In this document: piece by piece, positions 1 to 48,385 of the stretch
Numbering within the stretch: position 1 is the first letter of the stretch
Layout of the letters: the number at the start of each line of letters is the position of its first letter
Source of the DNA: Paramuribaculum sp.
Lineage (GTDB): Bacteria; Bacteroidota; Bacteroidia; Bacteroidales; Muribaculaceae
Reading direction: 5' to 3'
Assembly: GCA_029060545.1 (NCBI GenBank)
Contig: JAIDTT010000066.1
Span: 1 to 48,385, forward strand
Length of the DNA stretch: 48,385 nucleotides
Position numbers and translations under genes: made by a program
Notes under the pieces: model-generated
Told to the model about the DNA's origin: nothing
Database searches by the model: none
Seen by the model: the letters and a program-made list of their open reading frames with translations, nothing else

Positions 1-206
1 ACGAGGGATCCGAAGTTGGATATGGTGTGTCGGTAGAGGAGGTATTTCTCAAGGTAGTACCTTACGTTGTGGTCGCCTTGCTCGAGTATTATCATGGGGC
101 GTGCTCCGCCTCTCTGGCGCCACAGCTCGAGGTTGGAGAAGAGGCGTCGGAGTTCGGGAGGCAGGGGCTCGCCGAGGAATTGTCGGAAATGGTAAGTGTG
201 TGGCAT
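1..206 (-). CDS. Hypothetical protein, N-terminal fragment (runs off left edge)
   Basis: An open minus-strand frame begins at an ATG at 206-204 and stays open to the window edge, giving about 68 residues that start MPHTYHFRQFLGEPLPPELR. The frame is closed by a TGA about 60 bases upstream and no other ATG lies between, so this start is the only plausible one. The composition looks protein-like (balanced charged and aromatic residues, segments such as MIILEQGDHNVRYYLEKYLL), with no signal peptide or membrane segment. I do not recognise a family from this fragment. A Bacteroides-type -7 box lies about 250 bases upstream. Confidence 0.5.
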   Translation of the reverse strand, partial: MPHTYHFRQFLGEPLPPELRRLFSNLELWRQRGGARPMIILEQGDHNVRYYLEKYLLYRHTISNFGSL

Positions 207-401
207 AGTATTGTGCTGTGTGTGATAACGGGCTATCTGCGGCGTTGCTTTCGGCTTCGGTCTCGGTCACATACTCCTTTCGTATGCTCCCATCGACCTC
301 AGCCTCAGCGCCTACCATCTAACCCGTTCTGACGCACAGCACCGGGAACTTGTTTGACCGGTGATGTGCGATTGAGTATTAGGGCTACGCAGTGGCATCC
401 A

Positions 402-433
402 TCGGACGAGTCGGACATTTCGGACGGGTCGGA
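402..433. repeat. Four direct repeats TCGGA(C) spaced exactly 9 bp
   Basis: TCGGAC occurs at 402, 411 and 420, and TCGGAG at 429, each separated by three variable bases. The block lies just downstream (minus-strand sense) of the -7 box at 459-466, so it would fall in the 5' leader of the left gene. It could be a binding site for a regulator or RNA-binding factor, or a short slipped-strand expansion. Confidence 0.6.
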
Positions 434-458
434 GGGATGTAGTGGTCGTTTGTGGATG

Positions 459-466
459 CAAAGTTA
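459..466 (-). promoter_or_regulatory. Putative Bacteroides-type -7 promoter box
   Basis: The minus strand reads TAACTTTG, a full match to the TAnnTTTG consensus of the housekeeping sigma factor of Bacteroidota. No convincing -33 TTTG is seen. It would drive the leftmost, truncated gene with a leader of about 250 bases. Confidence 0.5.
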
Positions 467-659
467 AGGGTGGAATGGGGTAGGGGAACACAGATTTTTA
501 CTGTTTGTGTCGGGGGCACAGTAAATTTCGGGTGCGTTTTTGATGGTATATGGCTGGTGGTGTGATGGATGTGATATGGATTTTTTTCTGCCGATTCAAT
601 TTATTATTGCGGTTCTTATCCAGAACTCGCGTTATTGAGTAGTTCGATATGATATGCAA

Positions 660-713
660 ATATAGAAGATTTCTTCTATAGAAAAAAACTTCTATAGAAG
701 AAATCTTCTATAT
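660..713. repeat. 54-bp perfect inverted repeat with nested dyads
   Basis: Two perfect 24-base arms (660-683 and 690-713) flank a 6-base loop (AAAAAC). Each arm is itself an inverted repeat of TATAGAAG/CTTCTATA around four bases, so the same octamer appears four times. The centre of the right half is the 12-bp palindrome CTTCTATAGAAG. It starts 55 bases past the stop of the glycosyltransferase gene, so it may serve as a terminator, but its AT-rich stem and nested symmetry are also typical of multimeric protein-binding sites. Confidence 0.85.
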
Positions 714-768
714 CGTGGGGCTTGATTCGCTGAAGCTATGCACCAAGACAAGTTTATTATGACAAGGG

Positions 769-2052
769 TTACTTGGCGAGGAGCTCGCGGAAGAGGGCGA
801 TGTATTGCGAGGCGATGGCGGAGGAGGAGAAGCGACGGCGCACTTCGGCGTGCTGGTCTTCACGCTTGCGTCGGTGGGTCAGTGCCCATTTGATTCCGGC
901 GGCTACGTCTTCGGCATTTTTATACTCTGCCATATAACCGGTGTGAAGATGCTCGAAGATATCGTTCTGTCCGCCCCGGCCGAAGCTTACGGGTACGGCT
1001 CCGGCTGCCATGCCTTCGATGAGGGTGCCGGGGAGTGTCTCGTAGAGTGATGTGGAGAGCACTACATCGGTATGGGCGTAGAGCTGGCGGAGTACATTGC
1101 CGTCGTTGACCTGACCGAGATGACGGTATGGGAAGCGCAGGCGGTCGAATGCGGATGGGTCTTTGATGCCTCCGAAGAATACGGCGAGCGATTTGCGGGC
1201 AAGCTCGGGATCGTTGTCGAAGAGGTGGTTGAGGGCGTCGATAGCGTAGTTAAGTCCTTTGATGGGGTCGTCGAGGCGCGCGGCACCCATGGATATGATG
1301 AGGGGTGATTCGCCTACGCAGCGCAGATCCATCGACGGGCTTGTTGGGAAGGATTCGACGGGGAAGGCGTTGTGGATCACGCGCACGTCGGCATCGCGCA
1401 GCAGAGAGCTCTTGCGGGCGCGCTCGGCGAGCCAGTTGCTCACGGCTACAAAGGTGATGGGATGCTGATGGTATAGTGTGTCCTTGCGATGCTGGGTGCG
1501 GTGGGCGAGGTCGTGGGCGCTGCGCCCGGTGAGAAACTGACAGTTGCCGCATCGGTCGGTGTAGGAGGTGCACTCGTAGGCATGGTGGCAGATACCGGTG
1601 ATATTCCACATATCGTGCATGGTCCACACTATCGGCTTGCCGAGCGATGCCAGACGGGCTATGCCTTTGAGGGATAGCATACCCTGATTGATCCAAGACA
1701 GCACGATGACGTCGGCGTCGCGCACTACCGGGTGGTGCGACAGGTCGATACCGGTCGATGCGGTAGACACTTTGAAGAGGTTGCGTCGCGAGAATCCGTT
1801 GCGCAGGAATATGCCGATACGCTCGCCCATGAATGTGGTGGCGCGAATGATGCGCGAGGAGGTGGTGTGAACGGTGTCGTCGGTCGATAGCTTGTGGAAT
1901 GCGAGCAGACTGGCGTCGACACCTTCAGCCTGCAGGGCATGGACGAGGCGGCGTGTCACCACGGCTGCACCGCCGAGGCTGTCGCTCTGACAAATAACTG
2001 CTACTTTGAGTGGGCGGCCGTCAGTCGGCGCGGGTGCGATCTGTGGGTTCAT
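769..2052 (-). CDS. Glycosyltransferase family 4 (GT-B fold)
   Basis: The 427-residue protein is a cytoplasmic retaining glycosyltransferase that would transfer a sugar from a nucleotide-sugar donor in surface-polysaccharide synthesis. The N-terminal half has the acceptor-side Rossmann domain (KVAVICQSDSLGGAAVVTRR near residues 16-35). The C-terminal half carries the donor-site E-x7-E motif (ETLPGTLIE), followed by GMAAGAVPVSFGRGGQNDI, as in GT4 enzymes. Length is usual for the family. The ATG at 2052 lies inside the end of the upstream DUF389 gene (32-base overlap), which suggests translational coupling. A flippase gene two genes upstream supports a role in glycan assembly. The exact sugar and acceptor cannot be read from the sequence. 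Confidence 0.88.
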   Translation of the reverse strand: MNPQIAPAPTDGRPLKVAVICQSDSLGGAAVVTRRLVHALQAEGVDASLLAFHKLSTDDTVHTTSSRIIRATTFMGERIGIFLRNGFSRRNLFKVSTASTGIDLSHHPVVRDADVIVLSWINQGMLSLKGIARLASLGKPIVWTMHDMWNITGICHHAYECTSYTDRCGNCQFLTGRSAHDLAHRTQHRKDTLYHQHPITFVAVSNWLAERARKSSLLRDADVRVIHNAFPVESFPTSPSMDLRCVGESPLIISMGAARLDDPIKGLNYAIDALNHLFDNDPELARKSLAVFFGGIKDPSAFDRLRFPYRHLGQVNDGNVLRQLYAHTDVVLSTSLYETLPGTLIEGMAAGAVPVSFGRGGQNDIFEHLHTGYMAEYKNAEDVAAGIKWALTHRRKREDQHAEVRRRFSSSAIASQYIALFRELLAK

Positions 2053-3412
2053 TTTTTATTTCAGGGGTATTTATGATGTTTATTTCGGGCAGATGGAGGC
2101 GCGCCTCGAGGTATTGGCGCAATCGGAGGAGTGTCTCCTCGGATGGGGTGGAGGAGAAGTGTACGAGAGCCATATGGAGGGTGTCGGCACCGGTCCGGGC
2201 GGTGGAGGCGAATACGCCGTCGACGATGGCGATGTCGGCTACCTGCGGGAATATTACTTTAAGCTCCGGAGCTACGGCGGCGCCGGCATCGTCGGTCTGC
2301 CGCGAGGCGGACACTATGGCGCGGAGCGAATCGATCTGCCGCTGCTGGTCGAGTATGGTGGATTGCGCTATCTGATATACGTCGTTGAATCCGGCCGATG
2401 GATTGGCCACGGCTTCTGTAGTGCCCCCCTGCACGATGCGCAGCGATGTGCCTTCGAGGTCGTAGAATTTCAATCGACCTGTGAGTGCCAGGCGAAGCGA
2501 GTCGGCGGGGAGTGTCTTGCCTATTAGTGTGATGGTGATGGTGCGGCCGTCGGTGCCGGTAGATGCCGTCTCGTCGACTACCTGGGTGTTGGGCCATACA
2601 CATTCGTGGGCTACGAATTCGGATGCGCGCATGCGGAAATTGTTTTCGCGGAGCATCTGTATCGTGAGCCATATACTGGGGAGCATCGTGAGTACGGCCA
2701 CTACGTAGACCACGCGGCGAACGCGGCGCGAGCGCACCGTGTTGACATTGTCGGCGCTCTTGTAGCCGAGCAGCTTGACGCCTATGAAGGTGGCGAATGC
2801 TATGTAGATGGAGTTGATGAGGAAGAGGTAGAAGGCGCCTATGAAGTAGTTGAGCTGACCGGTGGCGAGTCCGTAGCCGGCCGTACAGAGCGGGGGCATC
2901 AATGCTGTGGCTATGGCTACGCCCGGAATCACATTGCCCTTGCTGCGGGATGCTATGGCGAGTATGCCGGCTCCACCGCCGACGAAGCCGATGAGCACGT
3001 CGTAGATGGTGGGTGAGGTGCGCGCCAGCAGCTCGCTGTGGCCTTCGCTCACCGGGGATATGAGGAAGTAGACTGTGGAGGCGGCTACGGAGAAGAGTGA
3101 TGCCATGAGCAGATTGCGCAGACACACCTTGATAAGCTGAAAGTCGTGGATGCCCACACCTAATCCGAGGCCTATAATCGGGCCCATGAGGGGCGATATG
3201 AGCATGGCGCCGATGATCACGGCCGTGGAGTTGGTGTTGAGACCGAGCGACGCTATGAGTATGGCCAGCACGAGTATCACGATGTTGGTGCCGCGAAACG
3301 ATACGTCGCCACGGATCGCCTGCTCTGCCTGCTGCTGCGGCAGGAGCTGGTCCGAGAGGGTGAAGTAGCTTACGAAGTAATCCTTGATGCGCAGGGCTAT
3401 GTTGGATGCCAT
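2021..3412 (-). CDS. DUF389 family membrane protein
   Basis: The 463-residue polytopic inner-membrane protein belongs to the DUF389 (TIGR00341-like hydrophobic domain) family. The hallmark block is near residues 50-95: NSTAVIIGAMLISPLMGPII followed by a glycine-rich helix. Further hydrophobic helices run to about residue 250 (for example VIPGVAIATALMPPLCTAGY). The C-terminal ~200 residues are soluble, and the C-terminal end overlaps the start of the glycosyltransferase. The family's biochemical function is not established, and its members occur in Bacteria and Archaea. Co-transcription with flippase and glycosyltransferase genes is seen here, but a direct role in envelope assembly is only inference. 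Confidence 0.85.
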   Translation of the reverse strand: MASNIALRIKDYFVSYFTLSDQLLPQQQAEQAIRGDVSFRGTNIVILVLAILIASLGLNTNSTAVIIGAMLISPLMGPIIGLGLGVGIHDFQLIKVCLRNLLMASLFSVAASTVYFLISPVSEGHSELLARTSPTIYDVLIGFVGGGAGILAIASRSKGNVIPGVAIATALMPPLCTAGYGLATGQLNYFIGAFYLFLINSIYIAFATFIGVKLLGYKSADNVNTVRSRRVRRVVYVVAVLTMLPSIWLTIQMLRENNFRMRASEFVAHECVWPNTQVVDETASTGTDGRTITITLIGKTLPADSLRLALTGRLKFYDLEGTSLRIVQGGTTEAVANPSAGFNDVYQIAQSTILDQQRQIDSLRAIVSASRQTDDAGAAVAPELKVIFPQVADIAIVDGVFASTARTGADTLHMALVHFSSTPSEETLLRLRQYLEARLHLPEINIINTPEIKNEPTDRTRAD

Positions 3413-3434
3413 TGGTGTCGGGTGTTAGTGGGGA

Positions 3435-4937
3435 TTATCGGCGTAGGAGAATCTTTTTGATGGGGAACAGCCGGGACAGACTCATATTCTCGATGCGGAG
3501 TACCACCGCAGCGTAGGCTGCAAGGAGCACGGTGCGAAGGGCCATCGTGGCTGCGGGGTGAGGCAGGATGGCCAGCTCGCCGGCGGCATATAGGGCCATG
3601 CCGAGGAGGAAGTAGAGGCATAGGCGTCCTATCGGGTAGCCTATGGGGTAGAAATGCTGTCCGACGAAGTAGGATGTGAGCATCATCACGGTGTAGCAGC
3701 CCAGGGCAGCGTAGGCGCAGCCCATATAGCCGATGTGGGGCACGAGCACTACGTTGAGCACTACCGTCACCGCCAGTCCGAGCAGTGAGAACCACATACC
3801 CCAGTGGGTGCGGTCGGTGAGTTTGTACCAGAGCGAGAGATTGAAGAATATGCCGAAGAAGAATTCGGCTATCATCACTACCGGCACTACGGTGAGGCCG
3901 GAGAAGTAGTCGGAAGCAATGAAGTAGCGGAGCACGGGCAGATAGAACATCACTCCGAGGAAGATAAACATGCCCAGGATGACGAACCACTTCATAGCGT
4001 CGCGGTAGGCCTGCAGGCGATCCTCGCCTCTCTCTTTGCTCTGGGCGAAGATGAATGGCTCGTAGGCAAAGCGGAATGCCTGGATAAACATTACCATCAC
4101 TATGGCTATCTTATAGTTGGCGCCGTAGATACCGACCTGGGTCATCGCCGAGGCGGGATCGGACACGAGGGCCGGGAGCAGCATCTTGTCGATGGTCTGA
4201 TTCATGATGCCTGCTACACCGAGCACCAGCAGCGGCAGGGAGTACACGATCATCTCGCGCCACAGATGACGGTCGAATCTCCAGCGGAAGCCGCGGAGCT
4301 CGGGGCGGAGCACCACGAGGTTGAGCAGTGAGCTGATGAAGTTGGCCAGAAAGATGTAGCCGATGCCGAATGTAGGATCGTAGAACCATGATATAGTGGC
4401 CGGGGCTACGCGCCACAGCCATGGGCAGGCGATGAGGAAGAAGAGATTGAGTGCAATGTTGATGGCGATGTTGAGCAGCCGCAGCAGGGCGAAGCGCTTC
4501 GCTTTATGTCGGTAGCGCAGATAGGAGAATGGCATGGCTGTGAATGCGTCGAGAGCCACGGCCACGGCCATTAGCGCCGCGTAGCTGTGGTGATGCGGGC
4601 ATTTGAGCAACTCCGACAGCGGTGAGATGAATATCATCGCGGCTGCTATAAACACCGTCGAGGTGCAGCCGAGCGATACGAGAGCCGTGGAGTAGACCTT
4701 CATCGGGTCGGGGTAGCGGTCGTGGTTGGCAAACCGGAAGAATCCGGTCTCCATACCGTAGGTGAGAATCACCAGCGTGAGTGCCATGTAGGAGTAGATG
4801 AGGGTGACCACACCGTACTCCGGCGGCAGAAACAGTTCGGTGTAGAACGGTACGAGACACCAGTTGAGGAATCGGCCGATGATGCTCGACAGACCGTAGT
4901 ACACAGTATCTTTAGCCAGGGATTTTACGCTGCTCAT
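3435..4937 (-). CDS. Polysaccharide (O-antigen-type) flippase, MOP/Wzx-like
   Basis: The 500-residue protein has about 12-14 hydrophobic helices across its length and the N-terminal signature of the polysaccharide biosynthesis/MATE-like (MOP) superfamily: SLAKDTVYYGLSSIIGRFLN, then PPEYGVVTLIYSYMA. It is expected to flip lipid-linked oligosaccharides across the inner membrane. The frame is open for 49 further codons upstream, but that extension is low-complexity Ser/Arg/Pro and overlaps ruvB. The ATG at 4937, giving MSSVKSLAKD, lies 10 bases after the ruvB stop and fits the family start, so I chose it. The neighbouring GT4 gene supports a glycan-export role. Confidence 0.88.
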   Translation of the reverse strand: MSSVKSLAKDTVYYGLSSIIGRFLNWCLVPFYTELFLPPEYGVVTLIYSYMALTLVILTYGMETGFFRFANHDRYPDPMKVYSTALVSLGCTSTVFIAAAMIFISPLSELLKCPHHHSYAALMAVAVALDAFTAMPFSYLRYRHKAKRFALLRLLNIAINIALNLFFLIACPWLWRVAPATISWFYDPTFGIGYIFLANFISSLLNLVVLRPELRGFRWRFDRHLWREMIVYSLPLLVLGVAGIMNQTIDKMLLPALVSDPASAMTQVGIYGANYKIAIVMVMFIQAFRFAYEPFIFAQSKERGEDRLQAYRDAMKWFVILGMFIFLGVMFYLPVLRYFIASDYFSGLTVVPVVMIAEFFFGIFFNLSLWYKLTDRTHWGMWFSLLGLAVTVVLNVVLVPHIGYMGCAYAALGCYTVMMLTSYFVGQHFYPIGYPIGRLCLYFLLGMALYAAGELAILPHPAATMALRTVLLAAYAAVVLRIENMSLSRLFPIKKILLRR

Positions 4938-4947
4938 AGTCTGTGGG

Positions 4948-5988
4948 TCAGGAGAAAAGGGTACCGGGCTCAAGTGGCCGTGCAGAGCCCATGTGGATGT
5001 AGGCCCGCTCGGTGACCTCGCGCCCGCGGGGTGTGCGCTTGATGAATCCCTCCTTGATGAGGAATGGCTCGTAGACCTCCTCAATCGTGCCGGGATCTTC
5101 GCCGAGGGCAGTGGCTATGGTGCCGATACCCACGGGGCCTCCCTTGAATTTAGTGATGATGGTGGTTAATATCTTATGGTCGATCTCGTCGAGGCCGTAG
5201 CGGTCGATGTTGAGGGCTTCGAGGGCGTAGCGCGTGATCTCGGGTTCGATCACACCGTTGCCTTTGACCTGGGCGAAGTCGCGGACGCGGCGCAGCAGGG
5301 CGTTGGCTATACGGGGTGTGCCGCGCGATCGGAGCGCGATCTCGAGTGCCGCTTCGGGTTGACACTGAATGCCAAGCAGCGATGCCGAGCGCATGATGAT
5401 GGAGCGTATTACTTCGTGGTCGTAGTATTCCAGATGGCAGTTGATACCGAAGCGGGCGCGTAGCGGCGACGTGAGCAGGCCGGAGCGTGTGGTGGCGCCT
5501 ACGAGCGTGAATGGCGACAGGGAGAGCTGCACCGAGCGCGCGCCGGGTCCCTTGTCGATCATTATGTCGATGCGGTAGTCCTCCATTGCGGAGTAGAGAT
5601 ACTCCTCTACGATAGGGCTGAGGCGGTGGATCTCGTCGATGAAGAGCACATCGTTCTCTTCAAGCGATGTGAGTATGCCGGCCAGATCGCCCGGCTTGTC
5701 GAGCACGGGGCCGGAGGTGACCTTGAATCCCACTCCGAGTTCGTTGGCTATGATGCCCGAAAGGGTGGTCTTGCCCAGGCCGGGAGGGCCGTGAAGCAGC
5801 AGATGGTCGAGTGCTTCGCCACGCATCTTGGCTGCCTCGACAAATACCCGCAGCATATCCACGATCCGCTTCTGTCCCTGAAAGGAGTCGAACTGCGAGG
5901 GGCGGAGCGCCTTCTCGGTGTCGCGGTCGGCTGCCGACATGCCGGCACTCTGCCGAGCATCGCGTATGTCGAAATCGCCTTCGCTCAT
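4948..5988 (-). CDS. ruvB: Holliday junction branch-migration helicase RuvB
   Basis: The 346-residue AAA+ motor works with RuvA and RuvC to drive branch migration of Holliday junctions in recombinational repair. The N-terminal [16 protein letters not shown] block is typical. Walker A is [10 protein letters not shown] (residues 66-75), Walker B is [10 protein letters not shown] (114-123), and sensor 1/arginine-finger regions are [18 protein letters not shown] near residue 165. The C-terminal winged helix ends in the conserved [13 protein letters not shown] stretch. Length and motifs are complete. Its start overlaps the stop of the DUF4254 gene by four bases (ATGA). ruvA and ruvC are not in the window. 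Confidence 0.97.
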
Positions 5989-6593
5989 TTGTTGGCGTAG
6001 AGTACGGGATTGGTCGACGGATCGTTGTACATCTTCATCTGGCGGTAGACCTTCATCATCTTTCGGCCTGCTTCCATATCGTCGAGAAGCTGGCCGATGG
6101 CGGTGGTGAGATCGGTGCGCTGCTCAAGGAGCACTGCCAGCTTGGCGGCGCACTTGGCGCGGTGAGCTTCGGAGGCGTCGGCGCGCAGGGTTTCCACTTC
6201 CATGTGGAAGATCTTCACGGCCAGAATGGATAGGCGGTCGAGCGCCCAGGCCGGGCTCTCGGTGTTGAGCGTGGCATCGGGCAGCAGTTTCACAGCCGAG
6301 AATTTCTCGAGGAAGTAGGAATCGAGCTGCTCCACCATGTCGGTACGCTCCTGATTGGAGCGGTCGATGCGACGCTTGATCTCAAGCGCTTCGGCGGGAT
6401 CGATGGCGGGATCGCGTACGATGTCCTCGAGGTGCCACTGCACTACGTCGATCACATTTTTCTGAAACAGTGTATGCTCGATCGTGCCCTCTGTGTAGGG
6501 GTTGGGTATGCGGGCATCGACGTGGTCGGTGACGTGGTAGGCTTTTGTAGCCTCTTCGAATATCTTATATGCGTGACGTGCGAATTCTGTCAT
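5985..6593 (-). CDS. DUF4254 domain-containing protein
   Basis: The 202-residue, all-helical, soluble protein matches the Bacteroidota DUF4254 family. Recognisable features are an N-terminal acidic/aromatic helix, the segment [20 protein letters not shown], then [16 protein letters not shown] and a C-terminal helix ending in [19 protein letters not shown]. No catalytic motif is evident. The family has no known function and is often found near envelope glycan genes, which agrees with the flippase and glycosyltransferase in the same block. It is coupled to ruvB by an ATGA overlap. Confidence 0.8.
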
Positions 6594-6617
6594 GTCGGTA
6601 TGGTGTGATTGCTTGGT

Positions 6618-8696
6618 TTATTGTTCGGTTATGGGTCGGGGCGTGGCATTCGGCTCTTTGGGCTGGCAGATAGCGAGCTTGGAGTTGAGCATGTGCAGAT
6701 CCACTTCATTTTTTTCTACGGCCTGACGGAGTCGCTCCTTGTTGCGCTTCTCGTTGGGGGTACCTTTGGCTCTCCACACGTAGTTCATCATCGTGGTGGC
6801 CTCTTTGTTGGAGCAACGGCCTTTGATGCTGAAGTATGGATTGCGGGCCATAGCTTCGATATCGCTCTTGGCCATCGCCGTGATGAGCGAACGGTATGTC
6901 TCTGACTTGAGATCGGAGGCGCGCCACTTGTTGTTGGAGTTGAGATATGCGATATCGGTCTGCTCATCGGGGGAGATGTGGTTGGCGGGAGCGGCTGCGC
7001 CTTTGGCCTTGGCTGAGTCGATCACCATTTCAGTGGAGTCGGCTGTATCTTCTTCGGCTTCCTCACCTCCGCCTGAGATAAGCGATACAAGGAACCAGAT
7101 GGCTGCTATACCTACTACTACCGCTACTACTACCAACAGTATCTTCTCGGTGATGTGGCTGCGCAGGCGTACGATGAGCGGTACGGAATCTTTATCCGCG
7201 CCTTCGGATGCTGTGGCTCTGTCGGATTCGTTGGTGAAATTTGGGGTTACCACATCGGTCTTCTTCGGCTTCCACACGGCAGTAGGAGCTATCCCTATCT
7301 TGGGTGCTACCGGGGCGTGAGGCTCGTCGAGCGGAAGTTGCAGCTGCGTTGAATCTCCGGACTGTGCGGGGACTGCGGTCTGCTCGGTGGCTTCGGCGGC
7401 TGCTTCATCGGCAGAGGCTTTGGATGCAGCGGGGTTGGCTACGGCCTGAGCTGCCGCATCGCGCTGCGCGACCTTGGCCGGAGTGGTCTTTACGTCGATA
7501 TTGTAAGTCTCCAGGGCAGTTCCCATCAGTCGGTGGGCACGGAATCCGTGGAAGTTGCCGGCACGCAGGCGGCAGTATTCGGGGGTATTTTTCTCGAAGT
7601 TGAGCTTCTTCTCCAATACGCGACCGCTGCCGAAATCAAGGCGGAGCAGCACTTCGCGGGCTTCGGGCTGAAGCACTACATTGAGGGGGGCGGCGGCTTC
7701 GAGTGTGTCGGGTGTAAATTCCTGTGAGAAGGAGCTGTAGTTGGTCGACGAGATGGTGATCTTCACCGGACCGTTGGCGAAGTCGGTATTGGCTATTTCA
7801 AATCCCTCGTCGTTGCGGTTGGCCGTGCGGCCGTTGATGAGGATGGTGTATGTATCAATGGGTGTGCCTCCCACAGCTTCCACCGTGTAGGGGATGCGGC
7901 GATGGAATATGATGCCGGCGTGGTGTGCGCTGTTGACCACCAGTGCCGGGCCGTTGATACGCACGTAACGGTTGGTAGTGCCTACCTCAAACATCACCGA
8001 CACGGAGTCGAAACCATCGCAGTAGTAGTTGATGGTTAGATTGTCGGAGAAGCTCACGCGATATTCCGATGCTGTTACGTCGGGCGGACACACCACCATC
8101 AGAGCCTTGTCGACCGGAGCGGTGATTTCGGACAGGTCGGTATCGTCGGTCACGGTTATATCAGACGGAATCACCAGCACGCCGCGATATTCCTTATATG
8201 CTTCCTGACGGGGGAATCCGAATATATTGTTGAGCTCGCCGGAGGAGGCGAAAGTGCGGTAGCAGATGTCGTCGCCGTCCATCCATATCGCATCGTCGAC
8301 GTGAGCGCGGAGAGGCTCTTCGGCAAATCCGGCTTCATCGATCAGTGTGTCCATAAGGTGCTCGTCGATAGTATCGCCAGCCGTCAGCCGCCGCTGTATA
8401 TCGGCAAGCAGTGATACTACGGGGCGGCCGGAGGTGAGCACGTCGCTGTCGAGCATTACGGTCACCGACAGCTCTCCGGAATCCGGGGTGGCCATACGGA
8501 AATAAGTGTAGGCGCGCTTGCCGGGTGCTTCCCACATCAGATAGCCGTCGGTAAGATCCACAAACATCTCCGCGATCCGCGACAGAGCCGGGAGTGTGAC
8601 CATAGGAGCATCGTTGAACGAGAAGTCGGATGGAGCACCCTCTTCGTCGACAACCGTCACGGCCACTTGTATATATGGGTATTTAGTAGATGCCAT
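6618..8696 (-). CDS. Single-pass membrane protein of unknown function
   Basis: The 692-residue protein has no signal peptide. A single membrane helix at about residues 519-541 (ILLVVVAVVVGIAAIWFLVS) follows a long N-terminal region, so residues 1-517 are probably cytoplasmic and the last ~150 residues periplasmic. The N-terminal part includes a segment with PEGA/carboxypeptidase-regulatory-like beta character (near residues 275-360, around TYTILINGRTANRNDEGFEI), followed by an Ala/Glu/Gln-rich linker. The C-terminal tail is charged and helical (NEKRNKERLRQAVEKNEVDL). I do not recognise the family. It is the first gene of the block that includes DUF4254, ruvB and the glycan genes, and a -7 box lies just upstream. 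Confidence 0.75.
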   Translation of the reverse strand: MASTKYPYIQVAVTVVDEEGAPSDFSFNDAPMVTLPALSRIAEMFVDLTDGYLMWEAPGKRAYTYFRMATPDSGELSVTVMLDSDVLTSGRPVVSLLADIQRRLTAGDTIDEHLMDTLIDEAGFAEEPLRAHVDDAIWMDGDDICYRTFASSGELNNIFGFPRQEAYKEYRGVLVIPSDITVTDDTDLSEITAPVDKALMVVCPPDVTASEYRVSFSDNLTINYYCDGFDSVSVMFEVGTTNRYVRINGPALVVNSAHHAGIIFHRRIPYTVEAVGGTPIDTYTILINGRTANRNDEGFEIANTDFANGPVKITISSTNYSSFSQEFTPDTLEAAAPLNVVLQPEAREVLLRLDFGSGRVLEKKLNFEKNTPEYCRLRAGNFHGFRAHRLMGTALETYNIDVKTTPAKVAQRDAAAQAVANPAASKASADEAAAEATEQTAVPAQSGDSTQLQLPLDEPHAPVAPKIGIAPTAVWKPKKTDVVTPNFTNESDRATASEGADKDSVPLIVRLRSHITEKILLVVVAVVVGIAAIWFLVSLISGGGEEAEEDTADSTEMVIDSAKAKGAAAPANHISPDEQTDIAYLNSNNKWRASDLKSETYRSLITAMAKSDIEAMARNPYFSIKGRCSNKEATTMMNYVWRAKGTPNEKRNKERLRQAVEKNEVDLHMLNSKLAICQPKEPNATPRPITEQ

Positions 8697-8721
8697 ACTC
8701 AGAGTCTGATGTATAATTCTG

Positions 8722-8729
8722 CAAATTTA
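8722..8729 (-). promoter_or_regulatory. Putative -7 promoter box for the 8696-769 gene block
   Basis: The minus strand reads TAAATTTG, matching TAnnTTTG, about 26 bases upstream of the ATG of the membrane-protein gene at 8696. No clear -33 element is seen. Confidence 0.55.
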
Positions 8730-8810
8730 AGAAATTATGGCTCAGTAGAAAAGCGGGATGGGCAATTTTTCCAATAATTACGATTATTTAAGCCGCCGCG
8801 GATGATAAGA

Positions 8811-8838
8811 GAGGCCGGATCGCTTTCGACCCGGCCTC
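8811..8838 (-). terminator. Hairpin terminator after the DUF5689 operon
   Basis: GAGGCCGG (8811-8818) pairs with CCGGCCTC (8831-8838) around a 12-base loop. It sits about 30 bases past the stop of the last lipoprotein gene on the minus strand. The following T-tract is weak. Confidence 0.6.
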
Positions 8839-8868
8839 CCGATGAGGTGACTGATATGTGTGGGTGGA

Positions 8869-11640
8869 TTAGTTATCCCAGCTCATGTCCCATATTGCCA
8901 CGCGGTCCTTGTTGTTGGACGATGACTGCGAGTAGGCATCGTTGAGCACTTCGATCACGAAATTGCCGCTGAAGGAGCAGGTGAGCTCGAAGTTGTAGAC
9001 GGTGTTCTTCTCGACGGTGTCGAGTGTCACGGTCTTGGTAGCCACTACATTGCCGCCCTGCTTGATGTTGACGGTGAATCCGCACTTGGACTCATTGAAT
9101 GCGAAGGCATACTTGAATGTGAGCTTGGATATGCCGCCCGAGAGGGTGGGGGAGGTGAGTGAACCCTGACGTACGGTTGAGCCGTCGATTACCAGAGCGG
9201 TGGTGGAGGCGTCGGGGAGGAAGGAGTAGATAGCGGAGTTGGGGTTGTCGCCGCCGCCGATAGCGATGGCACACCACTTGGCTGTCCAGCCTTCGGCTTC
9301 ACGGTCCTTGTAGTTATTGTCCTTGGTGCCGAAGATGGAGAAGTCCACGCTGTTGACGCCGGGAGTGGGAGGTGTGGGGTCGTCGCCGCCACCGCTGCCA
9401 TTGTCTTTGCCGGCCACTACATCATCGATGCGGTAAGTGGTATAGTTGGCAGCAGTCTCTGCTTTGTAGACCCAGCCTACATATACTGTGCCGGAGAAGC
9501 CGGCCAGCGAGAGTTCGCCCGACGATACCCAGTCGCTCCAGCTACCTGTGGCGTCGGGGATGGTGGCGTTGAGCTTGGTGCGTGTAGCTGTGGCGGGATC
9601 GGCCGACGAGAGCACGTAGGCCTCGAGGGTGCCTTCGCCGGAGTAGCCTACCATCGACTTGAAAGAGATGGTCTTCGACTCCATAGCATCTACATTCAGC
9701 GGAGGTGTGATGAGCCATGATTCAAAGCCGTTGGCGCCGGGGGTCTTGGAGGAGCCGTAGCCGGTGCAGGCTGCGAAGTAGTTGCCGCTGTACGACTGGG
9801 TGAACCAGGTGGCATTGCCCTGTACATCCTTTGTGGTCCAGCCCGAGAGGTCGCTGATGTTGGAGAGACCCTCAAAGTCGACGTTGAGCGAGGTCACGGG
9901 ATCGGAGGGAGTGGGAGGTGTGGGATCGTCGCCGCCCTGTCCTTCGAGGGTGTACTTGGTGACGTCGCGGCATCCGGGCATGTTGAAGTATTTCTTGATC
10001 GTGCCGTAGAAGGAGCAGATCTTACCGAGGTTGCCGGGATTGTCGACGAGGTTCACGTTCTTACGGATATCGTTGGCGTTGGGGAGGTTCACCACTACGC
10101 ACTTGGAGTAGTCCTTCACGTCGGGTGTGGTGGCGATGAGCACGTTGGTGGCCACGGTGGCGGGTACGCTGAACTTGGTGTTGTTTTCATCGGCGTAGTT
10201 CTGCGACGAGTTGTCGACCCAGCCTACGATGTAGCCCTTCACCCATTTGCCGGCCATATCGGCATCGGTGCCGAAGCCTACTACCTGGGTGGGATTGTAG
10301 GGCGATGTCTCGGAGCCGTCGCCGGTAGCAATGCCGTCGCCGGGTACGGGATCATCACCGCCGGGCACCGTGACGCCTTCGATGCGGAATGAGTTGGCCG
10401 CGCCGGCGTTGCCGGTGAATGCCTTCATGCCCCAGAGTTCGCCGGGAGTGGCGAGTATCCATATCTGCTTGAGATAGTTTTCGGGGATGTCGCGGAGATT
10501 ACCGTACTCGCGGAGAGCGGATCCCTGCGGGAGTTGCAGGAGCACGCAATCGTCGAGACTTTCCGATTCCTGAGTCTGGCCGATGATGATGTTGTTGTTG
10601 AGCTCGGCGTCGGCGCCCCAGTTGATGTCGTCGGCAGAGGTCACTTCTTCCACGCCGGCTTTGAGCGAGCCTACGATATAGCCTGTGTACCAGGCATTTT
10701 TGGCAGAGCCAGCAGCGATCATATCGATAGCGTCGGCTACGTCGTAAGGATTGGTCTCGGTGCCCTTGGGGAGTGTGGGATCTCCGAAGTTGAGCAGGTC
10801 GTCGGTAGAGCGGAGGAGGAGCTGCCACTGGGTATTGGAGCCTGACTTGTAGGTGGTGAGGATACCCACTACGTCGCCATGCTCGGCGGGTACGCGGGTC
10901 GACCAGAAGTTGGCGTAGCCGCTTGTGCGAACGATGATAGAGTTGCCGGCATCATCCTTGAGTGTGCGGTTGGTGTTGACCTTGTGGGCGGAGCAGAAAC
11001 TTACCTCACCGCCCTCTTCGAAGTATACATTGTTGAAGCGCACAAGCTGACTCTGATACTTGATGAGGCCGTCGGTGCCGTTGCCGAGGTCGCCGATCGA
11101 GAGTTCGAGGGTGTCGATCTTGGAGGGCTCGGGGAGGCCGTTGAGCTCTACATGCTGCTCGAAGAATTCATAAGGCATGAATGTGGCCTGCCAGCCGTAG
11201 GCTGCCGAGTAGTCGGGGTAGCCGAGCTGCTGCAGGGTGGAGTATTTGCCGATATACATATCGGTGACGTCGATCACTACTTCCTGACCCACGCGATACT
11301 GCACGTAGAGCGAGTTGGCGTTGATCGAGAGTGTGAGGGCGCCGGTGGCGTCCTGGATCACGAGGTTCTTGTAGATATTGCCGGAGGCGTCGGAGCTTAT
11401 CACACGACCGGCGATGACTACGTGCTCGTCGGAAGAGGTGAGCTTCACCTGGTCGATATAGTTGTCGGCCGAGTTCCAGTACTGAGTCTTCAGCTCAGCG
11501 ATGGTGGTGTTGGGGGTGAGGGTGGCATGGGGCACTTTTACGCCGGGAGCGTCGAAGTCGTCCTGACAGCCCGTGGCCACGGCGGCGAGGCCGAGCACGG
11601 CTACCATGAGCCAACCAATGTATGATTTAAGTTTTTTCAT
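8869..11640 (-). CDS. Surface lipoprotein with DUF5689, two DUF6359-like and choice-of-anchor-J-like domains
   Basis: The 923-residue protein starts with an SPII signal (lipobox AATGC-like, lipid Cys25). From N to C: a DUF5689-type domain (about 35-290); two DUF6359-like OB-type modules (about 295-425 and 440-570), each opening with a G-x-E-x-NPY / GSETSPYN motif and containing a W-x-x-GYIVG strand; a choice-of-anchor-J-like jelly roll (about 590-755, with SWLITPPLNVD and YRIDDVVAG); and a final beta domain. Gly/Asp/Pro linkers (GGDDPTPPTP) separate the modules. It is the last gene of a unit with a TonB-dependent receptor and a shorter paralogue, so it probably sits on the outer membrane and binds an extracellular ligand. 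The ligand is unknown. Confidence 0.82.
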   Translation of the reverse strand: MKKLKSYIGWLMVAVLGLAAVATGCQDDFDAPGVKVPHATLTPNTTIAELKTQYWNSADNYIDQVKLTSSDEHVVIAGRVISSDASGNIYKNLVIQDATGALTLSINANSLYVQYRVGQEVVIDVTDMYIGKYSTLQQLGYPDYSAAYGWQATFMPYEFFEQHVELNGLPEPSKIDTLELSIGDLGNGTDGLIKYQSQLVRFNNVYFEEGGEVSFCSAHKVNTNRTLKDDAGNSIIVRTSGYANFWSTRVPAEHGDVVGILTTYKSGSNTQWQLLLRSTDDLLNFGDPTLPKGTETNPYDVADAIDMIAAGSAKNAWYTGYIVGSLKAGVEEVTSADDINWGADAELNNNIIIGQTQESESLDDCVLLQLPQGSALREYGNLRDIPENYLKQIWILATPGELWGMKAFTGNAGAANSFRIEGVTVPGGDDPVPGDGIATGDGSETSPYNPTQVVGFGTDADMAGKWVKGYIVGWVDNSSQNYADENNTKFSVPATVATNVLIATTPDVKDYSKCVVVNLPNANDIRKNVNLVDNPGNLGKICSFYGTIKKYFNMPGCRDVTKYTLEGQGGDDPTPPTPSDPVTSLNVDFEGLSNISDLSGWTTKDVQGNATWFTQSYSGNYFAACTGYGSSKTPGANGFESWLITPPLNVDAMESKTISFKSMVGYSGEGTLEAYVLSSADPATATRTKLNATIPDATGSWSDWVSSGELSLAGFSGTVYVGWVYKAETAANYTTYRIDDVVAGKDNGSGGGDDPTPPTPGVNSVDFSIFGTKDNNYKDREAEGWTAKWCAIAIGGGDNPNSAIYSFLPDASTTALVIDGSTVRQGSLTSPTLSGGISKLTFKYAFAFNESKCGFTVNIKQGGNVVATKTVTLDTVEKNTVYNFELTCSFSGNFVIEVLNDAYSQSSSNNKDRVAIWDMSWDN

Positions 11641-11670
11641 ATCTAATCTTTATATATAAGGTGTGGGGGA

Positions 11671-13935
11671 TTAGTTGACTTTTTCGTAGAGTGCGGGCAT
11701 GGTGCCTTTCGACTCGTCGTAGCATCCGTAGGATGTGTAGGTGGAGTCGTACTGGATCCACTTCGAGGTGTTGACGTTGGTGATCTTGAATGTGCCGTCG
11801 CTCTGAGCGGTCACTGTCCATAGGCTGCCGTCGACTGCGCTTGTGTCGAAGTTGAAGGAGTTGTAGGTGCCTTTCTGATACACGTACTTGCCATTGCTCA
11901 TGGTGATGTTGTAGCCACCGCTCACGGCAGTGAATGTGTAGGCGTTGGCGGGATCGGCAGTGATGGTGCCGCCATTGTCGGTCACGTCATCTACCTGCAG
12001 ATAGCCGTAGTCGCGGCTGTCGAGCTTGGCCATCTTGCCGTCGGCTACGATGAGATACTGCTTGCCGGAGGTGATGGAGGTCACTTTCTTGAACTGAGCG
12101 GTGCCCGACGGTTCGGGAGTAGTGCTTTCGGAGCCTTTGTCGCCCCAAGCGTAGGCTGAGGAGCCCTTAGAACCGGGCTTGCCGAAGTAGGCTGTGAGGT
12201 CGCCCTTGATGGATACCTGCTTGCCGAGGTTGTCGGGATGATCCACGAGGTTGAGAGCGGTGCGTGCGTCGGTACCCGAAGCGAGCTGCACGGGTATGCA
12301 GTTGTCTACGTTGGTCTCACCCGGAGTGGCTGCGAGGAGGATGTTGGAGTTGAGGCTGAAGGGAGCGGTGAAGGATGCGTCGGAGATCGACTTGTCGTTG
12401 ATGGCGCCGACGATGTAGCCTGTAACCCATACGCCGGAGCCGGATGCACCGGCGATCACTTCGGCCACGCTGTAGGGCTCATCGGCGGATCCTTTGCCTG
12501 TGGGGTCGGTAGTGGGTGGTGTGACGACATCTTCGGCCTTGATGCCGGCCACTACGTCGTCCACGCGGTATGTGGTATACTTATTTGCAGAGCTTACGGC
12601 AGCCTGATAGCGGAAGCCGATGTAGACTACGCCGGAGAAGCCGGAAAGGTCGATATTGCCGGAGGCTACCCAGTCGCTCCACGAGCCTGTGGGGGCGGGG
12701 ATGTTGGCGCTGAGCTGAGTGAGCACTGCCGTGGTGGGATCGGCCGAGTTCATGGCGAATACTTCGAGTGTGCCGTTGCCTTCGTATCCTACCATCGACT
12801 TGAAGGAGAATACTTTCTCGGTCATGTTGTCGACGTCGAGACCGGGAGTCACGAGCCATGAGGTATAGCCGTCGGCGCCTGCCTGCTTGTTGTAGCCGGT
12901 GCAGGCTGCGAATGTGTTGCCGCTGTAGGTCTGGGTGAACCATGTGGCTGCGCCCATCTGGTTGACGGTGGCCCAGTTGGCGAGTTCGGAGATATCGCTC
13001 ACGCCTTCGAAGGTCTGGTTGAGTGAGGTCACTACGGCCTCACCGCCGCCGGGAGCGTAGCTTTCGCCCTCGAAGTCGATACAGTCGGCTGTGGTGCGGA
13101 ACACAAATTGCCACTTACCATTGTAGTAGCTCAGGATACCGAGCACGTCGCCGTGGCCGGCAGGAAGGGTCTGGTCGCAGAAATCCGACTTATTGGAGTT
13201 GCGCACGAGCAGACGCTGACCGTCGGCATCGATCAGGTAGCGGTCGGTACCGGAGGTGGTGGAGTTGGTGTCGCCCCAGAGCTGGGAGCCGCCGCCAATC
13301 CAGCTTACGCCGTTGATGCGCACGAGCTGGCTCTGGTATTTCTGCTGATCGGCTACCGAAGTGAAGCCGTTGATTTCGGGAATGGTAAGCTCGATGGGCT
13401 CAACGAGCGAGGGATCGGGCAGACCGTTGAGTTCGGTGTGGGCGAGGAAGTCGAGAGCCGACATCTTGGAGGTCTGGGGAGTGCCGTTGTAGTCGCCGGC
13501 GGCACCAATCTGGAATAGGCCGGCATACTTGCCTGCATAGAGTCCGGTGGCTTTTACAAACATCTCTTCGCCTACTTTGTACTTGGTATAGAGATGCTGG
13601 AGTCCGTCGGTGGAGTTGGTGAGGGTGGCGATGGTGATGGCGCCGGTCTCGTCGGCGAGCATCAGGTTCTGATAGATGTTGCCGCCTTCGTCGTTGGCGA
13701 TGATGCGGCCGCCGAGTATGATCTCCTCACCTTCGTCGGTGAGGCCTACGAGGGTGCAGTAGTTGTTGTCGCTCGACCAATATTTTGCCTTGAAGTCGGC
13801 TATGGTCATATTGGCCTTGAGGTCGGAGCTGGGAACCGACAGGGGCGGTGTGGCGAGATCCTCGTCGCAGCTGCTCAGAGAGATGCCGCACAAGGCCAGA
13901 GCCATGGTTGCCAGCAGTGATTTATATAGTTTCAT
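11671..13935 (-). CDS. Surface lipoprotein with DUF5689, choice-of-anchor-J-like and DUF6359-like domains
   Basis: The 754-residue protein is a paralogue of the next gene with its modules in another order. It has an SPII signal (lipid Cys23), DUF5689-type domain (about 25-290; shares YQSQLVR and the GDVLGIL strand with the paralogue), choice-of-anchor-J-like domain (about 300-470; SWLVTPGLDVD, YRVDDVVAG), one DUF6359-like module (about 480-600; GSADEPYSVAEVI, WVTGYIVG) and a C-terminal beta domain of about 145 residues rich in Tyr/Ser/Thr. Cellular place and role follow from its position directly behind a TonB-dependent receptor gene: likely surface ligand capture. The exact substrate is not readable. 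Confidence 0.82.
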   Translation of the reverse strand: MKLYKSLLATMALALCGISLSSCDEDLATPPLSVPSSDLKANMTIADFKAKYWSSDNNYCTLVGLTDEGEEIILGGRIIANDEGGNIYQNLMLADETGAITIATLTNSTDGLQHLYTKYKVGEEMFVKATGLYAGKYAGLFQIGAAGDYNGTPQTSKMSALDFLAHTELNGLPDPSLVEPIELTIPEINGFTSVADQQKYQSQLVRINGVSWIGGGSQLWGDTNSTTSGTDRYLIDADGQRLLVRNSNKSDFCDQTLPAGHGDVLGILSYYNGKWQFVFRTTADCIDFEGESYAPGGGEAVVTSLNQTFEGVSDISELANWATVNQMGAATWFTQTYSGNTFAACTGYNKQAGADGYTSWLVTPGLDVDNMTEKVFSFKSMVGYEGNGTLEVFAMNSADPTTAVLTQLSANIPAPTGSWSDWVASGNIDLSGFSGVVYIGFRYQAAVSSANKYTTYRVDDVVAGIKAEDVVTPPTTDPTGKGSADEPYSVAEVIAGASGSGVWVTGYIVGAINDKSISDASFTAPFSLNSNILLAATPGETNVDNCIPVQLASGTDARTALNLVDHPDNLGKQVSIKGDLTAYFGKPGSKGSSAYAWGDKGSESTTPEPSGTAQFKKVTSITSGKQYLIVADGKMAKLDSRDYGYLQVDDVTDNGGTITADPANAYTFTAVSGGYNITMSNGKYVYQKGTYNSFNFDTSAVDGSLWTVTAQSDGTFKITNVNTSKWIQYDSTYTSYGCYDESKGTMPALYEKVN

Positions 13936-13975
13936 AATTACTTATTCTTGTGATTAGGTAAGTGAATGATACGAA

Positions 13976-16732
13976 TTAGAATCGCAGACCGACGTTGACA
14001 AACACTTTGATACCCTGAGCGTAGAAGTACTTGTTGGGGTATTTCAGACGGTTGAAGTCGGTGTAGTCGAAGCGGCCCTGCTGGTAACCGTAGGTCATGA
14101 TATTCTTTTTGTTGAGAATATTGTCGACGTTGAGGTTGAGGTTGAGGCTCACCTTACGGCTCAGATAGATGAGCTTGCCGATGGAGGCGTTGAGGGTGAA
14201 GGCATTTTTGAGTTTCTCCTCGGAGGTGATATCGGCCACTGCCTGCTGGAGCTGTGTGGGATCGGGATACTGGGTCCAGAGATCGTCGAGTGCTTCGTGG
14301 CGGATCGGCGAGAGGTTCACGTAGGAATTGCCCATCCAGGAAGCGTTGATGTTGAAGAACCACATTTTGGGAGCGGCCCAGTCGAGGGCGATGTTGGCTG
14401 CTGCCTGGGGAGTGCCGCCGATGTGGTAGTTTTTGATATATACGGTGGTGGCGGTGTCGGGCATCATGCCGTTTTCGTAGGAGCGCACACCGGTAGGATT
14501 GTTTTTGTAGCGGTAGGATGCGATAGTACCGGCAAAGGTGGCGGTGAGGCTGGGGGTGATGCGGTAGGCCATACCGAGCTCGATACCCTTGTAGTTCTGG
14601 CGCACACCCTTCATCACGTAGTTCATGAAAGTGGAGTACTGGTCGTCGTAGTATGAAGTGCGCTCGGTCAGATCAAACATATCGGTATAGAAGCCGGAGA
14701 TCGATCCGCGGAAGTTGCGGTAGTTCCAGTTGTAGGAGAGGTCGGCGGAGAAGATGCGGTTGGATGTGAGGCCGTCGATGGCGGTGTCCTTGATACGCGG
14801 CGAGATGTAGGCGTATTCGAAGAGGGGAGCCACGGTGGCATACTCTACGTGAGCCGACAGGGCGTTGCGGCCGTTGATCTTGTATGTGGCGCCGAGCTTG
14901 ATGGCACCGTTGTCGAAGCGGTGGGTAGTGCCCTTGCCGAAGGAGTTGAGGGGAGCGCGGCCGTTGCGCATCTTGCCGTCGCGCTGGAATTGGGTGTAGC
15001 TCAGCTCCAAGCCGTAGTTGATATCCCAGTGGGGGAGTGTCACGGTGTTCTGAATCCATGCTTTGGCCTGAAGGGCATTGATGTAATAGTTGTAGCCGAA
15101 GGTGTCGCCGTCGGTCACCTTGCGGTTGGGATTGTTGAGGTCGTTCTGGAGGATGGTGGGATTGTCGGGATAGTCGCGCTCTGAGAACTGGTCGATGTCC
15201 AGCCAGAACTCACCGCCGAGCAGATCGCGGATGGTCTTGAAGTAGTGGGCACGGGTGTAGTTGGCCGACACACCGCCCTGCAGATTCATGTGGTCGTTGA
15301 GGCGGAGATTGAGCACCGAGCTGAAGATGTAGTTGAGCTGGTTGCTGTGACGGTTTTCGAGGATGTAGGTCGAGCCCTTCTGAGTGCCGTCGGGATTGAT
15401 GGCGTTGGCGGCATTGTTGAGGTAGTTGGCCTGATAGAGGGCGTCCCAGTCGATCTGGCGGAATGATGATGTGTGCCACAGGTCGGTGTAGAGATCGTAA
15501 GCCTCAGGCTGATCGGCATAGTAGGAGGGGAGATAGCGGTAGTAGTCGGGGCGCGGGTCGCGGGCGTTGTACCAGTTGAGTGCCGAAGTGGAGTAGTTGA
15601 CCGAGCGGAAGGCGAAGCCGGTGTTGAGGCTTGTACCTGCTTTGGGTTTCCAGATCCAGTTGAGTATGGCGGTGGGATCGAAAGTCTCCACGATCTTTGC
15701 GCTGCGCTTCTTGCCGTCCTGCCAGCCCCAGTTGGGGTTGTAGAGATTGTTGTCGGCCAGCTCGTAGGCTTCGAGATATGTAGCGGAGTTGGTGGCGCGC
15801 TGAGTGGGAGCGCCGAAGGTGGTGAGGGTGAGAGAGTGGCGGGGATTGAACTGCTTCTCAACGGAGAGGAACCATCCTGCCGAGTTGTAGAATGTGCCGG
15901 GGATCACACCTTCGTTGGCGTAGCGGCCTACACCGCCTACTGTCAGACCCCATCCGTGGCGGTTGATGCCGGTGGAGTATAGGGCGAGGGCGCGGGTCAT
16001 ATAGGCGGCGTTGGTATAGGCTACCGAGCCGTAGAATCCGCGGGCGTAGGAGTCGGTGATGGTGTTGATATTGGCGCTGCCGCCGATACCGCCGAATCCG
16101 TAGGATGCAGCTTCCATGCCGAGGGCGGTGGTGCGGTTGCGGAACATACGGTTCATACCGCCGAGGCTGGAATAGTTGAAGCGGCCGCGGGCAAGGTCAT
16201 TGAATGGTATGCCGTTGATGTAGGTGGTGGTGAGACCGGAGTCGTAGCCACGCATGCGGAAGCGCATCAGAGAGAAGTTGTAGTTGGCAGCGTTGTAATA
16301 CACGTTGTCGGATGCTCCGGTGAGCACACCTACCGACTGTGCGTTGCCCTCCTCATCTTCCAGAGCGGTCTGGTCGAAGAGAAGCTCCTGCTGCGTCTCG
16401 GCGAAGTGGCCGGTGGCGGTGGAGGCCGAAGCCATGCGGAGAGTGCCGAAGCTCTTTACTGAGCCGTCGGTAAGCTCTACCGGCTGGGTAAGGTCGTTGT
16501 AACCGTAGGCAGCGATCGTGATCACGTCGGTGCCGGGGTTGACGTTGCTGATTGTAAACTCACCTGCGGGTCCGGTAATCACCACCACACCCTGATCGTT
16601 GAGCATGACAGCGGCTCCGGCCACGGGATTGCCCGTCGTGGAGTCGACTACCGTACCGCTCACACCGGCTTTCTGAGCCGATAGCGGCAGGGAGGCTGCC
16701 AGCAACAACAGTGAAAACAGTTTGATTCTCAT
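13976..16732 (-). CDS. TonB-dependent outer-membrane receptor with carboxypeptidase-regulatory-like N-terminus
   Basis: The 918-residue protein has an SPI signal (ends SLPLSAQ), then a CarboxypepD_reg-like domain (about 22-105; GVSGTVVDSTTGNPVAGAAV). A plug-like region follows (about 110-240; MRFRMRGYDSGLTTTYINGI is the plug hallmark). The rest is a beta barrel ending in a terminal aromatic strand (VFVNVGLRF), the usual outer-membrane insertion signal. It should import a ligand with TonB-ExbBD energy. No SusD gene follows it; two DUF5689 lipoproteins do, so this is not a classic SusCD pair. It is the first gene of the unit and has its own -7 box upstream. Confidence 0.9.
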   Translation of the reverse strand: MRIKLFSLLLLAASLPLSAQKAGVSGTVVDSTTGNPVAGAAVMLNDQGVVVITGPAGEFTISNVNPGTDVITIAAYGYNDLTQPVELTDGSVKSFGTLRMASASTATGHFAETQQELLFDQTALEDEEGNAQSVGVLTGASDNVYYNAANYNFSLMRFRMRGYDSGLTTTYINGIPFNDLARGRFNYSSLGGMNRMFRNRTTALGMEAASYGFGGIGGSANINTITDSYARGFYGSVAYTNAAYMTRALALYSTGINRHGWGLTVGGVGRYANEGVIPGTFYNSAGWFLSVEKQFNPRHSLTLTTFGAPTQRATNSATYLEAYELADNNLYNPNWGWQDGKKRSAKIVETFDPTAILNWIWKPKAGTSLNTGFAFRSVNYSTSALNWYNARDPRPDYYRYLPSYYADQPEAYDLYTDLWHTSSFRQIDWDALYQANYLNNAANAINPDGTQKGSTYILENRHSNQLNYIFSSVLNLRLNDHMNLQGGVSANYTRAHYFKTIRDLLGGEFWLDIDQFSERDYPDNPTILQNDLNNPNRKVTDGDTFGYNYYINALQAKAWIQNTVTLPHWDINYGLELSYTQFQRDGKMRNGRAPLNSFGKGTTHRFDNGAIKLGATYKINGRNALSAHVEYATVAPLFEYAYISPRIKDTAIDGLTSNRIFSADLSYNWNYRNFRGSISGFYTDMFDLTERTSYYDDQYSTFMNYVMKGVRQNYKGIELGMAYRITPSLTATFAGTIASYRYKNNPTGVRSYENGMMPDTATTVYIKNYHIGGTPQAAANIALDWAAPKMWFFNINASWMGNSYVNLSPIRHEALDDLWTQYPDPTQLQQAVADITSEEKLKNAFTLNASIGKLIYLSRKVSLNLNLNVDNILNKKNIMTYGYQQGRFDYTDFNRLKYPNKYFYAQGIKVFVNVGLRF

Positions 16733-16839
16733 GAGTTGATAGAAATTGGTTATTATATGATAATTGATTTAATTTATTGTCGTTCAATATTTTGTAATGC
16801 ACTACGATGCGTAGCCGCACAACATTGCATAATATCCTT

Positions 16840-16847
16840 CAAAAGTA
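16840..16847 (-). promoter_or_regulatory. Putative -7 promoter box for the TonB-receptor operon
   Basis: The minus strand reads TACTTTTG (TAnnTTTG consensus), about 108 bases upstream of the receptor ATG at 16732. This leaves an AT-rich leader of roughly 100 bases. No clear -33 is seen. Confidence 0.5.
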
Positions 16848-16979
16848 GTAAAATAATCTTAAATCCCGCTACGGCTCGCCCCATTTTTTTCGCCCCGAAT
16901 CCCGCGCTGAATCAGGCCCGGTGTTTGGTCGCGACAACTAATTTACGCATCATTTCGTTTTCAATTCAGAAAGAAACGC

Positions 16980-16987
16980 TATATTTG
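16980..16987 (+). promoter_or_regulatory. Putative -7 promoter box for the mntA-hepT pair
   Basis: TATATTTG matches TAnnTTTG. It ends 20 bases before the ATG at 17008, which implies a very short leader. Confidence 0.6.
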
Positions 16988-17007
16988 CACTTGAAGCCCA
17001 ACAGCCT

Positions 17008-17313
17008 ATGAAGTTGATCGAACTAAATCTGCAGCGAATATTCGATCTTTGCCGCGCCCATAAGGTAAAGACCCTATCAGTATTTGGATCTATCCTGACC
17101 GACAGATTCAATGACGATAGCGATGTGGACTTGCTTGTGGATTTCGACACTACCGACCATGAGCAGTGGGACTATGTGGCTAATTACTTCGATTTTCAGG
17201 AAGCTTTGGAGAAACTTTTCGGTCGCCGTGTGGATTTAGTGGTAGAGAAAGGTTTGAAAAACAAATACTTCATTAAGAACCTAAACCGCACCAAACAGTT
17301 GATCTATGGCTGA
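17008..17313 (+). CDS. mntA: MntA-like minimal nucleotidyltransferase (antitoxin)
   Basis: The 101-residue protein is a minimal nucleotidyltransferase. The catalytic GS motif is at 27-28 (VFGSIL), followed by the D-x-D pair at 39/41 (SDVDLLVDF) and a third acidic residue at 76 (RRVDLVVE), the full MNT active site. In characterised HEPN/MNT systems, MntA adds AMP units to a tyrosine of the HepT toxin and so silences it. The gene overlaps hepT by eight bases, with the antitoxin first. The DNA is AT-richer than the neighbouring operons, a sign of horizontal gain. Confidence 0.88.
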   Translation: MKLIELNLQRIFDLCRAHKVKTLSVFGSILTDRFNDDSDVDLLVDFDTTDHEQWDYVANYFDFQEALEKLFGRRVDLVVEKGLKNKYFIKNLNRTKQLIYG

Positions 17314-17671
17314 TGAATATATTTTGAAACATCTGCAGGACGTATTGGATGCCATCAATGAACTTGAGGGATTTTTTGTTGATTTTCCCAGGCGATTCGA
17401 CTTGTTTGAAAAAGACCGGCTGAGGGTTTGCGCAGTGGAACGCAAAACGGAAATAATGGGAGAAGCCATAAATCGTATACTTAAGCGCAACCCGGCTTTT
17501 GAGATTCCTCATGCCAGAGATATCATCAACACGAGAAATCGAATAATTCACGGATATGATAGCGTAGAGACCGAATTTCTTTGGGGGCTTGTCATTCGTC
17601 ATATTCCGCTTTTGAAGCAAGACGTTGAAAGATTGCTGTCGGAGTTCGACAGCCAATCGTGTAGTGAATAA
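17306..17671 (+). CDS. hepT: HepT-like HEPN toxin (DUF86)
   Basis: The 121-residue helical protein carries the HEPN RNase motif R-x4-H-x-Y: R77, H82, Y84 in RNRIIHGY. All three residues are intact; Tyr84 is the site expected to be AMPylated by MntA. Known HepT proteins cleave RNA (for example tRNA) when free of antitoxin. It is translationally coupled to mntA by an overlap and followed by two hairpins. It has the standard length for DUF86 proteins, and no disruption is visible, so the pair is probably functional. Confidence 0.88.
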   Translation: MADEYILKHLQDVLDAINELEGFFVDFPRRFDLFEKDRLRVCAVERKTEIMGEAINRILKRNPAFEIPHARDIINTRNRIIHGYDSVETEFLWGLVIRHIPLLKQDVERLLSEFDSQSCSE

Positions 17672-17677
17672 GACAAG

Positions 17678-17728
17678 CGGGGCTGCGCCGGTGAAGGAGC
17701 AGCCCCGTGATTCCCCGCCAACGGGGAA
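17678..17728. terminator. Two tandem hairpins between convergent genes
   Basis: A 9-bp stem (CGGGGCTGC 17678-17686 with GCAGCCCCG 17699-17707) is followed by a 7-bp stem (TTCCCCG 17711-17717 with CGGGGAA 17722-17728). They lie 6 bases past the hepT stop and 20 bases from the stop of the convergent lipoprotein gene, so they may terminate both directions. A T-tract (GGTTATTTTT) follows on the plus strand. Confidence 0.7.
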
Positions 17729-17748
17729 GGGTGTGTGTTGGGTTATTT

Positions 17749-18522
17749 TTACATTGCTGCCTGAGCCATCTTCTGTACGATCTTGTTGAGGCGAGCTACC
17801 TGAGCGGCGGTCATTTCCGATTCTGCGCCTTCGAGCTTGCTCTGGAGTGATTCAGCGGATTCGAGCATCGAAGCATAGTCGCTCATAGCCGACATATCGC
17901 CTGCCATCACTTTCTTGCTCAGACCGGCAAGCTTGGTGCAATAGCTATCGTATTCGTCGAGGAATTTGTCCCAGTCGTTTGAACTGGAAGTGCTACTGCT
18001 TACTTCACTCGTACCGGTTCCGGCCTTAAGGGCGGAAGTGATTCTAATCTTTGCCGGAACTCCTTCATCCTCAATGATTCCACCGCCGATTTCCCAGCGT
18101 ATAGTTGCACTCTCATTTTTGCCTAATTCCATAAGGCTCTTGACATCTTCGCTGCTATATGGTCCATCAAAACCACCTGCGGTAGGCTTATATGAGTGCA
18201 GTATGTTACCATTTTCATCCAATAGATCAAGGCCGAATCCCACCTTGGTCAAGTCATCTAAATACCCGAAAGGAGTAGAATTATCAGGATCAAATGGCAG
18301 TTCGCTGTCGGTGCGTTTGAGTTCTACGGTAATCATATAATTCAAATCTTTGGGCTTAATGACGATGTCTTTTTCAACAACTTCATAAACGCCTTTCAGA
18401 TCTCCATTAAGTTCGGTTGAAATAGGAGTAACAACGATCTCTTCATTTTTCTTTTCGTTCGAATTGCCTCCGCAGCTCACAAACAGGCTGGCTGCTGCAA
18501 AACAAAAAAGTAATTTTTTCAT
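17749..18522 (-). CDS. Lipoprotein of unknown function
   Basis: This encodes 257 residues from the ATG at 18522. The frame is open 15 codons further, but that extension overlaps the -7 box, and MKKLLFCFAAASLFVSC is a clear SPII signal (lipid Cys17). The mature part opens with a short Asn/Lys/Glu linker and has a beta-rich domain (about 30-175; GVYEVVEKDIVIKPKDLNYM, VGFGLDLLDENGN). A Ser-rich linker then leads to a C-terminal helical hairpin (about 190-257). I do not recognise the family. It stands alone, convergent with hepT and divergent from the gene at 18683. Confidence 0.75.
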   Translation of the reverse strand: MKKLLFCFAAASLFVSCGGNSNEKKNEEIVVTPISTELNGDLKGVYEVVEKDIVIKPKDLNYMITVELKRTDSELPFDPDNSTPFGYLDDLTKVGFGLDLLDENGNILHSYKPTAGGFDGPYSSEDVKSLMELGKNESATIRWEIGGGIIEDEGVPAKIRITSALKAGTGTSEVSSSTSSSNDWDKFLDEYDSYCTKLAGLSKKVMAGDMSAMSDYASMLESAESLQSKLEGAESEMTAAQVARLNKIVQKMAQAAM

Positions 18523-18564
18523 GTGGTTTGTAAATTTAGGATTGGTTGGAAAATATTGACGTGA

Positions 18565-18572
18565 CAAAAGTA
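18565..18572 (-). promoter_or_regulatory. -7 promoter box that fixes the lipoprotein start
   Basis: The minus strand reads TACTTTTG (TAnnTTTG). Transcription would begin near 18558, upstream of the ATG at 18522 and only a few bases from the far-upstream ATG at 18567. This favours the 18522 start. Confidence 0.6.
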
Positions 18573-18649
18573 AGTATTCCCGACTGATGGGGAGAAGTCC
18601 ATTTTAGTCCATTAATCGCGATGGCCGATGGCGGAATTATAAATTTGAT

Positions 18650-18657
18650 TACATTTG
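18650..18657 (+). promoter_or_regulatory. -7 promoter box for the gene at 18683
   Basis: TACATTTG matches TAnnTTTG and sits 25 bases before the ATG at 18683. A second match, TAAATTTG, lies just upstream at 18640-18647. The two would give slightly different start points. Confidence 0.55.
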
Positions 18658-18682
18658 CCTAACCAATCTACAAGTCCCCGAT

Positions 18683-19288
18683 ATGAGAAAACGCTATAAG
18701 GTAGACGAAGAAGAGTTGCAGCGACTTAAAACGGCTGTGGAGCAGTTTATTCCATTTCCGCTCTCCACGCCCTACGACTATGTGCGCCTGTCGGAGACTA
18801 TCAAACTCGAGGGGTGCGGCTATGTGAGTGCCACCACTCTGAAGCGTATATGGGGATATATCAACGATGCGGGGTGCGGCTACAGTCCGAGTGCCTACTC
18901 GCTGCGTACGCTGTGCAATCTGCTTGGCTTTAAAGATATGGATGAGTTTTCCGGCTGTCCTGCACCGATACAGTCGCGAGAGTATCTTGGCGATTTCGTG
19001 GAGAGTTGCCGGCTGCCGGAGAATGCCGAACTGGAGCTACGCTGGCAGCCCAACCGCTGCTGTGTGCTGCGCCATCTCACCGACTCGCTCTTTAAGGTGC
19101 TATATGTGGAAAATGCGCGTCTACGCGAGGGGGACATAGTGGAATGCGGATGCTTTACCCGCAATGCGCCGGCATTTTTCAATCGTGTGTTTCGCAATGG
19201 CGCCGCCCCGCGCACTTATATGGCCGGCACTGCAAGTGGCGTCACTTTCACTATGCGCGAGCCCGGTCTCTCATCTGTGGATGATTGA
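18683..19288 (+). CDS. Hypothetical protein with HTH-like N-terminal domain
   Basis: The 201-residue soluble protein has an N-terminal ~100-residue module of a kind common in Bacteroidota orphan proteins. It contains FPLSTPYDYVRLSETI, then VSATTLKRIWGYI, then SLRTLCNLLGFKDMDEF, which reads like a divergent helix-turn-helix. The C-terminal half is beta-rich and ends in MREPGLSSVDD; it contains several cysteines (for example CGCF). I do not recognise a specific family. Its last 18 bases overlap the 3' end of the convergent kinase gene, so the two genes are physically interlocked. Confidence 0.7.
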   Translation: MRKRYKVDEEELQRLKTAVEQFIPFPLSTPYDYVRLSETIKLEGCGYVSATTLKRIWGYINDAGCGYSPSAYSLRTLCNLLGFKDMDEFSGCPAPIQSREYLGDFVESCRLPENAELELRWQPNRCCVLRHLTDSLFKVLYVENARLREGDIVECGCFTRNAPAFFNRVFRNGAAPRTYMAGTASGVTFTMREPGLSSVDD

Positions 19289-20524
19289 ATCACGTCTCTC
19301 ATTCACGCCGTCGACTTCATTGAGCAGATTGCTCACGTGCCACCAGTAGGTGTAGATCATCTGCTCTACATCGATTGCCGTGGCTCCACTCTCTTTCATC
19401 TCTTTTTCGGCGCGCCCGGCTATATCGAAAGTCTCTTTGGTGCGGGCGTTTCGCCGGTCATTGATCTCATCGGTAGGTATGCCGTCGTAGGGTATTCCGC
19501 CATGGCGGGCTATGGCTGCGTCTGCTTCATCGATATACTTCTGCAGTATGGCTTTCAGGGACTCAGGCTCTTCAGCAGGGGCGGGAGTGCTCGGAATACT
19601 TCGCGTACCCTGAGTGTTCGGAACATTATGATAGACAGTGACGGTATCGTGAACGGGAGGCGCAGCCTCCGGAGGAGCGGCAGTAGGTTCCGGAAATTCT
19701 GACGATTCCGGTGGTCTCTGATAGAAGAGTATCGCGGCCACGCATAGCGCAGCGATGCTCACGGCGGCGATGATATATAGGCCGGTGTGGGGGCGGCGGT
19801 TGCTGCTCATAGCGGCAAGTTGCTCCGATACCTGCTCCATCGGTGGGCGTGATGCGGGGTCGTCGGCCAGACAGGCTTCGCGCAGCCGCTTGTAGCGCCG
19901 CTCGGGCAGAAGCAGTTCCAGTAGGCGGCCATAGGAATATACATCGGCAGTGGTGTCGCCGATAGTCGGGCGCTGCTGCTCGGGTGCTCCGAATTCGGCG
20001 GTGCCGATCGAGGTCTTGTAGATTACCGAATCGTCGCCGTCGGCCAGACTGAAATCGATAATCTTCGGTTCGGAGCGCCGACGCGTGATGAGTATGTTGT
20101 CGGGCTTGAGGTCGCGGTGGGCTATGCCGAGCGAGTGGATGTCGGACAGTGCGTCGGCTATTCGGCAGGCTATCTTATATCGCTGCCCGACAGGTGGATT
20201 TTCGCCGATAAATTCGTCGAGCGATATGCCGTCGACGTATTCCATCACTATCACGGGGCCTGTCTGCTCCGTCCACTCAAATCCGTATACGGCCGCCACC
20301 GCGGGATGATTGACCCGCAGACCGAGCGAATACTCTTTGCGTAGACGCGCCACTTCTTCGGGATGACGGCGCAACTCTTCTGGCAATCCCTTGAGTATGA
20401 AGCGCCTCCCCTCACGTACCATAAGCCACAGCTCGGAGCGGCTGTGGCTTAGGTATGGCTCTATGAAATCGGGGCTGAGCCCCGAGTCGGAGTCGGTGAT
20501 GAGTGATGTGGGTATTTCGGACAA
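19271..20524 (-). CDS. Membrane-anchored eukaryotic-type Ser/Thr protein kinase
   Basis: The 417-residue protein has an N-terminal kinase domain (about 20-235): ATP-site Lys45 (RFILKGL), candidate alpha-C Glu65, catalytic loop HRDLKPDN (136-143), metal-binding DFS at 157-159 where DFG is usual, and GAPEQ (179-183) in place of APE. A membrane helix (248-268) leads to a Pro/Glu-rich periplasmic region and a charged helical C-terminus. Short glycine-loop residues are poorly defined at the N-terminus. It is the third gene of argS-BI1-kinase on the minus strand, six bases after the BI-1 stop, and converges on the gene at 18683. Substrates are unknown. Confidence 0.88.
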   Translation of the reverse strand: MSEIPTSLITDSDSGLSPDFIEPYLSHSRSELWLMVREGRRFILKGLPEELRRHPEEVARLRKEYSLGLRVNHPAVAAVYGFEWTEQTGPVIVMEYVDGISLDEFIGENPPVGQRYKIACRIADALSDIHSLGIAHRDLKPDNILITRRRSEPKIIDFSLADGDDSVIYKTSIGTAEFGAPEQQRPTIGDTTADVYSYGRLLELLLPERRYKRLREACLADDPASRPPMEQVSEQLAAMSSNRRPHTGLYIIAAVSIAALCVAAILFYQRPPESSEFPEPTAAPPEAAPPVHDTVTVYHNVPNTQGTRSIPSTPAPAEEPESLKAILQKYIDEADAAIARHGGIPYDGIPTDEINDRRNARTKETFDIAGRAEKEMKESGATAIDVEQMIYTYWWHVSNLLNEVDGVNERRDSIIHR

Positions 20525-20530
20525 TACGGA

Positions 20531-21238
20531 TCAGTCGCGCTGGCCGAAGAAGCGCAGCAGGTAGAGGAAGAGGTTGATGAAGTCGAGGTAGAGGGTGAGG
20601 GCACCGATGGTGGCGAGCTTGCTCACGGCTTCGTCGGGAGCCTGCAGGGCCATGCGCTTGATCTGCTGTGTGTCCCAGGCGGTGAGGCCGATGAAGATCA
20701 GCACACCGGCTATGGATATGATCCAGCCCATGGTGTCGGAGTGGAGGAAAATGTTGACCACGCTGCAGATGATCAGGCCGATAAGAGCCATGATGAGAAG
20801 CGAGCCCATGCGGGTGAGGTCGCGCGAGGTGAAGTAGCCGTAGACGCTCATACCGCCAAAGACGCCGGCGGTGATGAAGAAGGTCTTGGCGATCGATTCA
20901 CCGGTGTAGGCGAGCACGATAGGGAAGAGCATCAGGCCGTTGACCACGGCGAAGAGGTAGAAGAGGCCGGTGGCTGCGCTTGAGCTCAGCCGGTTGATGC
21001 CGCCGCTTACGCCGATGACGATGAGCAGCTCTACGCCGAGTAGAATCCACATCATGAAGGGATTGTTGGCGAAGAATTTGATTACTTCCAGGCTCTGCGA
21101 GCAGAAGTAGGCTACGAAGGCTGTGACCAGAAGAGCGAGGGTCATCTTCACATATACGCGACGCATGATGGCCGAGAGTCGGTTGGTCAGCGTTGCGGAA
21201 TCAGTCTGTGGGAAATAGTTCTGATAGTCGTTGTTCAT
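20531..21238 (-). CDS. Bax inhibitor-1 / YccA family membrane protein
   Basis: The 235-residue protein has seven hydrophobic helices typical of the BI-1/TMBIM family. The first follows MRRVYVKMTLALLVTAFVAY, and the signature near the end is AWDTQQIKRMALQ followed by ALTLYLDFINLFLYLLRFFG. Bacterial members act as pH-sensitive calcium leak channels or modulators of membrane proteases; which applies here cannot be told. The Asp pair usual for the pore (D in AWDTQ and YLDFIN) is present. It lies 62 bases after argS on the same strand. Confidence 0.92.
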   Translation of the reverse strand: MNNDYQNYFPQTDSATLTNRLSAIMRRVYVKMTLALLVTAFVAYFCSQSLEVIKFFANNPFMMWILLGVELLIVIGVSGGINRLSSSAATGLFYLFAVVNGLMLFPIVLAYTGESIAKTFFITAGVFGGMSVYGYFTSRDLTRMGSLLIMALIGLIICSVVNIFLHSDTMGWIISIAGVLIFIGLTAWDTQQIKRMALQAPDEAVSKLATIGALTLYLDFINLFLYLLRFFGQRD

Positions 21239-21301
21239 ATCAAAAGAGGGGTTTTAGTTAGTCTTTGTGTATATAATATAAACGAAAACCGTGCCAAAAT
21301 C

Positions 21302-23095
21302 TTACATGCGGTCGGGCACACGGATGCCAAGCAGATCCATGGCTGTGCGGATGGTGCGGGCCGTAACGTCGGAAATGGCCAGACGCATGGTGCGCACGCG
21401 ATCGTCGGTCTCGCGCATTATCGAGCAGTCGTGGTAGAACTGGTTGTACTCCTTGGCCAAGTCGTAGGCATAGTTGGCGATGAGCGCGGGGCTGTAGCTG
21501 CGACCGGCTTCGGCCACTACCGAGGGGAAGTCGGCCAGGCGCTGTATCAGAGTGATCTCACGCTGCGAGGGCTGCAGGCCGGTATAGTCGGCGGTAGGCA
21601 TACCGGATTCGGCGGCTTTGCGGAGCACTGAGCAGATACGGGCGTGGGTGTACTGGATGAATGGACCTGTGTTGCCGTTGAAGTCGATCGACTCCTTGGG
21701 GTTGAAGGTCATGTTCTTACGCGGGTCTACCTTGAGCAGGAAGTATTTGAGCGCTCCGAGACCTACCATTTCGGCTATGTCGGCCACCTGCTCGGGTGTG
21801 AATCCGTCGAGCTTGCCGAGCTGGGAGCTTACCTGCAGGGCGGTGTCGACCATTTCGGCCATCAGGTCGTCGGCGTCGACCACGGTGCCTTCGCGGCTCT
21901 TCATCTTGCCTTCGGGGAGCTCGACCATGCCGTAGGAGAAGTGCACGAGGCTCTTGCCCCAGCTGAAGCCGAGGCGGTCGAGCAGCAGAGAGAGCACCTG
22001 GAAGTGGTAGTTCTGTTCGTTGCCGACTACGTAGATCATCTTGTCGATGGGGTAGTCGCGGTAGCGAATCTTGGCGGTGCCGATATCTTGAGTCATATAC
22101 ACGGATGTGCCGTCGGCGCGGAGCAGCAGTTTGTGGTCGAGACCGTCGGCTGTGAGGTCGGCCCATACCGAGCCATCATCCTTGCGGTAGAGGAGGCCTT
22201 TTTCCAGACCTTCGAGCACCTTCTCCTTGCCTTCGAGATATGTCTGGCTCTCGTAGTAGATCTTGTCGAAGTCCACACCCATACGGCGGTACGTAGCGTC
22301 GAATCCGTCGTAGACCCAGCCATTCATCATCTCCCAGAGGGCACGTACCTCGGGGTCGCCCTCCTCCCACGCGCGGAGCATGGCGCGGGCTTCCTGCATC
22401 AGGGTGGATGCAGCAGCGGCCTCGTCGTCGGTCATACCCGGGTTCTGCTCTTTGAGTGCTTGGAGTTCAGCCTTATAGTGCTTGTCGAATAGCACGTAGT
22501 AGTCGCCTATGAGGTGGTCGCCCTTTATGCCGGTCGACTCGGGAGTGGCGCCTTCGCCCCACTTCTTCCATGCGAGCATCGACTTGCAGATGTGGATGCC
22601 GCGGTCGTTGACGATATTGGTCTTTACCACGCGGTTGCCGCAGGCGGCGAGTATCTTCGAGAGGGAATAGCCCAGAAGGATGTTGCGCAAGTGGCCCAGG
22701 TGGAGGGGTTTGTTGGTGTTGGGCGAGGAGTATTCCACCATCACTAAGGGAGATTCGGGGGTGACGGGAGTGATGCCATAGTCGGGCTGCTTGCTGATAT
22801 TCTCAAGGAGCGACGACCAGAAGGCGGGCTCCACCACGAGGTTGAGGAAGCCGCCGGCCACATTGAAGCGTGCCACTACCGGCTCATTGTCGGCGAGCCA
22901 CTGGCCGATCTCCTGCGCTACTGCCTGCGGTGCCTTGCGGGCGATCTTCACCCAGGGGAATACTACGAGCGTGAGGTCGCCTTCGAAGTCTTTGCGTGTG
23001 GTCTGAAGCTGTATCGAAGCCGGATCGACTTCGATGCCGTAGAGCTCCTTGAGCGCTGCGGCGGTACTTTTGGCTATGATGTGTTCGATTGTCAT
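21302..23095 (-). CDS. argS: Arginine--tRNA ligase
   Basis: The 597-residue class I aminoacyl-tRNA synthetase charges tRNA-Arg in the cytoplasm. The HIGH-like motif is HLGH (132-135, in SSPNTNKPLHLGHLRN), and the KMSKS loop appears as GKMKSREGT. The N-terminal additional domain (ArgS-N, about 1-95), and the C-terminal DALR anticodon-binding domain ending in the conserved MDLLGIRVPDRM are both present. Length is normal. It lies 20 bases downstream of ftsZ on the same strand, so it may be co-transcribed with the division cluster. Confidence 0.97.
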   Translation of the reverse strand: MTIEHIIAKSTAAALKELYGIEVDPASIQLQTTRKDFEGDLTLVVFPWVKIARKAPQAVAQEIGQWLADNEPVVARFNVAGGFLNLVVEPAFWSSLLENISKQPDYGITPVTPESPLVMVEYSSPNTNKPLHLGHLRNILLGYSLSKILAACGNRVVKTNIVNDRGIHICKSMLAWKKWGEGATPESTGIKGDHLIGDYYVLFDKHYKAELQALKEQNPGMTDDEAAAASTLMQEARAMLRAWEEGDPEVRALWEMMNGWVYDGFDATYRRMGVDFDKIYYESQTYLEGKEKVLEGLEKGLLYRKDDGSVWADLTADGLDHKLLLRADGTSVYMTQDIGTAKIRYRDYPIDKMIYVVGNEQNYHFQVLSLLLDRLGFSWGKSLVHFSYGMVELPEGKMKSREGTVVDADDLMAEMVDTALQVSSQLGKLDGFTPEQVADIAEMVGLGALKYFLLKVDPRKNMTFNPKESIDFNGNTGPFIQYTHARICSVLRKAAESGMPTADYTGLQPSQREITLIQRLADFPSVVAEAGRSYSPALIANYAYDLAKEYNQFYHDCSIMRETDDRVRTMRLAISDVTARTIRTAMDLLGIRVPDRM

Positions 23096-23115
23096 GTCGG
23101 GATTGAGCTATGGGA

Positions 23116-24465
23116 TTAGAAGCTGATGATTTGTCCGTTGTTGTTGGTATTCTGCTTGGTGGCAGGGGAGCCTGTGCGTTCGAGAGCCGAGGCGATTTCC
23201 CCCTTCTTCACGCGGTCCACGGTGATCTTGTCGCGGTTGTAGGCTGGTGATTTTTCGAGTATTTCCATCACGGCATCATCGTCCATCTGCTCGCGTGTGA
23301 GGATGATGTAGTTGGTGCCGAGTTCGTTGATGGCAGTGCCGTATTCCTCCTCGAGGATTTTGTCGGACGTCTTGCGGGGAGGCTCGGGGGCAGTTGCGGC
23401 CTTTGTGCCTTTTTTGCCTTTGCCGGTGCCGGTGGGTTTGGCTTCATCCTTGGGCATGGAGTCCTCGCGGATAGTCACGTCGAATCCGGAGGCGAGGATG
23501 GTGATCTTCACCCGATCGCCGAGCGAATCGTCGACGGCCACACCGGTGATCACATCGACATCGGCCGAGATGCCCGACACGAAGTTGGTAAGTTCGGCTA
23601 CCTCGCTCATCACCATAGGCGATCCGGCCTCGCCGGCCATATAGAGATTGATGAGGAGCTTCTTCGACGAGAATATGTCGCGGTTTTTGAGCAGGGGGGA
23701 GTTGAGGGCGTCCTCGATGGCCTTGGTTACGCGGTGCTCGCCTTCGCCATATCCGGTGGAGATCACGGCAGTGCCGCCATTGCGGAGGGTGGTCTCCACG
23801 TCGTTGAAGTCGAGGTTCCAGTAGCCGTTGACGGTGATAAGTTCGGTAATGGAGCGTGCTGCGGTGCAGAGGGTATCGTCGGCTTTGCCGAACGCATTGA
23901 AGAAGTTGAGGTCGGGATAGATTTCGGCCAGACGCTCATTGTTGATTATGAGCAGAGCGTCGACGTACTTCGACATCTCGTCGGCGCCTTCGATGGCTTT
24001 GAGGATCTTGCGCTTGCCCTCGAATACGAAGGGTATGGTGACGATGCCGATGGTGAGCAGTCCGCGTTCGCGAGCCACGCGAGCCACTACCGGAGCGGCG
24101 CCCGTGCCGGTGCCACCGCCCATGCCGGCGGTGATGAATACCATGCGGGGCTTATTGTCGAAGATGGCATTGATGCGCTCGATAGCCTCCTCGGCAAATT
24201 CACGCGCTTTTTCGGGCTTGTTGCCTGCTCCGCGGCCGTCGCCGATTATCACCTTGTTGGGTACCGGCGAATTTTCCACGGCCATCTTGTCGGTATTGAG
24301 CACGAGGAATGTCACATTTTCCACTCCCTGCTTATACATATAGTTTACGGCATTGCCACCTCCGCCGCCTACACCGACTACCATTATGTCGTTGTGTTCG
24401 GGAGGAGTGAGCGTTTCTTTAAACTCTATGCCGTCAATATTCAGTTTGTCCATGTGTTCAGTCAT
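23116..24465 (-). CDS. ftsZ: Cell division GTPase FtsZ
   Basis: The 449-residue tubulin homologue forms the Z-ring. The nucleotide-binding motif GGGTGTG is at 116-122 (MGGGTGTGAAPVVARVAR), and VGVGGGGGNAVNYM marks the N-terminal domain. The C-terminal linker (about 345-385, Lys/Gly/Thr/Pro) leads to an acidic segment and SPAYNRDK, which may be the conserved C-terminal peptide. About 40 more residues follow, ending GQIISF. The start could be the ATG at 24453 (fifth codon) instead. It is 45 bases downstream of ftsA, the normal order for the cluster. Confidence 0.96.
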   Translation of the reverse strand: MTEHMDKLNIDGIEFKETLTPPEHNDIMVVGVGGGGGNAVNYMYKQGVENVTFLVLNTDKMAVENSPVPNKVIIGDGRGAGNKPEKAREFAEEAIERINAIFDNKPRMVFITAGMGGGTGTGAAPVVARVARERGLLTIGIVTIPFVFEGKRKILKAIEGADEMSKYVDALLIINNERLAEIYPDLNFFNAFGKADDTLCTAARSITELITVNGYWNLDFNDVETTLRNGGTAVISTGYGEGEHRVTKAIEDALNSPLLKNRDIFSSKKLLINLYMAGEAGSPMVMSEVAELTNFVSGISADVDVITGVAVDDSLGDRVKITILASGFDVTIREDSMPKDEAKPTGTGKGKKGTKAATAPEPPRKTSDKILEEEYGTAINELGTNYIILTREQMDDDAVMEILEKSPAYNRDKITVDRVKKGEIASALERTGSPATKQNTNNNGQIISF

Positions 24466-24510
24466 TGATTGGTGATGTTATTTGATTCTGAATAGAAATG
24501 GGGAATGGAT

Positions 24511-26082
24511 TTACACGTCGTCGCGATAGTCGTTGTCCTCAGGCTCTTCGGTCATCAGTCGCTCGGCAATATTCTTTATGCGATCCAGCCAACTCGAATT
24601 GCTCTTCTCCGTACCCTTCTTGGATGTGGTACGTGTGGTCTGCTGCTGCACGGGTTGCTGCTGCTGCACGGGTTGCTGCTGCTGCACGGGTTGCTGCTGA
24701 GCAGGCTGCTGATATACGGGAGTACTCTGTACCGGTTGCTGGTAGGTGGGCTGCTGCTGATATGGTTGCTGATAAGCAGGTTGTTGGTATACGGGCTGTT
24801 GTTGTACCGGTTGTTGTATCGGTTGCTGCACTGGCTGAGGAGCGGGCTGCTGATAAGTAGGTTGCTGATATATTGGCTGCTCCTGTACCGGTTGCTGTAC
24901 CGGCTGGGGAGCAGGCTGCGGTGCCGGGCGCTGAGTGCATTCTTCGGCATCGGTATCGGTGGCTGCAAGCAGCAGAGCCAGAATGTCGGCCGAGTCGGTG
25001 GGTGAGATGTGGCCGTCGGCTATACGCATACGGGTAGTGTCTACGCTGCCCAGACGGATATTCATGGTCAGAGCTGCCGACAGGCGGCTTGTGAAGCCGT
25101 TGAGGCGGGCGCCTCCGCCCACGATGATGATTCCTTCAGGGAGGTCGGATGCTACGTAGCCTGCCTGTTTAAGCTGATTCTTGATATTGGCTATGATCTC
25201 GGAGGCGCGGTGGAGCACATAATTGTTGATGGCTGCGTGTTCGGCAGGTATGGCTGCCTGTCGGCCACCGTTCATGAGCGGGCTCGCAGCGGAGCCAACC
25301 TTGATCTTGAGCTCTTCGGCACGCTCCTCGGTGTATTTCAGAGCCTGAATGTCGCGTGTGATCAGGCGCGAACCCATGGGGAGGGTGGATAGGAACTGCA
25401 GGGCACCTCCCTTGAATATGGCTACGGTAGTGGTCTCGGCGCCGAAGTCGACAAACATACATCCCAGACGCTTCTCCTCCTTGGTGAGCACGGCGTCGGC
25501 CAGTGCGAGCGGGCGCACTTTGATGCCGGCGATCGATAGCTTGAGCTTGTCGGTGAATATGCGTTCGAGGTTGCGGCGGGTCTGCGGGCGGCAGGTGACC
25601 AGATTGGCTGCCATACGTATGTTGTGACCCACGGTGCCCTTGGCTACGGATACTTCGCGTTTGTCGATGTAGTAGTGGCGGGGCACTACCACGAGGGTGT
25701 CGCGGTCGGCGTAGGGCGATCCGTCGCGGGCGTCGGTGATGAGCTCGTTGATTATGGCAGCGGTGATCTCGGTATCCTCGGCAAACGACTGCTCGACTTC
25801 GCGCGGCATGGTGCAGAGCGAGCGACCTCCGATGTTGAGATATACGCTCTTGACCTTGCGCGGTGCGATGCGGTTTTCGATCTTGCGGATAATGCGGTTG
25901 GTGAGTCCGGCTACTTCCTCTACGTTGCTCACGGCACCGTAGCGTACCCAGTCGGTCATCGGTTCCTCTTCCACGGCCTGTATGGTGAGGGTATTGTCGG
26001 AGCCGAGAGCGCCTATGGCACCTCGGATCTTTGAAGAGCCGATCTCGACGGCAATGATGGTTTTGGGTTCGTTGTCTGGCAT
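24511..26082 (-). CDS. ftsA: Cell division protein FtsA with a Gln/Pro-rich C-terminal linker
   Basis: The 523-residue actin-like protein tethers FtsZ to the membrane. The N-terminal KTIIAVEIGSSKIRGA block, the nucleotide pocket MFVDFGAETTTVAIFKGG and the adenosine motif IIIVGGGARLNGF are typical. The frame is open for 71 codons further upstream, but that extension is low-complexity and overlaps ftsQ. The ATG at 26082 gives the family N-terminus and lies 14 bases after the ftsQ stop. Residues 386-481 are a Q/P/V/Y-rich low-complexity stretch. A final amphipathic helix (SSWLDRIKNIAERLM, about 496-510), likely the membrane anchor, follows it. Confidence 0.95.
   Translation of the reverse strand: MPDNEPKTIIAVEIGSSKIRGAIGALGSDNTLTIQAVEEEPMTDWVRYGAVSNVEEVAGLTNRIIRKIENRIAPRKVKSVYLNIGGRSLCTMPREVEQSFAEDTEITAAIINELITDARDGSPYADRDTLVVVPRHYYIDKREVSVAKGTVGHNIRMAANLVTCRPQTRRNLERIFTDKLKLSIAGIKVRPLALADAVLTKEEKRLGCMFVDFGAETTTVAIFKGGALQFLSTLPMGSRLITRDIQALKYTEERAEELKIKVGSAASPLMNGGRQAAIPAEHAAINNYVLHRASEIIANIKNQLKQAGYVASDLPEGIIIVGGGARLNGFTSRLSAALTMNIRLGSVDTTRMRIADGHISPTDSADILALLLAATDTDAEECTQRPAPQPAPQPVQQPVQEQPIYQQPTYQQPAPQPVQQPIQQPVQQQPVYQQPAYQQPYQQQPTYQQPVQSTPVYQQPAQQQPVQQQQPVQQQQPVQQQTTRTTSKKGTEKSNSSWLDRIKNIAERLMTEEPEDNDYRDDV
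24641..24694. repeat. Three perfect 18-bp tandem repeats within ftsA
   Basis: The unit TGCTGCTGCACGGGTTGC occurs three times without a mismatch (24641-24658, 24659-24676, 24677-24694). On the coding (minus) strand each unit encodes six residues of the QQ-Q-PV type. Units that are multiples of three keep the frame, so copy-number changes would only lengthen or shorten the linker. Confidence 0.85.
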
Positions 26083-26096
26083 ATATGTTGGATGTT

Positions 26097-27029
26097 TTAT
26101 TGATTTTTCGGTTTGTTGGCAGGTATCACCATGTCGGGATTGATGGGCGCTCCGCGCACGGCTTGTCCGGCATTGACGTCGCCTCCCACCATCATGGTGG
26201 AGGCATCCACCTCCTCGGGGTTCTCCTCCTCGGTGATTATGAACGGGTCGGGGAGCGACTTGTCGCGGCGTGTGGCTACGATCTGGCCGTCCCACTTCAC
26301 GGATATGGTGTCGTAGTACTCCCAGCCATGTACGGGCATCACACGGCGATACATCGCTTTGACGCGGCTAAGCTTGTCGGCGAGATTGAGTGTGTCGCCG
26401 AGATTCACCACATGGCCCCGCACCATCGGCACCAGAAATATATCAGTGGGCGATGTGACCTTGATCATCGATACCATCGACGACCATAGCGAGTCGGCGG
26501 CAATCATGTCGAGCAGGGGCAGCAGCGAGGTGGCCGGGAGAGTGGCGGGGCCGAAGTCGCCCACGATCACCGGCACGTCGAGGTGGTAGCGTGCGTCGGC
26601 GCGCATCTGCTTGCCCCGGCGGTTGATATAGTAGGAGTCGTTGGTCTCCTTCTGTGTGAGCGGGAAGATGCGGGCTACGGGACGCATCGGATAGACGTCG
26701 ATGAGCAGCTTGCCGTTCGACAGGATGTTGACCGACACGTGCTCTATCTTGTCGAGAGCCTGAAGCGACCGCTCGATGCTGTCGAGGTTGAGGCGCGACA
26801 GGGGTATGCGTCCCTGCAGCTGCGGCAGATTGCCGAGCTCGCGCGACAGACCTTCGGGTGTGACGAATTTCAGCTCCGAGGTATCGTGGATGGTGATGAG
26901 GATATTGCCCATCATACGCTTCTCAGTGGCGTTGTGACTGAGTATGGTGACGGTCACGAGATATGCGGCCACCAGCACCGTAAGGCAGGGCAACAACCAT
27001 TTGGGACGATATTTGGAGCGCGTTCTCAC
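26097..27029 (-). CDS. ftsQ: Cell division protein FtsQ (DivIB-like)
   Basis: The 310-residue bitopic protein has a short positive N-terminus (MRTRSKYRPKW), one membrane helix (about 12-31, LLPCLTVLVAAYLVTVTILS), and a periplasmic POTRA/FtsQ region with the pattern IERSLQALDKIEHVSVNILS and the conserved VYPMRPVARIFP. It links the early and late division machinery. The C-terminus beyond about residue 250 is Pro/Glu/Asn-rich and probably disordered. The gene sits two bases downstream of murC and before ftsA, its normal position. Confidence 0.88.
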   Translation of the reverse strand: MRTRSKYRPKWLLPCLTVLVAAYLVTVTILSHNATEKRMMGNILITIHDTSELKFVTPEGLSRELGNLPQLQGRIPLSRLNLDSIERSLQALDKIEHVSVNILSNGKLLIDVYPMRPVARIFPLTQKETNDSYYINRRGKQMRADARYHLDVPVIVGDFGPATLPATSLLPLLDMIAADSLWSSMVSMIKVTSPTDIFLVPMVRGHVVNLGDTLNLADKLSRVKAMYRRVMPVHGWEYYDTISVKWDGQIVATRRDKSLPDPFIITEEENPEEVDASTMMVGGDVNAGQAVRGAPINPDMVIPANKPKNQ

Positions 27030-27031
27030 TA

Positions 27032-28396
27032 TTAATGCGACAGGATTGTTACGATACTATTAAGCGTATTGACTATATCGCCGGCTCCGGCTGTGAGGAG
27101 CAGCGGGGGATTGAGGGCGGCCACATCCATCGGAAGTGTTTCGAGCGTCGATTTCGACTTGGCGGTGGTGATGCGGTCGAAGATGATGTCGGAAGTGACT
27201 CCCGGTATGGGTAACTCGCGAGCCGGATAGATGGGTAGCAGGATGGCGTGGTCGGCCAGCGAGAGAGCCTCGGCAAACTCCGGGGCGAAGTCGCGCGTGC
27301 GGCTGTAGAGGTGAGGCTGAAAAGCCACTGTGAGAGGTGTGGATGGATAGAGGGCTTTCACAGAGAGTATGGCCTGACGGAGTTCGTCGGGATGATGGGC
27401 GTAGTCGTCGATAACCACGCGGCCGGGTATGCGCAGATGATATTCGAAGCGACGCTTCGGGCCCAGGAATGAGGCCATGGCTACTCGGGTGTCCAGGCTG
27501 TCGAGACCGGTGGCACACCACACTGCGGCCATAGCCGCTATGGCATTTTCGATATTGATCTCCACTGGCACGCCGAGCTGAATGTCGGCTAAGGTACCGT
27601 CGGGAGTGACGAGATCGAAGGTGATGGTGCCGTCGGCGCGGCGTATGCGTTCGGCATGGAAGTCGCCGCCATCGCGGCTGTAGGTATAGACGGTCACGTC
27701 GGGGTTGGGGCGTGGCTTCAGTTTCAGGCCGGTGTGGACGATGAGGAATCCGCCGGGGCGTATGAGCTCGGTGAAGTGTGCGAAACTTTCCAGATAAGCC
27801 TCTTCGGTGCCGTATATGTCGAGATGGTCGGGATCTGTGGCGGTGATCACTGCCACATAGGGGCGGAGGTGATGGAATGAGCGGTCGTACTCGTCGGCCT
27901 CGATCACCGACAGGTCGCTGTCGGGGTGGAGGAGGAAATTGGTGCCGTAGTTGCGCAGCACTCCGCCCAGGAAGGCGTTGCATCCGCAGGGCATCGTGTG
28001 GAGCAGATGGGCGGCCATCGACGAAGTGGTGGTCTTGCCATGTGTCCCGGCGAAGCAGAGACTGCGGGAGTTACGGGTGATGAGGCCGAGCACAGCGGCG
28101 CGCTTCACCACCTCGAATCCGCCGTCGCGGAAATACTGCATTATGGCATTGCTTTCGGGCACTGCCGGAGTGTAGACCACCAACGTGGACTCGGGCGAGC
28201 GCATCTCGTCGGGTATCAGTGCGGGATCGTCGGAGAATACGATGTCGACACCCTCGGCACGTAGCTTGTCGGTGAGTTCGGTGGGAGTGCGATCGTAGCC
28301 TGCCACGCGGCATCCGCAGGCAAGGAAGTAGCGCTCGAGGGCGGCCATACCTATGCCGCCGGCTCCAAGGAAGAATATGTTGGGCTTAATTTTCAT
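27032..28396 (-). CDS. murC: UDP-N-acetylmuramate--L-alanine ligase
   Basis: The 454-residue Mur ligase adds L-Ala to UDP-MurNAc with ATP, the first step of the peptide stem. The N-terminal Rossmann motif is GAGGIGMAALERYF, and the ATP P-loop is GTHGKTTT (117-124). The central region carries EADEYDRSFHHLRP and ITATDPDHLDIYG, typical of MurC. The C-terminal domain contains DDYAHHPDELRQAI. Length is in the usual range. It overlaps murG by 11 bases and lies two bases before ftsQ. Confidence 0.96.
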   Translation of the reverse strand: MKIKPNIFFLGAGGIGMAALERYFLACGCRVAGYDRTPTELTDKLRAEGVDIVFSDDPALIPDEMRSPESTLVVYTPAVPESNAIMQYFRDGGFEVVKRAAVLGLITRNSRSLCFAGTHGKTTTSSMAAHLLHTMPCGCNAFLGGVLRNYGTNFLLHPDSDLSVIEADEYDRSFHHLRPYVAVITATDPDHLDIYGTEEAYLESFAHFTELIRPGGFLIVHTGLKLKPRPNPDVTVYTYSRDGGDFHAERIRRADGTITFDLVTPDGTLADIQLGVPVEINIENAIAAMAAVWCATGLDSLDTRVAMASFLGPKRRFEYHLRIPGRVVIDDYAHHPDELRQAILSVKALYPSTPLTVAFQPHLYSRTRDFAPEFAEALSLADHAILLPIYPARELPIPGVTSDIIFDRITTAKSKSTLETLPMDVAALNPPLLLTAGAGDIVNTLNSIVTILSH

Positions 28397-29495
28397 TGTC
28401 TATTATACGGTCTACTTCGTCGGCAATCTTCTCGTCGCTGTCGCGCAGAGCCATGCGGCTTACGTTGGCCGACAGCGAGGCGAGTGTGTCGGGATCGGAT
28501 ATTACTGAAAGGATTTCGTCGGCAAGGCAGGCGCGGGCGTCGGCATCGAGCACCATACGTGCGGCATCGGCCTTGACAAGCGCGAGGGCATTCTTGCGCT
28601 GATGATCCTCGGCCACGTTGGGCGATGGCACGAGTATGGCGGGTTTGCCGAGCAGTTGCAGTTCGGATATGGTGGCTGCGCCTGCACGGGCCACCACGAG
28701 GTCGGCGGCGGCGTAGGCCGTGGCCATCTCGGATATGAAGGCCGAGGCTTTGATTCCGGGATATCCGGCTGCCTGACGCTGTGCCTTTTCGGCGTAGCTC
28801 TTGCCGGTCTGCCACAGCACCTGAATGCCGGCTTCGGCCAGACGCGGCAGGGCGGCGCTCATACTCTCGTTGATGGTGAGGGCGCCGAGGCTACCGCCTA
28901 CCACAAGCAGCAGCTTGCGCTCAGGATCGAAGCCGAGGGCTTTGCGGGCAGCTTCAGGGGGTGTGGTGCAGGTGGCTATATCGTGGCGTATAGGATTGCC
29001 GGTTAGCACTATGGCCTCTTTGGGGAAGAAGCGCTCCATTTCGTCGTAGGCCACGCAGATGCTTCGGGCGCCGCGCGCGAGCATCTTGTTGGTGACTCCG
29101 GCGTAGGAGTTCTGCTCCTGTATCAGAGTGGGTATGCCTGCCTTCTGCGCAGCCTTGAGCATAGGGCCGCTGGCATAGCCGCCCACACCTATACAGATAT
29201 CAGGACGGAAATCGCGCAGAATCCGTCGGGCGCGCCGCATACTCTTGAAGAGCTTGGCCACTACGGCGAAGTTGCGCCATAGTCTGCGACGGTCGAATCC
29301 GGCTACCGGCAGACCGGTGATCTCGAATCCGGCGGCAGGCACGCGCTCCATCTCCATACGCCCGAGGGCACCCACGAAGAGGAATTCCGCATCGGGATGG
29401 CGCCGGCGCAGTGCATTGGCTATGGCTATGGCGGGGAAAATGTGTCCGCCGGTGCCACCGCCGCTGATGATTATTCTATATGGTGTATTGCTCAT
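28386..29495 (-). CDS. murG: Undecaprenyl-PP-MurNAc-pentapeptide GlcNAc transferase
   Basis: The 369-residue GT28 enzyme turns lipid I into lipid II at the inner face of the cytoplasmic membrane. The N-terminal glycine-rich loop GGGTGGHIFPA (12-22), the second loop VGGYASGPMLKAA, and the donor-site GGSLGALTIN and ARAGAATISELQLLGKPAIL segments are all present. It overlaps ftsW by four bases and murC by 11, so the three genes are translationally linked. Confidence 0.97.
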   Translation of the reverse strand: MSNTPYRIIISGGGTGGHIFPAIAIANALRRRHPDAEFLFVGALGRMEMERVPAAGFEITGLPVAGFDRRRLWRNFAVVAKLFKSMRRARRILRDFRPDICIGVGGYASGPMLKAAQKAGIPTLIQEQNSYAGVTNKMLARGARSICVAYDEMERFFPKEAIVLTGNPIRHDIATCTTPPEAARKALGFDPERKLLLVVGGSLGALTINESMSAALPRLAEAGIQVLWQTGKSYAEKAQRQAAGYPGIKASAFISEMATAYAAADLVVARAGAATISELQLLGKPAILVPSPNVAEDHQRKNALALVKADAARMVLDADARACLADEILSVISDPDTLASLSANVSRMALRDSDEKIADEVDRIIDNEN

Positions 29496-30811
29496 AACTG
29501 CGAGGGATTTTCGGTACGTAACTGTTCGGGAAGCGATTCCTCCTCAAGCTTCATCTCCTTGCGCTTGGCGGAAGTGCGGGCGGCGAATCGGCTCACGCTT
29601 AGCATTATGCCGAAGGCTACCGAGGTGATGATGATGGAGGTACCGCCTTTGGATATGAGTGGTAGCGGCTGCCCCGACACCGGTATCACTCCGGTGACGA
29701 TACAAATATGAAACAGTGCCTGAAACACGATCGTGAGCGCCATGCCGATCACGAGTTGAGCCGGGAGCGCCCTGACGCATTGCGATGCGATGGCGCTCGC
29801 ACGGGCGAGCAGCCACAGGTAGAGTATAAGCACGAATATGCCACCTACCAGACCTATCTCTTCTACGATGATGGAGTAGATATAGTCGGTGAAAGCCAGT
29901 GGCAGGCGCGACGTCTCACGCGAATTGCCGGGGCCGACGCCTATCACTCCGCCGTGAGCCTGTGCTATATAGCCGAGCATCTCCTGACGGTTGTCGCTGG
30001 TGATTGGCTGCTCGTATTTAGGCACGCCGGATCCGAGGAAGTCGGAGATACGGCGCCCCCATTCGTTGGTACGGTCTACCTTCTCCTCTACCACCATCTC
30101 GGTGTCGGGCTTGTCGGACTTGCGCAGCTGCTTATATATCACATAGCATCCGAAGCATGCGCCGTAGATGAGCAGTACGGTGAGTATCTTGCGCACGCTC
30201 ATACCGCCCACTACCATCATGGAGAAGCTGATACACATCAGCAGCAGGGTATTGGTGAGGCCCTGCGGAGCGAGCAATGCGCCGTAGAGAAGGATCACGG
30301 AGGCTGCTACTATCACGCCGCGATTGGACACTCCGCCACTGTCGCGGAGCTTGGAGTGCACCATCACGAGCGACACTATCGTGGCTGCCGAGAGCTTGAG
30401 CATCTCCGACGGATAGAGCGAGAAGAATCCGAGATGGATGGAGCGGCGCGCTCCGTTGACTATCGTACCGCAACAGATGGTGGCGATCATCAGCACTACC
30501 GATACTACGGCGAATGGTATGATGCAGCGGGCTATCTTGCGATAGTGAGTGCGCTGGAGGAAGTAGACGATGCCGAAGCCTATGAGGAGAAACATCACGT
30601 GGCGCACGATCGTGCCGTAGACACCGAGACCGGCATCGCGTACCTCCTGAGAGGAGGCGCTGTAGAGCTCGATCACGGATATGAAGCAGAGCAGTATGTA
30701 GATACCCCAGATATGCTTGTCGCCCTTGGCTACCGGTGCGTATGTATCGGCAGGTGTGGGAGCAGGCGCCGGAGTGGGTTCGGCTGCAGGGGCTGTGGTC
30801 AATGGTTGCAT
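29492..30811 (-). CDS. ftsW: SEDS-family lipid II polymerase FtsW
   Basis: The 439-residue protein has about ten membrane helices and is the septal peptidoglycan glycosyltransferase that acts with FtsI. SEDS signatures are seen: LGFFSLYPSEMLKLSAATIV in the middle helices, and the C-terminal motif VSGQPLPLISKGGTSIIITS. The N-terminal ~35 residues are Pro/Ala/Thr-rich and cytoplasmic. It overlaps murD by 13 bases and murG by four. Confidence 0.95.
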   Translation of the reverse strand: MQPLTTAPAAEPTPAPAPTPADTYAPVAKGDKHIWGIYILLCFISVIELYSASSQEVRDAGLGVYGTIVRHVMFLLIGFGIVYFLQRTHYRKIARCIIPFAVVSVVLMIATICCGTIVNGARRSIHLGFFSLYPSEMLKLSAATIVSLVMVHSKLRDSGGVSNRGVIVAASVILLYGALLAPQGLTNTLLLMCISFSMMVVGGMSVRKILTVLLIYGACFGCYVIYKQLRKSDKPDTEMVVEEKVDRTNEWGRRISDFLGSGVPKYEQPITSDNRQEMLGYIAQAHGGVIGVGPGNSRETSRLPLAFTDYIYSIIVEEIGLVGGIFVLILYLWLLARASAIASQCVRALPAQLVIGMALTIVFQALFHICIVTGVIPVSGQPLPLISKGGTSIIITSVAFGIMLSVSRFAARTSAKRKEMKLEEESLPEQLRTENPSQL

Positions 30812-32184
30812 ATATCGGAAGAGAGTTTTTTCACGGCGTCGCGGAAGAGATCGCCGCGGTGTTCGTAGGAATTGAACAGGTCGAAGCTGGCGCAGCAGGG
30901 CGAGAGGAGCACGGTGTCGCCTTCGGCAGCGAGCTCGCGGCAGGCGGCCACGGCTTCGTCGAGCGAGTGAGTGGAGCGGATGGCGGGTACTTCGGCCGAA
31001 AAGAAGTCGAGAAGCTTGGCATTGTCCTTACCCATACACACCACTGCTTTCACCTTGCGGCGCACCAGAGGCAGGATTTCGGAGTAGTCGTTGCCTTTGT
31101 CCTTGCCTCCGAGGATAAGTACCACGGAGGGCTCCGATTTCTCGGGCATGCACTCGAGGGCATACCAGCAGGAGTTGACGTTGGTAGCCTTTGAGTCGTT
31201 GATCCATGTCACACCGTCGACCACACCGATGCGCTCCAAGCGATGGCTTACGCCTTCGAAGTCGCTCAGGGCGCGGCGTATGTCGTCGCGGCGTATATCG
31301 AGCAGGCAGGCCGACAGACCGGCAGCCAGAGAGTTATAGAGATTATGCAGGCCGTGGAGCGAGAGCTCGCTGCGGGGCATCGTCATGGATGTGCCGGGGG
31401 TGCTGAACACGATTTCGTCGCTCTCCTTGTCGACCCATGCGCGGCTCTCGGGGAGCGGCTCTTCGGAGAAGGGGTAGAGCGATGCTTCGGTGGTGACGTG
31501 TTCGAGCTGGCGGGCTATCACCGGGTCGTCGTGCCAGTAGATGAATGCGTCCTGAGGGGTGAGATTGTTGAGGATGCGGAATTTGGCGTTGACGTAGTTC
31601 TGCATCTTGCCGTCGTAGCGATCGAGATGGTCGGGGGTGATATTGAGTATCACGGCTATGTTGGCTCGGAAGTCGTACATATTTTCGAGCTGAAACGACG
31701 ACAGTTCGATCACATATACGTCGTGTGGCTCGCGAGCCACCTGCAACGCGAGGCTTCGTCCGACGTTGCCGGCCAGACCTACGTTGACACCGGCGTCGCG
31801 GAGTATGTGGTAGGTGAGCATCGTGGTGGTAGTCTTGCCGTTGCTGCCGGTGATACACACCATCTTCGACTTGGTGTAGCGGCCGGCGAATTCGATTTCG
31901 GAGATCACGGGGATGCCTTTCTCTGCTATTGCTTTCATCACTGGTGCCGTGGGGGGTATGCCGGGCGATTTGACCACCTGGTCAGCCGAGAGTATTTTGT
32001 CGAGGGTGTGTCCGCCCTGCTCCCAGTCGATGCCTTCGGCGCTGAGTATGTCGGCATATCGCGCCGGCACGGTGCCGAAGTCCGACAGGAATACTTTCAT
32101 GCCGAGATCTTTGGCAAGGATAGCTGCTCCGACGCCGCTTTCGCCGCCGCCGAGCACTACGGTATATGTGGGATTGGACTCCAT
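30799..32184 (-). CDS. murD: UDP-N-acetylmuramoylalanine--D-glutamate ligase
   Basis: The 461-residue Mur ligase adds D-Glu to UDP-MurNAc-L-Ala. The N-terminal Rossmann loop is LGGGESGVGAAILAK. The ATP site is GSNGKTT (113-119), followed by ELSSFQLENM and ILNITPDHLDRYDG; the C-terminal domain has NDSKATNVNSCWYALE and LSPCCASFDLFNSYEHRGD, all MurD hallmarks. It lies seven bases after mraY and overlaps ftsW by 13. Confidence 0.97.
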   Translation of the reverse strand: MESNPTYTVVLGGGESGVGAAILAKDLGMKVFLSDFGTVPARYADILSAEGIDWEQGGHTLDKILSADQVVKSPGIPPTAPVMKAIAEKGIPVISEIEFAGRYTKSKMVCITGSNGKTTTTMLTYHILRDAGVNVGLAGNVGRSLALQVAREPHDVYVIELSSFQLENMYDFRANIAVILNITPDHLDRYDGKMQNYVNAKFRILNNLTPQDAFIYWHDDPVIARQLEHVTTEASLYPFSEEPLPESRAWVDKESDEIVFSTPGTSMTMPRSELSLHGLHNLYNSLAAGLSACLLDIRRDDIRRALSDFEGVSHRLERIGVVDGVTWINDSKATNVNSCWYALECMPEKSEPSVVLILGGKDKGNDYSEILPLVRRKVKAVVCMGKDNAKLLDFFSAEVPAIRSTHSLDEAVAACRELAAEGDTVLLSPCCASFDLFNSYEHRGDLFRDAVKKLSSDICNH

Positions 32185-32191
32185 AGATGTA

Positions 32192-33454
32192 TTATCGTAT
32201 TTTCAAGGTTACAAATGTAAATATGGCCAGAAGGATACCTATGATCCAGAATCGGGTCACGATCTTCGACTCGGGAATGGGGGCATAGGGACGCTGCACG
32301 AGTGCCTCGATACCGGCGTTGCCGGGCTTCTGGAAGTGGTGGTGGAGGGGGGTCATCTTGAAGATGCGGCGTCCGGTGCCGGTGCGTCGGCGTGTCATCT
32401 TGAAGTATGCGACCTGAAGTATCACCGAAAGGTCCTCGATGAAGAAGATAGCGCAGAGCACCGGTATGAGCAGCTCCTTGCGGATGAGGATGGCAAACAC
32501 GGCTATGATGCCCCCGATGGTGAGCGAGCCGGTGTCGCCCATGAATACCTGCGCGGGATAAGTATTGTACCAGAGGAAGCCGATGAGGGCGCCGATGAAT
32601 GCCGACATATACACTACCAGCTCGCCGCTGTCGGGGATATACATGATGTTGAGGTAGGAGGAGTAGATGATGTTGCCTCCGAGATAGGCCATGATGGCGA
32701 GTGCCACGCCTATTATCGCCGAGGTGCCTGTACAGAGTCCGTCGAGTCCGTCGGTGAGGTTGGCGCCGTTGGATGTAGCCGATACGGCGAAGATACACAC
32801 GAGTATGAATACGATCCAGCCGCCGGTGGTGGCCGACGAGCCCATCCAGGAGGTGAGCCATGTGTAGTCGAAGTTGTTGTTTTTCACGAAGGGGATAGTG
32901 GTGAGGGGTGCTTTCACTTCATCGGGAGTGTAGGTCACCACCACTTCGTTCTGAGCAGGCGATTCCACTTCTATATTGGAGTGCATCACTACCTTGGGGC
33001 TGAGCCACATGGTAAGACCCACGAGCAGACCGAGGCCTACCTGACCCACGATCTTGAATTTGCCCTTCATGCCATCCTTATTGTGCTTCTTGAGCTTGAG
33101 GTAGTCGTCGAGGAAGCCGAGGATTCCGAGCCACACGGTAGCCACGATCATCAGTATCATATACACATTGTCGAGCTTGCCTACGAGCAGGCAGGGTATG
33201 AGTATCGACATGATGATGATGACGCCGCCCATCGTTGGGGTGCCCTTCTTCTCGAGCTGACCCTGCAGTCCGAGGTCGCGCACGATTTCGCCTACCTGCA
33301 TCATCTGCAGGCGGTCGATGATCTTGCGTCCGAACACGAGCGCGATAAACAGGGCGAGCATCATGGCCAGACCCGAACGGAATGTGATGTAGTCCATGAG
33401 GCGCGCTCCGGGGAAGTCGACGCCCTGAAGATATCTGAAGAGGTAGTAAAGCAT
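32192..33454 (-). CDS. mraY: Phospho-MurNAc-pentapeptide transferase
   Basis: The 420-residue polytopic enzyme makes lipid I by moving phospho-MurNAc-pentapeptide to undecaprenyl phosphate. Motifs: GTPTMGGVIIIMS, the Asp-rich FLDDYLKLKKHNKDGM, LTDGLDGLCTGTSAI, and the HHHFQ region near the C-terminus (TPLHHHFQK). About ten membrane helices are visible. A ~60-residue insertion with NEVVVTYTPDEVK lies between helices; long mraY with such a loop is typical for Bacteroidota. Six bases separate it from murE. Confidence 0.96.
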   Translation of the reverse strand: MLYYLFRYLQGVDFPGARLMDYITFRSGLAMMLALFIALVFGRKIIDRLQMMQVGEIVRDLGLQGQLEKKGTPTMGGVIIIMSILIPCLLVGKLDNVYMILMIVATVWLGILGFLDDYLKLKKHNKDGMKGKFKIVGQVGLGLLVGLTMWLSPKVVMHSNIEVESPAQNEVVVTYTPDEVKAPLTTIPFVKNNNFDYTWLTSWMGSSATTGGWIVFILVCIFAVSATSNGANLTDGLDGLCTGTSAIIGVALAIMAYLGGNIIYSSYLNIMYIPDSGELVVYMSAFIGALIGFLWYNTYPAQVFMGDTGSLTIGGIIAVFAILIRKELLIPVLCAIFFIEDLSVILQVAYFKMTRRRTGTGRRIFKMTPLHHHFQKPGNAGIEALVQRPYAPIPESKIVTRFWIIGILLAIFTFVTLKIR

Positions 33455-33460
33455 TGCGGA

Positions 33461-34918
33461 TTAGAGTTGCTTGATGATTTCCATTACTGTTTCGCGATCG
33501 TCGAAGTGGTGTTTCACACCCTGAATCTCCTGATAGTCCTCGTGGCCTTTGCCGGCGATAAGCACTACCGATCCGGGAGCGGCAGTGGCCAGCGCGGTGC
33601 GTATGGCCTCGCGACGGTCGGCGATGGAGAGGGTGATGCGGCGAGCTTCGGCGGTGAGGCCTGCTTCCATATCGTGAATGATCTCGGCGGGATCCTCGAA
33701 GCGGGGATTGTCGGATGTGAGTATGAGTCGCTGGCTGCGGGCTGCGGCTTCGCGTGCCATCTCGGGGCGCTTCCCTTTGTCGCGGTTGCCTCCGGCTCCG
33801 ACCACTGTGACCACATAGCCCTGCGGGCCCACTACGTCGCGTATGGTGTCGAGCACGTTGACCAGAGCATCGGGGGTGTGGGCGTAGTCCACGATAGCGG
33901 TGATGCCCTGCGGAGTGTGGATGGTCTGGAAGCGTCCGGCCACGGGCACGAGCTGGCTCATGTGGCGCAGTACGGTGTCCTTATCCCAGCCCAGAAGGGT
34001 GGACGCGCCATACACTGCGGTGAGGTTGTAGGCATTGAAGCGGCCGGTAAACATTACCTCCACTTCGCGCGAGTTGATGCTCAGCAGGGTGCCGTCGAGG
34101 CGGCTTTCGAGTATCTTGGTCTGGAAGTTGGCGGGGCGCTGGAGGGAGTATGTGTAGACGCGGGCCATGGTGTTCTGCACCATAATGGAGCCGTGACGGT
34201 CGTCGGCATTGATCAGAGCGAAGGCATCGCGCGGCAGGATGTCGAAAAACATCTTTTTGGCTTCGAGATAGGCTTCGACGGTGACGTGATAGTCGAGGTG
34301 GTCGCGTGTGAGGTTGCTGAATATGCCTCCGGCGAATTTCAGTCCGGCGATGCGGTGCTGATGTGCGGCATGGGAGCTGACCTCCATTGCGGCGTAGCTA
34401 CATCCGGCCACCACCATGCGGTGGAGCAGCTCGTTGAGTTCGAGGGGGCCCGGTGTGGTCTGAGTGGCGGGCACGGCCTCGGTGTCGATATAGTTGCAGA
34501 CGGTGGAGAGCAGGCCGGCCTTGTAGCCCATCAGGCGCGCCATCTCGTAGATGAGGGTGGCAGTGGTGGTCTTGCCGTTGGTGCCTGTCACGCCTACGAG
34601 GGTGAGCTTGGTGGAGGGGTTGCCCCACCAGTGTGATGCGAGATAGCCGAGTGCCACTGCGGAGTTGGTGACGCGGATATATGTGACGGTAGACTCCAGG
34701 CGCTCGGGCAGTTCCTCGCATACGATAGCCGCGGCTCCGGCGAGAGTCACCAGAGGTATGAACTTGTGTCCGTCGACGTTGTAGCCGCGCACGGCTACGA
34801 AGAGCGAGCCGCGCTTGATCTTGCGTGAGTCGCATTCGAGCGATGTGATCTCTTTGTTTTCGCTGCCTATTATTTCCTCTACGGTAATGGCTGAAAGAAG
34901 GTCGGAAAGTGATTTCAT
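33461..34918 (-). CDS. murE: UDP-MurNAc-tripeptide synthetase (meso-diaminopimelate-adding MurE)
   Basis: The 485-residue Mur ligase adds the third stem-peptide residue. The ATP site is GTNGKTT (112-118). The substrate-selecting motif is DNPR (403-406, in LTSDNPRFEDPAEI), which in characterised MurE enzymes marks meso-diaminopimelate rather than lysine, so this organism should have DAP-type peptidoglycan. VSSHAAHQHRI and NLTRDHLDYH are also intact. It lies between ftsI and mraY with gaps of 6-13 bases. Confidence 0.97.
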   Translation of the reverse strand: MKSLSDLLSAITVEEIIGSENKEITSLECDSRKIKRGSLFVAVRGYNVDGHKFIPLVTLAGAAAIVCEELPERLESTVTYIRVTNSAVALGYLASHWWGNPSTKLTLVGVTGTNGKTTTATLIYEMARLMGYKAGLLSTVCNYIDTEAVPATQTTPGPLELNELLHRMVVAGCSYAAMEVSSHAAHQHRIAGLKFAGGIFSNLTRDHLDYHVTVEAYLEAKKMFFDILPRDAFALINADDRHGSIMVQNTMARVYTYSLQRPANFQTKILESRLDGTLLSINSREVEVMFTGRFNAYNLTAVYGASTLLGWDKDTVLRHMSQLVPVAGRFQTIHTPQGITAIVDYAHTPDALVNVLDTIRDVVGPQGYVVTVVGAGGNRDKGKRPEMAREAAARSQRLILTSDNPRFEDPAEIIHDMEAGLTAEARRITLSIADRREAIRTALATAAPGSVVLIAGKGHEDYQEIQGVKHHFDDRETVMEIIKQL

Positions 34919-34931
34919 ACTCCGGTGATTA

Positions 34932-37010
34932 TTATTCGTGAAGGGTTAGACTTATTTTCTGTCCGGCTTTGGCGGGGGTGCCGGGTGCCGGGGTCTGAGC
35001 GGCCACGTAGCCGGCACCGCTGAAGTCGACGTTGTAGCCGGCGCGCTCGAGTGTGGTGATGGCTTCGCGGAAGCTGAGACCTCTCACGTCGGGTACTCCG
35101 GATCCGGTCTTGGCCGGTGTCGGGAGCACGTGCATAGCGGATCCTCCGCCGAGGAGATTGTGGAGGCGGTCGCCGCCACGGGCAGCCGATGCATAGTAGG
35201 TGGGAGCCGCGGGATCAGGAGCAGCCGCTGCCTTGTAGTCGGAACTGTTGCCGAACATACCGCGGGCAAACATCGCTTCGGCTACGTTTCTGACCACCCG
35301 GCCGCTGGTGGCCTCGGGGCTTACCCACGTGTGGCGCGGATGAGCTATGAGCACCATGCAGGTGTAGCGTGGATTGTCGAAGGGGAAGAACCCGCAGAAG
35401 CTGACGCGGTTCACGCCGTCGATGTAGCCTTCTTTGCCAAGCATCTTGGCTGTGCCTGTCTTGCCGGCGATATCGACGCGGTCGGAGGGTACGACGTGGC
35501 GTGCCGTGCCACGCGGACCGCGCACTACCAGATGGAGCATATCGCGGAGCTCGCGGGCTGTGGCCTCGGAGCAGATGCGGTCGCGGATGTAGCTTACGGG
35601 AAATATGGAGTCTACGCCATCCTTGCGCAGGCCGCGCACGAGTCGCGGGCGCACGTAGCGTCCGCCGCCGGCCACGGCATTATATAGCGATGCGGTGTAG
35701 AGCGGGGATATTTCAGTGGTGTAGCCGTAGGCCTGACGGGTGAGAGCTACCTGGCCGGAAGCCGAAGTGGCGAGACTGTCGATGCGGGGCGGTACTTCAC
35801 CGGCTATGCCGGCGCCGATAGGCTCGAGGAAGCCCGTCTGCTTGATGCGGGAGTAGAAGCGGCCGGGGCAGGTGCCATAGGCGTCCATGATCATGCGGGA
35901 GAATACGATGTTGGACGATATCTCGAGGGCACGGCGTAGCGGCAGTTCGGTGGTCTTGGTGCAGTCTTTGGTGGTGCGATTATGGAGCACGTAGGCCGGA
36001 CCGGTGGGATATACGTGGTCGAGCGAAGGGGTGCGCCCGTCCTCCATAGCCACGAGCAGCGACAGGAGCTTCACTACGGATCCGGGCTCGTAGCGGAGCA
36101 CGGCGCGGTTGAGCGACTCGATATACTGGGTGTTGTCGGGGCTGCGTTCGAGCGAAGCCATAGCCTTGATGTCGCCGGTGCCTACTTCGAGCAGCAGTGC
36201 GGTACCCCAGTCGGCCTCGCAGGTGGAGAGCACATTGTTGAGTTCGGTCTCGAGGATGTCTTGCATCTTGATGTCGATGGTGGTGAGCACGTCGTAGCCG
36301 TTGATGGCCGGTGTGTCGGTCCAGTCGACAATAGCGCTGGTGAGCGATACCTTCTTGGAGTAGCCGGGCTTGCCGGTGAGGAGGGTGTCGAGGGAGCGTT
36401 CGAGGCCGTACTTGCCGTAAGGTACGGTGTGGACGGAGTCGAGACCGACGGCTCCGATACTGCGTCGGGCCATCTCGCCGTAGGGACGCACGCGCTTATG
36501 TGCCTCTTCGACTTTAAGGCCGGTGTAGCGCTTGGGCCCGTTGAGGAATGGGAATGTGCGCAGCAGATCCACCTCGCTCTGGCTTATGTCGCGCACGAGG
36601 GTGAAGCAGCGCGAGCGCTCGGCCTTCTTCTTGGCCAGGGGCTTGGAGAGGTAGGCATACCATTCCTTGGCGGTGCGGCGTGGGAAGTAGCGGGCGAGGC
36701 TGTCGCTGAGCGGACCGAGCTGAGTGCGGTATTCTTTTTCGTCGAATTTGGGGCAGCGGAAGTCGAGGGCGGGTGTGTAGACCGTCATGTTGGTGGCGAG
36801 AATGCTGCCGTCGGCGCCGATGATGTCGCCGCGTATGGGTCGTATGGTATCGATGCGCTCGAGCTCGACGGCTGCTTTGGCGTTCCATTCGGCAGCGTGG
36901 AGCACCGTGTTGTCGATCAAGCGATAGGCTATGTAGAGCGTGAGGGCGAGGATCAACACCACGATCACGCCGTAGCGCAGCAGGAGATTTCGTGTCTGTG
37001 AGGATGCCAT
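34932..37010 (-). CDS. ftsI: Septal penicillin-binding protein FtsI with PASTA domain
   Basis: The 692-residue class B PBP is the septal transpeptidase. It has one N-terminal membrane helix (about 11-31), a dimerisation domain with the IRPIRGDIIGADG motif (57-69), and the transpeptidase triad SVVK (nucleophile Ser311), SSN (365-367) and KTGT (517-520). A Thr/Ala/Pro linker leads to one C-terminal PASTA domain (about 636-692, ending QKISLTLHE). A PASTA domain on FtsI is usual in Bacteroidota. It lies 13 bases before murE. Confidence 0.95.
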   Translation of the reverse strand: MASSQTRNLLLRYGVIVVLILALTLYIAYRLIDNTVLHAAEWNAKAAVELERIDTIRPIRGDIIGADGSILATNMTVYTPALDFRCPKFDEKEYRTQLGPLSDSLARYFPRRTAKEWYAYLSKPLAKKKAERSRCFTLVRDISQSEVDLLRTFPFLNGPKRYTGLKVEEAHKRVRPYGEMARRSIGAVGLDSVHTVPYGKYGLERSLDTLLTGKPGYSKKVSLTSAIVDWTDTPAINGYDVLTTIDIKMQDILETELNNVLSTCEADWGTALLLEVGTGDIKAMASLERSPDNTQYIESLNRAVLRYEPGSVVKLLSLLVAMEDGRTPSLDHVYPTGPAYVLHNRTTKDCTKTTELPLRRALEISSNIVFSRMIMDAYGTCPGRFYSRIKQTGFLEPIGAGIAGEVPPRIDSLATSASGQVALTRQAYGYTTEISPLYTASLYNAVAGGGRYVRPRLVRGLRKDGVDSIFPVSYIRDRICSEATARELRDMLHLVVRGPRGTARHVVPSDRVDIAGKTGTAKMLGKEGYIDGVNRVSFCGFFPFDNPRYTCMVLIAHPRHTWVSPEATSGRVVRNVAEAMFARGMFGNSSDYKAAAAPDPAAPTYYASAARGGDRLHNLLGGGSAMHVLPTPAKTGSGVPDVRGLSFREAITTLERAGYNVDFSGAGYVAAQTPAPGTPAKAGQKISLTLHE

Positions 37011-37014
37011 AGTA

Positions 37015-37371
37015 TTATTTTTCAGATGATTGGTTGATTACGAAAGGCGGATAAGGCTGTACGCTCAGATTGAGATGAAGGGTGTCGACCATCTGCTGCA
37101 TGGCACTTTCGCGGATGCGGCTCATATAGGTGGAGCGCACGCTCACGCGCTCGGCGGTGACCACTTCGAGCTTGTGCTGGAGGCGGCGTATCTCCTCCAT
37201 CTTGGTCTGACAGGTGTATTTGCCGGAGATGTAAATGAGCAGCACGAATGCCAGCAACACCATGCCCATCCAGTTGCGGGCAAAGAAGTCGCTGTTGACC
37301 ACGCGTCCGTACATGATCTGGCGAAGCATGTTCGACGAGGTTTCGGGTTTGGATTTCCGGGCGGCTGACAT
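37015..37371 (-). CDS. ftsL: FtsL-like division protein
   Basis: The 118-residue bitopic protein is placed between rsmH and ftsI, the standard ftsL slot. A ~35-residue cytoplasmic N-terminus precedes one membrane helix (about 31-50, MGMVLLAFVLLIYISGKY). A periplasmic coiled-coil-like stretch follows (KMEEIRRLQHKLEVVTAERV). Sequence identity of FtsL is always low, so the call rests on size, topology and position. It would bridge FtsQ and the FtsWI complex. Confidence 0.85.
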   Translation of the reverse strand: MSAARKSKPETSSNMLRQIMYGRVVNSDFFARNWMGMVLLAFVLLIYISGKYTCQTKMEEIRRLQHKLEVVTAERVSVRSTYMSRIRESAMQQMVDTLHLNLSVQPYPPFVINQSSEK

Positions 37372-37384
37372 ACGGCGGGTGTGA

Positions 37385-38296
37385 TTATATCTTTTCGGCT
37401 ACACGCAGCTTGGCGCTGCGGGAGCGGGGGTTGGACAATATTTCCTGCTCGTCGGGAACGACGGGGCGCGAGGTGAGCAGGCGCATCGGTGCCTCACATC
37501 GGCCGAAGAAGTCGGTGCGGCGCTCTCCGTCTATGTTGCCGGTGCGCATGAAGTTCTTGACCATACGGTCTTCGAGCGAGTGATAGGTGATCACTGCAAG
37601 TCGTCCGCCCGGGCGGAGCACATCGACCGACTGCTGCAGGAGATCGCGGAGAGCCCCCATCTCGTCGTTGACTTCGATGCGCAGAGCCTGGAATATCATG
37701 GCAAGCTCTTTCTTGGCCTGACGCGGATTGAGCAGGGGCTCCACGCAGGCTGTGAGCGAGGCGGTGTCGGTGAATGGTCCCTGCGACTGGCGGCGGCGCA
37801 CTATGGCCGAAGCCAGTCGGCCGGCGTTGGAAAGTTCTCCGTAGGTGCGGAGCAGATTGCGCAGGGCTTCCTCATCGGAGCCATTGAGGATTTCGGCAGC
37901 CGTGCGGCGGCAGTTACGGTTCATACGCATATCGAGCGGGCCGTCGAAGCGGAAGGAGAATCCGCGCTCGGGTGTGTCGAAATGGTGGAATGATACACCG
38001 AGATCGGCCAGAATGCCGTCGACGGCAGTCACTCCGTAGTAGCGCAGGAAGTTGCGCAGAAAGCGGAAGTTGGAGTAAACAAATGTAAACCGTGGATCCG
38101 CGGGTGCATTGGCCGCAGCGTCGGAGTCCTGATCAAAGGAGTAGAGATGACCCTCACCGTCAAGAGATTGGAGTATGGCGCGCGAATGGCCGCCACCACC
38201 AAAAGTGGCGTCGACATACACTCCGTCGGGACGCAGGGCGAGGCCCTCAAGTGTCTGAGGGAGCAGAGCCGGGATATGATACTGAGTCTCTTCCAT
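37385..38296 (-). CDS. rsmH: 16S rRNA m4C1402 methyltransferase RsmH (MraW)
   Basis: The 303-residue SAM-dependent methyltransferase modifies N4 of C1402 in 16S rRNA. The SAM loop is VDATFGGGGHSRAILQ; GILADLGVSFHHFD and the C-terminal AVITYHSLEDRMVKNFMR are family hallmarks. It opens the division cluster here. Directly upstream, where mraZ normally stands, there is instead a ~200-base spacer with a palindrome. The ATG at 38296 gives MEETQYHIPALLPQTL, the normal family N-terminus. Confidence 0.96.
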   Translation of the reverse strand: MEETQYHIPALLPQTLEGLALRPDGVYVDATFGGGGHSRAILQSLDGEGHLYSFDQDSDAAANAPADPRFTFVYSNFRFLRNFLRYYGVTAVDGILADLGVSFHHFDTPERGFSFRFDGPLDMRMNRNCRRTAAEILNGSDEEALRNLLRTYGELSNAGRLASAIVRRRQSQGPFTDTASLTACVEPLLNPRQAKKELAMIFQALRIEVNDEMGALRDLLQQSVDVLRPGGRLAVITYHSLEDRMVKNFMRTGNIDGERRTDFFGRCEAPMRLLTSRPVVPDEQEILSNPRSRSAKLRVAEKI

Positions 38297-38423
38297 TTAT
38301 GATAATAATCGGTGAGGCGGTACAAGCCTTCAAAGGGAGGTTGTAAAGTTACGACAAAAACGCAAATAATTTACATAATCAAACACTGATTTTTACTCCC
38401 GACTATCGAATAAGTTATTAACA

Positions 38424-38460
38424 TTGATGCAATGCGCTACTTAGTAGTGCATTGCATCAA
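38424..38460. repeat. 37-bp near-perfect palindrome upstream of rsmH
   Basis: Eighteen-base arms (38424-38441 and 38443-38460) pair with one G/T-type mismatch around a single central base; the outer part is TTGATGCAATGC/GCATTGCATCAA. It lies 36 bases past the stop of the FKBP-array gene and 128 bases before the rsmH start. It may be a terminator for the array, an operator for the division cluster, or a leader hairpin. Confidence 0.85.
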
Positions 38461-38475
38461 TAATGGTGATATTTG

Positions 38476-38483
38476 CAAATGTA
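38476..38483 (-). promoter_or_regulatory. Putative -7 promoter box for the dcw cluster
   Basis: The minus strand reads TACATTTG (TAnnTTTG). Transcription would begin near 38469, so the 37-bp palindrome would lie in a ~170-base 5' leader of rsmH. A weaker box, TAACTTTA, occurs at 38344-38351, closer to rsmH. Confidence 0.45.
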
Positions 38484-38495
38484 AATCTACGGGGC

Positions 38496-38984
38496 TCAGA
38501 TACCGAGTGCGCGCACCAGCAGACGGTTGTAGTCGGTAGAGGCTGCCGATACCTGATCGGGGGTGACGGAATCGGTGTAGAGACCCTCGTGCAGACCTTT
38601 GATGAGCAGGGGTATATTGACCTTTACGCCCTTGGCTTTAAGCTCCTTGATCTGGCCAAGGATGCTCATGGCCGACTGTGCACCCTGGGTGTATCCGGCC
38701 GATGAGGCCGGATTGGCGATGATCATTTCGACGCCCTCGGTGTATGCTTCCTTATCGAAGGGTGTCGACATAGTGTCGATGCGGCATAGCTGATCGTAGG
38801 CCACGAGGTAGCCGTAGAGACCGGAGAGCGAGTCGGCCACCTGCTTGGGGAAGGGGAGATCGGCGTTCGATACGGCATACTCCATACGCTTTGGCTTGGC
38901 TGCATCCTCCGACTTGCCGGAGCATCCGGCTGATAGCAGCAGGATGGCTGAGAGGGTTAAGATATTGAGAATTATCGATTTCAT
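38496..38984 (-). CDS. FKBP N-terminal-domain lipoprotein lacking the PPIase domain
   Basis: The 162-residue lipoprotein (SPII signal, lipid Cys21 after LLSAG) shows the same mature N-domain as its upstream neighbours: DSLSGLYGYLVAYDQL at the start, then GYTQGAQSAMSI and LLIKGLHEGLYTDSVTPDQ, matching the FKBP-array gene at 39918 (LFIAQLHDRLTADSVNAEQM). The protein stops where the linker to the FKBP fold would begin, so the catalytic domain is absent; no remnant of it is seen in the downstream 200 bases. It lies five bases after the previous FKBP gene. It may be a hetero-dimer partner or a decaying paralogue; a plain lipoprotein is the alternative. Confidence 0.8.
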   Translation of the reverse strand: MKSIILNILTLSAILLLSAGCSGKSEDAAKPKRMEYAVSNADLPFPKQVADSLSGLYGYLVAYDQLCRIDTMSTPFDKEAYTEGVEMIIANPASSAGYTQGAQSAMSILGQIKELKAKGVKVNIPLLIKGLHEGLYTDSVTPDQVSAASTDYNRLLVRALGI

Positions 38985-38989
38985 TTGCT

Positions 38990-39910
38990 TTACTTTTTGG
39001 GCGATGACTGGAGAAGCTCGATATCGGCAATGATGAGGCGGCCGGGCTGCACGGCGGCGAGAGCGGAGCGGGTACCGGCGTTGGTGATGTAGAATACGTA
39101 GTGAGAGCCTACGGGCATCATCTCAATGCCGTCGCGGAGGGCGCCAACCTGTACGTCGGCCAGCGGACCTTCCACCCAATCGTCGGTATTGGAGTCGATC
39201 ACACTGCCTGAAAAATCGCGCAGGGTGTAGCGGAAGCGGATCACGTCGTGTTCGCCGGGCATAGGTCCGTCGCCTTCGCGGACCACACGGTAGCAGAGCG
39301 TGGAGTCGACTACCTCGATGGTGGAGTCGGATGCCAGAAGATTGTCGAGAAATTCGGCCGAGCGGGCCATATTATCGGTGCGTATCTTCTTCATCATCTT
39401 GTTTTGCTGGATGCGCTGCTGCTTGAGGCGGCCGAGAATGCGTGTCTGCGCACGTCCCATCAGTCGGGTGTAGGCGGCTTCGATACCGGCTGCCTCCACG
39501 GAGTCGGGGTGTTCACGCATCAGTGAGCTATGGAATTGCTCCTTAGCGTATTGACGGTCCACCTCAATACCGGATGCTTCGAGCAGATCAAGCTGGTTGG
39601 CCATAAGCAGGCCGGTGGCGAGACCTTGCATCAGCTCGGACGATTCGTGGTCGGCCGAGAATACGTCGGCTGCGCCGGTGAAGTATGCATCGATCGATAT
39701 TTCAGCGGCGGCTGCGGAGTCGAGCTGATTGTAAGCACAAGAGGCGCTAAGGCCGAGCTGACGACCCCAATAGTACGACAGGGAGTCGTCGACGGTGACC
39801 ATTTGCGCCGTGTCGCAGCCGTAGGGATCGGGCGGTAACGCACCGTAGCATCCCCCCATGGTGACGGATGCCGTGATGGCTACTGCCGCGAGGATATGGA
39901 TTGATTTCAT
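38990..39910 (-). CDS. FKBP-type lipoprotein with degenerate PPIase domain
   Basis: This encodes 306 residues from the ATG at 39910. The frame is open 10 codons further, but 39910 gives an SPII signal (lipid Cys21) and a 7-base gap after the upstream gene. The FKBP N-domain (about 40-175; DSLSYYWGRQLG) leads through a charged helix to an FKBP-like fold. There the tyrosine of the pocket is kept (FRYTLRDFSG), but the F of the FD pair is I (VIDSN) and the VIPGW segment reads VGALRDG. The LAYG loop is replaced by GTRSALAAV. Isomerase activity is therefore doubtful; chaperone or dimer function could remain. Confidence 0.85.
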   Translation of the reverse strand: MKSIHILAAVAITASVTMGGCYGALPPDPYGCDTAQMVTVDDSLSYYWGRQLGLSASCAYNQLDSAAAAEISIDAYFTGAADVFSADHESSELMQGLATGLLMANQLDLLEASGIEVDRQYAKEQFHSSLMREHPDSVEAAGIEAAYTRLMGRAQTRILGRLKQQRIQQNKMMKKIRTDNMARSAEFLDNLLASDSTIEVVDSTLCYRVVREGDGPMPGEHDVIRFRYTLRDFSGSVIDSNTDDWVEGPLADVQVGALRDGIEMMPVGSHYVFYITNAGTRSALAAVQPGRLIIADIELLQSSPKK

Positions 39911-39917
39911 ACCGGTA

Positions 39918-40787
39918 TCAGTCAATGATTTCGAGTTCAACGATTACGAGCTCACCGGGGAGCACGGAGCCGTCGGGTGTGCCCTGATCGCCGAAGGCGA
40001 GCGAAGCGGGAATGTAGAGTGTGGCGATGGTGCCGCCGGGTAGTGTGGTGAGCGCTTCGCCGAGGCCGGGCATGGTAGTCTGGCTGTTGACGGGCTGCGG
40101 TTTGCCTCCGGTGGAGAAGAGCTCCTTGCCACTGAGAGAGGTGGCGCTTACGATGGCGGGAACCACGGATCCTGGCTGAGCTACTTCGCCTGTGCCCTGC
40201 TTGGTGATCTCATAGGTGAGACCGCTGGCTGTGACCCCGATAGAGGGATTTGCCTTGCGCTTCTCGTCGAGGAATTTCTCGGCGCGGATCTTGTTTTCAT
40301 TGACCTTCTCGAGAGTTGCCTGCTGTATCATGGCGTGCGCACGGGCTTCGAGTGCGGTGACGGTGGCTATATCGGCCTCCATCTGCTCGGCGTTCACGGA
40401 GTCGGCTGTGAGGCGGTCATGCAGCTGGGCGATGAAGAGGGCGGGATCGATGTCGATACCTGCCTGACGCATCTGGAGGGTCATCTGCGCAAGCTGAAGC
40501 GCCTGCGACAGACCGGCGATGTAGGAGGCTGATACGGAGTCGGCCGAAAGCAGGGTGTTGAGGCCTGCAAGGAAGTCGGCGGAATTGAACTGAGCTTTCT
40601 GCTCGTCGGTCATGTGGGCATACTCATCGTTGAGCTGCGCTCCGGCTGTGCGACCGAGATAGTAGGATATCGAGTCGCCGAAAGTTGATGGTGTGGCCGA
40701 CGGATCAGCAGCAGGAGCCTTGTCGGATGAGCATGAGGCTGCCAGGAGCATGGCCGGCAGCATGAGTGCGGTGATTGCCTTTTTCAT
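39918..40787 (-). CDS. FKBP-type lipoprotein with altered PPIase active site
   Basis: The 289-residue lipoprotein (SPII signal, lipid Cys19) has the FKBP N-domain (about 38-150; DSISYYLGRTAGAQL) and a linker helix (NENKIRAEKFLDEKRKANPS). The C-terminal FKBP fold has IPASLAFGDQG and a final ELVIVELEIID strand. In the pocket, the usual YxG is replaced by VSATS. FDSS reads LFST, and VIPGW reads TMPGL. Overall fold residues are kept, so it is expected to fold, but activity is uncertain. It lies 12 bases after the FKBP gene at 40800 and 7 before the next. Confidence 0.87.
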   Translation of the reverse strand: MKKAITALMLPAMLLAASCSSDKAPAADPSATPSTFGDSISYYLGRTAGAQLNDEYAHMTDEQKAQFNSADFLAGLNTLLSADSVSASYIAGLSQALQLAQMTLQMRQAGIDIDPALFIAQLHDRLTADSVNAEQMEADIATVTALEARAHAMIQQATLEKVNENKIRAEKFLDEKRKANPSIGVTASGLTYEITKQGTGEVAQPGSVVPAIVSATSLSGKELFSTGGKPQPVNSQTTMPGLGEALTTLPGGTIATLYIPASLAFGDQGTPDGSVLPGELVIVELEIID

Positions 40788-40799
40788 ATCCGACGGTGA

Positions 40800-41687
40800 T
40801 TATTCAGGAAGTAATTCGACTACGTCGATGTCGAATATAAGTGTCTGCGCCGGACCGATCACGGGCGGGCCCTGCATTCCGTAGGCGAGCTCCTGGGGTA
40901 TGTAGAATACGTAGTGAGCGCCTTTGTTCATCATCATGAGGGCTTCGGCGAAGCCTTTGATTACGCTTTCCGGACCGAGGCGCACGGGCTGGCCCGGCTC
41001 GGTGGCGTCGAACTGCGAGCCATCAACAAGCGAACCTTTGTAGTAGATCAAAGCCTGCTGGCGCGGACCGATGGTGGGGCCTTCGCCTTTCTTAATCACC
41101 TTATAGGCCAGACCGGAGTCGGTGACTTTCACTCCGGGCACTGTCTTGATACTGTCCATGAATGCTTTGCCGGCGGCGATGTTGGCCTGGGCGATATCCA
41201 TGAACTGCTGCTGTGCTCTCTGCTGCTGCTGTTGCTGCTCAAGCTGCTGACGCTCCATCACGGGCTGGATGAGAGCCTGTACGGCGCGCATATAGGTGTT
41301 GAGGGCTGTGGTGTCGGGGTTGTTGACCTGAGTGGCGAATGTGGTGTTGAAGAGCTCCATATTGCAGGGGAGACCTTGCACGCGGAGCTTGATAAGTTCG
41401 TCGCGCATGGCGGCACCCATCTTGAGGCCGTCCATGTATCCGGTGTTGACGGTGTCGGCGAGCAGTGCTTGTGTCACTCCACGGAGAAATTCGGAGCGGT
41501 AGAGGTCGCGCTCGGCGTCGGTGATTTCGGGAGAGTTGTTGATGTTCTGTCCCATGATGGTGCCCTGGGTGTAGCCTACATAATAGCCTACGGAGTCGGG
41601 CGTGTTGGTGGGCTTGAAGTCGGTTTTGGCCTGTGCGGAGCTGCCTATGAGGGCTAAGCCGGCCAGGATGATGGTACGTTTTTTCAT
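40800..41687 (-). CDS. FKBP-type peptidyl-prolyl isomerase, periplasmic
   Basis: This encodes 295 residues from the ATG at 41687. The frame is open 30 codons further into the sirtuin gene, but only 41687 starts with a signal peptide (MKKRTIILAGLALIGSSAQA), and its ATG overlaps the sirtuin TGA by four bases. The N-domain (DSVGYYVGYTQGTIMG) is followed by a Gln-rich helix (ERQQLEQQQQQQRAQQQ). A canonical FKBP domain follows: YYKGSLVDGSQFD, VIKGFAEAL, IPQELAYG, LIFDIDVVEL. All pocket residues except Trp (here Phe) are intact, so it should be an active isomerase. Confidence 0.93.
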   Translation of the reverse strand: MKKRTIILAGLALIGSSAQAKTDFKPTNTPDSVGYYVGYTQGTIMGQNINNSPEITDAERDLYRSEFLRGVTQALLADTVNTGYMDGLKMGAAMRDELIKLRVQGLPCNMELFNTTFATQVNNPDTTALNTYMRAVQALIQPVMERQQLEQQQQQQRAQQQFMDIAQANIAAGKAFMDSIKTVPGVKVTDSGLAYKVIKKGEGPTIGPRQQALIYYKGSLVDGSQFDATEPGQPVRLGPESVIKGFAEALMMMNKGAHYVFYIPQELAYGMQGPPVIGPAQTLIFDIDVVELLPE

Positions 41688-42400
41688 TGATTGTGAGATG
41701 ATGTGACTGGTGAGGAAAGGATGGGGAAAAGCTGTGCCATGCCTTCGGTGGCTGTGGCGGGGATTACGGTGATCCACGAGGGTACAGGTGCCGGACGCGG
41801 GTCGATGTAGTATACCGGGATGCCGCGGCGGGCATAGTTGACAAGGCCGGCTGCGGGATACACGGCCATGCTTGTGCCTATGATCACGATTGCGTCGGCC
41901 TGCTCCACTATCTGCACTGCCGGCTCATACTCCGGCACCGATTCCTGAAAGAATACGATGTGGGGGCGGACGGGGTCGCCGTATTGGTCGCGTGTGTCGG
42001 GCGTGGTGTCGAGATTGTCGGGGGTGAGGGTGTAGACGCGCTCGGGATGTGTGAGCGAGCGTATCTTCATCAGCTCGCCGTGGAGATGGAGCACTTCGGA
42101 GGAGCCTCCGCGCTCATGAAGGTTGTCGACATTTTGGGTGATCACCACTACGCGCCAGAATTGTTCGAGGCGGGCAATGAGGCGATGGGCTTCGTTGGGC
42201 TCGACGGACATAAGCTCGTGGCGGCGGATGTTGTAGAACTGATGTACCAGAGCGGGATTGCGTGCGAATCCGTCGGCACTGGCCACGTCCATCACCGGGT
42301 ATTTGTCCCATAGTCCGCCGCTGTCGCGGAAGGTGGATATGCCGCTCTCGGCGCTTACGCCGGCGCCGGTGAGCACCACCAGCAGGGGTCGCTTTTCCAT
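41684..42400 (-). CDS. SIR2-family NAD-dependent deacylase without zinc-site cysteines
   Basis: The 238-residue cytoplasmic sirtuin carries the NAD motif GAGVSAESGISTFRD (12-26), TQNVDN (88-93), catalytic His107 (HLHGE), and C-terminal IIGTSMAVYPAAGLV. Typical CobB-like enzymes have a four-Cys zinc site between HGE and the return to the Rossmann fold. This protein contains no cysteine anywhere, and the matching stretch (about 110-148, Thr/Asp/Pro/Arg-rich) has none of the four ligands. It is translationally coupled (ATGA) to the FKBP gene at 40800 and begins the second transcription unit of the FKBP array. Confidence 0.9.
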   Translation of the reverse strand: MEKRPLLVVLTGAGVSAESGISTFRDSGGLWDKYPVMDVASADGFARNPALVHQFYNIRRHELMSVEPNEAHRLIARLEQFWRVVVITQNVDNLHERGGSSEVLHLHGELMKIRSLTHPERVYTLTPDNLDTTPDTRDQYGDPVRPHIVFFQESVPEYEPAVQIVEQADAIVIIGTSMAVYPAAGLVNYARRGIPVYYIDPRPAPVPSWITVIPATATEGMAQLFPILSSPVTSSHNQ

Positions 42401-42436
42401 ATCGGGGAGAGTATAGCTATATTATATTAATGTGAG

Positions 42437-42479
42437 TGTGCCGCACCGGGGCCGCATATCCGGGCCTCGCTGCGGCACA
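42437..42479 (-). terminator. Hairpin between the two halves of the FKBP array
   Basis: TGTGCCGCA (42437-42445) pairs with TGCGGCACA (42471-42479), with a further GC-rich inner dyad. It lies 25 bases past the FKBP stop at 42504 on the minus strand and is followed by an AT-rich run, so it probably ends the upstream unit and leaves the sirtuin to start the next. Confidence 0.7.
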
Positions 42480-42503
42480 TTCTATGGATGGTCGGACCGG
42501 CTA

Positions 42504-43427
42504 TTAGTTAGCGGGCTCTGCTTCGCAGATTTCGAGTTCGAAAATGAGGGTTTCGCCGGGTTCGATCGACTGATTGCCCTGATTGCCGTAAGCGAGGTCG
42601 GCAGGCATGTAGAGGACTACCTTGGAGCCTGCAGGGAAGGTGGTGAGAGCTTCGGAGAAGCCTTTAACTACACCGTTGACGGGGAATTTCACGGTTTCGC
42701 CGTTGGAGGAGTCGAACTGAGTGCCGTCGATGTGCTTGCCTACGTACTTCACGGGTACGGGATCCTTGGCTTCCTTATCAGCAACGGCACCGTTGCCGAG
42801 GGTGATTACCTTGTAGCTCAGACCGCTTTCGGTGGTCTTGATTTCGGAGTCGGTAGCCTTGAGGGAGTCGACATACTGCTTGCCGCGGTTGTCGTTGGCG
42901 AGAGCTTTCTCTTCCATAGCCTTGAGCTGAGCGGCCTGCATCTCCTGCTGACGCTGCATCATGATGGTCTGAGCTTTGCCCATGAGCATCTGAGCGTTGC
43001 CGTAGATGGAGGAGTGGATGGAATCGGCGATGGAGTCGGTCTTGAAGGCTGCGGAGAATGCCTTGAAGTAGTCGTCGACGTTCATCTCCACGCCCATCTG
43101 AGCCTGGCTCATGAACTGCTGCTTGAGCTGGAGGGCGTAGGACATACCGAGGATATACGACTGGTTGGCGGTGTCGACGTCGAGCACGGTCTTCATACCG
43201 GCGAGGAATTTATCCTTGTCGAAGTTGGCCATGATTTCGGGGGGGAGCATACGGCTGATGTTGGCGCCGAGATCGAGACCCTGTACGGTACCGCCATAGT
43301 AGGCGAGGGAGTCGGAGAAGTTGGAGAGTCCGGAGGGATTGGCGAGGTCGCCGTTGGCAGCGTTCTTGCTGCAGGATGCAGCTGCGATCATCACGGCAGC
43401 TGCGCCGAATAAGAGTAATTTTTTCAT
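42504..43427 (-). CDS. FKBP-type peptidyl-prolyl isomerase lipoprotein
   Basis: The 307-residue lipoprotein (SPII signal, lipid Cys19 in AAASC) has the FKBP N-domain (about 38-150; DSLAYYGGTVQGLDLGANI) and a long helix. A canonical FKBP domain ends the protein: VKYVGKHIDGTQFDSS, VVKGFSEAL, MPADLAYG, LIFELEI. Apart from Phe at the Trp position the catalytic pocket is complete. It follows the FKBP gene at 43497 by 69 bases. By similarity to FkpA/Mip-type proteins it should act as an isomerase/chaperone for envelope proteins. Confidence 0.93.
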   Translation of the reverse strand: MKKLLLFGAAAVMIAAASCSKNAANGDLANPSGLSNFSDSLAYYGGTVQGLDLGANISRMLPPEIMANFDKDKFLAGMKTVLDVDTANQSYILGMSYALQLKQQFMSQAQMGVEMNVDDYFKAFSAAFKTDSIADSIHSSIYGNAQMLMGKAQTIMMQRQQEMQAAQLKAMEEKALANDNRGKQYVDSLKATDSEIKTTESGLSYKVITLGNGAVADKEAKDPVPVKYVGKHIDGTQFDSSNGETVKFPVNGVVKGFSEALTTFPAGSKVVLYMPADLAYGNQGNQSIEPGETLIFELEICEAEPAN

Positions 43428-43496
43428 TTTATAAAATGTGAATTGAATTTATTGTTTTGTTGTTGTCGTTGATATTGTCTGTTGTGGTGCGGTGCG

Positions 43497-44717
43497 TCAT
43501 TCCCCGGCTGTCGGGGTAGCGGCGGGCTGCTGCAGTTCGTCGGTGTGGCGCAGATCCACGAGCTCGACGTCGAATATGGTCACGGCGTCCTTGGGTATCT
43601 TGCCATATACTCCTTCATGGCCGTAGCCCTGATCGGAAGGGATATATATGCGGTAGATACCGCCCTTCTTCATCTGCATCAGGCCGTCGCGGAAGCCGGC
43701 TATAAGCTCGCGCATATCGAATATGGTGGGCTTGCCGGGCTCTGTGCCGCTGAATTGTGTGCCGTCAATGAGTGAACCGGAGTAGTTGACCATCACGAGG
43801 TCCTCGGCTCGGGGTGAGTCGCCTTCACCTTCGGTGACGATCTCCACCATAGTGCCTGTGGGCAGGTTGATGATGCCTTCGCGGCGTGCTATCGAGTCGA
43901 GAAAGGCCTGAGAGTTGTCGAGTAACGCGTCGATATCGGCGAGCTGCTCCTGCATGGCTTTAAGATATTGGGTAGCCGTGAGGGGCGTGAAGCCCGTAGG
44001 GCGGCCATTGAGCATCTTGTCCATGGCGAGGTTGAAGCGTACGATGCTGAGTTCGTAGCCACCGGCCTGCTGCTGGCGTTCGAATGAACGGTAAGCGGCT
44101 ACGCCTGCTTCGATACCGTCGAGGAATGCGTCGTCGGTACGGGCATAGCTGAGTGCGGTGGTGACGCCTCGGCGATAGGCTGCTACGATCTGCGGCTCAT
44201 CTTTGGCCGATTTGCGGGCCATATAGCCGGCCCAGACGGTGGCGAGTGCCTGACTGGCTTTCTTGATCTCGGATTTAGATATCTTGCCTGAGCCTTTGAC
44301 CATACGTGTGTTGAGGTCGGTGAGATAGGTGTCGGCCTCGCTTTCGGTGAATCCGGTGGACTTGCGGTCGATGGCTTTGAGGATGGTCTTACGGAATACG
44401 TCCATATCCACCGTGTAGCCACCGATCTGCTCGGCCTGCTCTACGTAGCGGTAGATGCGGGCACCCTCTTCAAGTCCCTGTACGTAGGGATCGTTGGTGC
44501 GGGCGGAGTCGAGCGCCAGAGTCACACCCTTCTTGAAGGATGCTTTCTGCGCGGGAGTCATCGATTGGGTATGGCTCTGCATCGGCTCTTTCCAGAGGGT
44601 GGCGAGGGCGGTGCTTATCGAGTCGACTTCAAATTGCTGGAGCTCATGGATACGGGCCTGTGCCGTGAAGGCGGATGCGAGGGCCGAGATGCAGAGCGTC
44701 AGGAGGAGTTTGCGCAT
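43497..44717 (-). CDS. FKBP-type protein with two N-terminal domains
   Basis: The 406-residue secreted protein (SPI signal ending FTAQA) is about 100 residues longer than its neighbours because the FKBP N-domain is duplicated. The halves align by eye: QKASFKKGVTLALDSARTND with EPQIVAAYRRGVTTALSYAR, VQGLEEGARIYRYVEQAEQI with LDGIEAGVAAYRSFERQQQA, and RKSTGFTE with GRPTGFTP. One FKBP domain follows: YSGSLIDGTQFSG, LIAGFRDGL, IPSDQGYG. The catalytic Asp of FD is Ser. It lies 21 bases after the FKBP gene at 44739. Confidence 0.9.
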   Translation of the reverse strand: MRKLLLTLCISALASAFTAQARIHELQQFEVDSISTALATLWKEPMQSHTQSMTPAQKASFKKGVTLALDSARTNDPYVQGLEEGARIYRYVEQAEQIGGYTVDMDVFRKTILKAIDRKSTGFTESEADTYLTDLNTRMVKGSGKISKSEIKKASQALATVWAGYMARKSAKDEPQIVAAYRRGVTTALSYARTDDAFLDGIEAGVAAYRSFERQQQAGGYELSIVRFNLAMDKMLNGRPTGFTPLTATQYLKAMQEQLADIDALLDNSQAFLDSIARREGIINLPTGTMVEIVTEGEGDSPRAEDLVMVNYSGSLIDGTQFSGTEPGKPTIFDMRELIAGFRDGLMQMKKGGIYRIYIPSDQGYGHEGVYGKIPKDAVTIFDVELVDLRHTDELQQPAATPTAGE

Positions 44718-44738
44718 ATCGTCGTCGTTGACAGGATA

Positions 44739-45362
44739 TTATTTGATTACTTCGAGCAGCTCTACGTCGAATATCAGAGTGGCGTTGGGGCCGATTGTGG
44801 GGCCTGCGCCGTGAGCGCCGTAAGCGAGTTCGGCGGGGATGTAGAGGCGCCACTTTGCACCTTCGTTCATCATCTGGAGTGCTTCAACCCATCCGGGGAT
44901 CACCTGTGTGACGCCGAATGTGGCGGGCTCGCCGCGATCTACGGAGCTGTCGAATACGCTGCCGTCGAGCAGACGTCCGGTATAGTGTACTTTCACCTTA
45001 TCGGTAGCGGTGGGCTTGGGTCCTTTGCCCTCTTCGAGTACTTCGTACTGGAGACCGGAAGGAGTGGTGGCTACCTCGGAGCGCTTGCCGTTTTCCTCAA
45101 GGAATTTTTTGCCGGCTTCGGCATTGACCTTGGCGAGTTCGGCTACCTGAGCCTGCTGGCGCTTCTCCATTTCGGCGAAGAAGTCGTGGATCACGGTCTT
45201 GGCTTCCTGATAGCTCATCTTCTGCTCTCCCTTGCCGAATACGGCGGCTACGCCGTCGGCGAAGTCGGCTACGTTGAGATCCTGAATACCGCTTGAGCGG
45301 AAGTTATTGCCCATGCTGAGCCCGAGGGCATAGCTGATTTTGTCGAGTTGGTTTGTATCCAT
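44739..45362 (-). CDS. FKBP-type peptidyl-prolyl isomerase, signal-less
   Basis: The 207-residue protein has no signal peptide ([20 protein letters not shown]), so it is predicted cytoplasmic unless exported otherwise. The N-domain is short but intact, and the FKBP domain is the most canonical of the array: [25 protein letters not shown] with the Trp kept, [18 protein letters not shown]. It begins the upstream half of the array, just behind a -7 box. It may be the ancestral, active copy. Confidence 0.95.
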
Positions 45363-45418
45363 TTCTTTAGTTGTTGTTTTTGGTTACGGGGGTGTCGGTA
45401 TGAAAAAAAGACACACCG

Positions 45419-45426
45419 CAAAGTTA
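45419..45426 (-). promoter_or_regulatory. Putative -7 promoter box for the FKBP array
   Basis: The minus strand reads TAACTTTG (TAnnTTTG), 57 bases upstream of the ATG at 45362. No convincing -33 element. Confidence 0.55.
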
Positions 45427-45671
45427 GTTTAAAATCCGTTGACTGACACACATTAGATATATAAAAAATGTTGCGCAATATTAAGGTGTCGTTTTAATCA
45501 ACATCCGGCTCGGCCCAAAAGTTAGTACCAAAAAATTTTAAGCAAATAAATTGAAAAAAATTGAAATATTTATCTTGCAGTAAATCAGCGGAATGACTGG
45601 TTGTGTCACAACTCCGTAACAGATTTAACTTCTGTTAACTATTTTAATAGTAAAATCGTTAATTTCGGCCA

Positions 45672-45679
45672 TAACTTTG
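45672..45679 (+). promoter_or_regulatory. Putative -7 promoter box for the sigma-factor gene
   Basis: TAACTTTG matches TAnnTTTG and implies a leader of about 70 bases before the ATG at 45755. An inverted repeat (45638-45651) overlaps the expected -33 region. Confidence 0.55.
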
Positions 45680-45754
45680 CAATGTCAAAAGGATCGAAGT
45701 TCCCACGCTTCACTTCAAAATTATCGTAAAACAACTATTTAAATTCTCTTAATT

Positions 45755-46258
45755 ATGGATTCTGCCAATTTTCAAACTCGATTGATGAGCCTACAGGCAA
45801 ATATGTTGAATTTCGCTGTCATGCTCACTTCCAACCGCGACGATGCTTATGATCTTCTCCAGGATACTACTCTGAAAGTTCTCGCAAATAAAGAAAAATA
45901 TGTTGAGAATACCAACTTCAAGGGTTGGGTATTTACTATTATGCGCAACATATTTATCAACAACTACCGCCGCGTGGTGCGCTCGGCCACCGTCATTGAC
46001 CAGACCGAGGACTACTACCACCTGAATGTTTCGCAGGATTCCGCATTTGAATCGCCCGAAGATACCTACGCTGCATCCGAAATCACTGCCGCTATCAACG
46101 AATTTCCCGAAAAGTATCGCGTGCCTTTCTCGATGCACGTAGCCGGCTACAAATACAATGAGATCGCTGAAGAGATGGGTCTGCCCTTAGGCACTATCAA
46201 GAGCCGCATCTTCTTCGCCCGCCAGGAGCTCCAGAAGCGCTTCGCCGACTTCCGCTGA
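45755..46258 (+). CDS. ECF-type RNA polymerase sigma factor
   Basis: The 167-residue sigma-70-family protein has region 2 (about 15-85; DDAYDLLQDTTLKVLANKEK and GWVFTIMRNIFINNYRR, the -10-binding helix) and region 4 (about 110-165; FPEKYRVPFSMHVAGYKYNE, then MGLPLGTIKSRIFFARQELQ, a helix-turn-helix for the -35 element). No anti-sigma gene is adjacent, so it may be controlled by transcription or by a partner elsewhere. Its own -7 box is of housekeeping type. A strong terminator follows. Confidence 0.93.
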   Translation: MDSANFQTRLMSLQANMLNFAVMLTSNRDDAYDLLQDTTLKVLANKEKYVENTNFKGWVFTIMRNIFINNYRRVVRSATVIDQTEDYYHLNVSQDSAFESPEDTYAASEITAAINEFPEKYRVPFSMHVAGYKYNEIAEEMGLPLGTIKSRIFFARQELQKRFADFR

Positions 46259-46280
46259 TTTCCCCTCGTATAATAAGAGA

Positions 46281-46330
46281 AATACAAATGGCCTCCGACG
46301 CTTGCCGCGGGGGCCGTTTGTGTATTTTTT
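46281..46330 (+). terminator. Rho-independent terminator of the sigma-factor gene
   Basis: ACAAATGGCC (46284-46293) pairs with GGCCGTTTGT (46312-46321), with one G-U pair, and runs directly into TGTATTTTTT. It is 26 bases past the sigma-factor stop. Confidence 0.85.
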
Positions 46331-46349
46331 GTGATGAAAAAACTGCGGA

Positions 46350-46381
46350 TTTGCAATTCACGTCGATAATGTATAATTTTA
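46350..46381 (+). promoter_or_regulatory. Putative promoter of the secreted nuclease-like gene
   Basis: TTTG at 46350-46353 and TAATTTTA at 46374-46381 are spaced by 20 bases, which matches the Bacteroides -33/-7 arrangement, with one mismatch in the -7 box. It lies 33 bases upstream of the ATG at 46415. Confidence 0.55.
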
Positions 46382-46414
46382 CGACACTTAAATCAACACA
46401 ACATCCGCAATACA

Positions 46415-47452
46415 ATGATGAAACGTATATTTCTGCTCACGCTCGTTGCCATCCTGGCAATGCCCTCGATGTGGGGACAGTCGAAACAGTATCAAAGCTT
46501 CGGTGTGGCATTCTACAATCTCGAGAATCTCTTCGACACTATCCCCAACAATCCGCTGGGACGCGACGATGAGTTTACCCCCGAAGGTAAAAACTCCTGG
46601 GGCTCGCGCAAGTATTGGGCGAAGATCAATAATCTTGCCCGCGCTATCGGCGCCATGACTACTCCTACTACTCCGATCGGTCCGGCCATAATCGGTGTGT
46701 CGGAGATCGAAAACCGCGGTGTGCTCGAGGATCTCGTGAAAGCCGAACCTATCAAGAAGTGGATGCTCCAGATCGTGCATCACGACTCGCCGGACCGCCG
46801 CGGCGTCGACGTGGGTCTGCTCTACAATCCGCGTCTCTTCCGTGTGCTCAATGTCACTAACCATCGCCTCGATATCGGCTTCCCGACCCGTGACCAGATG
46901 TGTGTGGTAGGTGAGATGGGGGGCTCGAAGGTGGGCGTGATCGTGAATCACTGGCCCTCGCGTCTGGGCGGTCAGGAGCAGTCGTCGCCCAACCGTGAGG
47001 CAGCCGCCGCTCTCTCGAAGCATATCGCCGACTCGCTCTGGTCTGTTGATCCCAATATCGGTGTGATAATAATGGGTGACCTCAACGACGATCCGATGGA
47101 CAAGTCGTGTGCCAAGGTGCTCGGCGCGGCCAAGAATCCCGACGGTGTAGGCCCTCACCAGTTCTACAATCCCTGGTGGAAGATGCTCGACCGCGGTATC
47201 GGTACGCTCGCTTATAAAGGCTCGTGGAATCTCTTCGACCAGATCATCATCTCGGGCAATCTGCTGAAACAGAATGTAACCGACGGCGGAGTGTACTACT
47301 TCAAGGCGCAGGTCAACAACTTTGAATTCCTCAAGGATACCGAGGGCTCGCGTCAGGGCTATCCGCTGCGCACGCATGCCGGCGGCGTTTGGCTCAACGG
47401 CTATTCCGACCACTTCCCCACCGAAGTGCTCTTCGTCAAGGAAGTCAACTAA
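46415..47452 (+). CDS. Secreted endonuclease/exonuclease/phosphatase (EEP) family protein
   Basis: The 345-residue protein has an SPI signal (MMKRIFLLTLVAILAMPSMWGQ). The EEP fold then follows: FYNLENLFDT, catalytic Glu in VSEIENRGVL, RRGVDVGLLYNPRLF, the NHWPSRLGG loop with catalytic His, IIMGDLNDDPMD (Asp/Asn) and the final YSDHFPTEV (Ser-Asp-His). All active-site elements are intact. It is likely a periplasmic or surface metal-dependent nuclease or phosphodiesterase. Its own promoter and the preceding terminator make it monocistronic. DNA, RNA, phosphoinositide-like or other phosphoester substrates are all possible for this superfamily. Confidence 0.9.
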   Translation: MMKRIFLLTLVAILAMPSMWGQSKQYQSFGVAFYNLENLFDTIPNNPLGRDDEFTPEGKNSWGSRKYWAKINNLARAIGAMTTPTTPIGPAIIGVSEIENRGVLEDLVKAEPIKKWMLQIVHHDSPDRRGVDVGLLYNPRLFRVLNVTNHRLDIGFPTRDQMCVVGEMGGSKVGVIVNHWPSRLGGQEQSSPNREAAAALSKHIADSLWSVDPNIGVIIMGDLNDDPMDKSCAKVLGAAKNPDGVGPHQFYNPWWKMLDRGIGTLAYKGSWNLFDQIIISGNLLKQNVTDGGVYYFKAQVNNFEFLKDTEGSRQGYPLRTHAGGVWLNGYSDHFPTEVLFVKEVN

Positions 47453-47478
47453 AAATCCAAGGTCCAACAATATTATCG

Positions 47479-47506
47479 CGGGGGCGACTCATCCGAGCCG
47501 TCCCCG
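47479..47506. terminator. Hairpin between convergent nuclease and HTH genes
   Basis: CGGGGGCG (47479-47486) pairs with CGTCCCCG (47499-47506), including one G-U pair, around a 12-base loop. It can serve both convergent genes; AT-rich flanks lie on both sides. Confidence 0.65.
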
Positions 47507-47533
47507 TGTTGTATTATAGGATGATATGTGAAA

Positions 47534-47851
47534 TTAGTCAGTTCCTACTCCCAGGCGGATGGGTTTGAGACCTTGTATGGAGAAGTCAGCGGAGAGGCCA
47601 AGAGCGTTGAGAACCTTTACGATAGTTGCTATCGTGAGGTTGCGTCCGCTCTCGATCTTCGATATCTGGGCAGTTTGAACGCCTACTCTTTCCCCGAGTT
47701 CTTTTTGAGTGAGGTTCAGCGACTTTCGAGCCTCTTTTATTGATGCTCCTATTAATGCAGCTTCAACTTCGGCTTCAAAACATTCTCGAGCCGGCGTGCC
47801 CCGTTTGCCGATATGCTTATCGGTCATCTCATCCAAAGTATAAAATTTCAT
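47534..47851 (-). CDS. HTH (XRE/HigA-like) regulator without adjacent toxin
   Basis: This encodes 105 residues from the ATG at 47851 (MKFYTLDEMTDKHIGKRGTP). The frame is open to 47908, but the -7 box at 47864-47871 lies within that extension, so the start is 47851 (or 47857, MAMKFY). The C-terminal domain is a classic XRE fold: LNLTQKELGERVGVQTAQIS (recognition helix), then KIESGRNLTIATIVKVLNAL. Antitoxins of HigBA-type systems look like this, usually with the toxin gene directly upstream. Here the upstream gene is a lipoprotein and the downstream side is a convergent nuclease, so the toxin is missing. The DNA is AT-richer than its neighbours. Confidence 0.85.
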   Translation of the reverse strand: MKFYTLDEMTDKHIGKRGTPARECFEAEVEAALIGASIKEARKSLNLTQKELGERVGVQTAQISKIESGRNLTIATIVKVLNALGLSADFSIQGLKPIRLGVGTD

Positions 47852-47863
47852 CGCCATACTAAA

Positions 47864-47871
47864 CAAAAGTA
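47864..47871 (-). promoter_or_regulatory. -7 promoter box of the HTH gene
   Basis: The minus strand reads TACTTTTG (TAnnTTTG). It ends 12 bases before the ATG at 47851, so the transcript would be nearly leaderless. Confidence 0.65.
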
Positions 47872-47879
47872 CAGCAATG

Positions 47880-47895
47880 TTTCCATATATGGAAA
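47880..47895. promoter_or_regulatory. Perfect 16-bp palindromic operator
   Basis: TTTCCATATATGGAAA is a perfect palindrome. It starts eight bases upstream of the -7 box, that is over the -33 to spacer region, the usual place for an autorepressor site. The half-site TTTCC/GGAAA with AT-rich spacer resembles operators of XRE-type antitoxins. Confidence 0.75.
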
Positions 47896-47941
47896 TATTC
47901 TTGAGCAAAAAATTATTACTCAGGTGATATATACGATGGGA

Positions 47942-48256
47942 TCAGAGGCCGAGGCGGGCGGCGGCGGCGTGCATGGAGGAGTCGGCGCGCGCGAAGCTTC
48001 GCTCTACGGCGTTGAGCTCCTGATAGGAGAGGTCGTGCTGCTTGTCGGCTACTTCTTGTGTGAGCGATGTGAGGGCTTGGGTGTAAGCGGTCTGCTGCTC
48101 AAGGAATTCTTCCTGTGTGGTGGTCTGATCGAAGCTGTCGGCATACTGATTGTTGAGGCTCACGACTTTGTCGACTGTGGTGTCGGTACAGCTGCCGAAC
48201 ATCATGGATATACCGGCGGCAATGGTGAGGATAAGCGATTTGATGTGTCTGTTCAT
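47942..48256 (-). CDS. Small lipoprotein of unknown function
   Basis: The 104-residue protein has an SPII signal (lipid Cys23, MMFGSC). The mature part is helical and rich in Gln/Glu/Ala (FLEQQTAYTQALTSLTQEVA), which could form a coiled coil. I do not recognise the family. It lies between the HTH gene and a truncated gene at the right edge, all on the minus strand. A TTTG/AT-rich stretch upstream may carry a promoter, but I could not place one with confidence. Confidence 0.75.
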   Translation of the reverse strand: MNRHIKSLILTIAAGISMMFGSCTDTTVDKVVSLNNQYADSFDQTTTQEEFLEQQTAYTQALTSLTQEVADKQHDLSYQELNAVERSFARADSSMHAAAARLGL

Positions 48257-48308
48257 AGTCGGGTGTGTGTTTAGTTAGTGGTTTTTATAATAAAACAAAT
48301 CAAAGGGC

Positions 48309-48385
48309 TTAATTGGTTCGACGACGGTTGCGCGGATGGTGCTCGAGGATTTCCTGACGCAGGTGAGAGCGGTCGAGGTGTATGT
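48309..48385 (-). CDS. Hypothetical protein, C-terminal fragment (runs off right edge)
   Basis: One minus-strand frame is open from the window edge to a TAA at 48311-48309, giving 24 residues that end HHPRNRRRTN, a basic C-terminal tail. The other two frames also lack a stop across this short piece but give less natural composition. The gene is too short here to assign. Confidence 0.4.
   Translation of the reverse strand, partial: IHLDRSHLRQEILEHHPRNRRRTN

Follow-up and report, generated by a model that had tools for sequence, protein, structure and literature searches.

The FKBP-type peptidyl-prolyl isomerases FkpA of E. coli, Mip of Legionella and FklB carry FKBP_N and FKBP_C domains in that order, and in FkpA/Mip relatives two chains pair through their N units, forming a V-shaped dimer that cradles its clients. 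FKBP22 of Shewanella sp. SIB1, which was modelled on Legionella Mip, is dimeric (PMC3179164). In the same study, the engineered protein NNC-FKBP22, in which tandem N units precede one FKBP domain, is a monomer; its binding to clients is 6.5-fold weaker than that of the dimer, and its protein-refolding activity is low (PMC3179164). Within the Bacteroidota, BamJ and BamK are isomerase lipoproteins (PMC12578637). Bacteroides, Parabacteroides and Prevotella carry an FKBP cluster of two or three genes, a short canonical gene followed by a longer exported one, and in many of these genomes a divergent Sir2 gene adjoins the cluster upstream. The locus described here belongs to gut bacteria in which protein folding in the periplasm has received little study; a search of open-licence PMC full texts, judged by title and the start of the abstract, found no paper on peptidyl-prolyl FKBPs of the Muribaculaceae.

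The window, a 48,385-nucleotide stretch of DNA from Paramuribaculum sp., carries on its minus strand, at 38496 to 45362, seven intact FKBP-related open reading frames and one Sir2 gene. The seven genes, numbered here from the high-coordinate end, lie where an earlier note on this DNA had placed them and with the spacing it described: from the coordinates, the intergenic gaps inside the FKBP runs are 21, 69, 12, 7 and 5 bases. The start of member 4 is the ATG at 41687 and not the GTG further upstream. Between the array and rsmH is a 19-nt inverted repeat (38423 to 38461, no strand assigned; 95% complementary, 1-nt gap), a possible boundary of the array's transcription unit. Scans for regulatory sites were less informative. 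A Bacteroides-type promoter pattern had no match in the window; a sigma-70-type scan gave 9 sites where 4.9 (sd 1.9) were expected, but none that precedes member 1 on the minus strand; terminator-like sites numbered 3 against 6.6 expected; and 12 inverted repeats that lie ahead of member 1 looked unremarkable.

The single N unit that is typical of FkpA/Mip-type FKBPs was found only in member 1 (44739 to 45362, minus strand; 207 amino acids), an FklB/Mip-like protein with one FKBP_N unit and a canonical FKBP_C domain. On the profile and alignment evidence, a tandem pair of FKBP_N (alpha1-alpha2) units in the exported copies precedes a long helix and then an FKBP domain, except in member 7, which ends ahead of the FKBP domain position; this tandem pair is absent from the earlier description of the array. 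Members 3 to 7 have two N units each, and in member 2 (43497 to 44717, minus strand; 406 amino acids) the N-N block itself is doubled. In member 3 (42504 to 43427, minus strand; 307 amino acids) the units lie at 43173 to 43313 and 42969 to 43169 on the minus strand. Tandem units of the N-N-C arrangement are homologous to each other (hhalign E 6e-10, against 0.22 for a linker control). The first and second blocks of member 2, at 44283 to 44654 and 43908 to 44282 on the minus strand, are 34% identical (E 5e-22), in keeping with the doubled N-domain already proposed for this protein; its units are weakly recognised, one of them at E 0.0035, and 44250-44717 aligns with positions 1-161 of the 176 in an N-N profile.

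The Pfam FKBP_N model scored above its cut-off in six of the seven members, barely so in member 6 (38990 to 39910, minus strand; 306 amino acids; 22.4 against 22), and gave 13.8, below the cut-off, for member 7 (38496 to 38984, minus strand; 162 amino acids). Both N units of member 7 were nevertheless found by profiles built without it (E 1.3e-4 and 8.8e-13). FKBP_C exceeded its cut-off in members 1 to 5, barely in member 5 (39918 to 40787, minus strand; 289 amino acids; 23.1 against 21.1), and fell below it in members 6 and 7; member 6 still aligns to Mip (phmmer, 2.5e-8), and member 7 is, as first supposed, a copy that lacks the FKBP domain. The AlphaFold2 model of member 3 (mean pLDDT 90) has structural matches to FkpA and Mip, with FkpA the best (Foldseek E 4.4e-17). 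That of member 7 is of moderate quality (pLDDT 75.5, pTM 0.49), with no PDB match at E <= 0.001 and no usable match from Foldseek plus VIA. The N-N-C arrangement also occurs in Bacteroides and relatives and, across Bacteroidales, in genomes from at least 11 families. Strict unit counts overlook the divergent Bacteroides-type units, for which block self-comparison was used instead.

These observations bear directly on how the members might associate. The earlier note envisaged a set of envelope folding factors in different compartments that possibly form heterodimers through the shared N-domain. On a fuller version of this idea, homo- and heterodimers would both form, and some V-shaped dimers would combine an active arm with an inactive one. 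The N-domain is common to all members, studied relatives such as FKBP22 are dimeric, and the genes lie side by side, so that their products are probably made together. However, each exported chain already holds two N units, and the sole single-unit member is signal-less and should not meet the exported ones. Because N-N-C is the counterpart of the monomeric NNC-FKBP22, heterodimers through the N-domain become less likely, and we consider such pairing unlikely. The proposed set thus stands as a family with divided features, but its heterodimeric assembly is less supported. We favor, with about even confidence, an explanation in which an FkpA/Mip-like cluster expanded into one signal-less isomerase and six exported single-chain folding factors. 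By analogy with NNC-FKBP22, the second N unit would take the place of the partner within the same chain, leaving each exported copy monomeric.

The pocket residues suggest that these copies do not all do the same work. Every compared residue is present in member 1; member 3 departs only at Ile56 (Val) and Trp59 (Phe), and member 4 (40800 to 41687, minus strand; 295 amino acids; N-N-C) only at Phe46 (Leu) and Trp59 (Phe), so that the three copies described as canonical are one complete and two near-canonical. Member 2 carries Asp37 to Ser, the FD-to-FS change noted before, together with Val55 to Leu and Trp59 to Phe. In both copies said to have altered pockets, most pocket residues are lost: Gly58 alone is left among the main residues of member 5, a loss found here and in genome G022 but not in the counterparts in G007, G117 and G011, and member 6 retains Tyr26 and Asp37 with most others gone, its aromatics being mostly replaced and these two residues kept in all four full arrays. 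Since Tyr26 and Asp37 are kept, some isomerase activity is possible in member 6. Judged by their pockets, members 3 and 4 would work as isomerases. Members 2, 5 and 6, having lost the catalytic Asp (member 2) or most pocket aromatics (members 5 and 6), and the N-N-only member 7 may be mainly client-binding holdases, because in a studied relative it is the N-domain that binds clients. Outer-membrane proteins and lipoproteins are the probable clients, although this is a guess.

Leaders assigned by eye, since a crude regular expression mislabels some of them, comprise a lipobox in members 3, 5, 6 and 7 (an atypical MGGC in member 6), an SPI-type signal in members 2 and 4, and none in member 1, which agrees with the four lipoproteins, two secreted proteins and one signal-less protein counted previously. 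Four of the putative exported monomers would therefore be lipid-tethered.

Among 34 genomes of the genus, 33 carry arrays of two to seven members, and 4 have the seven-member array in the same order. The array represents an expansion, specific to this lineage, of an FKBP cluster of two or three genes that is widespread in Bacteroidales. Leader types, judged by eye, are alike by position in the four full arrays, which with the conserved order bears out the view of a real family whose features are divided among its copies. In a comparison with the nearest relative that rests on one genome pair, with member 7 covering 103 codons, dN/dS was 0.05-0.16 per gene and 0.11-0.16 for members 5 to 7. As judged from their sequences, pocket and leader vary among the paralogues according to their place in the array, and all copies are under purifying selection, including the altered ones, which are therefore not decaying.

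The alternative that members 5 to 7 lack a function of their own and persist as decaying duplicates that gene dosage makes tolerable is accordingly disfavored, and we regard it as highly improbable. In favor of decay, pocket residues have been lost, these copies evolve faster (protein identity to G022 is 84-88%, whereas members 1 to 4 reach 93-98%), and among the 33 arrays read in the genus, 29 fall short of seven members. Against decay, in addition to the dN/dS values, the altered copies are unbroken in G022, G007 and G117, barring a contig break in G022, so that the array is not a strain-specific one with disrupted frames in close relatives; moreover, the position of member 7 is kept even in genomes where the protein is only about one-third identical. 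For the FKBP part alone, dN/dS is 0.083 in member 5 and 0.060 in member 6, which makes it less constrained there than in members 1, 3 and 4 (0.029-0.043). Every member compared shows stronger constraint on the FKBP part than on the other half, and this constraint is thus no special sign of function in members 5 and 6. The N-domain tree does not separate members 4 and 5 from each other.

The Sir2 gene (41684 to 42400, minus strand) encodes a predicted Sir2/CobB-like deacylase without the zinc cysteines; a 103-base gap precedes it, and it overlaps member 4 by 4 bases. It had been read as an insertion, but a divergent Sir2 gene adjoins FKBP genes in 24 of 80 named loci, a recurrence that rules out random insertion.

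Alternatively, the array proteins might be dedicated parts of the BAM complex of Bacteroidota, in the manner of BamJ and BamK, isomerases that are surface lipoproteins; we consider this quite unlikely. The BamJ model (NF053689; 100 bits plus a lipoprotein signal) gave 121.6 bits for member 1, which lacks the signal, and 24-82 bits for members 2 to 5, with members 6 and 7 unmatched, so that no member qualifies. The only FKBP elsewhere in the genome is itself the BamJ match (128.1 bits, contig C39, lipobox by eye). No member matched the BamK model (NF053690, cut-off 120) at E <= 0.1; the best score in the genome was 15.4 bits, but the model passed in none of 14 control genomes either, and we do not take this genome to lack BamK. 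Among the six residues that follow the cysteine, members 3, 5 and 6 have no more than one that is acidic, against at least 2 in BamH-K (PMC12578637). Member 7 has two such residues; its G007 counterpart has none by eye. Among the other family models, PRK11570 (FklB-like; cut-off 198) was passed only by member 1 (208.4 bits), with members 2 to 6 at 49-112 bits and member 7 unmatched, and the best member reached only 44.4 bits with GldI (TIGR03516; cut-off 157.6).

One result from the engineered protein counts against the single-chain explanation that we favor: the weak binding and low refolding activity of NNC-FKBP22 suggest that a monomeric N-N-C protein would be a poor cradle. It is possible, although we put it forward only tentatively, that in Bacteroidales the V-shaped dimeric FkpA was rebuilt as a natural single-chain pseudo-dimer that no longer needs to dimerize. 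In this genus, duplication of that unit would then have given a periplasmic set that ranges from active isomerases to holdases that have lost the pocket or consist of N-N only, some tethered and some soluble, and its members may pass clients among themselves. The array offers a paralogue series in which evolution has apparently separated isomerase and holdase functions, and it poses a testable question: does foldase function need a two-armed dimer cradle, or is a tethered single chain enough?

Compared with FkpA, Mip and FklB, the exported members carry two N units where E. coli FkpA has one, some members are devoid of the pocket residues or of the entire FKBP domain, and the genes form an array with four lipid-anchored products. 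Relative to the Bacteroides, Parabacteroides and Prevotella cluster, the array shares the short canonical first gene, the longer exported gene that follows and the neighboring Sir2 gene, but it has seven members, and Sir2 lies inside it. As in NNC-FKBP22 (PMC3179164), two homologous N units precede a single FKBP domain; that protein was built in the laboratory and contains a glycine linker, whereas the arrangement here is natural and diverged. The array provides a natural counterpart of a protein-engineering experiment.

Seven FKBP-related genes lie on the minus strand of the window and are numbered here along transcription, from 45362 down to 38496 (member 1, 44739-45362; member 2, 43497-44717; member 3, 42504-43427; member 4, 40800-41687; member 5, 39918-40787; member 6, 38990-39910; member 7, 38496-38984). 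Members 1 to 5 matched FKBP_C and members 1 to 6 matched FKBP_N above the Pfam cut-offs. Members 3 to 7 each carry two homologous FKBP_N units (alpha1-alpha2). In alignments built from 74 exported copies (those other than the member 1 type) and 54 member-1-type copies from the family, hhalign matched unit 1 to unit 2 with an E value of 6e-10 (probability, 96.6) and matched the two units to the single unit of member 1 with E values of 2e-8 and 1.4e-5, respectively; linker-helix controls gave probabilities of 0.1 to 0.3. In 52 longer exported copies from named loci, both units again matched the single-unit family (6e-10 and 8e-8), and the unit-to-unit match was weaker (2.2e-5; probability, 76.5). 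Member 7 was recognized by both unit profiles, which were trained without it (1.3e-4 and 8.8e-13).

Member 2, for which the earlier note had claimed a doubled N-domain, matched the tandem (N-N) profile at 44250-44717 (E value, 4.1e-9; positions 1 to 161 of 176) and carries the N-N block in duplicate. Both halves match one stretch of the 285- to 304-residue orthologues in five other genomes (G007, G117, G011, G048, and G121), which therefore have a single block; among these full-length comparisons, a doubled block like that of the window was found only in the 405-residue copy of G022, the nearest relative. Of 119 genomes sampled across the order, 37 had an N-N profile match at an E value of ≤1e-5; as read from the listed ranges, 12 genomes, spread over 11 families, had a match extending over both units.

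The catalytic pockets were compared in 79 domains from 22 loci, with residues numbered as in human FKBP12. All 22 member-1 rows kept every compared residue, including Trp59, which was found in none of the 57 exported rows, 44 of which have Phe there; FKBP12 with Trp59 changed to Phe still gave a rapamycin complex, to go by the title of PDB entry 2dg4. Of 15 member-2-type rows, 9 carry Asn or Ser in place of the catalytic Asp37. The altered pockets ascribed earlier to members 5 and 6 were borne out, since most of the main pocket residues are lost in both. Member 6 of each of the four full arrays lacks Phe36, Phe46, Trp59, and Phe99, has Phe or a gap for Tyr82, and retains Tyr26 and Asp37; the losses, being common to all four, are probably ancestral. 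Member 5 of the window and of G022 has lost Tyr26, Phe36, Asp37, Phe46, Trp59, Tyr82, and Phe99; its positional counterparts in G007, G117, and G011 have near-canonical pockets.

These altered copies are under purifying selection, which the earlier note had named as support for a functional system: dN/dS values against G022 were 0.117 and 0.110 for members 5 and 6, compared with 0.065, 0.086, 0.089, and 0.053 for members 1 to 4, 0.158 for member 7 (from 103 codons), 0.048 for the Sir2 gene, and 0.046, 0.034, and 0.064 for the controls rsmH, ftsL, and ftsI. In each of the six members with an FKBP domain, that part was more tightly constrained than the N part (0.083 versus 0.132 in member 5; 0.060 versus 0.116 in member 6). 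Because the FKBP-part values of members 5 and 6 exceed those of members 1, 3, and 4 (0.029 to 0.043), the constraint is somewhat looser in these two, although far from absent. Synonymous divergence from G022 was approximately 0.15 in members 1 and 3 versus 0.27 to 0.63 in the other nine genes compared, a difference that might reflect strong expression with codon bias.

Of 34 genus genomes searched, arrays were read in 33; G016 (70% complete) gave no FKBP_C match at an E value of ≤0.01. Seven FKBP-related members were found in 4 genomes (the window, G022, G007, and G117), five in 2, four in 3, three in 14, and two in 10, all of these counts being lower bounds because some contigs end close to the array; the G022 array is split over two contigs, with the break inside member 7. 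Called by eye, the leaders of the full arrays follow one pattern along the positions (none, SPI, lipoprotein, SPI, and then three lipoproteins); a regular expression gave other results for certain rows, among them member 1 and G007 members 4 and 7, and the reading by eye was preferred there. The cluster is not universal in Bacteroidales; locus L140, for example, has one FKBP gene. Apparently the same three-gene array of G012 was seen on two contigs (L055 and L056), which looks like duplication or assembly redundancy. Proteins of 283 to 326 residues adjoining FKBP pairs (L047:5286-6137, L118:9435-10415, and L126:9374-10294) have a recognizable N part and no match to our FKBP_C profile.

The earlier note had looked to separate trees of the two domains. 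The C-domain tree was made by a quick method from few columns and has long branches; in it, the member 6 copies of the window and G022 grouped with their G007 and G117 counterparts (support, 93), and member 4 grouped with those of G007, G117, and G011 (support, 95). The N-domain tree gathered the four member-7 rows into a group of their own (support, 100) and did likewise for the four member-6 rows (89); it did not separate members 4 and 5 clearly. An N-only lipoprotein of G121 (L163:9470-10006) fell outside the member-7 group, so N-only copies may have arisen more than once. This protein and an N-only lipoprotein from another genus (G054, L037:10544-11086; left out of the tree) sit at array positions other than that of member 7.

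A Sir2 gene (41684-42400) lies between members 3 and 4. A same-strand Sir2 gene is inside or right behind 13 of the 33 genus arrays; 8 of these are followed by rsmH on the fetched stretch, and that of G022 is followed by it on the second contig. Among 80 named loci, 24 have Sir2 as the divergent upstream neighbor, as do 3 of 20 fetched loci from other genera of the family. CobB-type sirtuins have four zinc-binding cysteines. In an alignment of the Sir2 protein with its counterparts (46 rows, a few loci of one genome overlapping), zero to two cysteines were found in that stretch, and most rows keep a YxxR motif; this is a zinc-less type of sirtuin linked to the FKBP genes of Bacteroidales.

Downstream of the array are rsmH, ftsL, and ftsI, named by reading and position. 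Only 199 bases (38297-38495) separate member 7 from rsmH, too few for mraZ, which is often the first gene of division clusters. A near-perfect 19-nucleotide inverted repeat with a 1-nucleotide gap (38423-38461) lies in between and was not among the terminator-like sites of the terminator scan. Upstream is a divergent ECF sigma factor gene (45755-46258), a neighbor also seen in G007, G011, G015, G048, and G121. Among the 14 rows listed, the named loci nearest in the member-1-type protein were a Bacteroidales MAG without further classification (75% identity) and two Muribaculaceae (75 and 71%), followed by one labeled Porphyromonadaceae (67%) and others at ≤63%, which makes Muribaculaceae the probable family of the organism.

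Elsewhere in the whole genome (98.55% complete), there was one further FKBP_C match at an E value of ≤0.01, in a protein that scores 128.1 bits against the BamJ model and so exceeds its cut-off of 100. The genome also has two open frames with rotamase (parvulin-type) matches and three above-cut-off matches to OmpH/Skp; the array therefore comes on top of other folding factors rather than in their place.

An AlphaFold2 model of member 3 from 82 sequences (mean pLDDT, 90; pTM, 0.73) shows two helical units, a helix of 58 residues, and an FKBP domain, and its best structural matches were FkpA and Mip. The FkpA alignment starts with the first residue of unit 2 (model residue 82); one FkpA chain hence corresponds to unit 2, the long helix, and the FKBP domain, and unit 1 is additional. 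Whole-chain alignments had rmsd values of 5.1 to 6.9 Å, taken as reflecting a putative hinge. The moderate model of member 7 has six helical segments, five longer than 10 residues, and the structure search found no PDB match for it. From the sequence and the helix list of the model, we infer that units 1 and 2 may pack as a pseudo-dimer.

FKBP22 of Shewanella sp. SIB1, a studied relative, dimerizes via its N-domain, in which alpha1 of each chain is set against alpha2 of its partner, and binds clients through that domain (PMC3179164). Engineering one chain to carry two N-domains yielded NNC-FKBP22, a monomer with comparable peptide isomerase activity and 6.5-fold weaker client binding (PMC3179164). 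By analogy with that monomer, the exported members are expected to act as single-chain foldases, four of them lipid tethered, with members 2, 5, and 6 possibly shifted toward holdase activity and member 7 a candidate holdase only. The exported members have naturally the tandem-N architecture that was built into NNC-FKBP22.
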